Shown here one piece after another: positions 1 to 64,000 of a stretch of DNA of 64,000 bases. Positions within the stretch are counted from its first letter, which is position 1; every line of letters starts with the position of its first letter. The stretch is from Falsiroseomonas tokyonensis (lineage in GTDB: Bacteria > Pseudomonadota > Alphaproteobacteria > Acetobacterales > Acetobacteraceae). The DNA lies in assembly GCF_019024325.1 (NCBI RefSeq), contig NZ_JAFNJS010000008.1, positions 1 through 64,000 on the forward strand, read 5' to 3'. The notes under the pieces are model-generated. The model was not told where the DNA came from. It saw only the letters and a program-made list of their open reading frames with translations, and did not search any database. The translations under genes were made by a program, and so were the position numbers.

Positions 1-1
1 C

Positions 2-322
2 GATGCGCTGGCAATTGACGGCGTTGCGGTGCTGGGTGCCTCGGTGAGTGCGTCGCAGGCGTCACAGATCAAGGCTGGAGGGCAGATGCCTATCGTGATG
101 GCGGACCTCGATCACGCCGGACAGGGGCTCATCGATGCCGCTCTCGTCCACGGATGGCGTGTCGCCTTCCCGCATGCAGATGGCTGGTGGGAAAGCGACG
201 TGAAGGATGTGGCGGAGGCGGCTCGGCGCTACGGGCAACTCTACGCGTTGCGCGCCATCGTCGGGTCCTCGACCGCCAGCCCGGCGCTGATCGCGGCCAA
301 GCGGATGATGTTCGTGAGGTAG
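2..322 (+). CDS. C-terminal part of a Toprim-domain primase of a mobile element (cut by window edge)
   Basis: The reading frame is open from base 2, so the gene starts outside the window; 106 codons are visible before the stop at 320-322. The segment DALAIDGVAVLGASVSASQ followed by VMADLDHAGQ looks like the second half of a Toprim fold: a short turn after a beta strand, then an acidic D-L-D motif, then a conserved helix. The later WWESDVKDVAEAARRYG resembles the end of phage- and plasmid-type DNA primases, which lay primers for replication of an integrated element. What follows is 1.3 kb without genes and then a tRNA gene, which fits the edge of an integrated element. The family assignment rests on motif resemblance only. 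Confidence 0.55.
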   Translation, partial: DALAIDGVAVLGASVSASQASQIKAGGQMPIVMADLDHAGQGLIDAALVHGWRVAFPHADGWWESDVKDVAEAARRYGQLYALRAIVGSSTASPALIAAKRMMFVR

Positions 323-402
323 CGAGGATGCAGGCAGGGATCGGTGACGGCGAGGCGTCTTCGATTGACTTCATCCGATGACGGGTTCGCCCTTGCCACG
401 GG

Positions 403-685
403 AACCCTGCATTGACCCTACACGGGGCAAGTCATTGATAACGCTTGTTACATGTAGGGTGTGCAGGGTTTGTATAGTTCTTCTTTGATTGAAATTTAAG
501 AACTATGTCCCTGCCGAAGGATGACCCAAAATGACTGGTCATACCCGTCACACCCTACATCGAGAGCGGTCTTGTTCTGGCCGACCATGGTCGGCGGGTC
601 GTCCAGACTCCGTCGCGGCCCATCTCCAGTTCCACAGGGAGCTTGGCGCCGCAAATGCAGGGTGTGTAGGCCGTGCAGGGTTCAC
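403..685. repeat. Three copies of a bipartite GTGTAGG...TGCAGGGTT motif
   Basis: The pattern GTGTAGG-(4-5 nt)-GCAGGGTT occurs on the minus strand at 403-423, on the plus strand at 452-470 (with a shorter gap) and on the plus strand at 664-682. A further TGTAGGGTGTG lies on the minus strand at 549-559. Multiple copies beside a primase suggest binding sites for a replication or recombination protein of the element. No function is shown by the sequence itself. Confidence 0.5.
452..560. repeat. Imperfect long inverted repeat around an AT-rich core
   Basis: ATGTAGGGTGTG at 452-463 is exactly mirrored by CACACCCTACAT at 549-560. Inside it, ATAGTTCTT at 474-482 is exactly mirrored by AAGAACTAT at 498-506, and a CAGGG/CCCTG pair lies between the two blocks. 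The right arm holds about 34 extra bases, so the structure is an interrupted palindrome. It could be a recombination site, a replication site or a terminator of the element. Confidence 0.5.
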
Positions 686-868
686 AGGCGGCGCCGAGAA
701 CCACGCAGCCACCGGCACTCGGATGCCGAACTCATCGGCACCGATCAAGCGCCTCCAGCAGAACCGCCTGCGGCCCACGCCGGAGGGATACCGTTTGGAC
801 AGGCCGGTCCGCGTCGCCAGCAGCCCGCTCCAGCCGGTCAGGACCTGTGCAGCGCCGTCGCGCCCACC

Positions 869-1303
869 ATGGCCGAGCCCCGTCGCCTGTCGGCTGCTGA
901 AATCAAGAATTGAGTCTGGTCGTCAGCGCAGTGTCCATGACGCTCGGCGACGATTGCCGAGTTGTCGAGCGGCAGATCGAGCACTACCGATGGCGCCACC
1001 CCGGTGGCGCTGGCGGCGGCGTACCAAGATTCGAAAACTAGGTTCTGGCTCCGTGGAGACGGTCGAGAACCGGGTGGTCACCGGCGCCATGATGCCAGAA
1101 CCTCGCAGGTGCTTGCGCTGTGGCCATAGGCCAGCGCGTCGGCAGCAGCCGTGTCCAGCCCAACAGGCCAGCCATGAACCGCCCGCCATAGATTTCAGAT
1201 CAGGCGCCGTGCAGCCCTGCCGCGCCGAGCATGGCCGAGAATGGGCCACCCATCGGCGGCCGAAATCAAGAGTCGGCGTGGATCGTCCTCAGCGTCCATG
1301 ACG
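869..1303 (+). repeat. Two diverged direct copies of a ~73-bp segment
   Basis: Bases 869-942 and 1231-1303 share the ordered words ATGGCCGAG, CGGC-GC-GAAATCAAGA, TGG-TCGTC-TCAGCG and GTCCATGACG with small gaps between them. The copies lie about 360 bp apart. They look like remnants of an old duplication in non-coding DNA. Confidence 0.45.
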
Positions 1304-1577
1304 CCCACCGGCGATGACGCGACCTGCCGTCATGGAGGTGGCTCGCTGCTGGTGCCGGAGGCGACTGCGGTCCCCAAGGTCACGGACTACGCCCTCAGGC
1401 GTCCCAGACTCTGGCTCCCAAACTTGCGGCCGCAATCCGCGCATCCGGCGCCGCCAGAGTCCAAATAGAGTCCGCCGTGGTCGATCCGGGCGATGTGCTG
1501 GTCCGGAGCCGCCATCGGCCATAGTGGCGTCGCCCGGGACCCGAATCCCACCAAAGCGAGGAAACTGGCCGTCCTTC

Positions 1578-1606
1578 TTGCAGCGGGGCCGGGGCGCGGC
1601 TATCGT
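1578..1606 (+). promoter_or_regulatory. Probable promoter of tRNA-Gly
   Basis: TTGCAG (1578-1583) and TATCGT (1601-1606) are separated by exactly 17 bases and end about 11 bases before the mature 5' end of the tRNA. The spacing is right for a housekeeping sigma factor; both boxes are only partial matches to consensus. Confidence 0.45.
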
Positions 1607-1617
1607 CGGGTCTGCGT

Positions 1618-1692
1618 GCGGGCGTAGTTCAGAGGTAGAACGTCAGCTTCCCAAGCTGAATGTCGTGGGTTCGATTCCCATCGCCCGCTCCA
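1618..1692 (+). tRNA. tRNA-Gly (anticodon CCC)
   Basis: The cloverleaf folds fully. The acceptor arms GCGGGCG (1618-1624) and CGCCCGC (1682-1688) pair, followed by discriminator T and an encoded CCA. The D arm is GTTC/GAAC. The anticodon stem is TCAGC/GCTGA around the loop TTCCCAA, which places the anticodon CCC at 1650-1652, reading glycine GGG codons. The T arm is GTGGG/CCCAT (with one G-T pair) around TTCGATT. tRNA genes are common integration sites, and element-like DNA lies directly upstream, although on the 5' side of the tRNA rather than the usual 3' side. Confidence 0.95.
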
Positions 1693-1752
1693 GCCTCGCC
1701 CACCCAACACCCACCCGTGATCGCCACCCCCTGGACCTCCGCCGCGCGCCCT

Positions 1753-1778
1753 TATACTTAACCAAAGAGTTAAGTATA
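1753..1778. promoter_or_regulatory. ArsR-type palindromic operator upstream of the DUF1428-VOC pair
   Basis: TATACTTAAC (1753-1762) and GTTAAGTATA (1769-1778) form a perfect 10-bp palindrome around the 6-base spacer CAAAGA, 24 bp before the DUF1428 start. The core ACTTAAC-N6-GTTAAGT has the form bound by ArsR-family repressors that often accompany VOC and SRPBCC proteins. No ArsR gene adjoins it; the nearest one, at 5.4-5.7 kb, has a different apparent operator. Confidence 0.55.
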
Positions 1779-1802
1779 GCGCCCCATCGCAAGGAGATCC
1801 GC

Positions 1803-2165
1803 ATGTCCTACATCGACGGCATGGTGGCCGCCGTGCCCGCCACCCAGCGCGCGGCCTATCTCGCCCATGCCCGGCTCTTCCAGCAGCTGGTCCAGGAATT
1901 CGGCGCGCTGCGCGCGGTGGAATGCTGGGGCGATGACGTGCCGGACGGCGAGGTCACGGATTTTCGCCGCGCCGTGCAGGCGGGGGCGGATGAGGGGGTG
2001 GTCCTCTCCTGGATCGAATGGCCCTCCCGCGCCATCCGCGATGCCGGGATGCAGCGGCTGATGCAGGACGCGCGGATGAAGGACACGCCCATGCCCTTCG
2101 ACGGAAGCCGCATGATCCATGGCGGCTTCCTGCCCATCCTCGACAGCCAGGGAGAGGCCCCATGA
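1803..2165 (+). CDS. DUF1428 family protein (YbaA-like)
   Basis: A 120-residue protein starting MSYIDGMVAAVPA, with the conserved features of the DUF1428 family: the early YIDG motif, a central WGDDVPDGEVTDF segment and a PMPFDGSRMIHGGF segment near the C terminus. The family has a ferredoxin-like alpha/beta barrel fold and no established reaction. The start is chosen for the AAGGAG ribosome site 7 bp upstream. The stop overlaps the start of the next gene by 4 bp (ATGA), so the two are co-translated. The palindrome 24 bp upstream suggests control by an ArsR repressor encoded elsewhere. The assignment is by family resemblance; the function is unknown. Confidence 0.85.
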   Translation: MSYIDGMVAAVPATQRAAYLAHARLFQQLVQEFGALRAVECWGDDVPDGEVTDFRRAVQAGADEGVVLSWIEWPSRAIRDAGMQRLMQDARMKDTPMPFDGSRMIHGGFLPILDSQGEAP

Positions 2166-2929
2166 CCAACCCCCATGGCAGCTTCATCTGGTACGAGCTG
2201 CTGACCACCGATCCCGCCGCCGCCGCCCGCTTCTACGGCAGCCTCCTCGGCTGGACGGAAGCCCCGCATGGAGGCCCCGATGGCGGGCCGGTGCCCGGCT
2301 ATTCCATCCTCAGCCATGGCGGCCAGGCGATCGGCGGCCTGATGCAGGCGCCGGAGGGCGTGCCGCCCGTCTGGCTCGGCTATGTCGCGGTGGAGGATGT
2401 CGATGCCGCCGTCGCCGACATCCAGGCCGCGGGCGGCGCGGTGCAGATGCCGGCGCGGGACATTGGGGGCGTCGGCCGCATCGCCATGGTGGCGGACCCC
2501 CGGGGCGCGCCATTCTACGTCATGCGCGGCAGCAGCGACCGGGCCAGCGTCAGCTTCGATGCGGAGGCCATCGGCCACTGCGCCTGGCAGCAGCTCTCGA
2601 CATCCGACGCCGAGGCCGCCATCGACTTCTACGCCGGCCGCTTCGGCTGGAAGCGGGGCGAGGCGCTGCCCATGGGCCCCTCCGGCGCCTACCAGCTGAT
2701 GGAACTGCAGGGCCGCCCCTTCGGCGCCATCATGCCGCGGCAGGACGCGGCGCCGCCGCACTGGGCCTTCGTCTTCCGCGTGGCGCGGATCGGTGAGGCG
2801 GCGCAGCTTGTGCCGGAAGGCGGCGGCACCATCGTGTATGGCCCGGCCGAGGTGCCGGGGGGCGACCATGTCATCTTCGGGCTCGACCCGCAGGGCGCGC
2901 TCTTCGCCGTGATCGGCAAGCCCGGCTGA
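2162..2929 (+). CDS. VOC (glyoxalase/bleomycin-resistance) family protein, two-domain
   Basis: A 255-residue cytosolic protein made of two tandem vicinal-oxygen-chelate modules. The first begins FIWYELLTTDPAAAARFYGSLLGW (about residues 7-30) and the second CAWQQLSTSDAEAAIDFYAG (about 139-158). In both, the typical 'aspartate-x-x-x-x-x-x-F/Y-Y' helix follows the first strand. Such proteins often resemble the antibiotic-induced CFP32/hydroxylase family and bind a metal or small electrophile. The ATG overlaps the DUF1428 stop by 4 bp. The substrate cannot be told from sequence. A strong inverted repeat ends the operon just downstream. Confidence 0.85.
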   Translation: MTNPHGSFIWYELLTTDPAAAARFYGSLLGWTEAPHGGPDGGPVPGYSILSHGGQAIGGLMQAPEGVPPVWLGYVAVEDVDAAVADIQAAGGAVQMPARDIGGVGRIAMVADPRGAPFYVMRGSSDRASVSFDAEAIGHCAWQQLSTSDAEAAIDFYAGRFGWKRGEALPMGPSGAYQLMELQGRPFGAIMPRQDAAPPHWAFVFRVARIGEAAQLVPEGGGTIVYGPAEVPGGDHVIFGLDPQGALFAVIGKPG

Positions 2930-2937
2930 ACCGGCTC

Positions 2938-2998
2938 AGAGACCGTTTGAGAAGGCCGGCGGCCGAACCGACCCGTCCGCTCTTCTCAAACGGTCTCT
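2938..2998. terminator. Bidirectional terminator between convergent genes
   Basis: A perfect 17-bp inverted repeat: AGAGACCGTTTGAGAAG at 2938-2954 and its complement at 2982-2998, with a 27-base GC-rich spacer. It lies between the VOC gene and the convergent regulator gene, and its right arm touches the regulator's stop codon. There is no long T tract, so efficiency is uncertain. Confidence 0.55.
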
Positions 2999-3693
2999 CA
3001 GGCGGCCCGCGCCGCCGGCAGCGGGTCCTCCGCCAGATAGCCGCTGCCCCAGACGGTGCGGATGCAGGGCGCGGCGCCGGCCGCGGCCAGCTTGCGGCGC
3101 AGCTTGCAGATGAAGACATCGAGGATGCGGCTCTCCGGCCCCTCCGCCACGCCGTAGAGCCGGGCGAGGCAGTCCTGCTTGGTGACCAGGCTGCCGCGCC
3201 GCAGGAACAGCATCTCCATCACATCGTATTCGCGGGGCGTGACCGGCAGCGGGCGCCGCTGCACCAGCACGCGCCGGCCCGCCTGGTCCAGCGTGACATT
3301 GCCGAGCGTGATGCTGGCCGAGAGATGGCCGAGCATGCGCCGCTGCAGCGCGCGCAGGCGGACCAGCAGCGCCTCGGTCGGGATGGGCGCCTGCAGCACC
3401 TCATCCGCGCCAGCGGCGAAACCCGCCTCCTCCTCCTCTGCCGTCGCGGCGCCCAGCAGCAGCACCAGCGGCAGGCCCAGGCGCAGGCGGGCGATGCCGC
3501 GCAGGCCCTGCTGCAGGGCGGGCGTCACGCGGCCGGCCTCGGCCAGCACCGCATCGAAGGGCCCGCCGCGCCGCGCCGCGTCGGCCGGATCATCGGCCAG
3601 CCGCGCCAGCTCCACCCGCAGCCCCGCCCGCAGCAGCGCGGCCGCGAGGCGCTGGCCCGAGGCGGGGGTGGAGGCGAGGACCAGCACGCGCAT
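2998..3693 (-). CDS. CtrA-like winged-helix regulator with degenerate receiver domain
   Basis: A 231-residue protein of OmpR/PhoB architecture. Residues 1-118 have the size and secondary structure of a receiver domain but lack its active site: the acidic pair near the N terminus is replaced (MRVLVLAS) and the phospho-acceptor region reads FDAVLAEA without the aspartate at the usual place. Residues 125-225 form a DNA-binding domain very like CtrA (LFLRRGSLVTKQ, then ESRILDVFICKLRRKLA and GSGYLA). The start is placed at MRVLVLAS because the 28 upstream residues do not belong to the fold. It lies head to head with a paralogue, 190 bp away. It probably binds DNA without phosphorylation. Confidence 0.8.
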   Translation of the reverse strand: MRVLVLASTPASGQRLAAALLRAGLRVELARLADDPADAARRGGPFDAVLAEAGRVTPALQQGLRGIARLRLGLPLVLLLGAATAEEEEAGFAAGADEVLQAPIPTEALLVRLRALQRRMLGHLSASITLGNVTLDQAGRRVLVQRRPLPVTPREYDVMEMLFLRRGSLVTKQDCLARLYGVAEGPESRILDVFICKLRRKLAAAGAAPCIRTVWGSGYLAEDPLPAARAA

Positions 3694-3883
3694 CGGCAAT
3701 CCACCTTCCGGATGGAAGGGCATTGTCCTGACATGGGGTGACGTGGACCAGTCAGCTTTCGTAGGCGGTCCGGCCAAAGCCTCCGCCTCCCGCTGACGGA
3801 ACCTTACGAGTTCCTACAACCCGCCCCCAGGCCCGCCCGCTAGCCTGCTCCGTCTTTGGTGCGCGCAAGGCGGGGGACCGATC

Positions 3884-4624
3884 ATGCAGCTTCTGATCAT
3901 CGCCGACCGGGCCGCCGCGCAGAACGAGGTCTGGGCCGGGCTGGAGGCCGCCGGCATCGCCGCGCGGCTGCTGCCCGCCCCGGGCGGCGAGGAGGCCGCT
4001 TCCCTCCGCGCCGGCCAGCAGGCCGCCCGCGAGGCCGGAGAGGCCGATGGCGTGCTGATCGACTGCGCCGCCTTCCGGGGCCAGGCCCTGCCGCTGCTGC
4101 AGGGCCTGCGCGAGGCAGGCTGCGCCCTGCCCATCCTCCTGCTGGCCAGCGCGGGGCCGGAGGCCGAGGTCGAGGCCTTCAACCTGGGCGCCGATGCGCT
4201 GCTGCCCCGGCAGGTTCCCGTGCCGGCGCTGGTCACGCGCCTGGCCGCCATCCAGCGCCGCAGCCGCCTGCGGCCCTCCGGCCTGCTGCGCTGCGGCAAT
4301 GTGGTGCTGGACCGTGCCACCGGCAGGCTGGCGGTGGATGGCCAGCCGGTGGAGGCGACGCCGCTGGAACGCGCGCTGCTCGAATTGCTGATCTCCGCCC
4401 GCGGCGCGGTGCTGCCCCGGGAAAGGATCACGAAGACGCTGCAGGATGGCCCGGCGGCGGCAAACAGCGCCGTGCTGCGCGTGATCGTCTGCCGGCTGCG
4501 CCGCAAGCTGGCGGAGTGCGGGGCGGATGACATCATCCACACCGTCTGGGGCGTGGGCTACCGCGCCGAGGCCCCGGCTTCTCGCACACCCCCGGCCTGG
4601 CAGGCGCCGCGGCTGGGTCACTAG
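3884..4624 (+). CDS. CtrA-like winged-helix regulator, divergent paralogue with partial receiver
   Basis: A 246-residue relative of the preceding divergent regulator. The receiver part (about 1-122) keeps an aspartate at the expected acceptor position (GVLIDCAAF) and the serine/threonine strand (LLLASAG), but has only one acidic residue near the N terminus (IIADRA) and an arginine in place of the conserved lysine (LLPRQVP). The DNA-binding domain (about 130-232) has the CtrA-like pattern VLPRERITKTL, then VLRVIVCRLRRKLAECG and VWGVGYRA. The start follows GGGGGACCG upstream. The C-terminal 15 residues look unstructured. Target genes and partner kinase are unknown. Confidence 0.75.
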   Translation: MQLLIIADRAAAQNEVWAGLEAAGIAARLLPAPGGEEAASLRAGQQAAREAGEADGVLIDCAAFRGQALPLLQGLREAGCALPILLLASAGPEAEVEAFNLGADALLPRQVPVPALVTRLAAIQRRSRLRPSGLLRCGNVVLDRATGRLAVDGQPVEATPLERALLELLISARGAVLPRERITKTLQDGPAAANSAVLRVIVCRLRRKLAECGADDIIHTVWGVGYRAEAPASRTPPAWQAPRLGH

Positions 4625-4680
4625 TCCGCTCCGCGGATGGGACGCTAATCCGCTCAGCGGCTGGGCCGCTACTCCGCGTA
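4620..4680. repeat. Short GC-rich repeats at a tail-to-tail junction
   Basis: The junction of the regulator and the convergent SDR gene holds about 2.5 imperfect copies of a 23-24 bp unit, CTA-TCCGCTC-GCGG-TGGG. Each copy contains a small CCGCT/AGCGG hairpin. It may act as a weak bidirectional terminator. Confidence 0.35.
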
Positions 4681-5379
4681 GATCATCTTCCGCGTCATGC
4701 CGCCATCGGTGACGAATTCCGCGCCGGTGACGAAGCCGGCCTCCGGCCCCAGCAGCCAGGCGACCAGCGCCGCCACATCCTCCACCTTTCCGACCCGCCC
4801 GGCCGGGTGCTGGGCATGGTCCTCCGGCCGCAGCGCCTCGCTGCCTGTGTCGATCCAGCCGGGGCTGACGCAGTTCACCCGCACATCAGGCCCCAGGCTG
4901 ATGGCCAGCGCATGGGTCAGCGCCAGCAGCCCGCCCTTGGAGGCCGCGTAGCTTTCGGTCTCGGGCTCCGACTGATGCGCGCGGGTGGAGGCCATGGTCA
5001 CCACCGCGCCGCGCCCCGCGCGCAGAAGGTCCTCCGCCGCGCGCAGCAGCAGGAAGGTCGCGGTCAGGTTGGTGGCGAGTACCGCATTCCATTCGGCCAG
5101 GGTCAGCCTGGAAATCGGCTTGCGGATCATGAAGCCGGCATTGGAGACCAGCCCGTCCAGCCGGCCCTCTTGCGCCCGGATCTCCTGCACCAGCGCGGCG
5201 ACGGCGGCTTCCTCCGCCACATCGGCCTGGGTGAAGCGCACGCCGTCCAGGGGCTCCGCCGGCGGCTCCCGGTCCGCCGCCACCACACGCCAGCCATCCC
5301 GCGCCAGGCGCGCCGCCACGGCCCGGCCGATGCCGCGCGCGGCGCCGGTCACCAGCGCCACCTTCTTCGCTTCCGTCAT
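4669..5379 (-). CDS. SDR family oxidoreductase
   Basis: A 236-residue classical short-chain dehydrogenase/reductase, a cytosolic NAD(P)-dependent enzyme. The cofactor motif TGAARGIG lies at about residues 10-17, NAG at about 85-87, the catalytic serine in VTMAST, and the catalytic YAASK at about 147-151. The C terminus [11 protein letters not shown] is typical. The start ATG at 5379 sits 4 bp after the ArsR stop and the frame fits the family length, so an upstream extension was rejected. The gene is co-transcribed with the ArsR regulator. A role in sulfur stress is possible from context; the substrate is unknown. Confidence 0.88.
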
Positions 5380-5383
5380 GCGA

Positions 5384-5743
5384 TCACCCTCCGCCCGCTG
5401 CAACGGGCGCCGGGGCCTCGGGATCCGCGGGCGCGCAGTACAGCCGGTACAACGTCTCCAGCACCGCGGCGACTTCGGGGCTGGCCAGGCGGTAGTGAAT
5501 GGCTTGGCCATCCCGCCGCGTCTCCACCAGGCGCAGGTCGCGCATCCGCGCCAGGTGCTGCGACAGGGCGGTGGGGGACAGGCCGACCAGCGCGGCGAGC
5601 TGGCCGACCGGCTTCTCCCCCTCCAGCAGGTGGCACATCGCCATCAGCCGCTTGGCATGGGCCAGCGCCGCCAGCATCCGCGCCGCCTCCTCGGCCTTGG
5701 CCTCCAGGGCGGCCAGGGCCGCCGGGTCGGTTTCCGCTTTCAT
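5384..5743 (-). CDS. ArsR-family repressor, BigR/SoxR-like, of the sulfur-transport cluster
   Basis: A protein of 119 residues from ATG 5743, or 125 from the in-frame ATG at 5761. It has the ArsR winged-helix fold: [23 protein letters not shown], recognition helix [14 protein letters not shown], wing [15 protein letters not shown]. Two cysteines (CHLL and LYCAP) sit where BigR and YgaV carry the redox-active pair that senses persulfide. Divergent DUF2892 and YeeE/YedE genes fit this: BigR-type repressors control such clusters. The shorter start is preferred because the longer one begins inside the presumed operator. It is transcribed with the SDR gene. Confidence 0.85.
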
Positions 5744-5744
5744 A

Positions 5745-5774
5745 TTGACATATTCGCACATTCGAAGGTATTAA
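5745..5774 (+). promoter_or_regulatory. Sigma-70 promoter with embedded repressor site
   Basis: TTGACA (5745-5750) and TATTAA (5769-5774) are 18 bp apart and lie 32 bp before the DUF2892 start. The spacer carries the repeated word ATTCG (TATTCGCACATTCGAA, 5751-5766), which is a plausible site for the divergent ArsR repressor. Binding there would block the promoter and also cover the regulator's own upstream region. Confidence 0.55.
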
Positions 5775-5806
5775 TCAAAGCACCCTCTACCCCAGGGAGC
5801 AGTCCC

Positions 5807-6019
5807 ATGCACAACGTCGGTTCGGTCGATCGCGCCATCCGCCTCATCCTTGGCCTGGTCCTGCTGCTTTCGCCCTTCCTGGCGGCGGGCAGCTTCGCTG
5901 GCCTCGGCGCCTGGCGCTACGCCATTGCCGCGGTCGGCCTGGTGCTGATCGCCACCGCCGCCTTCCGCTTCTGCCCGGCCTATCGGCTGCTGGGCATCCA
6001 GACCTGCGCGCGGCGCTGA
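5807..6019 (+). CDS. DUF2892 small membrane protein (YgaP C-terminal-like)
   Basis: A 70-residue protein with the DUF2892 start [17 protein letters not shown] and two hydrophobic segments (about 12-30 and 35-53), ending with the family cysteines in [16 protein letters not shown]. Relatives form the membrane anchor of the rhodanese YgaP or stand alone next to sulfur-oxidation and thiosulfate genes. A GGGAG ribosome site precedes the ATG. The stop overlaps the next start by one base (TGATG). It acts in the inner membrane, probably with the YeeE/YedE partners that follow. Confidence 0.85.
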
Positions 6020-6441
6020 TGGCGACCATCTTCACCCCCTGGGCCTCACTGGCCGGCGGCGCGCTGATCGGGCTTTCGGCGGTGCTTCTGATGGCGGTCT
6101 CCGGGCGCATCGCCGGGATCAGCGGCATCGTGGCGCGGCTGCTGCCGCCCTTCGAGCGGCCCGGCCTCGCCGCGCGGCTGGCCTTCGTCCTGGGGCTGGT
6201 CGTGGCGCCCTTCGCGCTCGGGCTGGCCACCGGCACGGTGCCGGCGCCGCAGATCGCGGCCGGGCCGGCGCTGCTGGTGGTCGCCGGGCTGCTGGTGGGG
6301 TTCGGCGCGGTCTGGGGCCATGGCTGCACCTCCGGCCATGGCGTCTGCGGCCTGGCGCGCCTTTCGCCGCGGTCGCTGGTGGCGGTGCTGGTCTTCATGG
6401 CCACCGCCATCGCCACCGTCTTCCTGATGCGCCACGCATGA
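6019..6441 (+). CDS. YeeE/YedE family sulfur transporter, first half
   Basis: A 140-residue membrane protein with four predicted hydrophobic segments. It contains the sulfur-transport-family signature [17 protein letters not shown] (about 99-115) with its two cysteines, and the N-terminal GALIGLSAV loop. The family imports thiosulfate or related sulfur species. Here the usual long protein is split into two half-size genes, as in PmpA/PmpB. The ATG overlaps the DUF2892 stop by one base, and the stop overlaps the second half by 4 bp, so the two halves are likely made together as one complex. Confidence 0.88.
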
Positions 6442-6926
6442 CCATCCTGCTGCACTTCGCCATCGGGCTGGTCTTCGGCCTGGGCCTGGTCATCGCCGGC
6501 ATGTCGAACCCGGCCAAGGTGCTGAACTTCCTGGACATCGCCGCGATCCCCAGCGGCGGCTGGGACCCCAGCCTGGCCTTCGTGCTGGCGGGTGCCGTCG
6601 CCGTCACCTTCCTCGGCTACCGCTTGGTGCTGCGCCGGCCGAGGCCGCTTCTGGCGGAGCGCTTCCACCTGCCGACCGCCACCGCCATTGATCGCCGTGT
6701 GGTCCTGGGGCCCGCGATCTTCGGCATCGGCTGGGGCCTGGCCGGCTTCTGCCCCGGCCCGGCGCTGACCGCCCTCGGCACCGGCGGCTGGCCCGCTATC
6801 CTCTTCACCCTCGCCATGCTGGCTGGCATGGCCGTTGCGCGACGACTCAGCCGGCCTTCAGCCGGTCCGGAATCGGCAGGCCGAGGCGCAGCGGCACCGG
6901 CCACAGCTCCCGCACCACCCGCGTGA
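6438..6926 (+). CDS. YeeE/YedE family sulfur transporter, second half
   Basis: A 162-residue membrane protein, partner to the preceding half. It starts [33 protein letters not shown] and carries the second family signature [15 protein letters not shown] (about 95-109) with its cysteine. The last 25 residues, after AGMAVARR, are Ala/Pro-rich and overlap the 3' end of the convergent acetyltransferase gene by 80 bp. The family core ends before that overlap, so this tail may be a neutral read-through extension. Part of the presumed ArsR-controlled sulfur operon. Confidence 0.85.
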
Positions 6927-7437
6927 TCCGAAAACCCGCCTCCAGGTAGTTGGGCAGGGCGCGCGGATGGTCGGCGGTGCAGGTATTCACCGTCAGCAGC
7001 CGCGGCCGCTCCGCCCAGGCGGTGTCGATCGCATGTCGCAGCAGGGCGCGGCCGGCGCCGCGGCCGATGGCATGCGGCATCAGCCCGAAATAGGCGAGGT
7101 TCATGCCCTGGTCGGCGCTGCGGCGCTCCAGCTCGTAGAAGCCCGCCGGCTCGCCGCCCTGATACAGCACATGCATGCTGATCTCGGGCCGCGCCAGCAG
7201 CGCCGCGATCTCCGCATCCGGCACGGTGCGGCGCAGCCACCAGACATAGTCGCGGCCGACCGTGTCATAGAGGTAGCGATAGAAGGGCACGGAACAGGCG
7301 GCCAGCCGCGCCACGCCGGCGCCGGGCGGGAAATCCGGTTTCGTGGTGGCGGGCGGCGCATCCATGCGCAGGAAGGTGACATCCACCTCGATCCGCTGCA
7401 CCGGTTCGCGGAGGCCGGTGCGCGCCGCCGTCGCCAT
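6847..7437 (-). CDS. GNAT family N-acetyltransferase
   Basis: A 196-residue cytosolic acyl-CoA-dependent acetyltransferase. The acetyl-CoA loop GRGAGRALL lies at about residues 126-134, preceded by the strand NLAYFGLMP and followed by [23 protein letters not shown], which is the typical GNAT core. The start ATG lies 3 bp after the rpoD stop, so it is the last gene of the dnaG-rpoD run. The acceptor is unknown. Its 3' end overlaps the convergent YeeE/YedE gene by 80 bp. Confidence 0.85.
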
Positions 7438-7440
7438 GGC

Positions 7441-9363
<1,923 letters not shown>

Positions 9364-9490
9364 GCCTTTTCCCGCTCCGTCAAAGGCGCCCTGGCAGGGT
9401 GGGCTCTTGCCCCCGCCCTGCCCGCGCGAATTCGCCACTTCGGCGCCACCGCGCCATCTCACCGGCCCACCGGGTCATCCGCCCAACCGC

Positions 9491-11326
9491 TCAACCAAGC
9501 GAGCCGGCCGGCAGGGCCGCCTCCTCCGCCTCGCCGCGGCGTTGCGCCGCCAGCGCCTGCTTCAGCCGGATCAGCCGCTGCTGCACCCGGGCCTGCGCCA
9601 CCGGATCGGTCGCCGTCACCCAATCCCGTTGCGCGATGGCCAGATCCTCCAACAGCGCCGCCTCGCCCCGCAGCAGGCCATAGAAGTGCCACCAGCCATC
9701 CAGCACATCCTTCGGCTGAGCCTCCGCACCGGCGGCCTCCGGCAGGCCCGGATCCCGCAGCAGCCCGGTTGCCAGCTCCGCCAAGCCTCTGCCGGCGAGT
9801 TGGTCCATCAGGCGGGTTGAGTCAAGTTCGTGGCCGCCTTCCAGCCAGGCCAGCATCGCCGCGTGGCATTCGGCCAGGCGGGCGTCATCCGGATCGATCG
9901 CGGCGAAGCATTCCTCCACCTCCGCCAGCAGCCAGGGATGGCGGAGCGTGATGGCCAGCAGCGCCGCCGCCTGGGCGCCGCGGGTGCGCGCCGCCGTGAT
10001 GGCGGGGCGGTTGCGCGGCGGCGCCTGCGGCTTGCGGCCGGGCGGCCCGCCGCGCCCGCCGGGGGCGGCGCGGGTGCTGGCAAAGAAGCGGTCCAGCAGG
10101 GCGCGGCGATACTCCGCCGCCAGCGACTTGTCCGGGATGGCATTCGCGGCCTCCGCCAGCCGGTTGCGCAGCCCGGCGCGCTGTTCCGGCGTGGCGGCGG
10201 GGCGGCCTTCGGTCAGCAGCGCATACAGCGCCTCGGACAGTTGCCGGGCGCCGTCCAGCACGGCGGTGAAGCCGGCGGGGCCGCGGCGCGCCACTAGCGT
10301 ATCCGGATCCTCCCCCTGCGGCAGGGTGGCCAGCTTCAGGCTGCGCTCCGTGGTCAGCAGGGGCAGCGCCGCCTCCGCCGCCCGGGCCGCGGCGCGGCCA
10401 CCGGCGGCATCGCCATCGAAGCAGAGCACCGGTTCCGGCGTCAGCCGCCAGAGCTCCTCCATCTGCTCCGGCGTCAGCGCGGTGCCGAGCGGTGCCACGG
10501 CGCCGGCGAAGCCCGCCTGGTGCAGGGCGATGACATCCATGTAGCCTTCCACCACCACCACCGGGGCGCCGCGGAAGGCGCCTTCCCGCGCCAGGTCCAG
10601 GCCATAGAGGTTGCGGCGCTTGGAAAACAGGCTCGTCTCCGGCCCGTTCACGTATTTCGGCTGGCCATCCCCCAGGATCCGCCCGCCGAAGGAGATCACG
10701 CGGCCGCGCCGGTCGCGGATCGGGAAGATCACGCGGTTGAAGTAGAGGTCCGAATACCCCTCGCCATCCTCGCGTTCGCGCATCAGCCCGGCCTCGGCGA
10801 GCTGGGCCGGGGTGATGCCCTCCGCCTTCAGCTCGGCCGCCAGCACGCCGCGGCCGCTGCCGGACCAGCCGAGGCCGAAGGCGGCGATGGTCTCCTCCGT
10901 CAGTCCCCGGCGCTTCAGATAGGCCAGCGCCGCCTCGCCCTCCGGCAGGCGCAGGCGGCGCCGGAAGGCGGCCTCCGCGGCCTCCAGCACGCCATACAGG
11001 TCGCGCGCCCGGCGTTCGCGCGCCGCGGCCTCCGGCGTGGCCTGGGGAATCCGCATCCCGGCCTCGGCGGCCAGGCGCTCCACCGCCTCCGGGAAGCCCT
11101 GCCCCTCCGCCCGCATGACGAAGCTGATGGCATCGCCATGCGCGCCGCAGCCGAAGCAGTGGAAATGGTCGTCATAGACGTAGAAGGAGGGCGTCTTTTC
11201 CCCATGGAAGGGGCAGCACCCCTTCCAGTTCCGGCCGGACTTGGTCAGCCGCGTCTTCCGCTGGATCAGCGGTGCCAGCGGGGTCCTTGCGCGCAGCTCC
11301 TCGAGGAAATTGGGAGGAAGGGCCAT
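9491..11326 (-). CDS. dnaG: DNA primase DnaG
   Basis: A 611-residue replicative primase that makes RNA primers at the fork. The CHC2 zinc finger lies at about residues 37-61 (CCPFHGEKTPSF, then HCFGCG). The catalytic core has FGGRILGDGQPKYVNGPET, and the Toprim domain has VVVVEGYMDVIAL and CFDGDAAG (about 256-316) with the metal-binding acidic residues. The C-terminal region beyond 440 is the variable helicase-binding domain. The start follows AGGAGCG. It is upstream of rpoD on the same strand. Confidence 0.96.
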   Translation of the reverse strand: MALPPNFLEELRARTPLAPLIQRKTRLTKSGRNWKGCCPFHGEKTPSFYVYDDHFHCFGCGAHGDAISFVMRAEGQGFPEAVERLAAEAGMRIPQATPEAAARERRARDLYGVLEAAEAAFRRRLRLPEGEAALAYLKRRGLTEETIAAFGLGWSGSGRGVLAAELKAEGITPAQLAEAGLMREREDGEGYSDLYFNRVIFPIRDRRGRVISFGGRILGDGQPKYVNGPETSLFSKRRNLYGLDLAREGAFRGAPVVVVEGYMDVIALHQAGFAGAVAPLGTALTPEQMEELWRLTPEPVLCFDGDAAGGRAAARAAEAALPLLTTERSLKLATLPQGEDPDTLVARRGPAGFTAVLDGARQLSEALYALLTEGRPAATPEQRAGLRNRLAEAANAIPDKSLAAEYRRALLDRFFASTRAAPGGRGGPPGRKPQAPPRNRPAITAARTRGAQAAALLAITLRHPWLLAEVEECFAAIDPDDARLAECHAAMLAWLEGGHELDSTRLMDQLAGRGLAELATGLLRDPGLPEAAGAEAQPKDVLDGWWHFYGLLRGEAALLEDLAIAQRDWVTATDPVAQARVQQRLIRLKQALAAQRRGEAEEAALPAGSLG

Positions 11327-11406
11327 TGAGCGCGCTCCTTAGCATCCCGGGCAGGGGTCAGGGGAACAGGCTGGCGTAGCGAAATCTTCAGGCTTTGCCG
11401 CCCAGC

Positions 11407-12819
11407 ATGGGGGCGGTGACGCGTTCCCCCAATCCTTCCCTGGCCGCCCGCCGCCCCGACAGCCAAGGGACGAGCTGGCGCGATGCCCTGGCCATCGACT
11501 ACAAGCCGATGCCCGCGGCCGAGCTGGCGGAGATGCTGGCGGCGCACCAGCTCCACCTGAAGGGCGCCAAGGATGGGCGCCGCGCCTCCTTCAAGTTCAC
11601 CGACCTCGGCCATGCCAGCCTGCGCGGCGCGCAGCTGGCCGGCGCGGACCTGACGGGCGCGCGGCTGGAAGGCGCCGACCTGGCGGAGGCCGATCTGCGC
11701 GATGCCTGCCTCTTCGGCGCCAATCTCCGCCGCGCCGATCTGAGCCGGGCGCAGCTGCAGCAGGTGGATCTGCGCGGCGCATCCCTGCGCGGCGCGTCGA
11801 TGATTCGCGCCAACCTGACCGGCGCCGACCTGCGCGACGGCCACCTGGTCCGCGCCAGGAACGGGGAGCTGGTGCCGGCCGGGACGACGGAGGGCCATGG
11901 CGACCTGGCCGAGGCCAGCGCCGCGAACGCCAACCTGACCCGCGCGAAACTCTCCAACGCCTTCATCGTGCAGACCGACCTGCGCGATTCCAACCTGCGC
12001 GAGGCGGTCTTCATCCGCGCCGACCTCAGCTGCACCGATCTCAGCGGCTGCAACCTGGAAGGTGCCGACCTGTCCGAGGCGAACCTGACCGGCGCGGTGC
12101 TGGAAGGCGCGATCCTGACCCGCGCGGTGCTGCGCGCCACCAATCTCAGCGGCGCCAATCTGCTGGGCGCGCTGCTGGACGAGGTGGACCTCAGCAGCGC
12201 GAAGCTGGAGGGCGCGGAGATGACGCGCAAGCTGGAGAACCTGGACGGCGCGGTGGGCGCCGCGCTGCGCCTTCACCAGGACTGGATCCGCAGCAATGGG
12301 CGGGAGGGGGAGCGCGCGGACCTCTCGGCCTGCGACCTTTCCGGCCTGAACCTGGCCGGCGTGAACCTGGCGGCGGCGGTGCTGAAGCATGCGGTGATGC
12401 GCGGCTGCGACCTGACCGGCACGGTGCTGGCCATGGCGGATCTTTTCATGGCGGATCTGCGCGGCGCCAAGCTTTCGGGCGCCGTGCTGCGCGGCGCCAG
12501 CCTGGTGCGGGCCTCGCTGAACGAGGCCGATTGCAGCCGGGTGGAGGCCGGGCCGATGCTGCTGAAAAGCGGCCAGAGCTGGCCGACCAATTTCAGCAAT
12601 GCGCGGATGGTGCGGGCGAAGCTGGTCGGCGCCAATCTCTCCGCAGCCCGCATGGCGGATGCCGACCTGACCCAGGCCGATCTGCGGGAGGCCGGGCTGG
12701 TCCAGGCCGATCTGACGGATGCGACCATGACCATGGCCGATCTGCGCCAGGCCGATCTGCGCGGCGCCCGGCTGGTGGGGGCGGAGGGGCTGATCCTGCC
12801 GGGGCGGGACGAGGTCTAG
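11407..12819 (+). CDS. Pentapeptide-repeat protein
   Basis: About 470 residues, nearly all of it tandem A(D/N)Lxx pentapeptides such as ADLTGARLEGADLAEADLRD. Such repeats fold into a right-handed quadrilateral beta helix; some relatives mimic DNA and shield gyrase, but most have no known role. Repeats run from about residue 60 to 450 with two breaks, one near 145-165 and one near 275-300. ATG 11407 is used; an in-frame TTG at 11395 is possible. No signal peptide or membrane segment is seen. It stands alone between dnaG and a CDF-like gene, divergent from dnaG. Confidence 0.88.
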   Translation: MGAVTRSPNPSLAARRPDSQGTSWRDALAIDYKPMPAAELAEMLAAHQLHLKGAKDGRRASFKFTDLGHASLRGAQLAGADLTGARLEGADLAEADLRDACLFGANLRRADLSRAQLQQVDLRGASLRGASMIRANLTGADLRDGHLVRARNGELVPAGTTEGHGDLAEASAANANLTRAKLSNAFIVQTDLRDSNLREAVFIRADLSCTDLSGCNLEGADLSEANLTGAVLEGAILTRAVLRATNLSGANLLGALLDEVDLSSAKLEGAEMTRKLENLDGAVGAALRLHQDWIRSNGREGERADLSACDLSGLNLAGVNLAAAVLKHAVMRGCDLTGTVLAMADLFMADLRGAKLSGAVLRGASLVRASLNEADCSRVEAGPMLLKSGQSWPTNFSNARMVRAKLVGANLSAARMADADLTQADLREAGLVQADLTDATMTMADLRQADLRGARLVGAEGLILPGRDEV

Positions 12820-12941
12820 GCGCCGATCCGCCCGAGGCGTCGGGCTATGGTGGCTGCGGCCTGGAATGAGCTGTTGCCTTGCGGCCGGCGATCCGCGATC
12901 CTCAGCCTGTGATTGAATATTGCATATAATCAGAAGATGAA

Positions 12942-13838
12942 ATGATCAGCGCGGACTCGCGCCGGCGCGAATGGTCGCTCGGACTGAGCCTGGCGGCCGA
13001 TACGGTCATGCTGCTCGCCTATTCCGTGGCGTCCCTTGGCGCCGCCTCCCTTCCGATGCTGGCCGAGACGCTGCGCGCCAGCATCCAGCTCACCCTCGGC
13101 TGGGGGATCCTGGCGATGATGCGCCGGGTGCATCGCGGGCATCTGCAAGCCTATGACTATGGCAGCGGCAAGCTGGAGCGCTTCGCCAACCTCCTGATGG
13201 GCCTGCTGATGCTGCTGGGCGCGGCCTGGGTGGTGACGCGCACCCTGGGCGCCTACCTGACCGGACCCTCGCCCGCCGCCAGCGGGCCCTGGCTGCTGGC
13301 GGCAACCGTGCTAACGGCGCTGAACGTGGTGGTGAACGGCCTTGCCTTGCTCGGCCTGTGGCGCGCGGCGCGGGACGGCACCTCGCTGCTGATGACCGGC
13401 CAGGTGCAGGCGCGGCTGGGCAAGCTCGCCATCTCCGCGCTGGTGCTGGCGGCGGTCGCGGTCGGCGCGGCCTGGCCGGGTACGCGGGCGGCCTGGATTG
13501 CCAATCTCGCCGGCGGGCTGACGGTGGTGGCGGTGATGGCCCTCATCGGCGCCGCCATGCTGCGCCAGGCGCTGCCGGACCTGCTGGACCGCGCGCTGGA
13601 GGAACGGCTGCAGCAGGCGATCAACCGCAGCCTCGGCAGCCACTTCCACCGCTATGAGACGCTGGAGCGGGTGCGGTCCCGGCAATCCGGCGGCCGCGCC
13701 CATATCGAGATCGCGCTCGGCTTCGCCCCCGGGCGCCCCTTCGGCGAGGTGGCGGCGGTGGCACAGGAAATGGCGCGGGAGCTGGAGGCGCTGATCCCGG
13801 GTGCGGAGGTGGTGGTGGTGCCGGTCGCCGCGCCCTGA
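12942..13838 (+). CDS. Cation-diffusion-facilitator-like membrane protein lacking metal ligands
   Basis: A 298-residue protein with the CDF layout: about six hydrophobic segments, the loop YDYGSGKLERFANLLMG that matches the CDF 'GxGKxE' motif, and a C-terminal domain with the ferredoxin-like pattern HIEIALGF...EVAAVAQEMARELEALIPG. The transport site seems lost: where CDF helix 2 has two aspartates four residues apart there is MLAETLRAS, and the helix 5 His/Asp pair is replaced in LLMTGQVQARLG. It is therefore either a non-zinc transporter or an inactive relative. A 120-bp spacer with an AT-rich run precedes the ATG. Confidence 0.7.
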   Translation: MISADSRRREWSLGLSLAADTVMLLAYSVASLGAASLPMLAETLRASIQLTLGWGILAMMRRVHRGHLQAYDYGSGKLERFANLLMGLLMLLGAAWVVTRTLGAYLTGPSPAASGPWLLAATVLTALNVVVNGLALLGLWRAARDGTSLLMTGQVQARLGKLAISALVLAAVAVGAAWPGTRAAWIANLAGGLTVVAVMALIGAAMLRQALPDLLDRALEERLQQAINRSLGSHFHRYETLERVRSRQSGGRAHIEIALGFAPGRPFGEVAAVAQEMARELEALIPGAEVVVVPVAAP

Positions 13839-13844
13839 GCCGGC

Positions 13845-14309
13845 CTAACCGCCGAGGGCCGCCTTCACCAGCGGGCCGGCCTTGGCCATGTCGAGGCTGG
13901 CGGCGTGCTTCGCGCGCAGCGCGGCCATTACCTTGCCCATGTCCTTGACGTTCTGCGCGCCTGTCTCGGCCACCGCATCGCGCACCGCCTGCTGCATCGC
14001 GGCCTCATCCATCTGCTGCGGCAGGAAGCTCTCGATGATGGCGATCTCCGCCTCCTCCTTCTCCGCCAGCTCCGGGCGGTTGCCCTGGCGGTAGAGCGCG
14101 GCGGCCTCGGCGCGGGATTTTGCCATGCCGCGCAGCATGGCGATGATCTGGTCGTCCGGGATCTTGTCCACGCCGGAGGGGCGGGCGGCGATATCGGCGT
14201 CCTTCAGCTTGGCGGTGATCATCCGCAAGCCGGAGGTGCGCGCGGCGTCCTTGGCCAGCATCGCGGTCTTCAGCTCGGCGGTGAAACGGGTGCGCAGGTC
14301 GTCGGCCAT
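13845..14309 (-). CDS. GatB/YqeY domain-containing protein
   Basis: A 154-residue YqeY-type protein starting MADDLRTRFTAELKTAMLAKDAARTSGLRMI, with IIESFLPQQMDEAAM and GKVMAALRAKH in the second half. This helical domain is shared with the tail of GatB, the tRNA amidotransferase subunit that binds tRNA; free-standing YqeY proteins may touch tRNA but no activity is settled. A GGAGAATCC ribosome site supports the start. It is divergent from carA, an arrangement common in alphaproteobacteria, and shares the 108-bp regulatory interval with it. Confidence 0.9.
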   Translation of the reverse strand: MADDLRTRFTAELKTAMLAKDAARTSGLRMITAKLKDADIAARPSGVDKIPDDQIIAMLRGMAKSRAEAAALYRQGNRPELAEKEEAEIAIIESFLPQQMDEAAMQQAVRDAVAETGAQNVKDMGKVMAALRAKHAASLDMAKAGPLVKAALGG

Positions 14310-14351
14310 CGGGATTCTCCTTGTGACCAGGGTGTAGCATGGCGTGGCCCT

Positions 14352-14405
14352 TGGGAAAAATCTTCCCGTGGGACGATCGCCCTTCCCCTGGGAGGAAATT
14401 TCCCA
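14352..14405. promoter_or_regulatory. Array of six GGGAA/TTCCC half-sites before carA
   Basis: Half-sites alternate in orientation: TGGGAA 14352-14357, TTCCC 14363-14367, TGGGA 14369-14373, TTCCC 14383-14387, TGGGA 14389-14393, TTCCCA 14400-14405. The middle four form two near-identical 12-mers, CTTCCCGTGGGA and CTTCCCCTGGGA, exactly 20 bp apart, that is two DNA turns. This is the look of a cooperative operator; the HTH domain fused to CarA is the obvious candidate reader. It lies 13 bp before the first ATG. Confidence 0.6.
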
Positions 14406-14417
14406 CATTATCCGGCC

Positions 14418-15800
14418 ATGCGAACTGTCGAAGAGATCATCGCCCTGATGGGTGGGCCGGAGGCCGCGGCCCAGCGCCTCGGCATCGGCACCGAGGCCGT
14501 GCGGAAGTGGCGCCAGGCGCGCGCCATCCCCACGAAGCACTGGTCCGCCATCCTGGCCGCCACCGGCCTCGCCCTGACTGACCTGCCGCAAGCGGATAGC
14601 ACCCCCCGCCCCGCCCCGCATCCGGAGAACCGCCCCGTGAGCCAGACCGATACCCCTCCTGCCGGCGCGACTGCCGCCCTGGTGCTGGCCGATGGCAGCG
14701 TCTTCTGGGGCCGCGGCTTCGGCGCCCAGGCCACGACGGTGGCGGAGATCTGCTTCAACACCTCCATGACCGGCTACCAGGAGGTGCTGACCGACCCCTC
14801 CTATGCCGGGCAGACCATCTGCTTCACCTTCCCGCATATCGGCAATGTCGGCGCCAACCCCGAGGATATCGAGGCGGTGACGCCGGCCGCGCGGGGCCTG
14901 ATCGTGAAGCAGGACCTGACGGAGCCCGCGAACTACCGCGCCACGCGGCACCTGGATGACTGGCTGAAGTCGCATGGCGTGCCGGGCATCGCCGGCATCG
15001 ATACCCGCGCGCTCACCATCCGCATCCGCGACGGCGGCGCGCCGAATGGTGTGCTGGCCCACCCGGCCGATGGCCGCTTCGACATCCCGGCGCTCGTCGC
15101 CCAGGCCAAGGCCTGGCCGGGGCTGGAGGGGATGGACCTGGCCAAGGAGGTCTCGACCCGCCAGTCCTATAGCTGGGACGAGACCGAATGGGCCTGGGGC
15201 CAGGGTTTTGGCAGCCAGACGGCGCCGAAGGTGAAAGTCGTGGCCGTGGACTACGGCGCCAAGCGCAATATCCTGCGCTGCCTGGCCGCCGCCGGCTGCG
15301 CCGTGACGGTGGTGCCGGCGACGGCCACCGCCGAGGATATTCTGTCGCACAAGCCGGACGGCGTTTTTCTCTCCAATGGTCCGGGCGACCCCGCGGCGAC
15401 GGGCGCCTACGCCGTGCCGGCAATCCGCGGCGTGCTGGAGACCGGCCTGCCCGTCTTCGGCATCTGCCTCGGCCACCAGTTGCTGGCGCTGGCCCTTGGC
15501 GCAAAAACCTACAAGCTGGATCGGGGCCATCGCGGCGCGAACCAGCCGGTCAAGGAACTCGCCACGGGCAAGGTGGAGATCACCTCGCAGAACCACGGTT
15601 TTGCGGTGGACGATGCCAGCCTGCCCGAGGGCGTGACGGTGACGCATCGCAGCCTGTTCGACGGATCGAACGAGGGCATCGCCAGCAGCACGAAGCCGGC
15701 CTTCTCGGTGCAATACCATCCGGAGGCGAGCCCGGGCCCGACCGACAGCCACCACCTGTTCAAGCGCTTTGTCGGCATGATCGAGACGGCGAAGGGCTGA
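14418..15800 (+). CDS. carA: Carbamoyl-phosphate synthase small subunit with N-terminal HTH extension
   Basis: The frame encodes 460 residues from ATG 14418. Residues 1-60 form a Cro-like helix-turn-helix (VEEIIALMGGPEAAAQRLGI, then AVRKWRQARAIPTKHW), and residues 75-460 are a complete CarA. The glutaminase triad is visible: the cysteine in GICLGHQLLALA and the histidine and glutamate in QYHPEASPGP. CarA supplies ammonia from glutamine to CarB for carbamoyl phosphate used in arginine and pyrimidine synthesis. An in-frame GTG at 14637 with a GGAG site gives a normal 387-residue CarA, so both a fused and a short form could be made. No stop separates the parts. Confidence 0.9.
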   Translation: MRTVEEIIALMGGPEAAAQRLGIGTEAVRKWRQARAIPTKHWSAILAATGLALTDLPQADSTPRPAPHPENRPVSQTDTPPAGATAALVLADGSVFWGRGFGAQATTVAEICFNTSMTGYQEVLTDPSYAGQTICFTFPHIGNVGANPEDIEAVTPAARGLIVKQDLTEPANYRATRHLDDWLKSHGVPGIAGIDTRALTIRIRDGGAPNGVLAHPADGRFDIPALVAQAKAWPGLEGMDLAKEVSTRQSYSWDETEWAWGQGFGSQTAPKVKVVAVDYGAKRNILRCLAAAGCAVTVVPATATAEDILSHKPDGVFLSNGPGDPAATGAYAVPAIRGVLETGLPVFGICLGHQLLALALGAKTYKLDRGHRGANQPVKELATGKVEITSQNHGFAVDDASLPEGVTVTHRSLFDGSNEGIASSTKPAFSVQYHPEASPGPTDSHHLFKRFVGMIETAKG

Positions 15801-15803
15801 GCC

Positions 15804-16433
15804 ATGGTCGCGCCCGCCACCCTGCTGGCCTTCGCGGCAATCGCGCTCGGCATGGTGCTGACGCCGGGCCCGAACATGATCTACCTGATCAGCCGCAGCA
15901 TCCTGCAGGGCCGCGTGGCGGGCTTCGTCTCGCTGGCCGGGGTGGCGCTGGGCTTCGTCTTCTATCTGCTCTGCGCGGCGCTCGGCATCACCGCCATCGT
16001 GATGGCGGTGCCCTTTGCCTATGACGCGCTGCGGCTGGGGGGCGCGGCCTATCTGCTGTTCCTCGCCTGGCAGGCGGTGCGCGCGCCGGGCACGCCCTTC
16101 GCGCCGCAGGCCCTGGCGCCGGACAGCCCGGCGCGGCTGTTCGCCATGGGCTTCCTGACCAATCTGTTGAATCCGAAGATCGCGGTGCTCTACCTGTCGC
16201 TGCTGCCGCAATTCATCGACCCTGCTGCGGGGCATGTCTTCGCGCAATCCGTGCTGCTGGGCGCCACGCAGATCGCGGTCAGCATCAGCGTGAATGCGAT
16301 GATCGTGCTGGCGGCGGGGTCCGTCGCGGCCTTTCTCGGCACGCGGCCGGTCTGGCAGCGGGTGCAGCGCTGGCTGATGGCGACGGTCCTCGCCGGGCTG
16401 GCGCTGCGGCTGGCCCTCGACGGGCGGCGCTGA
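15804..16433 (+). CDS. LysE family amino-acid exporter (first copy)
   Basis: A 209-residue inner-membrane protein with about six hydrophobic segments and the LysE/RhtB signature MVLTPGPNMIYLISRSILQG near residues 13-32, followed by GGAAYLLFLAWQAVR and the GFLTNLLNPKIAVLYLSLLPQF segment. The family exports amino acids such as lysine, arginine, threonine or homoserine. It starts 3 bp after the carA stop, and the next LysE gene starts 1 bp after its stop, so it is inside the car operon. Export of arginine-pathway amino acids would fit the context, but the substrate is inferred. Confidence 0.88.
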   Translation: MVAPATLLAFAAIALGMVLTPGPNMIYLISRSILQGRVAGFVSLAGVALGFVFYLLCAALGITAIVMAVPFAYDALRLGGAAYLLFLAWQAVRAPGTPFAPQALAPDSPARLFAMGFLTNLLNPKIAVLYLSLLPQFIDPAAGHVFAQSVLLGATQIAVSISVNAMIVLAAGSVAAFLGTRPVWQRVQRWLMATVLAGLALRLALDGRR

Positions 16434-16434
16434 C

Positions 16435-17070
16435 ATGCCTTCCCTCGACACGCTGCTGATCTTCGCGGCCCTCTCGCTTGGCCTTGCGGTCACGCCCGGG
16501 CCGAACATGCTGTACCTGATCTCGCGTTCGCTCGCGCAGGGCACAGGCGCGGGCATGGTCTCGCTGGTCGGCTGCCAGTTCGGCTCCTTCACCATCATGG
16601 TCTGCGCCGCAGCCGGCATCACCGCCGCGCTGCTCGCTATTCCCTATGCCTGGGACATTCTGCGAATCGGTGGTGCCATCTACCTGCTCTACCTCGCCTG
16701 GCAGAGCGTGCGACCCGGTGGGCAGCCGATCTTCGCGGCGCGGCCGATGCCGCGGGAGCCGCGGGCGCGGCTGTTCTGGGTGGGGTTTGCCACCGCCGCG
16801 CTGAACCCGAAGGTGGCGCTGTTCTACATGGCGGTGCTGCCGCCCTTCCTGGATCCAGCTCGGGGAAATCTGTTTGCCCAGGCCGCCATCCTCGGCTTCG
16901 TGCAGATCGCCATCTGCACCGCCTGGGATGCGGTGCTGGTCTGGGGCGCGGCCGGCGCCGCGCGTTTCCTGGGCGCGAATCCCACCTGGATGGCGGTGCA
17001 GCGCTGGGTGCTGGGCGGTGCGCTGGCGCTGCTGGCGGTGAAGCTGGCGACGGAAAGCCGCGCCGCATGA
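16435..17070 (+). CDS. LysE family amino-acid exporter (second copy)
   Basis: A 211-residue paralogue of the gene before it, with the same layout: [19 protein letters not shown] at about 19-37, [15 protein letters not shown], and [22 protein letters not shown]. About six membrane segments are predicted. The pair may be a recent tandem duplication or may work together in the membrane. The stop overlaps the following small gene by 4 bp. Like its neighbour, it sits between carA and carB on the same strand. Confidence 0.88.
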
Positions 17071-17333
17071 TCCCCTTCGCCGTCGCGCTGTTTGCGCTGG
17101 CCTATTCGGGCCTGGTGCTCTTCACCGTCGCCTCCTCGCTGCGCCGGCTGATGTCGCCGATGCGCGCGGCGGTCGCGGCCTTCCTGCTTTCCGTCCTCGT
17201 GCATGGCGCGACGACGCTGATGTTGGCGGAGGAAGCGCCCACCGCCCTGTATTTCTGGGGCATCCCCCATCTGCTGATCCTGCCGCTGCTGCTGCTGAGC
17301 GCGCGGAAGCAAACCCCTTCGACCGGAGCCTGA
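17067..17333 (+). CDS. Small membrane protein of unknown function in the car operon
   Basis: An 88-residue protein with three hydrophobic stretches (about 4-25, 33-52 and 60-79) and a short polar tail. I do not recognise a family. The ATG overlaps the second LysE stop by 4 bp and the stop lies 2 bp before carB, so translation is coupled within the carA-carB operon. It might assist the two exporters, but that is inferred from position only. Confidence 0.7.
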
Positions 17334-17335
17334 CC

Positions 17336-20581
<3,246 letters not shown>

Positions 20582-20584
20582 GCG

Positions 20585-20615
20585 GGCGGGGAAGGGGCAG
20601 CACCCCTTCCCCGCC
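20585..20615 (+). terminator. Terminator of the car operon
   Basis: A perfect 13-bp stem, GGCGGGGAAGGGG (20585-20597) with CCCCTTCCCCGCC (20603-20615), and a 5-base loop, beginning 4 bp after the carB stop. The T tract that follows is short and interrupted. Confidence 0.65.
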
Positions 20616-20723
20616 TCGCCTGTTTCAGCGCGCCCCGCGATCTGCTTGCATAGGCCCAGCCCCATCCGGGACACTGGGCCAAAGGCAGGGCCGGGCGCGA
20701 AGTGCCCGGAGGAAGGACGCGAC

Positions 20724-21197
20724 GTGCAGAAGTTCCCCATGACCGCGGAAGGCCTGGCCCGACTGACAGAGGAGCTCCGTGAGCTCAAGGTCGAGGAACG
20801 CCCCGCCGTGATCCGCGCCATCGCGGAGGCGCGCGCCCATGGCGACCTGTCCGAGAACGCCGAATACCACGCCGCCCGGGAACGCCAGTCCTTCATCGAG
20901 GGCCGCATCGCGGAACTCGAATCCGTCATCCCCTCCGTCGAAGTCATCGATTCCAGCAAGCTTTCGGGCGACAAGGTGCTGTTCGGCGCCCATGTCACCG
21001 TGGTGGATGAGGAGACCGAGCAGGAGAGGACCTACCGCATCGTCGGCCAGTACGAGGCCGATATGAAAAACGGCTCGATTTCCAACTCCTCCCCGCTGGC
21101 CAAGGCCCTCATCGGCAAGAAGGTCGGCGACAGCGTCGAAGTGCCGGCCCCGGGCGGCGCCAAGGTCTATGAGATCGCCAGCGTCCGCTTCAGCTAA
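20724..21197 (+). CDS. greA: Transcription elongation factor GreA
   Basis: A 157-residue protein, the standard GreA length. GreA enters the RNA polymerase secondary channel and triggers cleavage of backtracked RNA. The N-terminal coiled coil (about 5-75) carries the tip motif [13 protein letters not shown] with the acidic residues needed for cleavage, and the C-terminal FKBP-like domain ends [19 protein letters not shown] and [10 protein letters not shown]. It starts with GTG at 20724, supported by the strong GGAGGAAGG site 7 bp upstream; an ATG further upstream would add non-family residues. Confidence 0.96.
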
Positions 21198-21201
21198 GGC
21201 C

Positions 21202-22440
21202 ATGAGCCCCGTCACGAGCCTGGCCCCGGTCGAGGCGCCCTCGATCGGCCTGGCGGATGTCCGCGCCGCCGCCGCCCGCATCCAGGGCGCGGTGCTGCGC
21301 ACGCCCACCATCCACTCGGACGCCCTCTCGCGCGCCACTGGCGCGCGGATCCACCTGAAGCTGGACAATCTGCAGGCCACCGGCGCCTTTAAGGAACGCG
21401 GCGCGGCCAATCGCATCGCCCTGCTCACCGCCCGCGAACGCGCCGCCGGCGTCATCGCCATGTCCGCCGGCAACCACGCCCAGGCGGTGGCCCGCCACGC
21501 CTCGCTGGCCGGCATCCGCGCCACCATTGTCATGCCGCGCTTCACCCCCGCCACCAAGGTGACCCGCACCGAAGGCTGGGGCGCGCAGGTGGTGCTGCAT
21601 GGCGAGACCCTGGCCGAGGCCGCGGCCCATGCCCATGAACTGGCCTTGAAGCAGGGCCTGACCTTCGTGCACCCCTATGACGATGCCGCCGTCATCGCCG
21701 GCCAGGGCACCGCCGCACTGGAAATGCTGGAAGACTTTCCGGAGATCGACACGCTGGTGGTCCCGGTCGGCGGCGGCGGGCTGCTGACCGGCTGCGCCGC
21801 CGCGGCGCGGGAATTGAAGCCCGGCATCACCGTGGTCGGCGTCGAGGTCGAAGGCTACCCGGCCATGTACCAGCGCTTGGCTGGCCTGCCCGTCTCGGTC
21901 GGCGGCCCCACCGTCGCCGAGGGCATCGCGGTGCGCGACGTCGGCGAAGTCCCCTTCGCCTGGCTGCAACGCCACGGCATCGAGGTGCTGCTCGCCCCCG
22001 AGCGCAGCGTCGAACAGGCCATCGCGCTGCTGGCCGAGGGCGCCAAGCTGGTGGCGGAGGGCGCCGGCGCCGCCGGCCTCGCCGCCGTGCTGGCCCATCC
22101 CGAACGCTTCGCCGGCCGCACCGTCGGCATCCCGATCTGCGGTGGCAATATCGATGCGCGGGCGCTATCCAACGTGCTGCTGCGCCAGCTGCTGCGCGAC
22201 GGCCGCATCCTGCGCCTGCATTTCGACATTCCGGACCGGCCGGGCGTGCTCGCCGATATCGCAGGCCGCATCTCTTCCCTCGGCGGCAATGTCATCGAGG
22301 TGAACCACCAGCAGCTCTTCGGCGCGCCCACGGTGCAGAGCACCGAGCTGTATCTGATGGTGGAGGTGCGCGACGGCGCCCAGGGCAATGCCATCATCGC
22401 CGCGCTGCAGGCGGCGGATTATGTGGTGCGGCGCGGCTGA
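21202..22440 (+). CDS. ilvA: Threonine ammonia-lyase (threonine dehydratase)
   Basis: A 412-residue PLP enzyme that converts threonine to 2-oxobutanoate, the entry step to isoleucine. The PLP lysine lies in GAFKERGAANR (about residues 63-73) and the phosphate-binding glycine loop is VGGGGLLTG (about 190-198). A single ACT domain closes the protein (DIPDRPGVLADIAGRISSLGG and onward, about 340-412), which makes it the short ilvA/tdcB type. The ATG follows the greA stop by 4 bp, so the two form an operon. Serine dehydratase activity is also possible. Confidence 0.9.
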   Translation: MSPVTSLAPVEAPSIGLADVRAAAARIQGAVLRTPTIHSDALSRATGARIHLKLDNLQATGAFKERGAANRIALLTARERAAGVIAMSAGNHAQAVARHASLAGIRATIVMPRFTPATKVTRTEGWGAQVVLHGETLAEAAAHAHELALKQGLTFVHPYDDAAVIAGQGTAALEMLEDFPEIDTLVVPVGGGGLLTGCAAAARELKPGITVVGVEVEGYPAMYQRLAGLPVSVGGPTVAEGIAVRDVGEVPFAWLQRHGIEVLLAPERSVEQAIALLAEGAKLVAEGAGAAGLAAVLAHPERFAGRTVGIPICGGNIDARALSNVLLRQLLRDGRILRLHFDIPDRPGVLADIAGRISSLGGNVIEVNHQQLFGAPTVQSTELYLMVEVRDGAQGNAIIAALQAADYVVRRG

Positions 22441-22455
22441 GGCCTGGCCTGGCCC

Positions 22456-22530
22456 TCAGCGCCGCCGGCTGCGGCGGAACAGGCCCCAGAGGCCGCGAAT
22501 GATCGCCACGTTGCGCAAAAGCCTGAACAT
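22456..22530 (-). CDS. Possible 24-residue basic peptide
   Basis: The frame reads MFRLLRNVAIIRGLWGLFRR and then SRRR before the stop: a hydrophobic helix with a strongly basic end. The ribosome-like sequence AAGG lies directly before the ATG, with AAAGGG a little further upstream. It fills the space between the threonine dehydratase and the convergent hydrolase. Such short membrane-active peptides are often missed. Coding is not proven. Confidence 0.35.
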   Translation of the reverse strand: MFRLLRNVAIIRGLWGLFRRSRRR

Positions 22531-22592
22531 CCTTCATCCCTTTCCTGCCTGTCTGCAGGATCCAGCGCAGACCGCGGCGCGCGGTTCCGCCT

Positions 22593-23918
22593 TCAGCGCG
22601 GATTGACCCGCGCCTCCCAGGGCTGGGGGACGTAGCCGGGCCGGATGCGGCAGGGCCCCGGGTGGCGGGCGCGGGCGGCCTCGCAGCCGCGGCGGATCTC
22701 CTCCACCGTCGGCCTGTGCCCGGTCTCCACCCAGCCGCGCAGCGCGGCCATGGCGGCGGGGTAGAGTGGCGCGGACATCTTGTTGTGCGCCTCCTCCTCG
22801 ACGAAGACCTGCTGCAGCAGATGCGCGGTGCCGGCGCGTTCCAGCGTGGCACGATAGGCGGCCTGGTGCTCGACGAAGACGGTGGCGTCCTCGATCCCGT
22901 GCAGGGTCAGCACCGGGATGGCGATGGCCCCGGTCGGGTCGCCATCCTCCGCCAGCCGGGCCTGCGCATCCGGGTCGGGCGCGATGCGCGGCACCCGGGC
23001 ATTGAAGGCGGCGTCGTCGCTGGTGCCCTGGTAGCGGACATGCGCATTCCCGAAGGCGCTGCGCCCGTCCATCATGTTCCAGGCGATATCGGCGAAGACA
23101 TTGGTGGCCCAGGCCATATGCGTCGGGATCGACCAGGCCGGGATGCGGGTGACCGCGACGAGATCCGCCAGCGCCCGCCGCTGCGCCGGGCTGCGCGACT
23201 GCTGCGCCAGGTCCGAGCCGGTGCAGGCGGTATAGCGCGCCATGATCTCGTTCCAGGCCATCCGCTCGCCCCGCGGCAGGCCGAGGGTGACCGGGTATTG
23301 CGGCTCCTGCGGCCCGGGATGGGTGCCGCAGATCACCTGGAAGGCGGCGCGCAGGTCCACCCGCATGTCATAGGCGCGCGTCGGTCCGGCCAGCACGGCG
23401 GAGGTCAGCAGCGCGCCCTGCCAGGGGCGCCGGCCCTCGGCATCCGGGTGGTTCAGCGTCTCGATCGCGCGGGCGCTAATGGCGCCGCCCCAGGACTGGC
23501 CGTGGATCACCGCGATGCGCGGCCGGCCGAAGCTGGCCTCCGCGATGCGCCGGGCGCTCAGCGCATCCTCCCCCGCCTGGCGGATGCCGAAGCCGGGGCG
23601 GCGGCGGCTGGTGGAGACCCAGGCCCAGCCATCGGCGACATATTCGGCGAAACGCAGCAGATCCTCATCCGTCGTCTCGGGGCGGATCGGGGCCATGCGG
23701 GGCCCGCCGAAGACATGGGTCACCAGCCCGCCATTCCAGTTGGCGGGGCGCGCCAGCAGCAGATGGGCCCCGTTCGCATCCTGGCCGCGCAGGCAGGTGA
23801 GATGGGCGGGCGCGCCCTGGGGGCAGGGCGCCGGTTTCGGGGCCTCGGCCGAGACGCCGTGGGAGGCACCGGCGCTCAGCAGCAGCAGCGCCGCCGCCAG
23901 CCAGCGCCGCGCTGTCAC
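22593..23918 (-). CDS. Secreted alpha/beta hydrolase
   Basis: A 441-residue protein with a clear signal peptide (MTARRWLAAALLLLSAGASHG). The nucleophile elbow GQSWG lies at about residues 139-143, within IAVIHGQSWGGAISARAIE. A candidate acid is in LHGIEDATV and a candidate base histidine in VEEEAHNKM near the end. The pattern suggests an exported esterase or tannase-like hydrolase, substrate unknown. Its start overlaps the stop of the Lrp regulator by 4 bp, so the two are co-expressed. Confidence 0.8.
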   Translation of the reverse strand: MTARRWLAAALLLLSAGASHGVSAEAPKPAPCPQGAPAHLTCLRGQDANGAHLLLARPANWNGGLVTHVFGGPRMAPIRPETTDEDLLRFAEYVADGWAWVSTSRRRPGFGIRQAGEDALSARRIAEASFGRPRIAVIHGQSWGGAISARAIETLNHPDAEGRRPWQGALLTSAVLAGPTRAYDMRVDLRAAFQVICGTHPGPQEPQYPVTLGLPRGERMAWNEIMARYTACTGSDLAQQSRSPAQRRALADLVAVTRIPAWSIPTHMAWATNVFADIAWNMMDGRSAFGNAHVRYQGTSDDAAFNARVPRIAPDPDAQARLAEDGDPTGAIAIPVLTLHGIEDATVFVEHQAAYRATLERAGTAHLLQQVFVEEEAHNKMSAPLYPAAMAALRGWVETGHRPTVEEIRRGCEAARARHPGPCRIRPGYVPQPWEARVNPR

Positions 23919-24403
23919 GCCGGCGCGCCCTCCACCGGCACGCCGGAGGCGTCCTTGGTGGTGCGGATGGTCTGCAGGGTCTGCACCCGCAGCACATTGG
24001 GCGCGTCGGTCAGCTTGGCGGTCAGGGCATTCTCATGCGCCGTGTCGCGCGCCACCAGGCGCAGCATGAAGTCGCCGCCGCCGCGGATCATGTGGCATTC
24101 GCGCACCTCGGGCCATTCGCAGACCATCGCCTCGAAGGCCGAGAGCACGGATTGCTTCTGCGTCTCCAGGCCCACCAGGGCGAAGAAGGTGATCTCCCAG
24201 CCCAGCACCTGGGGGTCGAGGTCGGCGTGGTAGCCGCGGATCACGCCCTGCTCCTCCAGCCGCCGGACGCGGCGCAGGCAGGGCGGGGCCGAGAGGCCGA
24301 CGCGGCGGGCGAGCTCCACATTGGTCATCCGGCCATCGGCCTGCAGCTCCGCCAGGATGTGGCGGTCCACCTCGTCGATATCCGGCTCGGTCGTATCCGT
24401 CAT
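23915..24403 (-). CDS. Lrp/AsnC family transcriptional regulator
   Basis: A 162-residue regulator. The N-terminal winged helix (about 8-60) begins DIDEVDRHILAELQADGRMTNVELARRVGLS with recognition helix APPCLRRVRRLEEQG, and the C-terminal RAM domain (about 75-150) has the effector-binding core FALVGLETQ and HMIRGGGDFMLRLVARD. It lies upstream of a hydrolase on the same strand and divergent from trxB, an order often seen in alphaproteobacteria. The 187-bp gap likely holds sites for self-regulation. The effector amino acid is unknown. Confidence 0.92.
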   Translation of the reverse strand: MTDTTEPDIDEVDRHILAELQADGRMTNVELARRVGLSAPPCLRRVRRLEEQGVIRGYHADLDPQVLGWEITFFALVGLETQKQSVLSAFEAMVCEWPEVRECHMIRGGGDFMLRLVARDTAHENALTAKLTDAPNVLRVQTLQTIRTTKDASGVPVEGAPA

Positions 24404-24590
24404 TCAGCCCGTCATGTCCCAGCCTGGGTTCGCGACGCAATATCCTTTCGACCTGGGCGATCTACAAGACGCAGGAAACCGATTCCGTGCCAGCATGGCG
24501 CAAGGCTGGGGGCGGAGCGGGGCGGGGTTGAGCATTGGGCCGGGGCGGCCGATATGCTGGGCCGCGTTTTCCCCTGCCGGATCGATCATC

Positions 24591-25562
24591 GTGTCCCAGA
24601 CCATCCAGACCCGCCTGCTGATCCTCGGCGCCGGCCCCGCCGGCTATACCGCCGCCATCTACGCCGCCCGGGCCGGGCTGAAGCCGCTGGTGGTGGCGGG
24701 GCTGCAGCCGGGCGGGCAGCTGACCATCACGACCGAGGTGGAGAACTTCCCCGGCTTCGCCGAGCCGATCCAGGGCCCCTGGCTGATGGACCAGATGCAG
24801 GCGCAGGCGGTGCATGTCGGGGCGCAGGTGATCCAGGACGTGATCACCAAGGTCGATCTCGGCCGCCGGCCCTTCCTCTGCACCGGCGATTCGGGCGCGG
24901 TGTACGAGGCGGAATCGCTGGTCATCGCCACCGGCGCGCAGGCCCGCTGGCTGAACATTCCCGGCGAGAAGGAGCTGTCCGGCTTCGGCGTCTCCGCCTG
25001 CGCCACCTGCGACGGCTTCTTCTATCGCGGCAAGGACGTGGCCGTGGTGGGTGGCGGCAATTCCGCGACGGAGGAGGCGCTGTACCTGTCGAACCTGGCG
25101 CGGCACGTCACGCTGATCCACCGGCGGGACAGCCTGCGGTCCGAGAAGATCCTGCAGGCGCGACTGTTCGAGCGGCCGAATGTCTCCGTCATCTGGGACA
25201 CCGCGGTCGATGCCGTGCTGGCGGATACGACCGGCCGTGTCGCGGTGGCGCGGGCCCTGGCGCTACGCAACCTGAAGACCGGCGAGGCGCGCGAATTGCC
25301 GGTGCATGGGCTGTTCGTGGCGATCGGCCATGACCCGGCGACGGCGCTGTTCAAGGGCCAGCTGGGCATGGATGACGAAGGCTATATCCGCACCACCCCC
25401 GGCACGACCCAGACCAGCATCCCGGGCGTCTTCGCGGCCGGCGACGTGCAGGACAAGATCTATCGCCAGGCGGTGACGGCCGCTGGCACCGGCTGCATGG
25501 CGGCGCTGGAGGCCGAGAAGTTCCTGGCGCATCTGCCCGCGGTGGACGTCGCGGCGGCCTGA
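24591..25562 (+). CDS. trxB: Thioredoxin-disulfide reductase
   Basis: A 323-residue flavoprotein that passes electrons from NADPH to thioredoxin. The FAD motif GAGPAGYTAAIYAAR lies at about 12-26, the redox-active pair is in SACATCDGFF (about 138-147), and the NADPH motif is VVGGGNSATEEALYL (about 157-171). The C-terminal GVFAAGDVQDKIYRQAVTAAG is typical. GTG at 24591 is chosen because it gives the normal length and begins just before the FAD strand. Divergent from Lrp. Confidence 0.95.
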   Translation: MSQTIQTRLLILGAGPAGYTAAIYAARAGLKPLVVAGLQPGGQLTITTEVENFPGFAEPIQGPWLMDQMQAQAVHVGAQVIQDVITKVDLGRRPFLCTGDSGAVYEAESLVIATGAQARWLNIPGEKELSGFGVSACATCDGFFYRGKDVAVVGGGNSATEEALYLSNLARHVTLIHRRDSLRSEKILQARLFERPNVSVIWDTAVDAVLADTTGRVAVARALALRNLKTGEARELPVHGLFVAIGHDPATALFKGQLGMDDEGYIRTTPGTTQTSIPGVFAAGDVQDKIYRQAVTAAGTGCMAALEAEKFLAHLPAVDVAAA

Positions 25563-25705
25563 GGCGCCGCCGGCGACGGCGTTCCGCCCCCTGGCCCTTC
25601 AAAATCCAGGAAAAAAAACGCCCCGTCAGCAACTGACATGCTACTCAAACGCCGGAGGCGCATGGCAGCCTGTCATGCAACGAGAACAGGGAGTCGTGCG
25701 CAGGC

Positions 25706-26614
25706 ATGCCGTTGGATTGGGACAAGCTGCGCGTTTTCCACGCGGTGGCGGAGGCGGGGTCCTTCACCCATGCCGGCGAAACCCTGAACCTTTCCCAGTC
25801 CGCCGTCTCGCGCCAGATCCAGGCGCTGGAGGAGGCGCTGCAGGTTCCGCTCTTCCACCGCCATGCCCGCGGCCTGATCCTGACCGAGCAGGGCGAGACG
25901 CTGAACCGCGCGGTGCGGGAGGTCTTCGCCAAGCTGGCGATGACGGAAGCCCTGCTGACCGAAAGCCGGGAGCGACCAACCGGCCGGCTGAAAGTTACCA
26001 CCACCACGGGCTTTGGCAGCGTCTGGCTCGCGCCCCGGTTGCGTCGCTTCATGGCGCTGCATCCGGACGTTACGCTGACCGTGGTACTGGATGATGCCGA
26101 TCTCGATCTTGCGATGCGGGAAGCGGATGTCGCCATCCGCCTGCATCCGCCGCGCCAGCCGGACCTGATCCAGCGCAACCTGGGCACATTCGGCTGGCGG
26201 GTCTGCGGCGCGCCGGACTATCTGAAGGCGGCGGGCATGCCGATGCGGGCGGAGGACCTCGATGCCCACCGCATGATCGTCTATGGCGACTATCGCCCGC
26301 CCGTCGAATCGGTGAACTGGCTGCAGGAGGCCGGGCGCCGGCCCGGCTCCGCCCGCCGCGCGGTGCTGGAGATGAACAGCCTGCCGGGCATCCTCGCCGC
26401 CGTACGCAGCGGCCTCGGCATCGCTGCCCTGCCCGACTACATGGGCGAGGAGCTGGACGGGCTGGTCCAGGTGCTGCCGGAGCTGAAATCGCCGCGCATC
26501 GAGGCCTATTTCGTCTATCCGGAGGAGCTGCGCCATTCCAAGCGCGTGGCGGTCTTCCGCGATTTCCTGGTGGCTGAACTGGCCATGCCGGCGCGGCTTC
26601 AGGCCGCCAGCTGA
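25706..26614 (+). CDS. LysR family transcriptional regulator, GcvA-like
   Basis: A 302-residue LysR regulator. The N-terminal winged helix-turn-helix (about 5-62) reads WDKLRVFHAVAEAGSFTHAG and LSQSAVSRQIQALEEAL, and residues 90-295 form the periplasmic-binding-like effector domain (LKVTTTTGFGSVWLAPRL onward). It follows trxB on the same strand after 143 bp. No divergent target gene is adjacent. It is followed by a perfect palindrome and then a structured intergenic region. Confidence 0.9.
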   Translation: MPLDWDKLRVFHAVAEAGSFTHAGETLNLSQSAVSRQIQALEEALQVPLFHRHARGLILTEQGETLNRAVREVFAKLAMTEALLTESRERPTGRLKVTTTTGFGSVWLAPRLRRFMALHPDVTLTVVLDDADLDLAMREADVAIRLHPPRQPDLIQRNLGTFGWRVCGAPDYLKAAGMPMRAEDLDAHRMIVYGDYRPPVESVNWLQEAGRRPGSARRAVLEMNSLPGILAAVRSGLGIAALPDYMGEELDGLVQVLPELKSPRIEAYFVYPEELRHSKRVAVFRDFLVAELAMPARLQAAS

Positions 26615-26630
26615 CCTCCTGGATCCGGCC

Positions 26631-26653
26631 AGCGATCGCGGAATGCGATCGCT
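26631..26653 (+). terminator. Palindrome after the LysR gene, possible terminator
   Basis: AGCGATCGC (26631-26639) pairs perfectly with GCGATCGCT (26645-26653) around a 5-base loop, 16 bp after the stop. There is no T tract, so it may instead be an operator or an RNA 3' end stabiliser. Confidence 0.4.
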
Positions 26654-26692
26654 CGCTTGAGCAATGTGTCCTGCGAGGTTGTATTACCTAAC

Positions 26693-26888
26693 CATGCATA
26701 GAGCGCATGGCGGCCACCGCCTTTTCACCCATCCGCCATGCCGCACCGCACACTATGTTGGCGGTGTTCCGACGGCGACGTTGGATCAGGGTCACTCGGG
26801 TTATCCCGAACCCCTTCGTCTCCCAGACGTGAAGCCTCCCTGTTTGACTTAGGCCGCTACCCCAACGGGCTGGCGGCCTTTTTTTTGG
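26693..26888 (+). ncRNA. Structured small RNA or attenuator leader of unknown family
   Basis: A candidate promoter (TTGAGC 26657-26662, TATTAC 26682-26687, 19-bp spacing) precedes about 195 bases without a credible reading frame, ending in a strong intrinsic terminator at 26851-26886. Three further hairpins are visible: a perfect 9-bp stem GCATGGCGG/CCGCCATGC (26705-26713 with 26733-26741), a GGGT-CAC-TCGGG/CCCGA-ACCC stem near 26790-26815, and CTTCGTCT/AGAC-TGAAG near 26815-26835. GCGGCC at 26710-26715 can also pair with the terminator's left arm, which would give an antiterminator. It may be an independent small RNA or a riboswitch-like leader of the RTX protease gene 88 bp beyond. I match it to no known family. 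Confidence 0.5.
26851..26886 (+). terminator. Strong intrinsic terminator
   Basis: AGGCCGC (26851-26857) pairs with GCGGCCT (26873-26879), with a CCC/GGG inner pairing, and is followed at once by an unbroken run of eight T (26879-26886). It is the clearest intrinsic terminator in the window and has no protein gene directly before it. Confidence 0.85.
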
Positions 26889-26976
26889 CCGCGGGCCCGT
26901 CGCCGCGGCGGGCGGCTGGCGCGGGTGATGATATTCATTAATCCTTCGGCCTGAAAAGCAGGGGGAGAGCCGGCGC

Positions 26977-29457
26977 ATGTGCATGATCTGTGCGGGCACG
27001 GGGCTGCGGGCCGAGGACCAGCCGGCGCAGCACCTGGCGGCCAGCCTCGCCGTGCCGCCCCAGCGGCAATGGGAATTTGCCGACTATACCGGCGATGCCA
27101 CGCTGGATTCCCTGCTGCTCGGCTCCCGCTGGACCGGCACCAGCCTGTCCTACGCCCTGCCGGCGGACCAGGCCGCCTGGGGCGATGGCGTCCTGGCAGG
27201 CCTTTCCGAGGCCGCCCTGCCGCCCAGCGAATCCCTCGCCCGCGCCATGGACCTCATCCTCACCGGCCGCAGCGAGGGGGCGGAGGGGACTTTGCAGCGC
27301 CTGACCTCGCTCTCCGCCTTCACGCCACTGACCCTGGCGCGCGGCGAGGATGTGGACGGCGCGACGCTCCGCCTCGGCCTCGCCGACCGGCTGCCCGAGG
27401 CCTTCGGCCTCGCCTTCCCGCCGGGCGACGAGGTCTGGGGCGGCGGGACCCCTTCGATCGGCCCGGGGGTGCGCGGCGGCGATATTTGGCTCAGCTTCGC
27501 CAATTTCATGACCGGGCCCGGCGGCGTGCTGGACCCGGTGCCGGGGGGCCTGGCCTGGCATACGCTGACGCATGAGCTGGGTCATGCGCTGGGCCTGGCG
27601 CATCCGCACCAGGGGCCGGGCCAGGCGGGCGGCACCGTGGTGGCCATGCCGGATGCCTGGAACAGCGTCGAATTCACCAACATGGCCTATCGGCTGCATC
27701 CGGACGGCTCGGTCGACGACCAGTCCCCGATCGACAGCTTCGACCTGCCGCAGACCTGGATGACCTACGACATCCGCGCGCTGCAGCACCTCTATGGCGC
27801 CAATTACACGACGGAGTCCGGCGACACCGTCTATCGCTTCGATCCCCTGACCGGGGAGGTGACGGTGAATGGCCTCGGCCAGGGCGCGCCGGGCACCAAC
27901 CGAATCCTGCTGACCATCTGGGATGGCGGCGGCCGGGACACCTACGACCTCAGCGCCTATGCCGACGACCTCCGCATCGACCTGGCCCCCGGCGCCGGCT
28001 CCATCCTTGCGCCGGACCAGCTGGCCGACCTGACGCCGCTGGGCGAGGAACCCGGCACCTGGCGGGCGCAGCGCAACCTCTACAACGCCTTCCTCTACCA
28101 GGACGACCCACGGTCGCTGATCGAGGATGTCTGGGGCGGGACGGGCGATGACCGCATCTCCGGCAACCTCGCCGCCAATCGCCTGCTGGGCGCGGCGGGG
28201 GCGGATACGCTGCTCGGCCTGCAGGGCGCCGATACGCTGGATGGCGGGGCCGGGGCGGATCGGATGGAGGGCGGCGCGGGGGACGATACCTACCTGGTCG
28301 ACCAGTCCGGCGACCGGGTGGTGGAGCAGGCCGGCGGCGGCCGCGATACCGTCATCGCCGCCCGCGGCTGGCAGCTCGGCGCGCATTTCGAGGCGCTGCT
28401 GCTGACCGAGGCCGCCGGCGCCGCGCGCGGCCTGGGCAATGCCGAGGCGAACCGGATCGAGGGCAATGGCGCCGACAATACGCTGGTGGGCGGCGCGGGG
28501 AATGACGCGCTCTCCGGCCATGGCGGCATCGACCGGCTGTTCGGGGAGGCGGATGCCGATCTCCTCTACGGCGGCGCAGGCGACGACCTGCTCTTCGGCG
28601 GGGACGGCGACGACCTGCTGCTGGGCGGCGAGGGTGCGGACCGCATGGCCGGCGGCACCGGCAATGACAGCTACGCCATCGACCAGGCCGGCGACCGCGT
28701 GCTGGAACGGGCGGAGGAGGGGCAGGACACCGTCATCTCCAGCCTCGAGATCACCCGCCTGGGCGCGGCGCTGGAGGAGCTGGTGCTGATCGACCGTGCC
28801 CTGCAGGGCTTCGGCAATGCGCTGGACAACGACATCAGCGGCAGCGCGATGGACAACCGGCTCTCCGGCCTTGGCGGCGACGACACCATCTCGGGCGGCG
28901 CCGGGGCGGACCGGGTGCTGGGCGGGGCGGGCGCCGATTCGCTGGTGGGCGGTTCGGGCGATGACTGGCTGGCCGGCGGCGTCGGCGATGACAGCCTGGA
29001 AGGCGGCAGCGGCCGGGACACGCTGCGCGGCGGCGAGGGCGCGGATGTGCTCCTCGGCGGCGCGGGCGACGACCGCATGGCGGGCGATGCCGGGGCGGAT
29101 ACGCTGCTGGGCGAGGGCGGCAACGACACGCTGATCGGCGATGCCGGCAATGACCTGCTGGTGGGCGGCAGCGGCGAGGTTCGCCTGCAGGGCGGCGCCG
29201 GCGCCGATATCTTCGCCTGGGCCGGCGGCAGCGAGGGCCGGCTGATCATCGCCGATTTCAGCCTGGCCGAGGACCGCATCGGCCTGGCCGCCTATTACGA
29301 CGATTTCGCCGTGCTGGCGGACGACCTCAGCGGGATCGAGGGCGGCACGCTGCTGCGGATGGACAATGGCAATGAGGTGGTGATCCAGGGCCTCGCCCTG
29401 GCCGAGGTCAGCGCCAGCCTGTTCCTGCTGGCGCCGCCTGGCAGCCTGGTGGGGTAG
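26977..29457 (+). CDS. Serralysin-like RTX metalloprotease (peptidase M10 type)
   Basis: An 826-residue secreted protein without an N-terminal signal peptide. The zinc motif HELGHALGLAH lies at residues 199-209 and the Met-turn at MAYR (about 236-239), both characteristic of metzincins. From about 384 to 750 there are some twenty glycine- and aspartate-rich RTX nonapeptides (GGAGDDLLFGGDGDDLLLG style) that bind calcium after export. The C-terminal 60 residues resemble the serralysin secretion region (FAWAGGSEGRLIIADFSLAEDRI). Export should go through a type I system, but no ABC/HlyD/TolC genes adjoin. A GGGGGAGAG site supports the start; the structured RNA region lies just upstream. Confidence 0.88.
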   Translation: MCMICAGTGLRAEDQPAQHLAASLAVPPQRQWEFADYTGDATLDSLLLGSRWTGTSLSYALPADQAAWGDGVLAGLSEAALPPSESLARAMDLILTGRSEGAEGTLQRLTSLSAFTPLTLARGEDVDGATLRLGLADRLPEAFGLAFPPGDEVWGGGTPSIGPGVRGGDIWLSFANFMTGPGGVLDPVPGGLAWHTLTHELGHALGLAHPHQGPGQAGGTVVAMPDAWNSVEFTNMAYRLHPDGSVDDQSPIDSFDLPQTWMTYDIRALQHLYGANYTTESGDTVYRFDPLTGEVTVNGLGQGAPGTNRILLTIWDGGGRDTYDLSAYADDLRIDLAPGAGSILAPDQLADLTPLGEEPGTWRAQRNLYNAFLYQDDPRSLIEDVWGGTGDDRISGNLAANRLLGAAGADTLLGLQGADTLDGGAGADRMEGGAGDDTYLVDQSGDRVVEQAGGGRDTVIAARGWQLGAHFEALLLTEAAGAARGLGNAEANRIEGNGADNTLVGGAGNDALSGHGGIDRLFGEADADLLYGGAGDDLLFGGDGDDLLLGGEGADRMAGGTGNDSYAIDQAGDRVLERAEEGQDTVISSLEITRLGAALEELVLIDRALQGFGNALDNDISGSAMDNRLSGLGGDDTISGGAGADRVLGGAGADSLVGGSGDDWLAGGVGDDSLEGGSGRDTLRGGEGADVLLGGAGDDRMAGDAGADTLLGEGGNDTLIGDAGNDLLVGGSGEVRLQGGAGADIFAWAGGSEGRLIIADFSLAEDRIGLAAYYDDFAVLADDLSGIEGGTLLRMDNGNEVVIQGLALAEVSASLFLLAPPGSLVG

Positions 29458-29470
29458 CGGGGGCGCCCCC

Positions 29471-31048
29471 TCAGGCGGTCTTGCTGATGTTCCAATAGAC
29501 CGGGATGGCGGCGTTCAGGATGCCCTGCAGCCGGGCGGAATGGCCGCGCACCAGGCTCATCATGCCGATCGGCAGGTAGGGCACCGTCTCCACCGCCCGC
29601 TGCTGCACCTGGCGCGCGATGCGCTGGCGATCCTCCTGCGTCGCGGCGAAGGCGAATTCGTCGCGCAGGCGTTCCAGCTCCGGGTCGTCGGGCCAGCCCG
29701 GCAGGGCGGTGCGGGCGCCGGCGGCGCGCAGCGCGATGTGGCTGACGGGGTCCATCAGGTCCACCGCCGCGGGGGCCGAGACGAACAGGCTCCAGCCGCC
29801 CTGCCCCACCGGGTTTTTCGACAGCCGGCGGGTGACCAGCGTGGCCCAGTCCATCGCCTGCAGATCCACCGTCATGCCCACGCGCCGCAGCCGGTCCGCC
29901 GCGACGCGCGCAAAGGTGCTGCTGATGGTGCTGTCCTGCGCATCCAGCACCACCACCGGCGTGCCGTCATAGCCGGATTGCTGCACGGCGGTGCGGGCCA
30001 GGTCGAGATTGGGCGCCATCCAGCCCTCGCTGGTGTGGAAGGGGGAGGCGCAGGGGAAGAAGCTGCGGCAGTCCTGCCAGCGGTCGCGCTCCGTCATATA
30101 GGCCGGCATCATCTCCGCCGGGTCCACCAGCAGCCGCATCGCCTGGCGGAGCTTCAGGTTATCGAAAGGCGGCACGGCGTGGTTCATGCGGAAGATCGGC
30201 TGCACGCCAGCGGCATCCTGCGCCGCCAGCCGCAGGTTGCGGTTGCGGGCCACGACGGGGAACAGGTCCGGCGGGCATTCCTCGAAGATGTCGATCTCGC
30301 CGGTCTGCAGCGCGCTCAGCGCCGTGGTGGCATCGGGCAGCGCCACCCATTCCACGCGCTCGATCCGGGCGTGCTTGCCGCCCGCGAGCCCGTCCGGCGC
30401 CTCGGCGCGCGGCTGGTAGTCCGGGTTGCGGCGATAGGTGGTGCGGTCGCCGATCCGCCAATCCTCCCGCCGCAGCATATAGGGGCCGCTGCCGGTGGGG
30501 TCGGTGATGGGCGTGGTGATCGGCGTGGCCGCCACGCGCGCCGGCATGATGAAGGCGGGCAGGCCGGAGGGTTTCGCCAGCGCATCCAGCACCAGCCCCC
30601 AGGGCCGCTGCAGCACCAGCCGGAAGCGCCGCGCGTCGAGCGCCGTGAGGGTATTCCCCTCCGCCAGCATCTGCGCGCCATGCCCATCCCGGATCGCCCA
30701 GCGGCGGAGCGAGGCCACCACATCCTCGGAGGTGACGGGCGCCCCGTCATGGAAGCGCAGCCCGGGGCGCAGCGCAAAATCCCAGGTCAGGCGGTCGGCG
30801 CTGACGCTGTGGCTTTCCACCATCTGCGGCTGCGGGCGCAGTCTGGAATCCAGTGCGAAGAGCGTATCGTAGACCATGTAGCCATGGTTGCGGGCCATGT
30901 ATTCGGGCGAGATGAAGGGATCGAGCCCGCGCAGATCGCCGAAGAGCTTGACCCGCAGCGTATCCGGATCGCCGCGGCCCTGCGCCAGGGCGGGCGCGGC
31001 GAGCATGGCAGGCAGCAGCGCCAGCGTGGCGCGACGCGAGATGGACAT
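29471..31048 (-). CDS. ABC transporter substrate-binding protein, peptide/nickel family 5
   Basis: A 525-residue periplasmic binding protein with the signal peptide MSISRRATLALLPAMLAAPALAQ, whose twin arginine suggests Tat export. The family 5 pattern is clear: LDPFISPEYMARNHGYMVYDTLF near the start, SVSADRLTWDFALRPGLRFHDG, TGSGPY, and the C-terminal TVPYLPIG. The family brings oligopeptides, nickel or other solutes to an ABC importer. No permease or ATPase gene adjoins, so the partner is elsewhere. It lies 13 bp from the convergent RTX protease gene and downstream of ccmB. Confidence 0.9.
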   Translation of the reverse strand: MSISRRATLALLPAMLAAPALAQGRGDPDTLRVKLFGDLRGLDPFISPEYMARNHGYMVYDTLFALDSRLRPQPQMVESHSVSADRLTWDFALRPGLRFHDGAPVTSEDVVASLRRWAIRDGHGAQMLAEGNTLTALDARRFRLVLQRPWGLVLDALAKPSGLPAFIMPARVAATPITTPITDPTGSGPYMLRREDWRIGDRTTYRRNPDYQPRAEAPDGLAGGKHARIERVEWVALPDATTALSALQTGEIDIFEECPPDLFPVVARNRNLRLAAQDAAGVQPIFRMNHAVPPFDNLKLRQAMRLLVDPAEMMPAYMTERDRWQDCRSFFPCASPFHTSEGWMAPNLDLARTAVQQSGYDGTPVVVLDAQDSTISSTFARVAADRLRRVGMTVDLQAMDWATLVTRRLSKNPVGQGGWSLFVSAPAAVDLMDPVSHIALRAAGARTALPGWPDDPELERLRDEFAFAATQEDRQRIARQVQQRAVETVPYLPIGMMSLVRGHSARLQGILNAAIPVYWNISKTA

Positions 31049-31138
31049 CCTGGACCTCCCGGCGCGTCCATCTGGCGGGGCGCGCTCGGGCCTTATCCTG
31101 ATCTTCGTTACGGGGGTTTGTCACCACCGGTCTGCGGA

Positions 31139-31798
31139 TCAATCCCCCCGCAGCGCCGCCCCCGCGGCCAGCGGCGCCATCGGCGCCGCGATGGCCAGCA
31201 GCGCGCCCAGCAGCAGCAGATAGGGCCGCGGGGAGATGCCGCCCGCCGCCGCCTCGATCGCCGCGGCGCCAAAGATCACCGCCGGGATGGACAGTGGCAG
31301 CACCAGCAGCGGCAGCAGCACGCCGCCGCGCCGCGCCCCCAGCGTCAGCGCCGCGCCGGCCGCGCCGAACAGGGACAGCACGCCGGTGGCCAGGCCCAGC
31401 GCCAGCGCCGCCGTGCCCCAGGCCTCCACCGGCAGGTTCAGCATGGCGGCCGCGATGGGGGTGGCCAGCAGCAGCGGCAGGCCGGTGACCACCCAATGGC
31501 CGAGCGCCTTGGCGCCCGCCAGGGCGGAGGGCGGCAGGCCCGAAAGCAGCAGCTGGTCCAGCGAGCCATCCTCCGCCTCCGCCCCGAACAGCCGGTCCAG
31601 CGGTAGCAGCGCGGCGAGCAGGGCGGCGGCCAGCAGCGCGCCCGGCGCGATGCGCGCCAGGATCTCGGGGGATGGCCCGATGCCGAAGGGAAACAGGGCG
31701 CAGACCAGCACGAAGAACAGCACGGCGGCCAAGGTATCGGCCGGATGCCGCAGCGCCAGCCGCACCTCCCGCCCCAGCACGGCGAGAAAGCCGCTCAC
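31139..31798 (-). CDS. ccmB: Heme exporter protein CcmB
   Basis: A 219-residue inner-membrane protein with six predicted segments, starting FLAVLGREVRLALRHPADTLAAVLFFVLV and containing LFGAEAEDGSLDQLLLSGLP and LLPLLVLPLSIPAVIFGAAA, all typical of CcmB. Together with CcmA and CcmC it forms the ABC complex that releases holo-CcmE in cytochrome c maturation. The start overlaps the ccmA stop by 4 bp. The usual ccmC and later genes do not follow; a binding protein gene comes next, so they must be elsewhere. Confidence 0.94.
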   Translation of the reverse strand: MSGFLAVLGREVRLALRHPADTLAAVLFFVLVCALFPFGIGPSPEILARIAPGALLAAALLAALLPLDRLFGAEAEDGSLDQLLLSGLPPSALAGAKALGHWVVTGLPLLLATPIAAAMLNLPVEAWGTAALALGLATGVLSLFGAAGAALTLGARRGGVLLPLLVLPLSIPAVIFGAAAIEAAAGGISPRPYLLLLGALLAIAAPMAPLAAGAALRGD

Positions 31799-32385
31799 AG
31801 CGCCAGCTCCCGCGCGCCCGGAAGCGGCAATGGCAGATGCGTCGCGGCGATCACCGCCCCGCCGGCCGCCCGGTGCGCCGCCAGCAACCCGCCGAGCCGG
31901 GCGACGGAGGCCGCATCCAGCCCCACCGTCGGCTCATCCAGCAGCCAGAGCCGCGCCGGGGCCAGCGCCAGCCGGGCCAAGGCGAGCCGGCGCTTCTGGC
32001 CGGAGGAGAGGATGCGCGCCGGAAGTTCGGCCAGGTCGGTCAGGTCCACCGCCTCCAGCGCCCCCGCCACATCGCCGCCCCAGAGCCGCGAATAGAACAG
32101 CAGGTTCTCGCGCGCCGTCAGGCTGGGCTTCAGCGCGTCCTGGTGGCTGAGGTAGCGCAGCCGCGCGGCATGGGCGACGCGATCGGCCAGCGCATCGGCG
32201 CCGTCCCACAGAAGCGCGCCTTCCGCCGGCGGGATCAGCCCGGCCAGCAGGCGCAGCAGGCTGGACTTTCCCGCCCCATTGGCGCCCAGCAGCAGCAGCG
32301 CGCCGCCCGCTTCCAGCTGGAAGGACAGGCCGGCAAAGATCGCGCGGTCGCCCCGCCAGCAGGCCAGATCCCGCGCTTCCAGCAC
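31795..32385 (-). CDS. ccmA: Heme exporter ATP-binding protein CcmA
   Basis: A 196-residue ABC ATPase of the cytochrome c maturation complex. The Walker A motif is GANGAGKSS, the signature is LSSGQKRRLALAR and Walker B is LWLLDEPTVGLD. GTG at 32385 is chosen because GGGGGAG lies 5 bp before it and the family similarity begins there (VLEARDLACWRG); the ATG at 32424 would add 13 unrelated residues. It overlaps ccmB and is divergent from acnA, a common alphaproteobacterial arrangement. Confidence 0.93.
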   Translation of the reverse strand: MLEARDLACWRGDRAIFAGLSFQLEAGGALLLLGANGAGKSSLLRLLAGLIPPAEGALLWDGADALADRVAHAARLRYLSHQDALKPSLTARENLLFYSRLWGGDVAGALEAVDLTDLAELPARILSSGQKRRLALARLALAPARLWLLDEPTVGLDAASVARLGGLLAAHRAAGGAVIAATHLPLPLPGARELAL

Positions 32386-32651
32386 CCCGAACTCCCCCCA
32401 GCCTGCCGCCGCGCACGAAAACATCCCCCCTGGGCGCTCCGCGGGTCGGTTAAGGCATGCGCCAAGCGCATCACACCGCACAAGCCTGCGTAACAGCGCC
32501 GTAGCGGATGGACCGCCCCGTGCCCCTGTGGTTTAAGCCGCCTGCTGCGGTCGCGAAAGCGGCACGGCGGAACCGCGCCAGGCTTGGCGGAAGGCGCCCC
32601 GCTTCCGGGGTGGCACCCAACCCGGCGCCACGCGAACGGGGACCCCGGACC

Positions 32652-35348
<2,697 letters not shown>

Positions 35349-35371
35349 GCCGGCTTCACCCCGGGTGACAG

Positions 35372-35409
35372 AAAGGGCGCGGTCCGCAGGGGCCGCGCCC
35401 TTTTCTTTT
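35372..35409 (+). terminator. Terminator of acnA
   Basis: AAAGGGCGCGG (35372-35382) pairs with CCGCGCCCTTT (35393-35403) around a 10-base loop and runs into TTTTCTTTT. It lies 24 bp after the acnA stop. Confidence 0.85.
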
Positions 35410-35531
35410 GCGGCGGGCTGTAACACTCCGACCTCGGAACCTTGGGCCTCCGCCTTCGCTCTCACCCCGTTCCATCCGCCGACCGGAGGCCTATCCTGCC
35501 GCTTTCGCCACCCCAGCACGCCGAAGCCCCC

Positions 35532-36488
35532 ATGCGCGTCGCCGTCGTCATCAACGCCGCCTCTGGCACCGCGCTCGGCCGCGACACGATCGAGGCCGAG
35601 GTCACGCGCCACCTCGCCGAGGCTGGGCTGGAGGCCGTGCTGGTGCCGGATCATGCCGAAGGGCTGCTCGCCCGGCTGGATGCGGCCGTGGCCATGGGCG
35701 CCCAGGCCGTGGTGGTCGGCGGCGGCGACGGCTCCATCGCGGCCGCCGCGGCGCGGCTGATGAATGGGGAGGCCGCGCTCGGCATCCTGCCGCTCGGCAC
35801 CATGAACATGCTGGCCAAGGACCTCGGCATCCCGCTGGAGCTGGAGGCGGCGGCGGCCGCCCTCGCCCACGGCACCATCCGCGCCATCGACGTGGCGGAT
35901 GTGAACGGCCATGTCTTCCTGTGCTCCTCCGTTCTCGGCAGCCCCTCCTGGCTCGGCCGGCATCGCGAACGTGGGCGCGGCAAGGTCGGCTGGCGGCCGC
36001 GCCTCCTCTTCGCGCTGGCCGCGCTGCGTTCCGAATGGCGGCACCGGCCGATGCGGCTCAGCGTGCGGCTGGGCACCGGGCGCACCGTGCGGCTCTGGAC
36101 CCGGGCACTGGCGGTGGCGAACAACCGCTATGCGGAGGGCTTTAACCTGATGATGGCCCGCCCGCGGCTCGATGCCGGGGAACTCGCGCTTTATGTCGCG
36201 CGTCGCTACGGGGCATGGTGGTGGGTGAAGCTCATGGCAGGCATGTTCCTGGGCAGCTGGCGCGGCTCCCGCCTCGTGCAGGAACGCACGGCGCAGGAGG
36301 TGACCATCGGCTCCGCCCGCACCGCGATCCGCGTGATGAATGATGGCGAGGCGGTGCTGCTGCCGCCGCCGCTGGTCTATCGCATCCATGCCGGTGCGCT
36401 GCGCGTCATCGTCCCCGGCCCGCCCGCCACCGATCCGCCGGCGGAGACGGCGCCCGCCTCCGACATCACCTCCGACCTGAGGGCATGA
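35532..36488 (+). CDS. Diacylglycerol/sphingosine kinase family protein
   Basis: A 318-residue protein of the DAGK catalytic family. The nucleotide motif GGGDGSIAAAAARLM (about residues 66-80) and the ILPLGTMNMLAKDLGIP segment (about 89-105) are the family hallmarks; the second domain has GFNLMMARPRLDAGELAL. These enzymes phosphorylate diacylglycerol or other lipids at the membrane. The start at MRVAVVINAASGT is the usual family N terminus. The stop overlaps the next start by 4 bp, so kinase and phosphoesterase are co-translated. Confidence 0.88.
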   Translation: MRVAVVINAASGTALGRDTIEAEVTRHLAEAGLEAVLVPDHAEGLLARLDAAVAMGAQAVVVGGGDGSIAAAAARLMNGEAALGILPLGTMNMLAKDLGIPLELEAAAAALAHGTIRAIDVADVNGHVFLCSSVLGSPSWLGRHRERGRGKVGWRPRLLFALAALRSEWRHRPMRLSVRLGTGRTVRLWTRALAVANNRYAEGFNLMMARPRLDAGELALYVARRYGAWWWVKLMAGMFLGSWRGSRLVQERTAQEVTIGSARTAIRVMNDGEAVLLPPPLVYRIHAGALRVIVPGPPATDPPAETAPASDITSDLRA

Positions 36489-37249
36489 CCCGCCGCATCG
36501 CGCATCTGTCCGACCTGCATTTCGGCGCCGAGGACCCGGCGGTGGTGGCCAGCTTCGCGCAGGAGCTGGCGGACTGGCAGCCCGACCTCATCGCCGTCTC
36601 GGGCGACCTGACCCAGGGCGCGCGGCATGAGGAATTCATCGCCGCCATGCAGTTCCTGGACGGGCTGCCGGCGCCGCGGCTGATCGTGCCGGGCAATCAC
36701 GACATGTCGCCCTACAACCTGATGGAGCGCTTCACCGACCCCTATCGCCGCTGGCGCCGCCATGTGCAGGAGGCGACGGAGCCGGTTTTTGCGGATGCGG
36801 AAGTCGCCCTGGTCGGCATGAACACCGCCCGCCGGGCGGGGCTCTATCTCAACTGGGCACGCGGCCGCGTCTCCGGCAGCCGGCTGGCGGCGGCGGAGGG
36901 CCGGCTGGCCGCCCTGCCGCCGGGCCTGTTCCGCATCGTCGTGGCACACCACCCCTTCCTGGCGCCGATGCTGAAGCCGGGGGCGCGGCTGGTCGGCAAT
37001 GCGGAGCCCGCTCTGGCCGCCTTCGCCCGGCACGATGTGCGGCTGGTGCTGACCGGGCATCTGCACCTGGGCGATGTGCGCCCGGTGCGGGAGGGGGGGC
37101 TGGTGGTGGCCCAGGCCGGCAGCGCCACCTCCGTCCGGCTGCGCGGCACGCCCAATGCCTATAACCGCATCCTGGTGGAGGAGGGCCGCGCCAGCGTCAC
37201 GCCGCGCATCTGGCACGGCGCGGGGTGGGAAGACCTGCCAAGGGCCTAG
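36485..37249 (+). CDS. Calcineurin-like metallophosphoesterase
   Basis: A 254-residue metallophosphoesterase with the full ordered set of two-metal motifs: HLSDLHFG (D-x-H), SGDLTQGARHEE (G-D), PGNHDMSP (G-N-H-D), VVAHHPF and LTGHLHLGD. The type is close to cyclic-nucleotide or UDP-diacylglucosamine-like phosphoesterases, but the substrate is not clear. Co-translated with the lipid kinase, which hints at phospholipid turnover. It shares its stop region (CTAG) with the convergent MFS gene. Confidence 0.9.
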   Translation: MTRRIAHLSDLHFGAEDPAVVASFAQELADWQPDLIAVSGDLTQGARHEEFIAAMQFLDGLPAPRLIVPGNHDMSPYNLMERFTDPYRRWRRHVQEATEPVFADAEVALVGMNTARRAGLYLNWARGRVSGSRLAAAEGRLAALPPGLFRIVVAHHPFLAPMLKPGARLVGNAEPALAAFARHDVRLVLTGHLHLGDVRPVREGGLVVAQAGSATSVRLRGTPNAYNRILVEEGRASVTPRIWHGAGWEDLPRA

Positions 37250-38409
37250 GGCGACCGCCGCAGCGCAGCCCCCAGCGCCAGGCTGGCCGGCACCGCGAGC
37301 GCGCAGAGCGCCGCCATCGCCCAGAATCCGGCCCCACCGGCCGCCGCGTAGAGCGGCCCGCAGGCCAGGGCCAGCAGGCCCATCCAAAGCCCGACGCCGA
37401 GCGAGGCATGCAGGGTCTGCGCCGTGCCGGCCTCGGCCGGCGGCACCACCCGCCCCAGCACCGCCATGGTGGCCAGGTGCTGCATGCCGAAGCTCGCCGC
37501 GTGCAGCATCTGCGCCGGCACCAGCAGCCAGGGGTCGACGGTCAGCGCCGTGACGCCCCAACGCAGCACGCCAGCCCCCGCCGCCGCCAGCGACAGGCCC
37601 ACCGGCCCGAGCCGCGCGACCAGCCCCTTTCCCCAGAGGAACAGCGCCACCTCCGCCAGCACGCCCACCGCCCAAAGCCCGCCGATCAGCCCGGCGCCGA
37701 GTCCCGCCGCCTGCCAGTGCAGCGTGCCGAAGCCGTAATACAGCGCATGGCTGCCCTGGATCAGTGCGGAGACCAGCATCAGCCGCCGCACCGCCTTGAT
37801 GCGCAGCGGCGCCAGGAACCCCGCCCAGCCAAGCGCCACCACCCGGCTGGCCCGCGGCGGTCCCGCGGGCAGCGCCAGCGCCGCCAGCGCCGTGGCGCCG
37901 AAGCCCGCCACCAGCAGCCAGGCCGCCGCCTGGATGCCGAAGAGGGCCACCGCCTGCCCCACCGCGATCGCCGCCAGCATGAAGGAAATGCTGCCCGCCG
38001 CCCGTACCCGCGCATAGTCGAAGCCTCCCGAGGGGGAAGCGGGGGCGCGGGAGGCCGCGACGGCCAGCGCATCGGTCAGCGGCACCACCGGCGCGAAGGC
38101 CGCACCCTGCAGCGCCATCACCAGCAGCAGCAGCCCGAATCCCGCCGGCAGCAGGAAGCCGCAGGCGGCCAGCGCCGCCAGCGCGGATCCCGCCACCAGC
38201 AGGACCCGGGCATCGCCCAGCGCATCCGCCAGCCGCCCGCCCGCCGGCCCGGCCACCAGCCGCACGCCGGCCGCCACCGCCAGCGCCACCCCCACCTGCT
38301 CAGGCGAGAGGCCATGGCCGGCCAGCACCGAGGGCAGGAAGGGCAGCGTGATCCCGACCACCACGAACTGGGCGCTGTAGAGCAGGACGAAGCGGTTTGC
38401 GGGGGTCAC
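37246..38409 (-). CDS. MFS transporter, 3-phenylpropionate/HcaT-like
   Basis: A 387-residue inner-membrane permease with about 12 hydrophobic segments. It begins FVLLYSAQFVVVGITLPFLPSVLAGHGLSPEQVG and has the loop GGRLADALGDARVLL between helices 2 and 3, like the MFS_1_like family of HcaT. GTG at 38409 is chosen; the frame upstream is Arg/Pro-rich and not membrane-like. The substrate is unknown. The stop overlaps the convergent phosphoesterase stop. Confidence 0.82.
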   Translation of the reverse strand: MTPANRFVLLYSAQFVVVGITLPFLPSVLAGHGLSPEQVGVALAVAAGVRLVAGPAGGRLADALGDARVLLVAGSALAALAACGFLLPAGFGLLLLVMALQGAAFAPVVPLTDALAVAASRAPASPSGGFDYARVRAAGSISFMLAAIAVGQAVALFGIQAAAWLLVAGFGATALAALALPAGPPRASRVVALGWAGFLAPLRIKAVRRLMLVSALIQGSHALYYGFGTLHWQAAGLGAGLIGGLWAVGVLAEVALFLWGKGLVARLGPVGLSLAAAGAGVLRWGVTALTVDPWLLVPAQMLHAASFGMQHLATMAVLGRVVPPAEAGTAQTLHASLGVGLWMGLLALACGPLYAAAGGAGFWAMAALCALAVPASLALGAALRRSP

Positions 38410-38485
38410 GGGCGCAACCTCGCCCGGCCCCGCCCCGCTGCCAAGCACCCCCTGCCGAGGCCTGCGCCCCGCGGGGGCCGCCTTT

Positions 38486-39592
38486 TCAGCCCGTGCCGGC
38501 CCTGGCCAGGTGGCGCGGGCCCGGCTGCGGCACGGGCGCCAGCAGGGGCGGCTCGGGCACCTCCACCGCCTCCGCCAGGCGGCCGACGGTCTGGATGCTG
38601 CGATCCGCCGCGTCACGCAGGTCCACCACCTGCAGCGCCAGGTCGCGCACGCCCTGGGCCACGGCGAGTTGCGCCGGCTCCAGCTGCGCCACCGGCGGCC
38701 GCAGCGAGGCCTCCAGCGCCAGCGCGGCGGCGGAGGCCGAAAGCCGTTCCATCTGCCGGGCGGCGGTCGCCATGCGCAGGCCGGCCTCGGCCAGGCTGGC
38801 GGGGTCGCGCTCGGCCTCGGCGCGCAGGGCGAGCGCCTGCAGGCGGAAGCGTTCCAGGCTGCGCGCCAGGGCGCCGGCCTCGTCGTCCCGCGCGGTGCCG
38901 GGCACTTCCGTGCCCAGATGGCCTTCCGCCATGGCGGCGGCGACCGCGCGCAGGGCGCGGAAGGGGGCGAGCAGCAGGCGTTCCAGCAGCAGCGCGCCGA
39001 GGCCGGCCAGCAGGGTGGCGGCCGCCAGCGTCACCGCCAGCGGCACCAGCGCCACGCTGCCGGGATCGCTGCCGGCATCGATCCGTGAGTCGGGGCGTGA
39101 GTCGGGGCGTGAATCGGGGCGGGGGTCGGGCCGGGACTCGGGCCGCGCCTCCGCCTCGGCCGCCACGGGGGCCGAGGCCAGTTGCAGCATGGACCCGCCG
39201 CGGGTGAATTGCGCCGCCCGATCGCGCAGCGTGCCGAGGTCGACGCGGCCCTCCGGCGCCACCAGCCGCTGCCAGGTCTGCAGGTCACGATCCAGCCGGG
39301 CCAGCGCCCGGTCCACCCCGCCCAGCGTCGCAGGCTCCGGCGGCAGGGGCGCCAGCAGGGTCAGGGCCTGCAGGGTGGTGGGCGCGCCTGCCGCGCGCTC
39401 GGCCGGCTGCGCGCCGGGTTCTCCCGGCTGCCAGGCCAGCATCCCGGTGACGATCAGGCAGAAGGCCGCGAGGGCGCCAAGGCCGCCCCACCAGGCGAAC
39501 CGGCCGCCCTGCCCATCCTCGGGAAGGGCGTCGCGGCGGGGTTCGGCGCGCAGCTGGAGGCGATCCAGCGGTCGGCGGATGGTGGCGGACAT
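38486..39592 (-). CDS. HAMP-domain membrane protein without an output domain
   Basis: A 368-residue protein with two membrane segments (about 31-52 and 180-203) around a periplasmic region, then a HAMP linker (LLAPFRALRAVAAAMAEGHLGTEVPG, DEAGALARSLERFR) and a C-terminal helical region of about 100 residues. It has neither a histidine-kinase core nor the conserved chemoreceptor hairpin, so it resembles a truncated sensor or receptor. The periplasmic part carries a tandem RPDS repeat (ESRPDPRPDSRPDSRPDSR). The start at MSATIRR is chosen over a longer frame with no similarity. Function unknown. Confidence 0.65.
   Translation of the reverse strand: MSATIRRPLDRLQLRAEPRRDALPEDGQGGRFAWWGGLGALAAFCLIVTGMLAWQPGEPGAQPAERAAGAPTTLQALTLLAPLPPEPATLGGVDRALARLDRDLQTWQRLVAPEGRVDLGTLRDRAAQFTRGGSMLQLASAPVAAEAEARPESRPDPRPDSRPDSRPDSRIDAGSDPGSVALVPLAVTLAAATLLAGLGALLLERLLLAPFRALRAVAAAMAEGHLGTEVPGTARDDEAGALARSLERFRLQALALRAEAERDPASLAEAGLRMATAARQMERLSASAAALALEASLRPPVAQLEPAQLAVAQGVRDLALQVVDLRDAADRSIQTVGRLAEAVEVPEPPLLAPVPQPGPRHLARAGTG
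39080..39140. repeat. 12-bp tandem repeat coding for RPDS units
   Basis: The unit TCGGGGCG(T/G)GAG is repeated about five times inside the HAMP-domain gene and encodes serial R-P-D-S tetrapeptides in the periplasmic part. Copy number may vary by slippage. Confidence 0.6.
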
Positions 39593-39777
39593 GCAGGGCC
39601 TCCTGCCCGGATGTGGCCAAGGGGGGTCAGGCCACCGAGGGCAAGCTGACTCAGGGAAGTTTACGCTTCGTTGCTGGTGTGAAGATGCGGCGTGGCGTCC
39701 CGGCGCAGGGCGCCGGCGGGGGGCTGCAGTTGCCAAGGGCGCGGCGGCGTGCCACGCAACCGCTGCCCCCACGGACC

Positions 39778-42700
39778 ATGCTGAATACCCCTATGTCCGA
39801 CCATCATATGTCCCATGGCCAGATGTTCGCCCCGCGCGTCCGCGCGGTGCTCGGCCCGACCAATACCGGCAAGACCCATCTGGCGATCACCCGCCTGCTG
39901 GCGCATGCCTCCGGCATCATCGGCTTCCCGCTGCGCCTGCTGGCGCGCGAGAACTACGACCGCATGGTCGCCGCCAAGGGGGAGAAGTACGTCGCCCTGA
40001 TCACCGGGGAGGAGAAGATCGTCCCCCCCGAGGCGCGCTGGTTCGCCTGCACCGTGGAAGCCATGCCGCTGGATCGCCGCGCCGAATTCGTCGCGGTGGA
40101 CGAGATCCAGCTCTGCGCCGATGCGGATCGCGGCCATATCTTCACGGATCGCCTGCTGCATGCGCGCGGCATGGTCGAGACCATGTTCCTGGGCGCCGAG
40201 ACCATCCGCCCGCTGCTGCAGCGCCTGGTGCCGCAGGCCGAGATCGAGACGCGGCCGCGCCTGTCGCAGCTGACCCATTCCGGGCCGGCCAAGCTGACAA
40301 AGCTGCCGCCGCGCAGCGCCGTCGTCGCCTTCAGCGCGGCCGAGGTCTATGCGATCGCGGAGGCCATTCGCCGGCGCCGCGGCGGCTGCGCCGTGGTGAT
40401 GGGGCGCATGTCGCCCCGCACGCGCAATGCCCAGGTCGCGCTGTACCAGAACCGCGAAGTGGACTTCCTGGTCGCGACCGATGCCATCGGCATGGGCCTG
40501 AACATGGATGTCGACCACATCGCCTTCGCCGACCTGCAGAAATTCGACGGCCACCAGATCCGCGCGCTGAACGCGCAGGAGGCCGCGCAGATCGCCGGCC
40601 GCGCCGGCCGCGGCATGCGCGACGGCACCTTCGGCACCACCGCCGAATGCCCGGCTCTGCCGGAGGAGCTGGCCCGCCAGATCGAAGGCCATGCCTTCGA
40701 GCCACTGACGCAAATCGCCTGGCGCAATTCGGACCTGGATTTCGCCAGCATCGACGGGCTGCTGGACAGCCTGGCCGCCGCGCCGCCCACGCCGGGCCTC
40801 GCCAAGGGCAATGACGCGGTCGACCACATCACGCTGAACGCGCTGTCCCGCGAATCCGAGATCCGTGAGCTGGCCCGCGGCCGCGCCCGCGTGCGGCTGC
40901 TCTGGGAAGCCTGCCAGGTGCCGGATTTCCGCAAGATCGCCGACGACAGCCACACCCGCCTCTGTGCCAAGATCTTCGGGCATCTGGCGACGGATGGCCG
41001 GCTGCCCGGCGACTGGGTGGCGGGCAACATCGCCTCCCTCGGCAATGTCGAAGGCGACCTCGACACGCTGATGGCGCGGCTGGCCACCATCCGCATCTGG
41101 TCCTACATCGCCGCCCGCGCCGATTGGATCGCCGACGCCGCGACCCAGCAGGCGGAGGCCCGCAAGGCCGAGGAAGCCGTCTCCGACGCGCTGCATGAGC
41201 GCCTGATCGCCCGTTTCGTCGACCGCCGCGCCGCGCATCTGATCCGACGGCTCGATGACACGGAGGAGACGCTGCTCTCCGCCGTCACCCGCCAGGGCGA
41301 GGTGGTGGTCGAGGGCCATACGGTCGGCCGCGTCACCGGCTTCCACTTCCAGCCGGACCCCGAGGCGACGAAGGAGGAAGACAAGCGCCTGGTGCTGCGC
41401 GCCGCGCGCCGCGCGCTGCGGGAGGAAATCCCGCGCCGCCTGGCCGCGCTGGAGACCGCGAAGGACGAGGCCTTCACCCTGACCCCGCAGCATCGCGTGG
41501 TCTGGGACACGGCGGAAATCGCCCGCCTGCGCCCGGGGCCGGAGCCGCTGAAGCCGCATGTCGACGTCATCGCCACCGAATTCCTGGATAACGCCCAGCG
41601 CGAGCGGGTGCGGGTGCGCCTGGCCGCCTGGCTGGATTCGCTGGTCAAGCGCGAGCTGGGCGGGCTGGAGGCGATCGAGGCCAAGGCGGCCGAGGACAAT
41701 ACCCTGCGCGGCCCCGCCTTCCGCCTGCGGGAGGCCATGGGCCTCGCCCCCGGCGCGACCGAACGGGAAATCCCGGCCGAGCTGCGGGCGCGGCTGAAGA
41801 CCATCGGCATCCGCGCCGGGCGCTACGCCATGTACCTGCCGGACGTGCTGAAGCCCCGCGCCATGGGGCTGCGCGCCCAGCTCTGGGCGCTGCGCCGGAA
41901 CATCCCGACGCCGCTGCTGCCGAACCCCGGCCTGGTTTCCGTCACCCTGCCGGAAACGCCGCTGCCGGCGCCGGAGGATCCCAATACGCCGCGCGGGCCG
42001 GAAGGCTGGCCGCAAGGCTTCGCCGTGATGGCGGGCTGGCTGCCGGCCGGGCGCGTGCTGCTGCGGTTGGACGTGGCGGAACGCATCGCCGGCGAGCTGG
42101 GCTACCTGACCCGCCGCGCCCCGGCACCGGTGCCGGATGGCCTGGCGTCTCGCCTTGGCGTGAAGGGCGAGACCCTGCCCATGGCGCTGGAGGCGATGGG
42201 TTTTCGCCTCATGCCCTCGCCGCCGCTCGAGGAAGGGCAGTTCGGCCCGCCCGTGCCGGCGCGCATCAGCGCGGTGCGGCAGGACCGCCCCGCCCAGCGC
42301 GGCCCGCGCCGCGACGGGCGCGGCGAGAGCCGTGGTGAGAATCGGGGCGAAAATCGGGGCGAAAACAGGGGCGAGCAGCCGCGTGGCCCGCGGCCCGAGC
42401 GTGGACCGCGCCCCGAAGGCCCCCGCCCGGTTTATTTCGGCCCGCCCATCCCGCCCGAACTGCGCCCGGCTCGCCCCGAAGGCCCGCGCACCGAGGGGCA
42501 ACGCCATGGCCCCCGCCAGGACGGGCCGCGCCGCGACGGGCCACGGCGCGAAAGGGTGGATCACGGCCCGCGCCGCGACTGGCGCGTGGATGGCCTGCCG
42601 CCCGGCGTCTCCCCGCCGCCGGAAGGCGGCGCCGAGGCACCGCGCCCCGAGCGCGGCGGCCAGGACCGGCCCCGCTTCGAGGGTCCGCGCCGCAACGGCC

Positions 42701-42948
42701 CGCCCGGCCCGCGCCCGGACGGCGCGCCGCAGGAAGGCCGCCGCGACGATCGCGGTCCGCCGCGCGGCCCGCGGCCCGGGGGAAACAACGGTGGCAAGCC
42801 GGGGGGTGGCGACCGCTTCCCGCGCCAGGATCGCGACCGCGACCGGGATCGCGGCGGGGACCGGGGTGCGCCGCGCGAATGGTCCTCCGGCCCCAAGCCG
42901 GAATCGCCCTTCGCCGTCCTCGCCCAGCTGAAGCTGCGCAAGGACTGA
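39778..42948 (+). CDS. SUV3-like DEAD/DExH RNA helicase with RG-rich tail
   Basis: A 1056-residue helicase related to mitochondrial SUV3. Walker A is GPTNTGKT (residues 26-33), the DExH-type motif is DEIQ (108-111), and the second RecA domain has VATDAIGMGLNMDVDHIAF and QIAGRAGRG. The middle region (about 330-800) is helical. Residues 830-1056 are a disordered tail dense in R, G, P and D with serial RGEN units, probably for RNA or protein contact. ATG 39778 is preferred, with MSDHH at 39793 as an alternative. It runs straight into the S4-protein gene 4 bp downstream, suggesting a joint RNA-metabolism role. Confidence 0.88.
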   Translation: MLNTPMSDHHMSHGQMFAPRVRAVLGPTNTGKTHLAITRLLAHASGIIGFPLRLLARENYDRMVAAKGEKYVALITGEEKIVPPEARWFACTVEAMPLDRRAEFVAVDEIQLCADADRGHIFTDRLLHARGMVETMFLGAETIRPLLQRLVPQAEIETRPRLSQLTHSGPAKLTKLPPRSAVVAFSAAEVYAIAEAIRRRRGGCAVVMGRMSPRTRNAQVALYQNREVDFLVATDAIGMGLNMDVDHIAFADLQKFDGHQIRALNAQEAAQIAGRAGRGMRDGTFGTTAECPALPEELARQIEGHAFEPLTQIAWRNSDLDFASIDGLLDSLAAAPPTPGLAKGNDAVDHITLNALSRESEIRELARGRARVRLLWEACQVPDFRKIADDSHTRLCAKIFGHLATDGRLPGDWVAGNIASLGNVEGDLDTLMARLATIRIWSYIAARADWIADAATQQAEARKAEEAVSDALHERLIARFVDRRAAHLIRRLDDTEETLLSAVTRQGEVVVEGHTVGRVTGFHFQPDPEATKEEDKRLVLRAARRALREEIPRRLAALETAKDEAFTLTPQHRVVWDTAEIARLRPGPEPLKPHVDVIATEFLDNAQRERVRVRLAAWLDSLVKRELGGLEAIEAKAAEDNTLRGPAFRLREAMGLAPGATEREIPAELRARLKTIGIRAGRYAMYLPDVLKPRAMGLRAQLWALRRNIPTPLLPNPGLVSVTLPETPLPAPEDPNTPRGPEGWPQGFAVMAGWLPAGRVLLRLDVAERIAGELGYLTRRAPAPVPDGLASRLGVKGETLPMALEAMGFRLMPSPPLEEGQFGPPVPARISAVRQDRPAQRGPRRDGRGESRGENRGENRGENRGEQPRGPRPERGPRPEGPRPVYFGPPIPPELRPARPEGPRTEGQRHGPRQDGPRRDGPRRERVDHGPRRDWRVDGLPPGVSPPPEGGAEAPRPERGGQDRPRFEGPRRNGPPGPRPDGAPQEGRRDDRGPPRGPRPGGNNGGKPGGGDRFPRQDRDRDRDRGGDRGAPREWSSGPKPESPFAVLAQLKLRKD
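42320..42385 (+). repeat. Tandem RGEN-coding repeat in the helicase tail
   Basis: About five 12-bp units (GGCGAAAATCGG type) encode R-G-E-S/N/Q tetrapeptides in the disordered tail of the helicase. Confidence 0.55.
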
Positions 42949-42952
42949 CCGG

Positions 42953-43267
42953 GTGGCGGCGGAGGCCGGCTGGCAGCGGCTCGACCTCTGGCTCTGGTGC
43001 GCGCGCACGGCCAAGACGCGCACGGAATGCGCCCGGCAGGTCGAGGCCGGGCGGGTGCGGGTGAACAGCCAGCGCACCGACAAGCCGCACTACAAGCTGC
43101 GCCCCGGCGATGTGCTGACCTTCGGCATGGGCAGCGAAATCCGCGTCTGGCGCGTGCTTTTCCTGGCCAGCCGCCGCGGTCCCGCGAGCGAGGCGCGCGG
43201 CCTCTATGAGGACCTCTCGGACCCGTCCCCCGTGGCCGCGGCCGTGCCGGACCCCGAGCCGGGCTGA
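42953..43267 (+). CDS. S4-domain RNA-binding protein (Hsp15-like)
   Basis: A 104-residue protein starting with GTG, 4 bp after the helicase stop. Residues 7-70 form an S4 domain: RLDLWLWCARTAKTRTECARQVEAGRVRVN, DKPHYKLRPGDVLTFG. E. coli Hsp15 with the same fold rescues blocked 50S subunits carrying nascent chains. The acidic and Pro-rich end is probably disordered. The tight link to the helicase suggests a shared RNA or ribosome role. Confidence 0.88.
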   Translation: MAAEAGWQRLDLWLWCARTAKTRTECARQVEAGRVRVNSQRTDKPHYKLRPGDVLTFGMGSEIRVWRVLFLASRRGPASEARGLYEDLSDPSPVAAAVPDPEPG

Positions 43268-43390
43268 TGTTGCGGTGCGGCGCTTGCCTTGCAGGCGGCG
43301 CTGGGCCATGTGGGGCTGGCCGCGCCCCGAACATGGCGCGGCGGTGGAGCGGCCGATGGGCGCCGCCCCGCATCCCCGCCGGAGGCGCAG

Positions 43391-43723
43391 TTGACCTACG
43401 TCGTCACCGAGAACTGCATCAAGTGCAAGTACATGGACTGCGTGGAAGTCTGTCCGGTGGACTGCTTCTATGTCGGCGAGAATATGCTCGTCATCCATCC
43501 GGATGAGTGCATCGATTGCGGCGTCTGCGAGCCGGAATGCCCCGCCGAGGCCATCCTGCCCGACAGCGACGACAAGGCCACCGCCTGGGTCGAGCTGAAC
43601 CGCACCTATGCCACGCAATGGCCGAACATCACCCGCAAGGGCGAGGCCCCGGCCGATGCGGATGAGTGGAAGGACAAGCCCGGCAAGAAGGACCTGTTCG
43701 ACCCCGCCCCCGGCAAGGCCTGA
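43391..43723 (+). CDS. fdxA: Ferredoxin FdxA (7Fe-type)
   Basis: A 110-residue ferredoxin with one 3Fe-4S and one 4Fe-4S cluster: [20 protein letters not shown] and [14 protein letters not shown] supply the cysteines. The sequence around the N terminus, [21 protein letters not shown], is exactly the usual family start but the codon is TTG; the GGAGG site 5 bp upstream supports it over the ATG at 43289, which would add 34 foreign residues. fdxA followed by carD is a common alphaproteobacterial order. Confidence 0.93.
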
Positions 43724-43956
43724 CGCCCTGCCGCGGCGCGGTCGCATGGGCTGAGACGCGCTCTTCTGCCCCCGATTCGCCCGGGGGTGGCAATTCGCGC
43801 AGGTTTGTATTATATTATCAATGGGATCGGGAACCGCGAGCACCCCTCCGCGGCTATACCGCCCATCGGGTCCATGACATGCCCAGGGATGGGGCCGCCT
43901 CCGCCAGTGGCGCGGGTGGTTGGCCTTCTTCATGGGATGCAAAAGCGGGTGGCCAT
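43724..43956 (+). promoter_or_regulatory. fdxA-carD intergenic region with AT-rich promoter-like block
   Basis: The 233-bp gap contains a 6-bp GC hairpin (CCCCCG 43769-43774 with CGGGGG 43782-43787), possibly ending the fdxA transcript, and then the AT-rich block TTTGTATTATATTATC (43804-43819), which offers -10 boxes (TATTAT) but no clear -35. It is the likely carD promoter. Confidence 0.4.
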
Positions 43957-44730
43957 ATGAAACAATCCGCCCCGGCGAAGACCGGCCAGACCGACGCCGA
44001 GGCCGCGGGACGTTCCGCCAAGGCCGCCGCCAAGCCGGAGAAGGCTGCCGCGGCCAAGGCCGTGACGCCGCCGCTGCCGGCGCGCCAGGACAGCCCCCCG
44101 CCGCCGCACCGGCCGCCTACGCGCGCCGGCGCCATGGCCGCCAATTCCCCGCGCCCGCCCATCTTCCCGCCGCGCGGTGGTCCCCGGGTGGAAGACCCCG
44201 AGGATGGCAGCCCGCCGCCGCCGCCCAGGCCCAAGGGCCCGCCCGTGGAATTCAAGGCCGGGGACCACGTGGTCTACCCGACCCACGGCGTCGGCCAGGT
44301 TCAGGGCATCGAGGAAATGCCCGTCGCCGGCATGTCCCTGAAGGTGATCATCGTCACCTTCGAGGAGAACCGCATGACGCTCCGGGTGCCGGTGAACAAG
44401 GCCGCATCCTCTGGCCTGCGTAAGCTGGCCACCGGCGACCAGATGAACGAGGCGCTGGAAGTGCTGCGCGGCCGCGCCCGCATCAAGCGCACCATGTGGT
44501 CCCGCCGCGCCCAGGAATACGAGGCGAAGATCAACTCCGGCGACCCCATCGCCATCGCCGAGGTGGTGCGCGACCTGCACCGCAATGCCGGCCAGCCGGA
44601 CCAGTCCTTCTCCGAACGGCAGATCTACGAACAGGCGCTCGACCGCCTGGCCGCCGAACTCGCCGCGATCGACCGCACCGACAAGGCCGCGGCCTCCGAG
44701 AAGCTGCTGACCTTTCTGAAGGCGGCCTGA
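43957..44730 (+). CDS. carD: CarD family transcription factor with long N-terminal extension
   Basis: A 257-residue protein. Residues 95-257 are CarD: the RNA-polymerase-interacting domain starts [27 protein letters not shown] and the helical DNA-contacting domain reads [19 protein letters not shown] and [17 protein letters not shown]. CarD stabilises open promoter complexes, above all at rRNA promoters. Residues 1-95 are an Ala/Lys/Pro-rich, probably disordered extension not present in most relatives. ATG 43957 is used; a later ATG at 44131 (MAANSPRP) would still leave a short extension. Confidence 0.92.
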
Positions 44731-44801
44731 CGGGCTTCCGGCGGCCAGGCGCGCATGGCATCTGGCATGCGCGCCATTCGCCGCGGGAGACGCAACGAAC
44801 C

Positions 44802-45719
44802 ATGCCGCATCTGACTCCCCATCTGGCGCCCCATCTGCGGCGGCTGGAGGCCGAGGCCATCGGCATCCTCCGCGAAACCGCGGCCAGCTTCCGCAACCCG
44901 GTCCTGCTCTATTCCATCGGCAAGGACAGCTCCGTCGTCCTGCAGCTGGCGATGAAGGCCTTCGCCCCAGGCAAGCCGCCCTTCCGCCTGCTGCACATCG
45001 CCACCGGCTGGGATTTCCGGGCGATGCTGGAGTTCCGGGATCGCCGCATGGCGGAACTCGGCCTCGACTGCATCGTCCATACCAATCCGGACGGCCTAGC
45101 CCGCGGCATTGGGCCCCTCACCCATGGCTCGCAGCTGCACATGTCGGTCATGGGCACCGAGGCCTTGAAGCAGGCGCTCGACGCGCATGGCTTCGACGCG
45201 GCCATCGGCGGCGCCCGGCGGGACGAGGAAAAGGCCCGCGCCAAGGAACGCGTCTTCTCCTTCCGCGCGCCAGGCCATGTCTGGGACCCGCGTGGCCAGC
45301 GGCCAGAATTGTGGGGCCTCTACAACACGCGCATCAACCAGGGCGAGGGCATGCGCGTCTTCCCCCTGTCCAACTGGACCGAATTCGACGTCTGGGACTA
45401 TATCGCAGCCGAATCGATCCCTGTTGTGCCGCTGTATTTCGCCGCCCCCCGGCCGATGGTGCGCCGCAGCGGCGCCCTCATCATGCGCGACGACGACCGG
45501 ATGCCGCTGGAACCCGGCGAGGTCGAGGAAACCCTCTGGGTCCGCTTCCGCACCATGGGCGACTGGCCGCTGACCGGCGCGCATGAAAGCCGCGCCGAAA
45601 CGCTCGACCAGGTGCTGGCCGAAATCCGCGACAGCCGCACCAGCGAACGCCAGGGCCGCCTGATCGACACCGACCAGGAGGCGTCGATGGAACGCAAGAA
45701 GAAAGAGGGATATTTTTAG
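44802..45719 (+). CDS. cysD: Sulfate adenylyltransferase subunit 2
   Basis: A complete 305-residue CysD, the catalytic subunit of ATP sulfurylase in sulfate assimilation. The PP-loop SIGKDSS lies at 38-44, [12 protein letters not shown] and [21 protein letters not shown] follow, and the end [11 protein letters not shown] matches the usual CysD terminus. Normally cysN or cysNC, encoding the GTPase partner, follows directly. Here a foreign-looking gene follows after 25 bp. The last codons (AAGAAAGAGGGATATTTT) are markedly AT-richer than the rest of the gene, as if the 3' end had been joined to the incoming DNA. Confidence 0.94.
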
Positions 45720-45744
45720 AGTTTGCGATCTTTAGGAGGTTAAG

Positions 45745-46779
45745 GTGCCGAGCGATTATACCGTTGCGAGGATACGTGGCCGCCTTCATCTCAGCGAACT
45801 TATTGCCCTGAACGATTTCATATGGTCAGCGAATACACCTAAAGTGCTTATCGATTTCGACGGATACAGCCACTCGTCGATATTTGATCTAACGTTTCTT
45901 GCCCACCAAATAAAAGCAATTCAGCTAAAGAAAAAAATTCGAGTTGAGTCTATTAACGACGATCACATGTCGTGGGCGCGCGGCATGAACTTCTTCTCTG
46001 TCAGTGGAACCGACTGGGCCTCCCAGGTTTCTGCGAACCGCGGTGACGGGCATAATTTCATACCCATCACCATTATTGAGTGCGGCAAAAGCGGCTCAGC
46101 CTTATCCCGCACAGAAATGAACGAGGAAATCGACAGGCACGCCTCGAAGCTTGCGAAGGTACTGCTGCACCTCGGCTCGGGCCCGACCTACGACACAATC
46201 CAGTATACTTTTCGTGAGGTGATACGTAACATATTTGAGCATAGTGGCGCGAAGACTTTTTTGATGTCTGGCCAGTACTACCCGAGCCATGGCAACGTTC
46301 AAATTGTTATAGCGGATACGGGCCTCGGCATACCTAATTCACTTCGCTTTAACAAATCCTTTAAAAATCTGTCGGATCGCGATGCACTCCAGATCGCCCT
46401 AATGCCGGGCGTTTCAGGCAACGCGAGCGCCATGCGTCGGGAACGGACGGATATCTGGCAGAATTCTGGCTATGGACTCTACATGATGACAAGACTTGCC
46501 CGGAATCGCGGAATGATGACGGTGATTAGCGGCAATAATGTCATTCACATAAACAATAGCGACGACGCGCGACCCGCAAAAGAGAACTTCACCATCTCTA
46601 ATTTCTCGGGGACACTTATTCGCCTAGGCATCAAGATCGATGATATGGACCTCGCACCGAAGCTGCAGGAGTGGGCAGAGGAGGGCAAGATTATCGCTCG
46701 TGACATCGCCGGCGCGAAACAGTTGGACGCGAGCGCGGCATCGCTTCTTCTAAGGCGCGATTTTGAGAGAAATATGTAG
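45745..46779 (+). CDS. STAS-like plus GHKL ATPase protein, horizontally acquired
   Basis: A 344-residue protein starting with GTG, with a strong TAGGAGG site. Residues 1-85 look like a STAS-like alpha/beta fold (KVLIDFDGYSHSSIFDLTFLAHQIK). Residues 130-300 carry a Bergerat-fold ATP site: N-box EVIRN (158-162, within REVIRNIFEHSG), G1 box DTGLG (191-195) and G2 box NSGYG (240-244). There is no histidine-kinase dimerisation domain and no membrane segment. A STAS-plus-ATPase pairing is known from anti-sigma switches and from several defence-linked proteins. GC content and codon use differ sharply from all neighbours (many ATA, TTA and AAT codons), so transfer is likely. Exact function unknown. 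Confidence 0.8.
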   Translation: MPSDYTVARIRGRLHLSELIALNDFIWSANTPKVLIDFDGYSHSSIFDLTFLAHQIKAIQLKKKIRVESINDDHMSWARGMNFFSVSGTDWASQVSANRGDGHNFIPITIIECGKSGSALSRTEMNEEIDRHASKLAKVLLHLGSGPTYDTIQYTFREVIRNIFEHSGAKTFLMSGQYYPSHGNVQIVIADTGLGIPNSLRFNKSFKNLSDRDALQIALMPGVSGNASAMRRERTDIWQNSGYGLYMMTRLARNRGMMTVISGNNVIHINNSDDARPAKENFTISNFSGTLIRLGIKIDDMDLAPKLQEWAEEGKIIARDIAGAKQLDASAASLLLRRDFERNM

Positions 46780-46798
46780 CCGCAATTCGCCTGACGGA

Positions 46799-47335
46799 TC
46801 AGCTCAGCTCGTACTCCACCTCCGGCACGTAATGCGCCGCCTCCTTGCCGAGGTAGGAGGAGAAGAGCACGAAATTATCGATCGGCACCGGCGGCGACCG
46901 GAACAGGCTGTGGGCGTGGATGAAGCCGATCAGCTTGTGCGTCTCCGCCTTGTCGGTCCGTGCCAGGGTCACATGCGGCGCGAAGCGGCGGCGTTCCGGC
47001 TCCAGCCCCACGCGCTGCAGGGCCGTCTCCACCTTGGACTGCAGCCGGGTCAGCGCCTCGCTGCGCTCCGCCGTGATGTGGATGGACTGGATCCGCCCGC
47101 CCTTCTCGAAGGTGCCGATGCCCGCCAGCGCCAGTTCGAAGCGCGGGGCGCGGATGGCGGCCAGCGCCGCATCCACCTCCTCCGCCTGCCAGCTCTCGAT
47201 CTCGCCGATGAAGCGGAGCGTCAGGTGGTAGTTCTCCGGCGGCACCCAGCGGGCGCCGGGGATGCCGCCGGCCAGGGCGGCCAGCTGGGCCTTCACCTCG
47301 TCGGGCAGGGCCAGGGCGACGAAAAGGCGAATCAT
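46799..47335 (-). CDS. thpR: RNA 2',3'-cyclic phosphodiesterase (LigT family)
   Basis: A 178-residue 2H phosphoesterase. The two H-x-T-x motifs that give the family its name are present: HLTL at residues 37-40 and HVTL at about 120-123. The start MIRLFVALALPDEV is canonical. Such enzymes open 2',3'-cyclic phosphates on RNA ends. It is convergent with the AT-rich gene, 19 bp away, and returns to the GC-rich composition of the chromosome, marking the island's right limit. Confidence 0.93.
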   Translation of the reverse strand: MIRLFVALALPDEVKAQLAALAGGIPGARWVPPENYHLTLRFIGEIESWQAEEVDAALAAIRAPRFELALAGIGTFEKGGRIQSIHITAERSEALTRLQSKVETALQRVGLEPERRRFAPHVTLARTDKAETHKLIGFIHAHSLFRSPPVPIDNFVLFSSYLGKEAAHYVPEVEYELS

Positions 47336-47365
47336 GGTCTGGCCCTCCGCGACTCCGAGGTCCCC

Positions 47366-48013
47366 TCAGCCTGGAGCAGAGCGGGCCGCGCGGTCCAGTA
47401 GCGTTTCGATGGCAGGCAGCATCCGCTCCGCCAGCACCTGCGCCCCGCGCGGATTAGGATGGATGCGGTCCGCCTGGTTCAGCGCCGGGTCGCCCGCCAC
47501 GCCCTCCAGCAGGAAGGGGTAGAAGACCATGTCGGGCCGCGCCTCCGCCAGGTCCGAGAAGACCGCGGCGAAGTCACGCCCGTAATCGGCACCCAGATTG
47601 GGCGGCGCGATCATGCCGGCCAGCAGGGTCGGGATTCCCCGCGCCGCCAGCCCGTCCAGGATGGCGGTCAGGTTGGCGCGCATCTGCGCCGGCGTCAGGC
47701 CGCGCAGCGCGTCATTGCCGCCCAGGGCCACGATCGCCGCATCCGGATTGTCGGCCAGCGCCCATTCCAGCCTGGCCCTGCCGCCCGCCGTGGTATCGCC
47801 GGACACGCCGGCATCGATCACCCGCACATTCCGCCCGCGGTCCCGCAGCAGCGCCTGGATGCGCGCCGGCGGCCCCTCGGACCGCGCCAGCCCGTAGCCG
47901 GCGGTGATGGAATCGCCCAGCATCAGCAGGCGGATCTCCCGCCCCGCCCCCTGCGCGGCGGCGCCCTTCGTTCCGGCCAGCAATACTCCGAAACCAAGCG
48001 CCGCCTTTTGCAG
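47366..48013 (-). CDS. SGNH arylesterase/lysophospholipase, TesA-like; start uncertain
   Basis: A GDSL/SGNH hydrolase: block I LLMLGDSITAGYG, block III GGNDALRG and block V DRIHPNPRG with the catalytic Asp-His. A signal-peptide-like stretch (ALQKAALGFGVLLAGTKGAAAQG) precedes it, so it is periplasmic. No ATG or GTG lies in this frame before the signal region. An ATG at 48030 is one base out of frame, and a single extra G in the GGG run at 48026-48028 would give MGRRVALQ, so a one-base deletion or sequencing slip is likely; CTG 48013 or TTG 47983 are the in-frame alternatives. It is divergent from the YbbA-like ATPase, like E. coli tesA. Confidence 0.8.
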   Translation of the reverse strand: MQKAALGFGVLLAGTKGAAAQGAGREIRLLMLGDSITAGYGLARSEGPPARIQALLRDRGRNVRVIDAGVSGDTTAGGRARLEWALADNPDAAIVALGGNDALRGLTPAQMRANLTAILDGLAARGIPTLLAGMIAPPNLGADYGRDFAAVFSDLAEARPDMVFYPFLLEGVAGDPALNQADRIHPNPRGAQVLAERMLPAIETLLDRAARSAPG

Positions 48014-48065
48014 CGCAACACGCCGCCCATATGAGATGACATCGCCGTAACAGGATTTTTGGCCC

Positions 48066-48776
48066 GTGACCCCACCTGCCTCACCGCTGATCGCAGCATC
48101 CGGGCTCGTCTTCACCGCCCAGGCGGCCTCGGGCCCGGTGCATGTGCTGCGGGGCGTGGACCTCTCGGTCCAGGCCGGGGAGGCGGTGGGCATCGTGGGG
48201 CCTTCGGGCTCGGGCAAGACATCGCTCCTCATGCTGCTGGCCGGGCTGGAAACGCCGAGCGCGGGGCGCCTGGCGGTGGCCGGGCGGGATCTGGGGGCGC
48301 TGGACGAGGATGCGCTGGCCCGCTTCCGTCGCGACGAGGTGGGGATCGTCTTCCAGGCTTTCCACCTGGTGCCCACCATGACGGCGCTGGAGAATGCCGC
48401 CATGCCGCTGGAATTCGCCGGGCGCCGCGACGCCTTCGAAAAGGCGGCGGAGGCGCTGAAGACCGTCGGCCTCGGCCACCGGCTGGATCACTACCCCGGC
48501 CAGATGTCGGGTGGGGAGCAGCAGCGCGTGGCACTCGCCCGCGCCGTGGTGGCGGAGCCCCGGCTGATCCTGGCGGATGAGCCCACCGGCAATCTGGATC
48601 GCGCCACCGGCACGGTGGTGATGGACCTGCTCTTCGGCCTGCGCGCGCGGCTCGGCACCACTTTGCTGCTGATCACCCATGACCCGGCGCTGGCCGAGCG
48701 CTGCGGCCGGCAGGTGCGGATGGAGGATGGGCGCATCGTCTCCGACACTGCCGGCCTGAAGCTGGCGGCGGAATAG
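48066..48776 (+). CDS. ABC transporter ATP-binding protein, YbbA/LolD-like
   Basis: A 236-residue ATPase of the MacB/LolD group. Walker A GPSGSGKTS, Q-loop FQAFHLVPTMTALENAAMPLEF, signature MSGGEQQRVALARA, Walker B LILADEPTGNLD and the H-loop LLITHD are all present. It starts with GTG and is followed 4 bp later by its FtsX-type permease. The layout, with a divergent TesA-like esterase, matches E. coli tesA-ybbA-ybbP, a set whose cargo is not settled. Confidence 0.9.
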   Translation: MTPPASPLIAASGLVFTAQAASGPVHVLRGVDLSVQAGEAVGIVGPSGSGKTSLLMLLAGLETPSAGRLAVAGRDLGALDEDALARFRRDEVGIVFQAFHLVPTMTALENAAMPLEFAGRRDAFEKAAEALKTVGLGHRLDHYPGQMSGGEQQRVALARAVVAEPRLILADEPTGNLDRATGTVVMDLLFGLRARLGTTLLLITHDPALAERCGRQVRMEDGRIVSDTAGLKLAAE

Positions 48777-48780
48777 CGCC

Positions 48781-51297
48781 ATGATGCAGCATCTGGCGCT
48801 GGGCGCGCGGCTGGCGCGGCGGGAATTGCGCGGCGGGTTTCGCCAGCTGCGGCTTGTGCTGGCCTGCCTGGCGCTGGGCGTGGCGAGCATCGCCGCCGTC
48901 GGCACGCTGCAGAGCGCGGTGAAGGCCGGCATGCTGGCCGATGGCGCGCGGCTGCTCGGCGGCGATGTGGAAGTGCGGGTGAACTACCAGCCGCTGCGCG
49001 CCGCGGCGCTGGACTGGGCCGCGCAGCGCGGCGCCACCGCCTCCGAGGTGGTGGAGATGCGCGCCATGGCCGTCGCACCCTCCGGCGACCGCGCCTTGGT
49101 CGAGCTGAAATCGGTCGATGCCGCCTATCCGCTCTATGGCGAGCTGCGGCTGGACCCGCCGGGCGCGACCCTGGCCGCGCCGGATGGGCGCCACCGCGTG
49201 GCGTTGGAGGGATCGGTGGTGGAGCGGCTGGGCCTGGTGCCCGGCGACACCGTCCGCATCGGCGAGGCCAGCTTGGTTTTCGCCGGCACCATCGCACAGG
49301 AGCCGGACCGGGTGGCGAGCCCGGCCGTGCTCGGCCCGCGCGCGCTGATTTTGGACAGCGCCCTGCCCGCCACGGCGCTGATCCAGCCGGGCAGCCTGGT
49401 CTCCTACGACACCCGCTTCCGCCTGCCACCCGGCACCAATGTGCGGCAGTTCGCCACCCAGTTCCGGGAGGCGATGGGCGATGGCGGCTGGCGCGTGCGC
49501 ACGGCGGACCAGGCGGAGCCCGGGGTGAACCGCTTCCTGGATCGCGCCTCTGCCTTCCTGGTGCTGGCCGGCTTCACCGCGCTGCTGGTCGGCGGCATCG
49601 GGGTTGCCACCGGCGTGCGCGCCTGGCTGGAGGCGCGCGGCCGCACCATCGCGACGCTGCGCTGCCTGGGCGCGCCGGCGGGCACCATCCTCGCCACCTA
49701 TCTGATCCAGGTGCTGGTGCTGGCGCTGATCGGCATCGCCATCGGCCTGGTCGCGGGCTTCGGCCTGACCTGGCTGGCGGCCCAGGCGCTGGCCGGCGCG
49801 CTGCCGGTGCCGCCGCGCTTCGGCCTCTATCCGGCGCCGCTGGCGCTGGCCGGGCTCTATGGCCTGCTGACGGCGCTGGCCTTCTCGCTCTGGCCGCTCG
49901 GCCGGGCGCAGCGGATTCCCGGCGCGGCGCTGTTCCGCGACCTGGTCACGGCGACGCCGGGCTGGCCCTCCCGCGGCATCCTGGTGGCGAATGGCCTCAC
50001 CGCGCTCGCGCTGGTCGCGCTGGTGGTGGGCACGGCGGAGCAGCCGCGCTTCGCGCTGGGCTTCTGCGCCGGCGCCGCGCTGACCCTGCTGCTGTTCCGG
50101 CTCGGCGCCACCGGGCTGATGGCGCTGGCCCGCAGCCTGCGCGGCATCCGCCGGCCGACGCTGCGGCTGGGCCTGGCCAATCTCCATCGCCCCGGCGCGC
50201 CGACGCCCACCATGCTGGTGGCGCTCGGCATCGGCCTGACCACCCTCGCCGCCATCGCCACCATCGAGGGCAATCTCCGCCGCCAGCTTTCGGACCAGAT
50301 GCCGGCCGCGGCGCCCAGCTTCTTCTTCATCGACATCCAGTCCGACCAGTCCGAGCGCTTCAACGCCTTGGCCGCCGCGCAGCCGGGCGTGACGGAGGTG
50401 CGGTCCGTCCCCTCGCTGCGCGCGCGCATCGTCGCGGTGGATGGCACGCCGGCCGAGCGGGTGCAGGCGACGGAGGATACGCGCTGGGCGCTGCGCGGCG
50501 ATCGCGGCCTGACCTATGCGGCGACGCCGCCGGACGGCACGCGCCTGGTGGAGGGCCAGTGGTGGCCGGCGGATTACAGCGGCCCGCCGCTGGTCTCCTT
50601 CGACGCCAACCTGGCGCGCGGCTGGGGCATGGGAATCGGCTCGACGGTCACCGTGAATGTTCTGGGCCGCGACATTGATCTCAAGGTGGCCTCACTACGA
50701 GAGATCCAGTGGCGGGGGCTGGGCATCAACTACGTCATGGTCGCCTCCCCCGGCCTGCTGGCCGCCGCGCCGCACACCCACATCGCCACCGTCCGCAGCG
50801 CGGAGCAGGTGGAGCCCGCGGTGCTGCGGGTGCTGACCGATGCCTTCCCGAACATCTCCGGCATCCGCGTGCGGGATGCGCTGGAGGCGGTGGCGGGGCT
50901 GCTGACGCGGGTCGGCGTCGCCCTGCAGGCCACCTCCTCCGTCACCCTGCTGGCGGGCATGCTGGTGCTGGCCGGCGCGGTGGCCGCCGGGCAGCGGGCC
51001 AGGGTGCGGGATGCGGTGGTGCTGAAGACCATCGGCGCGACCCGTTCGCAGATCCGCGGTGCCTGGCTGGTGGAATTCGGCCTGCTCGGCCTGGTGGCCG
51101 GGCTGCTGGCCGCCGCTGCCGGGTCCGCCGCCAGCTGGGCGGTGGTGCGCTACGTCATGCGGGCGGACTGGATCTTCCTGCCCGGCACCCTGGCGCTGAC
51201 CGTGCTGGGCTGCGTAATGCTGACGCTGGGCCTCGGCTATATCGGCACCGCGCTCGCCTTGCGCGCGCGCCCCGCGCCGCTGTTGCGCAACGAGTAA
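48781..51297 (+). CDS. FtsX-like ABC permease, YbbP type
   Basis: An 838-residue inner-membrane protein with about ten hydrophobic segments arranged as two FtsX repeats, each with a large periplasmic part. The first begins LARRELRGGFRQLRLVLACLALGVASIAAVG, and the ends carry DAVVLKTIGATRSQIRGAWLVEFGLLGLVAG, the FtsX core. This is the YbbP size class (about 800 residues), longer than LolC/E. It forms a mechanotransmission or extraction machine with the ATPase encoded upstream. Confidence 0.9.
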   Translation: MMQHLALGARLARRELRGGFRQLRLVLACLALGVASIAAVGTLQSAVKAGMLADGARLLGGDVEVRVNYQPLRAAALDWAAQRGATASEVVEMRAMAVAPSGDRALVELKSVDAAYPLYGELRLDPPGATLAAPDGRHRVALEGSVVERLGLVPGDTVRIGEASLVFAGTIAQEPDRVASPAVLGPRALILDSALPATALIQPGSLVSYDTRFRLPPGTNVRQFATQFREAMGDGGWRVRTADQAEPGVNRFLDRASAFLVLAGFTALLVGGIGVATGVRAWLEARGRTIATLRCLGAPAGTILATYLIQVLVLALIGIAIGLVAGFGLTWLAAQALAGALPVPPRFGLYPAPLALAGLYGLLTALAFSLWPLGRAQRIPGAALFRDLVTATPGWPSRGILVANGLTALALVALVVGTAEQPRFALGFCAGAALTLLLFRLGATGLMALARSLRGIRRPTLRLGLANLHRPGAPTPTMLVALGIGLTTLAAIATIEGNLRRQLSDQMPAAAPSFFFIDIQSDQSERFNALAAAQPGVTEVRSVPSLRARIVAVDGTPAERVQATEDTRWALRGDRGLTYAATPPDGTRLVEGQWWPADYSGPPLVSFDANLARGWGMGIGSTVTVNVLGRDIDLKVASLREIQWRGLGINYVMVASPGLLAAAPHTHIATVRSAEQVEPAVLRVLTDAFPNISGIRVRDALEAVAGLLTRVGVALQATSSVTLLAGMLVLAGAVAAGQRARVRDAVVLKTIGATRSQIRGAWLVEFGLLGLVAGLLAAAAGSAASWAVVRYVMRADWIFLPGTLALTVLGCVMLTLGLGYIGTALALRARPAPLLRNE

Positions 51298-51309
51298 CGC
51301 CGGGCTTGG

Positions 51310-51837
51310 ATGGGCGGCATGGACACCGACCTGCTGCCCTCCGAGCTGCTGCCCGAGGATGAGGATCACCTGCGCCACGCCTTCCGCCTGGCGGGCGAGG
51401 CGCGGGCGCGCGGCGACCGCCCCTTCTCCGCCGTGATCGTGGCGGAGGACGGCACCATCCTGGCGGAAGGCCTGTCCACCCAGGGCAGCGGCGGCGGTGG
51501 CACGCTGGCGCACAGCGAGATGAATGCCTGCCAGGCGGTGATCGCGGCCGGCGTGCCGCGGCCCCGGCTGCGGCGGGCCACCATCTATTCCTCGGGCGAG
51601 CCTTGCGCGATGTGCGCTTCCGCCATCTTCTACACCGGCATCGGCCGGGTGGTTTACGGCCTCTCGGCCGCCGCCATCCTGCATCTGCGCAATGCCCAGC
51701 CGCATACGGCGGGCCTGTCGCTGTCCTGCCGCGCCGTGCTGGCGGCGGCGGCGGAGCCGGTGGAGGTGGTGGGTCCGGCGCTGGAGGCGGAGGGCGCGGT
51801 GCCGCATGAGGGCTACTGGATCCAGGGCGCCGCCTGA
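51310..51837 (+). CDS. Nucleoside deaminase family protein
   Basis: A 175-residue zinc deaminase of the CMP/dCMP/tRNA-adenosine type. The zinc motifs are TLAHSEMNA, with HSE in place of the usual HAE, and SGEPCAMCASA. The proton-shuttling glutamate is present. It may act on guanine, cytosine or adenosine derivatives; the substrate cannot be read off. ATG 51310 or 51319 could start it. It lies 12 bp after the permease, so it may be co-transcribed. Confidence 0.85.
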   Translation: MGGMDTDLLPSELLPEDEDHLRHAFRLAGEARARGDRPFSAVIVAEDGTILAEGLSTQGSGGGGTLAHSEMNACQAVIAAGVPRPRLRRATIYSSGEPCAMCASAIFYTGIGRVVYGLSAAAILHLRNAQPHTAGLSLSCRAVLAAAAEPVEVVGPALEAEGAVPHEGYWIQGAA

Positions 51838-51944
51838 ATCTTCTGCCCCCCGCAAGGCCCCGGTTGATCCGGATTACAGAAGTTCCATATACTGCGGCAC
51901 ATGCGGGCGGCCCGAACCATCGCCCGCGAGGAGATTTCGACACC

Positions 51945-52748
51945 ATGGCTCTCGGTCCCGACAACCGCTTCCAGACGGGCGCGTCGGCCTGGACCCAGCC
52001 CTATGGGCGGGCCGCGGGCGTTGACGCCGCCGCACTCGATGCGGGCCTGCGCGCCTATATGCTGCGGGTCTACAACTGGATGGCCTCCGGTCTCGCCCTG
52101 ACCGGCATCGTCGCCTATTTCATCGCCTCCAACCCGGATATCGCCAGCCTGTTCTACCAGGTGGTGCGCACGCCGCGCGGCAATGCCACGGCGCCGACCA
52201 TCCTGGGCTGGGCCGCGATGTTCGCGCCGCTGGCCTTCATCCTGGTGCTGAGTTTCGGCATCAACCGGATGAGCAAGACCAGCGCGCAGGCGCTGTTCTG
52301 GGCCTTCGCCGCCGTCATGGGCGCGTCGATGTCCAACATCTTCGCGATCTATACCGGCGCCTCCATCGCCAGCACCTTCTTCATCACGGCCGGCATGTTC
52401 GCGGCGATCAGCCTGTATGGCTACACCACGAAGGCCGACCTGACGCGGATGGGCAGCTTCATGATGATGGGCCTGATCGGCATCATCATCGCTGGCCTGG
52501 TGAACATGTTCCTGCAGAGCTCCGCCCTGCAATTCGCCATCAGCGTGATCGGCGTGGTGGTCTTCGTCGGCCTCACCGCCTACGACACACAGCGGATCAA
52601 GGCGGACTATGTGGAACACGCCTATGCCGAGGGTTCGGACGAGGCCGGCAAGCGCAGCGTTTTCGACGCGCTGGGCCTGTACCTGAACTTCGTGAACCTG
52701 TTCCAGCTGCTGCTGCAGTTCATGGGCGTGCGCCAGAACAGCGATTGA
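51945..52748 (+). CDS. Bax inhibitor-1/YccA family membrane protein
   Basis: A 267-residue inner-membrane protein with seven hydrophobic segments. It starts with a soluble 40-residue tail, then AYMLRVYNWMASGLALTGIVAYFIA, and ends with the family signature FVGLTAYDTQRIKADYVE and SVFDALGLYLNFVNLFQLLLQFMG. E. coli YccA modulates the FtsH protease; other members leak calcium. The ATG at 51945 fits the family start. It is monocistronic, followed by a terminator. Confidence 0.92.
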   Translation: MALGPDNRFQTGASAWTQPYGRAAGVDAAALDAGLRAYMLRVYNWMASGLALTGIVAYFIASNPDIASLFYQVVRTPRGNATAPTILGWAAMFAPLAFILVLSFGINRMSKTSAQALFWAFAAVMGASMSNIFAIYTGASIASTFFITAGMFAAISLYGYTTKADLTRMGSFMMMGLIGIIIAGLVNMFLQSSALQFAISVIGVVVFVGLTAYDTQRIKADYVEHAYAEGSDEAGKRSVFDALGLYLNFVNLFQLLLQFMGVRQNSD

Positions 52749-52774
52749 TAGGCGACACCGCAAGGTGATGCGGG

Positions 52775-52815
52775 GCGGGGCGCAATCCGGAAGGGTTGCG
52801 CCCCGCTTCCGTTTT
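52775..52815 (+). terminator. Terminator of the Bax-inhibitor gene
   Basis: GCGGGGCGCAA (52775-52785) pairs with TTGCGCCCCGC (52796-52806), with inner CC/GG pairs, followed by TTCCGTTTTC. Confidence 0.7.
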
Positions 52816-52842
52816 CGGGCCCCGCAATGGTATGGATCGGCC

Positions 52843-53226
52843 GTGCGCCTCCGCCCCGCCCTTACCCGGCTGCTGGTCCTGCTGCTGCTGCTGCAGTGGG
52901 GCACCGCCTTCGGCCATTGCCTGAAGCTGGCCGCGCCGCATGGCGCGCTGCCGGGCGTGCTGCACATGGACATCTGCACGCCGGAGGGGCTGCGCAGCAT
53001 CGCGCTGCAGTTCGATCCCGGCGAGGCGCCGAAGGCGGATCATGCGGCCGGCATGCTCTGCCCGCTCTGCGGCGGTCTCGGCGGCGCCGCGCTGCCGCCG
53101 CCGCCCGTCGCCCTGCTGCCGCCCCTGCTGCTGGTGCAGACCGAGGCGCCGCCCCCCCCCAGCACGCCCAGCCCGGCCCCGCCGCCGCGCTGCCAGCCTC
53201 CGCCGAGGGCCCCGCCCACCTCCTGA
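52843..53226 (+). CDS. DUF2946-like periplasmic protein of a copper cluster
   Basis: A 127-residue protein from GTG 52843, with the signal segment LRPALTRLLVLLLLLQWGTAFG, then a CxxC motif (MLCPLCGGLG) and a long Pro-rich tail. The size, the signal and the paired cysteines fit the DUF2946 family, often found beside copper-uptake genes. The downstream YcnI-like and PCuAC genes support a copper role. Start and family are moderately certain. Confidence 0.65.
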   Translation: MRLRPALTRLLVLLLLLQWGTAFGHCLKLAAPHGALPGVLHMDICTPEGLRSIALQFDPGEAPKADHAAGMLCPLCGGLGGAALPPPPVALLPPLLLVQTEAPPPPSTPSPAPPPRCQPPPRAPPTS

Positions 53227-53264
53227 ACCCCGCGGATTTCTCCCCAGGATTCAGGATCAGGACC

Positions 53265-53774
53265 ATGTTGAAGACGACGCTCGCCGCGCTGGCCCTTGCC
53301 GGCGCCGCGCTCGGCAGCCTGCCGGCCGCCGCCCATGTGACGCTGGAGACCCAGCAGGCCACGCCCAATTCCACCTACCGCGCCACCTTCCGCGTGCCGC
53401 ATGGCTGCGACGGCGCCCCCACCATCCGCTTCACCGTCCGGGTGCCGGAAGGCGTCACCGTGGCCCAGCCCATGCCGAAGCCCGGCTGGACGCTGCGCAC
53501 CGTGGCGCGCGGCGAGGCCGCGGACGGCCATGGCGCCACCCCCCCGCTTGCCGAGATCATCTGGGAAGGCGGGTCCCTGGACAGCGCGCATTACGACGAA
53601 TTCGTCGTCCGGATGCGCCTGCCCAATACCCCTGGCGAGCTGTTCTACATCCCCGTGGTGCAGGATTGCCCGGACGGCAGGCAGGCCGCCTGGGTCGAGA
53701 TCCCGGAGCCCGGCCGCCGCATCACCGACTACCGCATGCCCGCCCCGGCCGTGCGGCTCACGCCGCGCAACTGA
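53265..53774 (+). CDS. YcnI-like (DUF1775) copper-binding periplasmic protein
   Basis: A 169-residue protein with signal peptide MLKTTLAALALAGAALGSLPAAA followed directly by HVTLETQQATPNSTYRATFRVPHGCDG. The histidine at the mature N terminus, together with the conserved acidic and tryptophan positions (GWTL, WEGG), forms the copper(II) site in the DUF1775/YcnI family. It acts in the periplasm, handing copper toward PCuAC-type chaperones. An AGGATCAGG region precedes the ATG. Confidence 0.9.
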   Translation: MLKTTLAALALAGAALGSLPAAAHVTLETQQATPNSTYRATFRVPHGCDGAPTIRFTVRVPEGVTVAQPMPKPGWTLRTVARGEAADGHGATPPLAEIIWEGGSLDSAHYDEFVVRMRLPNTPGELFYIPVVQDCPDGRQAAWVEIPEPGRRITDYRMPAPAVRLTPRN

Positions 53775-53784
53775 GGATCACGCC

Positions 53785-54135
53785 ATGACCCAGACCCGCC
53801 GCTTCCTGCCGCTCGCCGCCGCGGCCGTCGCCGCCGGCAGCCTGCTCGCCCCCCGCCGCGCCGCCGCTTGCGATGCGGAGGCGATGGAGGCCCACCTCAC
53901 CGCCGTCTGCGACGGGGCGCTCGCCCCCGCCCGTGCGGCGCTTGAGGCCGCCCTGCCGCATGCCACCCAAGCCGAGGTGCTGGCCATGCAGCGCGCGCTC
54001 ACCATCGCGAACGGCACCTGCACCACCGGCGACCCGGTGGCCGGCGCCCGCATCGCCGCGAACCTGGCCCGCCTGGCGGGCCGTATCGAGGGCCGCGCGG
54101 GCATCGGCCCGGACAGTCTCGAACTGCTGGGCTGA
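53785..54135 (+). CDS. Small exported protein of unknown function in the copper cluster
   Basis: A 116-residue protein with an export signal (MTQTRRFLPLAAAAVAAGSLLAPRRAAA) and a mature part of about 88 residues that is mainly helical, with three cysteines (in ACDAEAM, AVCDGAL and GTCTTGD). I do not recognise a family. It lies 10 bp after the YcnI-like gene and 24 bp before the PCuAC chaperone, so it is almost certainly part of the same copper-delivery operon. Confidence 0.75.
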   Translation: MTQTRRFLPLAAAAVAAGSLLAPRRAAACDAEAMEAHLTAVCDGALAPARAALEAALPHATQAEVLAMQRALTIANGTCTTGDPVAGARIAANLARLAGRIEGRAGIGPDSLELLG

Positions 54136-54159
54136 GGACAGGGAGCTGAGGACAGGGAC

Positions 54160-54636
54160 ATGACGGATTTCTCGCGACGCGCCGGCCTCGGCGCGCTGAT
54201 CGCACTGGTCGCGACCGGCGGCCAAGGCCAGGCCCAACCCCAGGCCACCATCCGGGCCGAGGCGGGCTGGAGCCGCGCCGCCGGCGCCGGCCGCACCGGC
54301 GCCGGCTACCTCACGCTGCGCAATGGCGGCGCGGCGGACCGGCTGGTCTCCGCCCGCGCCGAGATCGCCCGCGCGGTGGAGCTGCACACGCATATGCACG
54401 ACAACGGCGTGATGCGGATGCGCCCGGTGGAGGCGATCGAGGTGCCGGCCAATGGCAGCGTCACGCTGGAGCCGGGCGGGATGCACCTGATGCTGCTGGA
54501 GCTGAAGCGGCCGCTGAACCAGGGCGACCAGGTGCCCGTCACCCTGGTCTTCGAACGGGCCGGGGAGGTGCAGCTGCAGCTCGCCGTGCAATCCGCCGGC
54601 GCCCGCGGCCCGGCACCGGCCGCGCACCGGCACTGA
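54160..54636 (+). CDS. PCuAC copper chaperone
   Basis: A 158-residue periplasmic protein. After a signal region (MTDFSRRAGLGALIALVATGG) it shows the PCuAC core: GYLTLRNGG, then the copper(I) motif ELHTHMHDNGVMRM with the distant PGGMHLML, which supply the His/Met ligands. PCuAC loads copper into the CuA site of cytochrome oxidase. The His-rich end (AAHRH) may add ligands. It is the last gene of the copper cluster. Confidence 0.93.
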   Translation: MTDFSRRAGLGALIALVATGGQGQAQPQATIRAEAGWSRAAGAGRTGAGYLTLRNGGAADRLVSARAEIARAVELHTHMHDNGVMRMRPVEAIEVPANGSVTLEPGGMHLMLLELKRPLNQGDQVPVTLVFERAGEVQLQLAVQSAGARGPAPAAHRH

Positions 54637-54690
54637 CGCGATGCCCTGGCCATGCTGTGGTGCGTTCCGATCCCCGGGGAGCCTCACGGC

Positions 54691-55266
54691 ATGGCCAAGC
54701 GCATCGATCCCGCCACCCTGCTGCCTGTCATCGGCTGCTCCTACCCCGTGCCGCATGACGAACCCTGCCGGGGTCGGGAACGCCGGCGGCTGGGCGATGC
54801 GGCGGGGCTGACGCAGTTCGGCGTCAACCTGCTGCGCCTGCCGCCCGGCGCCTGGTCCAGCCAGCGGCACTGGCACGGCCTGTCCGACGAATTCGTCTTC
54901 GTGGTGGCCGGGGAGGTGACGCTGGTGACCGATGCCGGCCCTGAACTGCTGCGCGCCGGGGAGGCGGCCGGCTTCAAGGCCGGCGAGGCGGATGGCCACC
55001 ACCTGCGCAACCTCTCGGGCGCCGAGGCCCTGGTGCTGGAGATCGGCAGCCGGATCGAGGCCGACGACGCCACCTATAGCGACATCGACATGCTGGCCCC
55101 TCCGCATGACCGGCCGGCGATGTACACGCGCAAGGACGGCACGCCGTTGCAGGCGACACAGTCCGCGCCGCTGGCGGCGACACAGCCCGCGCCGCTGGCG
55201 GCGACACAGCCCGCGCCGCTGGCGGCGACACAGCCCGCGCCGCTGGCGGCGACCAAGCCTGGGTGA
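54691..55266 (+). CDS. Cupin-domain protein with repetitive C terminus
   Basis: A 191-residue protein. Residues 40-135 form one cupin barrel with GAWSSQRHWHGLSDEFVFVVAGE (His and Glu metal ligands) and GEADGHHLRNLSG. The last 45 residues are an Ala/Pro/Gln repeat, APLAATQP, encoded by a 24-bp minisatellite, which is not part of the fold. The ATG at 54691 is chosen over 54652 for fit with the family. The reaction is unknown; such proteins often act on sugars or small acids. Confidence 0.85.
   Translation: MAKRIDPATLLPVIGCSYPVPHDEPCRGRERRRLGDAAGLTQFGVNLLRLPPGAWSSQRHWHGLSDEFVFVVAGEVTLVTDAGPELLRAGEAAGFKAGEADGHHLRNLSGAEALVLEIGSRIEADDATYSDIDMLAPPHDRPAMYTRKDGTPLQATQSAPLAATQPAPLAATQPAPLAATQPAPLAATKPG
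55140..55259. repeat. 24-bp minisatellite, five units
   Basis: Five consecutive 24-bp units, three nearly identical (starting 55164, 55188, 55212) and two diverged at the ends (55140, 55236). The unit CGCGCCGCTGGCGGCGACAC + AGCC encodes SAPLAATQ/PAPLAATQ in the cupin gene. Being a multiple of three, unit gain or loss keeps the frame. Confidence 0.9.
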
Positions 55267-55300
55267 TGGCCGCGCGGCGCGGGGCGGTGTAGGTCGGCGC

Positions 55301-56422
55301 GTGCCCCTTCTCGCTTTCGCCTTCCTCGCCTTCATCGGCCTCGGCCTGCCGGACCCGATGCCGGGTAGCCTCTGGCCGGAGCTGCGGCCCTTCTATGGGG
55401 TGCCGAATGCCGGCCTCGGCCTGATCCTGGCGGTCACCGCCGGCGGCTATGTGCTGGCCGGCATTTTTACGGCGCGGCTGATCGATGCCTTCGGCATCGG
55501 CTGGCTGCTGGTGGCGAGCCTGGCGGCGACCGCCACCGCCGCGCTGCTGCAATCCTCGGCGCCGCCCTTCCTGGGTTTCGTCGCGCTGGCCGCGCTGGCG
55601 GGCGCCGGCGGCGGGGCGGTGGATGCGGGGATGAACGCCTTCGCCGCCGCGCGCTTCCAGCCGCGCCACATGAACTGGCTGCACGGTTTTTGGGGCGTGG
55701 GCGCCACGCTCGGCCCGGCCGTGGCGGCGGCGCTGCTGGCGGCGGGCTTCGGCTGGCAGGCGGGCTACCTCGCGGTGGGGCTGGCGCTGGCGGCGCTGAC
55801 GCTGGCCTTCTTCGCGACCCGCGACCGCTGGACCGGCGCCGGCCCCGCCGAGGGGCCGCGCCACACCGCCTGGACCGTGCTGCGCAACCCGGTGGCGCGG
55901 CTGCAGGTGGCGATCTTCTTCCTCTATACGGGCCTCGAGGCCGGCGCCGGCCAATGGGCGGCCACCATCCTCACCGCCGGCCGCGGCGCCACCCCGGCCG
56001 AGGGCGCCGCCGCCGCCACCCTGTTCTTCGCCGCCCTGACCGGCGGGCGCATCGGCCTCGGCTTCGTGGTGGACCGCATCGGCGCCGACCGGCTGTTGCG
56101 CCTGCTGGCGCCCGTCGCGGTGCTGGCGGCGCTGGGCTTCGGCAGCGGCCTGGCGGACCTCGCCTTCATTGGATTGCTGGCGGTGGCGCTGGCGCCGGTC
56201 TACCCGACCATCATGGCCCGCACTCCGGCCCGGCTGGGTGCCGCGGCGGCGGCGCAGGCGGTGGGGCTGCAGGTCTCGGCGGCGACGCTGGGGGTGGCGG
56301 TGGTGCCGGCGGCGCTGGGCCTGGCGGCGGATCTGGCGGGCGCGGCGGTGGTGCCCTGGCTGCTGGCGGCGATGGCGGCGGTGGTCGGTGTGCTGATCTA
56401 CCGGCTGCCCACCCGCCGATGA
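55301..56422 (+). CDS. MFS transporter, FucP-like
   Basis: A 373-residue permease with about 12 hydrophobic segments, beginning LLAFAFLAFIGLGLPDPMPGSLWPELRPFYGVPNAGLG and containing GGYVLAGIFTARLIDAFG, NWLHGFWGVGATLGPAVAAALL and VALAPVYPTIMARTPARLG, which resemble the sugar and FucP branch of the superfamily. GTG at 55301 is selected because the frame before it is the low-complexity shadow of the cupin gene. The stop overlaps the next gene's start by 4 bp. Confidence 0.85.
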   Translation: MPLLAFAFLAFIGLGLPDPMPGSLWPELRPFYGVPNAGLGLILAVTAGGYVLAGIFTARLIDAFGIGWLLVASLAATATAALLQSSAPPFLGFVALAALAGAGGGAVDAGMNAFAAARFQPRHMNWLHGFWGVGATLGPAVAAALLAAGFGWQAGYLAVGLALAALTLAFFATRDRWTGAGPAEGPRHTAWTVLRNPVARLQVAIFFLYTGLEAGAGQWAATILTAGRGATPAEGAAAATLFFAALTGGRIGLGFVVDRIGADRLLRLLAPVAVLAALGFGSGLADLAFIGLLAVALAPVYPTIMARTPARLGAAAAAQAVGLQVSAATLGVAVVPAALGLAADLAGAAVVPWLLAAMAAVVGVLIYRLPTRR

Positions 56423-57114
56423 TCCTTTTCCGAGTCGGCCTGCTGCTGCTGGCGGCCCCCGCGGCGGCGCAACTGCCGGGCGTGGCGGACAGCACGGCGC
56501 GCCGGCCGGCACGGGTGGCGGAGGCGCCCTGGTCCAGCCTCGTGCGGGTGCAGTCCGAGGCCGGCGGCCGCTGTACCGGGGTGCTGATCGCGCCGGACCG
56601 GGTGCTGACCGCCGCGCATTGCCTGGTGGCGCGGCGCACCGCGCGACTGCTGCAGCCGGGTCGCGTGCATGTGCTGGCCGGCTACGACCGCGGCGATTTT
56701 TCCGCCCATGCCACTGCCACCGCGCTGCGTGTGGGCCCGGGCTTCGACCCCGCCACCAAGGGCCCGGTCGCCGCCGATTGGTCGGTGCTGCGACTGGAAA
56801 AAGACCTGCCCGGCCCGGTGCTGCCGCTGGCGGCGCTGCCGGCGCCGGGCACGGCGGCCATGCTGGGCGGCTGGCAGCAGGACCGCGCCCATGCGCTGCT
56901 CGCCGATACCGCCTGCCGTATCGAGGCCGCGCCGCGCGATGAAGCGGGCCGCCGGCTGCTGCGCCACGACTGCGCCGGCACGCATGGCGTTTCCGGCGCG
57001 CCGCTGCTGGTGCGGCAGGGACCAGGCTGGGCGGTGGCGGGCCTGACGGTGGCGGCCAGCCGCACGGCCCGCGGGGGCCTGGCCGTCGCCGCGCAGGAGG
57101 ACTGGCTGCGGTAG
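56419..57114 (+). CDS. Secreted trypsin-like serine protease
   Basis: A 231-residue protein with signal peptide MILFRVGLLLLAAPAAAQ and a chymotrypsin-fold core. The catalytic triad is visible: histidine in VLTAAHCLV (about 76), aspartate in VAADWSVLRL (about 119) and serine in HGVSGAPLLV (about 195). The motif GVSGAP differs from the usual GDSGGP, so it belongs to the V8/glutamyl-type or HtrA-like branch. Co-translated with the MFS permease. Confidence 0.88.
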   Translation: MILFRVGLLLLAAPAAAQLPGVADSTARRPARVAEAPWSSLVRVQSEAGGRCTGVLIAPDRVLTAAHCLVARRTARLLQPGRVHVLAGYDRGDFSAHATATALRVGPGFDPATKGPVAADWSVLRLEKDLPGPVLPLAALPAPGTAAMLGGWQQDRAHALLADTACRIEAAPRDEAGRRLLRHDCAGTHGVSGAPLLVRQGPGWAVAGLTVAASRTARGGLAVAAQEDWLR

Positions 57115-57123
57115 TAACGCGCC

Positions 57124-60100
57124 TCAGCCCGGCTGCAGCCGCACCGCGGCAAGGCGCCGCGCCAACACATCGAGGTCGAAGGGCTTGGTGACGACGACCG
57201 CATCCTCTGGCAGGGCGACCCGGGCATAGCCGGTGACGAAGACCACCGGCAGTCCCGGGCGGCGACGCTGCGCTTCCTCGGTCATCATGCGGCCGTCCAT
57301 GCCATTGGGCAGGCCGATATCGGTCACCAGGATATCGGGCCGCAGCCCCTCCTCCAGCAGGCGCAGCGCCGTCGGCCCGTCAGTCGCCTCGACGACGCGA
57401 TAACCCAGGTCGCGCAGCCGCTCGGCCGCCGGCATGCGCACCGCGGTCTCGTCATCGACCAGGAGCACCGTCACGCCCGGCCGCCCGGCGCGCGGCGTGG
57501 GACCGGCATCCTGCGCTTGTTCCGCGAGGGGGGTGGCGGAGCGCGGCAGCAGGAGCTGGATCGTCGTGCCCTCGCCCGGCCTGGAGGCGATGCGCAGTGT
57601 GCCGCCGGATTGCCGCACGAAGCCATGCACCTGGCTGAGGCCGAGGCCGGTGCCCTCGCCCTGCGGCTTGGTGGTGAAGAAGGGCTCCAGCACATGTTCC
57701 AGCACCTCGGGTGTCATGCCCGTGCCGGTGTCCTGGATGCGGATCGAGACGAAGTTGCCCGGCGCGATCTCCTCCCCCGCGATGACCTCCGCGGCTGGGA
57801 GAACCAGGTCCTCGGTGGCGATGGTCAGCTGTCCGCCGCTGGGCATCGCGTCCCGCGCATTGATGGCAAGGTTGAGGATCGCGTTCTCCAGCTCGCTCCC
57901 GTCGCAGACCACGTGCCCGGCGCCATCGCGCAGATGGAAGGCGATCTCGATCGCCGGCCCCATGCTGCGGCGCAGAAGGTCGCTCATGCCGTGGATCAGC
58001 GCATCGGGATCGAGCGGCCGCGGATCCAGGCGCTGGCGCCGCGCAAAGGCCAGCAGGCGCCGCGTGAGGCCGGCCGCCCGCGCCGTCGCATCACCGGCCA
58101 CCTGCAGGTAGCGCATCACATCCTCGGCCACGCCCTCGGCCAGGCGGCGCTTCGCCATGGCGAGCGCGCCCGTCACGCCCTGCAGCATATTGTTGAAGTC
58201 ATGCGCAATGCCGCCGGTGAGGTGGCCGATCGCCTCCAGCTTCTGCGACTGGCGCAGGCTGGCCTCCGCCGCCATCAGCTCGCCCGTGCGTTGCTGCACA
58301 TGCTGCTCCAGCTCCTCGGCGCTGCGCTGCAGCGCGTCGCGGGCGCGCATCTGGTCGTCGATATTCGAACAGGCGCCGATCCATTCGACCAGGCCGCCCG
58401 CAGCGTCGCGCAGCGGCAGGCCACGCGTCTGGAACCAGGCATAGTGCCCGGAACCGGCATGGCGCAGCCGAAAGTCGGCCTCGTAGAAGCCACGCGCCTC
58501 CGCCACCTCCCAGGCCGCCCTTGCGGCCGCGCGGTCGGCCGGGTGCACGGCCTCCAGCCATCCCGCATCCTGGCTGGCCGCATCGTCCTGGCCGGTATAG
58601 GCGGTCCATTGCGGACTGGCCCAGGTCCAGCGGCCGAGCGGGGCGGAGCGCCAGACGAGCTGGGGCAGGCCCTCCGCCAGGGTGCGGAAGCGCTCGTTCT
58701 CCGCCTCCCGCGCGGCGGCCGCCTGCGCCAGGTCCGTCACGTCCTGCACGATGCCCGCCGCGCGGGTGATCGCGCCGGCCGCGTCGCGGATCGGGAAGCC
58801 AGTGTCGCGCAGATGCACCAGGCTTCCGTCCACAGGCCGCACCACGCGGTAATGCGCGATGGCCGTCTCCCCGGCCAGGGCGCGCGGCAGCAGGCCGCAA
58901 AGCGAATCCCGGTCGTCCGGATGCACGAGATCGCGGAAGCGGCCGAGATCGGCCAGGATGGCGTCGCGTGCTTCGCCAAAAATGCGCTCGAAGGCGGGCG
59001 AGAGGTATTCCAGCCGCGTGCCGTCGCCGGAGACGATCCAGAGCACATCGGCCGAGTTCTCGGCAAAGCCGCGAAACCGCGCCTCGCTCTCGCGCAGCGC
59101 GTCCTCGGCCTGCTTGCGCGCGGTGATGTCGCTGAACAGGACGGCGACGCGGCGCAACTCCGCCGGCCCGATCCGGCAGGCAGAGACGTCGTACCATCGC
59201 CCGAGCGCCGCGGCCCGACGCGTGAAGCGCTCCGCGCCGCCGCCACCTGCGATGCGGCCGTAGATCTCGAACCAGTCCGCCTCATGGTCCGGCATCAATT
59301 CGCGCATGCGCCGGCCGATGACGTCGTGCAGGCCGGTGTGGCGCTCGAAAGCGGCGTTCACCTCGATGAAGCGGTAGTCGTCGGGCCGGCCATCCGCGCC
59401 GAACAGCACCTCGATGATGCAGCAGCCCTCGTCCATCGCCTCGAAGAGGGTGCGGCAGCGCTGCTCCTTCTCGAGCGCAGCCTTCGCGGCGCTCCGGTCG
59501 CGCAGCATCCAGAGCAGACCGGCGGGCGCCTCCGCCTCGCCCGCGCGGATGGCCATCGCCTCGATCGCCGCCCAGACGCGGCGGCCATCCTGCCGCAGCA
59601 GCCAGCCCTCACGCGACACGCGCGCGCCCGAAGACGCGGCGGCGATATCGGCAGCCACCGCGCCGCGCGCGCGATCCTCGGGCGGCAAGGCCTCGGCGAA
59701 ATCCATCGTCAGCGCCTGCGTCGCGTCCCAGCCGAGCAGCTGGCGCGCGCCGCTGTTCCAGGCGAGCACCAAGCCCTCGAGGTCGGTGGTGATGATGGCG
59801 CAGTCGATCGCGCTTTCGATCACCGCGCGAAGATCGGCCTCCCGCAGGGCAATGGCGGCGCGCGATGCCACGAGCCCCGCATTGGCGCGTTCCAGCGCGG
59901 CGACCGCCGACTGGGCGGCGATCAGCCGGGCCTGCCCCTCCGCGATGCGCTGGCCCAGCGCGGCGCCCATCGCCGCGGCGCGCTTCCAGGCGACCCCGGC
60001 ATCGAGCTGGGCCGCCGCCGTCCTTGCCGCGCTGGCGGCGCCTTCGCCGGCATGGCTGAGCTGTTCCGCCGTCCGGGCCTCATCGCGCTGCGCCGCCAGG

Positions 60101-60210
60101 CGCCGTGCCTGATCGAGTTCCTGGCGAAGCCGGGCCACCTCGCCTTCGAGGGCGGTGCGGGCCGCGCGGAGTTGCTCCAGCTCGGATGGCGGGGCGGCCG
60201 GTTCAGCCAC
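57124..60210 (-). CDS. Multi-PAS hybrid histidine kinase
   Basis: A soluble 1028-residue hybrid kinase. An N-terminal coiled coil (about 1-125) is followed by four PAS-type domains (approximately 130-250, 260-375, 380-500 and 505-620), then a HisKA domain with the phosphorylated histidine near 670 in IGHLTGGIAHDFNNML, an HATPase domain (NAILNLAINARDAM, DTGTGM, GEGTGLGLSQVHGF), and a C-terminal receiver with the acceptor aspartate near 964 in ILVTDIGLP. No membrane segment is seen, so the signal is cytosolic. A GTG or ATG further upstream is not needed. Confidence 0.92.
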   Translation of the reverse strand: MAEPAAPPSELEQLRAARTALEGEVARLRQELDQARRLAAQRDEARTAEQLSHAGEGAASAARTAAAQLDAGVAWKRAAAMGAALGQRIAEGQARLIAAQSAVAALERANAGLVASRAAIALREADLRAVIESAIDCAIITTDLEGLVLAWNSGARQLLGWDATQALTMDFAEALPPEDRARGAVAADIAAASSGARVSREGWLLRQDGRRVWAAIEAMAIRAGEAEAPAGLLWMLRDRSAAKAALEKEQRCRTLFEAMDEGCCIIEVLFGADGRPDDYRFIEVNAAFERHTGLHDVIGRRMRELMPDHEADWFEIYGRIAGGGGAERFTRRAAALGRWYDVSACRIGPAELRRVAVLFSDITARKQAEDALRESEARFRGFAENSADVLWIVSGDGTRLEYLSPAFERIFGEARDAILADLGRFRDLVHPDDRDSLCGLLPRALAGETAIAHYRVVRPVDGSLVHLRDTGFPIRDAAGAITRAAGIVQDVTDLAQAAAAREAENERFRTLAEGLPQLVWRSAPLGRWTWASPQWTAYTGQDDAASQDAGWLEAVHPADRAAARAAWEVAEARGFYEADFRLRHAGSGHYAWFQTRGLPLRDAAGGLVEWIGACSNIDDQMRARDALQRSAEELEQHVQQRTGELMAAEASLRQSQKLEAIGHLTGGIAHDFNNMLQGVTGALAMAKRRLAEGVAEDVMRYLQVAGDATARAAGLTRRLLAFARRQRLDPRPLDPDALIHGMSDLLRRSMGPAIEIAFHLRDGAGHVVCDGSELENAILNLAINARDAMPSGGQLTIATEDLVLPAAEVIAGEEIAPGNFVSIRIQDTGTGMTPEVLEHVLEPFFTTKPQGEGTGLGLSQVHGFVRQSGGTLRIASRPGEGTTIQLLLPRSATPLAEQAQDAGPTPRAGRPGVTVLLVDDETAVRMPAAERLRDLGYRVVEATDGPTALRLLEEGLRPDILVTDIGLPNGMDGRMMTEEAQRRRPGLPVVFVTGYARVALPEDAVVVTKPFDLDVLARRLAAVRLQPG

Positions 60211-60507
60211 GGCAGGTCGTCGGCGCCGATCGGCGCCCTTGCGGCAGACGCAGGGTGCGGCGCGTGGCTTTTGCGCTGCGGTTGAGAGCGGAGGTCAGGC
60301 GGCGGTGGATCGGGGCGGCGAGCCGCCGCGTCAGCGGGAGGGTGCGGGCCGCAGGGCGTTGCAGGTCAGGTCTCCGGAAAAGTCCGCCGTGGATGCAGCA
60401 CCGGCACTCCGGGCTTGTCACCCGCTATTGTAACCGCTCGCGAATCGGTGATCGTGTTCGCATTACGAGTCAGGTGGCGGCGGCGCGCGGCAGGATGGCT
60501 TGCGCCA
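60211..60507 (-). promoter_or_regulatory. Interval before the multi-PAS kinase
   Basis: The 297-bp gap separates two same-strand kinase genes. On the minus strand TACAAT (about 60433-60438) is a fair -10 box for the downstream kinase, with no clear -35. Otherwise I see nothing in it. Confidence 0.25.
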
Positions 60508-63207
60508 TCAGGCAGCGCGGGTGCCGGCGGGCGGGCTTGCACCGGGCTGGGCGCCTGCCGGCGCGGGGGCCATCAGCCCCAGCTTGCGCAGCAGCGTATC
60601 CCGCTGCACCGGCTTGCCCAGGTAGTCGTTCATCCCGGCCTCCCGGCATTGCCGTTCGAATTCCGGGCCCACGGCGGCGGTCAGGCCGATGATGCGGGCT
60701 TCCCGGTTCGGGCCGGGCTGGGCGCGGATGGCGCGGGTGGCCTCCAGCCCATCCATCACCGGCATCTGCAGGTCCATCAGGATGGCGTCGTAGAGCGCAC
60801 CGCGCGAGGCCTCCACCGCCTGGGCGCCATCCCCCGCCACATCCACCACCGCGCCCGCGCGGGACAGGACGGTGCGCATCACCAGCTGGTTGGTGGCATT
60901 GTCCTCCACCAGCAGGATGCGGATCTGCGGCCCTTCCACCGGCTCCGGCACCGGGGCGGGCGGCGCCTCGGGGCGCGGGGTCAGCGCCAGCAGCAGCGCA
61001 TCGCGCAGCCGGGACGGCAAGGCGGGCTTCAGCAGCAGTCCGTCCAGCACCCCCTGGTGGCCGGCGCCCTGGCCGGCACCCTGGCCCCCTCCCAGACCGG
61101 GCGAATGGCCCTGCGCCTCCCGCGGATCGGCGGAGCCGGAGGCGCAGAGCAGCAGCCGCGGCTGGCCGAAGGCCTCCCATTCCTGCCGGATGCGCCGGGC
61201 CAGGGCCAGGCCATCCCCATCCGGCAGCTGGCCGTCCAGCACCACCGCCTCGAAGGGCCGGCCCTGGCTGGCCGCGGCCCGCAGCGCGGCGAGCGCCGTG
61301 CCGCCATCCGAGACCGCGGCCGCTTCCGCCCCCATCCCGGCCAGCTGGCGCACCAGGATCTCCCGGTTCAGCGGCAGGTCGTCCACCACCAGCACGCGCC
61401 GCCCCGACAGGCCCGCCTGCGGCTGCTGCTCGCCCTCCACCCGGCCGATCTTGACCGTGAAGCGGAAGACGCTGCCGCCGCCATTGCGCACGCCGGCCAG
61501 CCGCGGCACCGCCTCGATCCCGCCGCCCATCTCCTCCGCCAGCCGCTTGCAGATGGCCAGCCCCAGCCCGGTGCCGCCGTATTTCCGGCGGATCGAGGCA
61601 TCGGCCTGGGTGAAACGCTCGAACAGCATCGCGATCTTGTCGCGCTCGATGCCGATCCCGGTATCGGAGACGGAGACGCGCAGGCGCCAATAGTCCAGCT
61701 CCGCATCCACCGAGATCGCCACCTGGATCCAGCCCGTCTCGGTGAACTTCACGGCGTTGCCGACCAGGTTGAACAGCATCTGCCGGATGCGGCCCGGGTC
61801 GCCCATCACCCGCGCCGGCAGGTCGGGCGACAGGGCGCAGACCAGCTCCACCCCCTTGGCCGCGGCGCGCGGGGCAAACAGCTCCACGATCGTCGCGATT
61901 TCCGCCTCGATATTGAAGGGCACCGCCTCCAGCTGCAGCGCGCCGGCCTCCAGCTTGGAGAAGTCGAGGATGTCGTTCAACACCATCATCAGGTGCTCGG
62001 CCGAGCCCTGGATGGTCTCCGCATAGCGCCGTTGCAGCGAATCCAGGCGCGTATCCAGCAGCAGCCCGGTCATGCCGATCACGCCGTTCATCGGTGTGCG
62101 GATCTCGTGGCTCATCGACGCCAGGAATTCCTCCTTGGCGCGGGAGGCGGCGACGGCGTGGCGCTCGGATTCCGTCAGGCGCTGGCCCTGCATCTTCAGC
62201 GCCTGCGCCTGGCGCACCAGCAGCCACAGCGCCACCAGCGTGACCACCGCGGCGGCGGCGACGCCGGCGGCCAGCAGCGCGCCCAGGCGATGCGCGCTGT
62301 CCAGCACATCCTCCCGGTTGCGCGCCACCTCCACCACGAAGGCGCCCTGCCGGGTGACGGCGAAGGAGGCGACGACCTCCGCCCGGTCCTGGTCGAGGCC
62401 CGACCAGGTGCCGGATTCGCGCCGCGGCAGGAAGTCCCGGAAGACCCAGGAGGAGGCGTTCAGCTCCCCCACCCCGTCCACCCGCCCGTCCGATCGCGCC
62501 AGCAGCAGCCCCTGGAAGGAATGGATGCGGATGGCGGCGCCGAAGCTCTCGGCATGCCGCCGCGCCACCCCCACCAGATAGTCCGGGTTGAGGATGGCGA
62601 CGATGCTGCCCAGGAATTCCCCGCGCGGGCCGCGCAGCGCCCGGCCATAGGGAATCGCGTAGAGCCCGCCGGCCTGGCCCACCGCGCGGCCGGAGGGGCC
62701 GAGGTAGCGCCCGGCCTCCGGCGCGCCGAGCCGCACCGCCTGGCCGCCGAAGCGCAGCAGGCGGAACCACTCGCGATCCGCCACCGAGGCCTCCCGCAGC
62801 CCCTCCACGGAACTCGCCAGGATGAAGCCCTGCGCATCGGTGATCAGCAGCGCGCGCATCTGCGGCACGTCGCGCACCCGCGTGGTGACCTGCCGCGCCA
62901 CCTGGCCCGGCTCCAGCTCCGCCAGGCGCTCCGTCGCATCCACCAGGACCAGGTCCACCGTCTGCATCGCGCGGGTCAGCTGGTCCGCCAGGCCCGCCGC
63001 CACGCCCTGGGTCAGGCGCTCCGCCTCCGCGATGGCGTCTTCCTGGCCGCGATGCATGAGGATGCTGTAGATGCCGACCAGACACAGGGCGACCAGCCCG
63101 ACGGCAGCCGAGAACAGCAGCCAGGGACGTGGCTCGGAGGGGCGAGGAGCACCGAGGCCGAGCGAACGCCGCAGGGCGGAACGGAGTGGGGTGATGCGCG
63201 GGACCAT
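60508..63207 (-). CDS. Membrane hybrid histidine kinase with periplasmic sensor and two receivers
   Basis: About 899 residues from ATG 63207 (917 from GTG 63261). A first membrane helix ([23 protein letters not shown]) and a second near 285-305 ([21 protein letters not shown]) enclose a Cache-like periplasmic domain. Then come HisKA with the histidine near 367 in [18 protein letters not shown], HATPase ([35 protein letters not shown]), and two receivers, of which the second is typical ([24 protein letters not shown]). Receiver 1 has DDLPLNREI and [12 protein letters not shown]. It is divergent from a solute-binding protein whose 5' end overlaps its own. Confidence 0.92.
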
Positions 63208-64000
63208 CTTTGCGACAGTTCTTATCGGCCTTTCCGTCTTAATTTGCGAGCGCGGAGACACGGCCCGGGCGCAGATTTTGGATGCGAAACATTACCATCA
63301 GCCCATGGGCACGCCTGCCGCCGCGGTCACCCTCGCCAATGCGGCACAATCCCCCCGTCTTTCCACAATCAGGGCGCGTGGTGAGCTGCAGGTCTGCATC
63401 TGGCCCGAGTATTTCGCCATCTCCTACCGCAACCCCAGGAATGGGGAGATGGAGGGGTTGGATATCGACATGGCGCGCGCCCTGGCCACGCGGCTCGGCG
63501 TGCGCCTCAGCTTCGTCGAGACGAATTTTGCGGAATTCATGGACCGGCTTGAGGATGGCGGCTGCGACATCGCCATGATGGCGGTCGGCGTCACCCCGGC
63601 CCGGGCGCGGCGCGTCGCCTTCTCAAAGCCCTATATGGCCAGCCCGGTCTATGCGGTGACCACGCGCACCAATACCCGCATCCAGTCCTGGCCGGATATC
63701 GACCGCGCCGGCAATGTGGTGGCGGTGGCCGCCGGCACGGTGATGGAACCGCTGATGCGCGAGACGCTGCGCAATGCGGAGGTTATGGTGGTCGCCCCGC
63801 CCCGGACGCGGGAGGGGGAGATCCTGTCCGGCCGCGCCGATGTCTTCATGTCGGACTTTCCCTATACGCGGCGCATGGTGCTGATGCATGACTGGGCGCG
63901 CGTGATCGACCCGCCCGGCCGCTTCGGCGATACGCTCTATGCCTATGCCATGGCGCGCGGCGATGCCGCTTGGCTGGCCGAGGTGAATGCCTTCCTGGAG
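63194..64000 (+). CDS. Amino-acid-type periplasmic solute-binding protein (family 3), truncated by window edge
   Basis: The frame from ATG 63194 encodes a signal peptide ([17 protein letters not shown], then a cut near ARAQ) followed by a family 3 binding protein: [61 protein letters not shown] and [16 protein letters not shown]. It continues past base 64000, so the C terminus is missing. The ATG inside at 63305 would lose the signal peptide. GGAG lies 7 bp upstream. It may feed an ABC importer or act with the divergent sensor kinase. Confidence 0.85.

Follow-up and report, generated by a model that had tools for sequence, protein, structure and literature searches.

The closest described systems are VapK and CapK, kinases that join a STAS domain to a GHKL domain in immune operons and were published in June 2026 (PMC13373217). 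According to the sections of that paper considered here, each is encoded together with a STAS substrate, VapS or CapS. CapK responds to a DNA-damage or phage signal and phosphorylates the STAS protein encoded beside it, and each of the 443 capK genes found by the authors has capS directly after it (PMC13373217). A groove for ssDNA is predicted in the same sections between the STAS and kinase domains of CapK, and the aromatic residue contacting ssDNA is W68 in CapK and F54 in VapK (PMC13373217). CapKS and VapKSC were described as kinase-substrate pairs, and a related clade with no partner but with a serine tail offers a cheap and clear test of how such a switch is wired.

In the present study, a gene of Falsiroseomonas tokyonensis was analysed within the first 64,000 nucleotides of contig NZ_JAFNJS010000008.1 (the window). 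Its product is very likely a solo CapK/VapK-like kinase. An earlier sequence-only reading had put the locus forward as an undescribed system, but the architecture and the probable chemistry have already been published for CapK and VapK, so that this is probably not the case. A solo clade that lacks a STAS partner and bears a serine tail is not described in the considered sections of the CapKS/VapKSC paper (PMC13373217) or in the literature searched.

The Gene and Its Flanks

The kinase gene begins 25 bp after the end of cysD, and 19 bp separate its stop from the end of thpR (Table 1). The features that had first drawn attention to it are all present: a length of 1.0 kb, a GC content of 50.5% compared with 71.1% across the rest of the window, and a strong ribosome site, AGGAGG, five bases 5' of the GTG start. 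It had also been placed in a GC-rich operon; the surroundings are indeed GC-rich, but thpR is convergent, and the kinase gene therefore forms no operon with it. The border of the insertion in the window is approximate only, being taken from the alignment with an empty junction: in the nearest sister, the alignment with the window falls apart past the cysD stop. The cysD genes of the window and of the nearest sisters have no cysN behind them, the over-cut-off cysN match of the genome lying on another contig (C12). Elsewhere in the window (39613–42948), a Suv3-type helicase is encoded whose C-terminus is long, rich in RG and of low complexity.

Table 1. Features of the kinase locus in the window.
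Feature	Position	Strand	Details
cysD, left-flank host gene	44802..45719	+	TIGR02039, 463 bits
25-bp leader with AGGAGG ribosome site (45734-45739); approximate left insertion edge	45720..45744	+	sequence and empty-junction alignment
Solo STAS-GHKL kinase gene	45745..46779	+	GTG start, 344 codons/344 aa
N-terminal STAS domain (predicted), residues 2-91	45748..46017	+	
SpoIIAB-like GHKL (Bergerat) kinase domain (predicted), residues 103-300	46051..46644	+	
N box, E158..N162..H166	46216-46242	+	
G1 box, D191-G195	46315-46329	+	
G2 box, N240-L245	46462-46479	+	
C-terminal tail, residues 304-344	46654..46776	+	
Tail serines S330 and S333	46732-46734 and 46741-46743	+	near-invariant in clade
Right edge, 19 bp	46780..46798	.	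sequence and empty-junction alignment
thpR (RNA 2',3'-cyclic phosphodiesterase), convergent right-flank host gene	46799..47335	-	TIGR02258, 155.8 bits

Domain Architecture and Relation to Known Kinases

The protein is predicted to comprise a SpoIIAA-like STAS domain and a SpoIIAB-like kinase domain. The first element of the predicted structure is a STAS strand, at residue 5, so that no HTH precedes it, and its pLDDT falls below 50 in the tail (residues 329–334 and 336–344). The structure prediction and fold search, both proposed in the sequence-only reading, bear out its description of a STAS domain joined to a GHKL ATPase without HisKA, and HisKA gave no match in the window protein at E up to 1. 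The protein differs from two-component histidine kinases in having neither HisKA nor another dimerisation or phospho-histidine domain; the closest solved relatives by sequence are DesK-type histidine kinases (E 0.095–0.2). E158 and N162, which we take to correspond to catalytic positions of the SpoIIAB family, are conserved in a 105-protein alignment of the clade, and the window gene is an open frame with every active-site residue kept.

An ATP-driven conformational machine of the MutL, Hsp90 or topoisomerase kind, and not a kinase, is a very improbable reading. In the PDB search with the predicted structure, five SpoIIAB entries rank first by Z, and query-normalised TM-scores reach 0.28–0.33 for the four SpoIIAB chains listed against 0.21–0.26 for ranks 1–12; moreover, a STAS fusion is a trait of the anti-sigma branch. 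The PDB fold matches listed do not include CapK or VapK, which is uninformative. In a viral library, the fold search gave matches to a nameless protein at E 4.5e-8, to rIIA-like proteins and to two phage proteins of the GHKL type. We rejected placement in any Pfam, NCBIfam or PADLOC family, the sole match being a sub-cut-off HATPase; 0 families of PADLOC 2.0.0 match the window protein at E up to 1.

As in SpoIIAB/RsbW with SpoIIAA/RsbV, both folds are present, but the window protein carries them in one chain, with the STAS domain fused N-terminally and an extra tail, and its gene has no adjoining sigma factor or anti-anti-sigma gene. CapK shares the STAS and GHKL domains but has, in the considered sections of its description, an N-terminal HTH and capS behind capK (PMC13373217). 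The window gene has neither, and no capS or immune operon lies next to it, the next gene being the convergent thpR. VapK, for which these sections name no HTH, likewise has a STAS domain ahead of its GHKL kinase domain, but is encoded with VapS (DUF4325) and the PIN protein VapC (PMC13373217), whereas the window gene stands alone.

Profile comparison showed the window family to be homologous to the VapK-like protein of L129, a VapKSC-like comparison locus that came from one VapS match among phages and whose record is unverified and unannotated; the VapS sequence found here is Pfam DUF4325, and a VapS sequence search among plasmids gave no match. The VapK-like copy of L129 stops at residue 290; the window protein continues into the tail with its two conserved serines. 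The published ssDNA-contacting aromatic residue is not directly alignable; our best guess for its column is residue 43, His in the window protein. With this uncertain placement, the column holds F, W, Y or H in 65 of 105 clade members and F or W in 6/6 partner-linked proteins.

Horizontal Acquisition and Shared Insertion Sites

The window kinase gene was horizontally acquired as a single gene. Among 15 genomes of the genus, own included, the kinase is matched in 3 and cysD in 14; the homologues in 2 of the 14 other genomes are those of G010 (56% identity) and G006 (29%). The cysD-thpR junction is kept in six other genomes of the genus, none of which has the kinase there. Five of these junctions (G002, G012, G013, G005, G003) are gene-free, with about 40–165 bp from the cysD stop to the last thpR codons, and the sixth (G001, L008) has a gap of 786 bp occupied by a FitAB-type pair of PIN toxin and FitA-like antitoxin. 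A vertical housekeeping gene adjoining cysD is therefore rejected, and the foreign single gene proposed from the sequence stands, since the vertical conservation beside cysD named as the contrary outcome is not what the sister genomes have. The cysD-thpR junction is a small cargo site, with the kinase in the window and the FitA/PIN pair in the sister.

The GC contrast recurs in the family: in 90 of 95 loci, the kinase gene has a lower GC content than the flanking DNA (median −7.8 points), and a GC fall of at least 5 points is found in 67% of these loci compared with 7% of 670 other ORFs. This and the box counts below use 95 of 106 loci, with 5 duplicates, 5 loci of a distant class and 1 split locus left out.

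The kinase copies of G006 and G010 adjoin another housekeeping gene, ubiG, behind which they lie. They are only 28–37% alike over the aligned parts and so represent two different members in one site. The G010 site also has an RHH/ParE-like pair (RHH match below the cut-off, ParE called by eye), and ParE/RelE-like sequence, read by eye, follows ubiG in G003 and G012. The region 3' of ubiG (L183–L197) is a variable spot in the genus, holding kinase copies or toxin-antitoxin-like sequence. Together with the FitA/PIN pair at cysD-thpR, this indicates that the kinase shares its sites with toxin-antitoxin cargo. Such common insertion sites favour an addiction-like module, in which a toxic kinase would be restrained from within, through its STAS domain or tail, and be kept in the manner of toxin-antitoxin pairs, but there is no separate antitoxin, and we regard this alternative as improbable.

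Spread and Mobility of the Family

A first search of genome contigs with the single protein sequence found no relative; from the alignment-based search, the best 80 of 132 matches were taken. Nine phylum labels occur among the 79 rows of the family tree, some of them contributed by single metagenome bins. Fitting these labels to the tree takes 11 changes, with 8 as the least possible and 15.9 in shuffles, so the phyla are clustered but not sorted. Solo-type copies are carried on plasmids (L122–L124) and in a phage record (L125), relatives occur on fifteen viral contigs, and the copies of Streptococcus phages belong to the partner-linked class. Phage_integrase (5/110) and Resolvase (3/110) genes were found among the ORFs near the kinase, and neither reached 2/110 among far ORFs, an excess that is suggestive.

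It could be supposed that the gene is a mere passenger, a recently arrived mobile gene of no use to the host. Its AT-richness and patchy presence in the genus agree with this, as does the commonest neighbour family being found in only 9/106 loci. However, the frame is open, the ribosome site strong and the active site complete, and the family has remained conserved among distantly related bacteria, for which selection must act somewhere; a passenger is thus quite improbable. A wide clade that retains the kinase and a conserved serine tail but no partner suggests that one-gene switches for stress or immunity readily escape notice, since their neighbours hardly recur.

Sequence comparison indicates that some members move as a bare gene. 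We selected 17 pairs of loci for comparison: similarity is confined to the gene in 6, extends into the flanks in 10, and covers the gene and two distant stretches in 1. The copies of Saccharophagus (L059) and Nitrincola (L061), which belong to different families, are 94.3% identical over the gene and its 21 bp leader only, and a Chlorobi bin (L083) has the same gene-plus-leader unit at 82%. In four other loci (L045, L049, L050, L051), the kinase stands with a convergent gene (NOV_C domain in L049), and this unit is 96–99% identical in DNA among contigs of Cereibacter, Sinirhodobacter and Paracoccus.

Integron Cassettes

Integron cassettes have been reported to encode phage defence. The L059 gene lies between integron sites, with a GTTAGGC core before the gene and, across its stop, an attC of 84 nt; the gene belongs to a row of genes that all point one way behind the integron integrase IntI (2110–3099 of that locus). 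At least one member of the family is therefore an integron cassette, which explains the gene-only match of L059 and L061 and gives a candidate function to a cassette of obscure role. An attC-like site of 69 nt follows the kinase stop in L039; it is less sure than that of L059, since a scan with unlimited box mismatches finds such palindromes elsewhere, too, in many loci.

Like integron gene cassettes, the L059 unit is one gene with its own ribosome site in a chromosomal integron. The window copy differs in having neither attC nor core box, and its genome has no over-cut-off integrase: no core box (RYYYAAC/GTTRRRY) occurs in the stretches scanned on either side of the gene, and the 19 bp to thpR leave no room for an attC. 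The strict scan placed an attC beside the gene in 1/95 loci compared with 0/1,900 control stretches, and the relaxed scan in 1/95 compared with 1/1,410. Core boxes were counted in 95 kinase loci against 885 other ORFs, giving 10 and 21 for the 3' box, 7 and 43 for the 5' box, and 4 and 2 for both. Integron integrase exceeds the cut-off in 8 of 11 genomes, of which the ten besides the own genome were picked partly for cassette-like boxes or kin; among unselected kinase-bearing genomes it is found in 10/50 compared with 72/398 of a phylum sample. Being no commoner in unselected carriers, it points to no general link between the kinase and integrons.

Missing STAS Partner and the Serine Tail

No STAS substrate adjoins the window gene, its neighbours being cysD and the convergent thpR, and DUF4325, the STAS class searched, has no match in the own genome or in any of the 15 genus genomes (3/14 control genomes were positive). 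By profile search, as far as the contigs extend, a DUF4325 ORF lies near the kinase in 5/106 family loci (L024, L025, L126, L127, L128), all of the distant class, the neighbour in L024 being weak (E 0.0012). Of the 398 genomes sampled from the phylum, 28 contain DUF4325, at 30 places in all: 13 beside a kinase ORF, 11 fused to one and 6 without a kinase found. The family profile matches 22 of these 398 genomes. The strong solo-type matches (own genome, G340, G391, G171, and G261 in pieces on two contigs) all fall outside the 28 genomes with DUF4325.

The tail was compared in 105 solo-clade proteins (106 loci minus 8 duplicates, truncated or split copies and 5 distant ones, plus 12 database proteins including that of the window). 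S330 is conserved in 101, S333 in 99, G314 in 101 and L336 in 97. The pattern [APSC]S..[ST].[MLISV][LIMVA] occurs within the last 45 residues of 91/105, with 14 members lacking it. Since the pattern was drawn from the clade itself, only the contrast with other classes is informative: it is absent from DUF4325-linked kinases (0/6 and 0/13 partner-linked, 0/11 fusions; 0/30, among which L126 and L128 have like scores and probably represent the same protein).

The fusions (L132, L134, L135, L141, L142, L143, L144, L146, L150, L152, L159) share a GHKL domain matched by the family profile, but carry a C-terminal DUF4325 STAS domain where the solo clade has its short serine tail. Five, of 399–523 aa, have room for an N-terminal STAS domain, and six short ones (334–352 aa) match the kinase profile weakly (E 5.8e-4 to 3.9e-8). 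A GHKL-DUF4325 fusion holds a substrate-type domain in cis and is absent from the considered sections on CapKS/VapKSC (PMC13373217). Because the serine tail occupies the position of the substrate-type domain of the fusions, it is proposed as the phosphate acceptor, a tentative assignment from sequence against which the odds still lie; the tail could instead be a docking or dimer helix.

Rather doubtful, too, is action in trans like that of SpoIIAB/RsbW, with the kinase phosphorylating a host STAS protein or gripping a sigma factor encoded elsewhere and the tail serving as a docking segment. SpoIIAB is the best structural match and has catalytic residues where E158 and N162 stand, which agrees with such action. 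CapK, too, acts on a separate STAS protein in the considered sections of its description (PMC13373217). On the other hand, the own genome has no DUF4325 gene, the few DUF4325-linked family loci are all of the distant class, and a promiscuous gene, present under nine phylum labels, would have to find its substrate in each host.

Proposed Mode of Action

That this is a mobile kinase of the CapK/VapK kind, solo and with a conserved tail, is supported by sequence, structure prediction and comparison; its trigger, target and benefit we infer. In the preferred reading, a serine/threonine kinase domain of the SpoIIAB-type GHKL class is joined to the regulatory STAS domain, and the groove between them would, by analogy with CapK, sense ssDNA or a comparable signal of damage or phage, thereby switching the kinase on. 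For such a DNA-damage or phage trigger, the chances seem only slightly short of even. The tail with its two serines might then accept phosphate, in cis or between two copies, and the phosphorylated tail might release or recruit a host target, with slower growth or blocked phage replication as the outcome. To the whole of this, an acquired stand-alone CapK/VapK-like kinase that senses damage or phage and acts through its tail, we give a probability of about 0.4.

A further and more speculative step, which we hold to be unlikely in its full extent, is a one-gene immune switch that has sensor, kinase and substrate in 344 residues, replaces the two- or three-gene CapKS/VapKSC circuits, and would for this reason be able to travel as a single gene, including in integron cassettes, behind unrelated housekeeping genes across phyla.

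Neighbourhoods and Defence Context

The proposal of a defence protein remains plausible, but the window protein itself has no PADLOC match, and on the question whether its relatives sit in defence islands, the comparison of near and far neighbours gave no clear defence enrichment. ORFs were filtered for length and composition, and a script drew 110 for each group, from 223 near the gene and from 154 lying 6.5 kb away. At E 1e-10, the near ORFs matched 146 PADLOC model families and the far ones 105. Among the near ORFs, the most frequent models, with 4 members each, seem to represent a single set of helicases; other matches were Argonaute-associated (2) and HmaC (1) near, and mad3 (3), HmaA and DrmD (2 each) far.

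In a minority of loci, DNA-handling genes are coupled to the kinase, which would fit a DNA-damage or phage signal, as for CapK. A DEAD helicase overlaps or abuts the kinase gene in L060, L066, L075, L081 and L087, and four of these five loci form one supported clade. A CI/S24-type repressor precedes the kinase in L110 and an Mrr-type nuclease in L101, and a HEPN/RES-like protein, below the cut-off, lies by it in L032/L122.

In L087 (7258–12553), the DEAD helicase, the kinase and the large subunit of exonuclease VII form an operon-like row. In L044, L047 and L068, the kinase is wedged between AAA ATPase and DUF6638 genes with overlaps of 4–8 bp (Pfam assignment made on the L044 copies), and in L037 and L042 the DUF6638 side alone is seen next to it.
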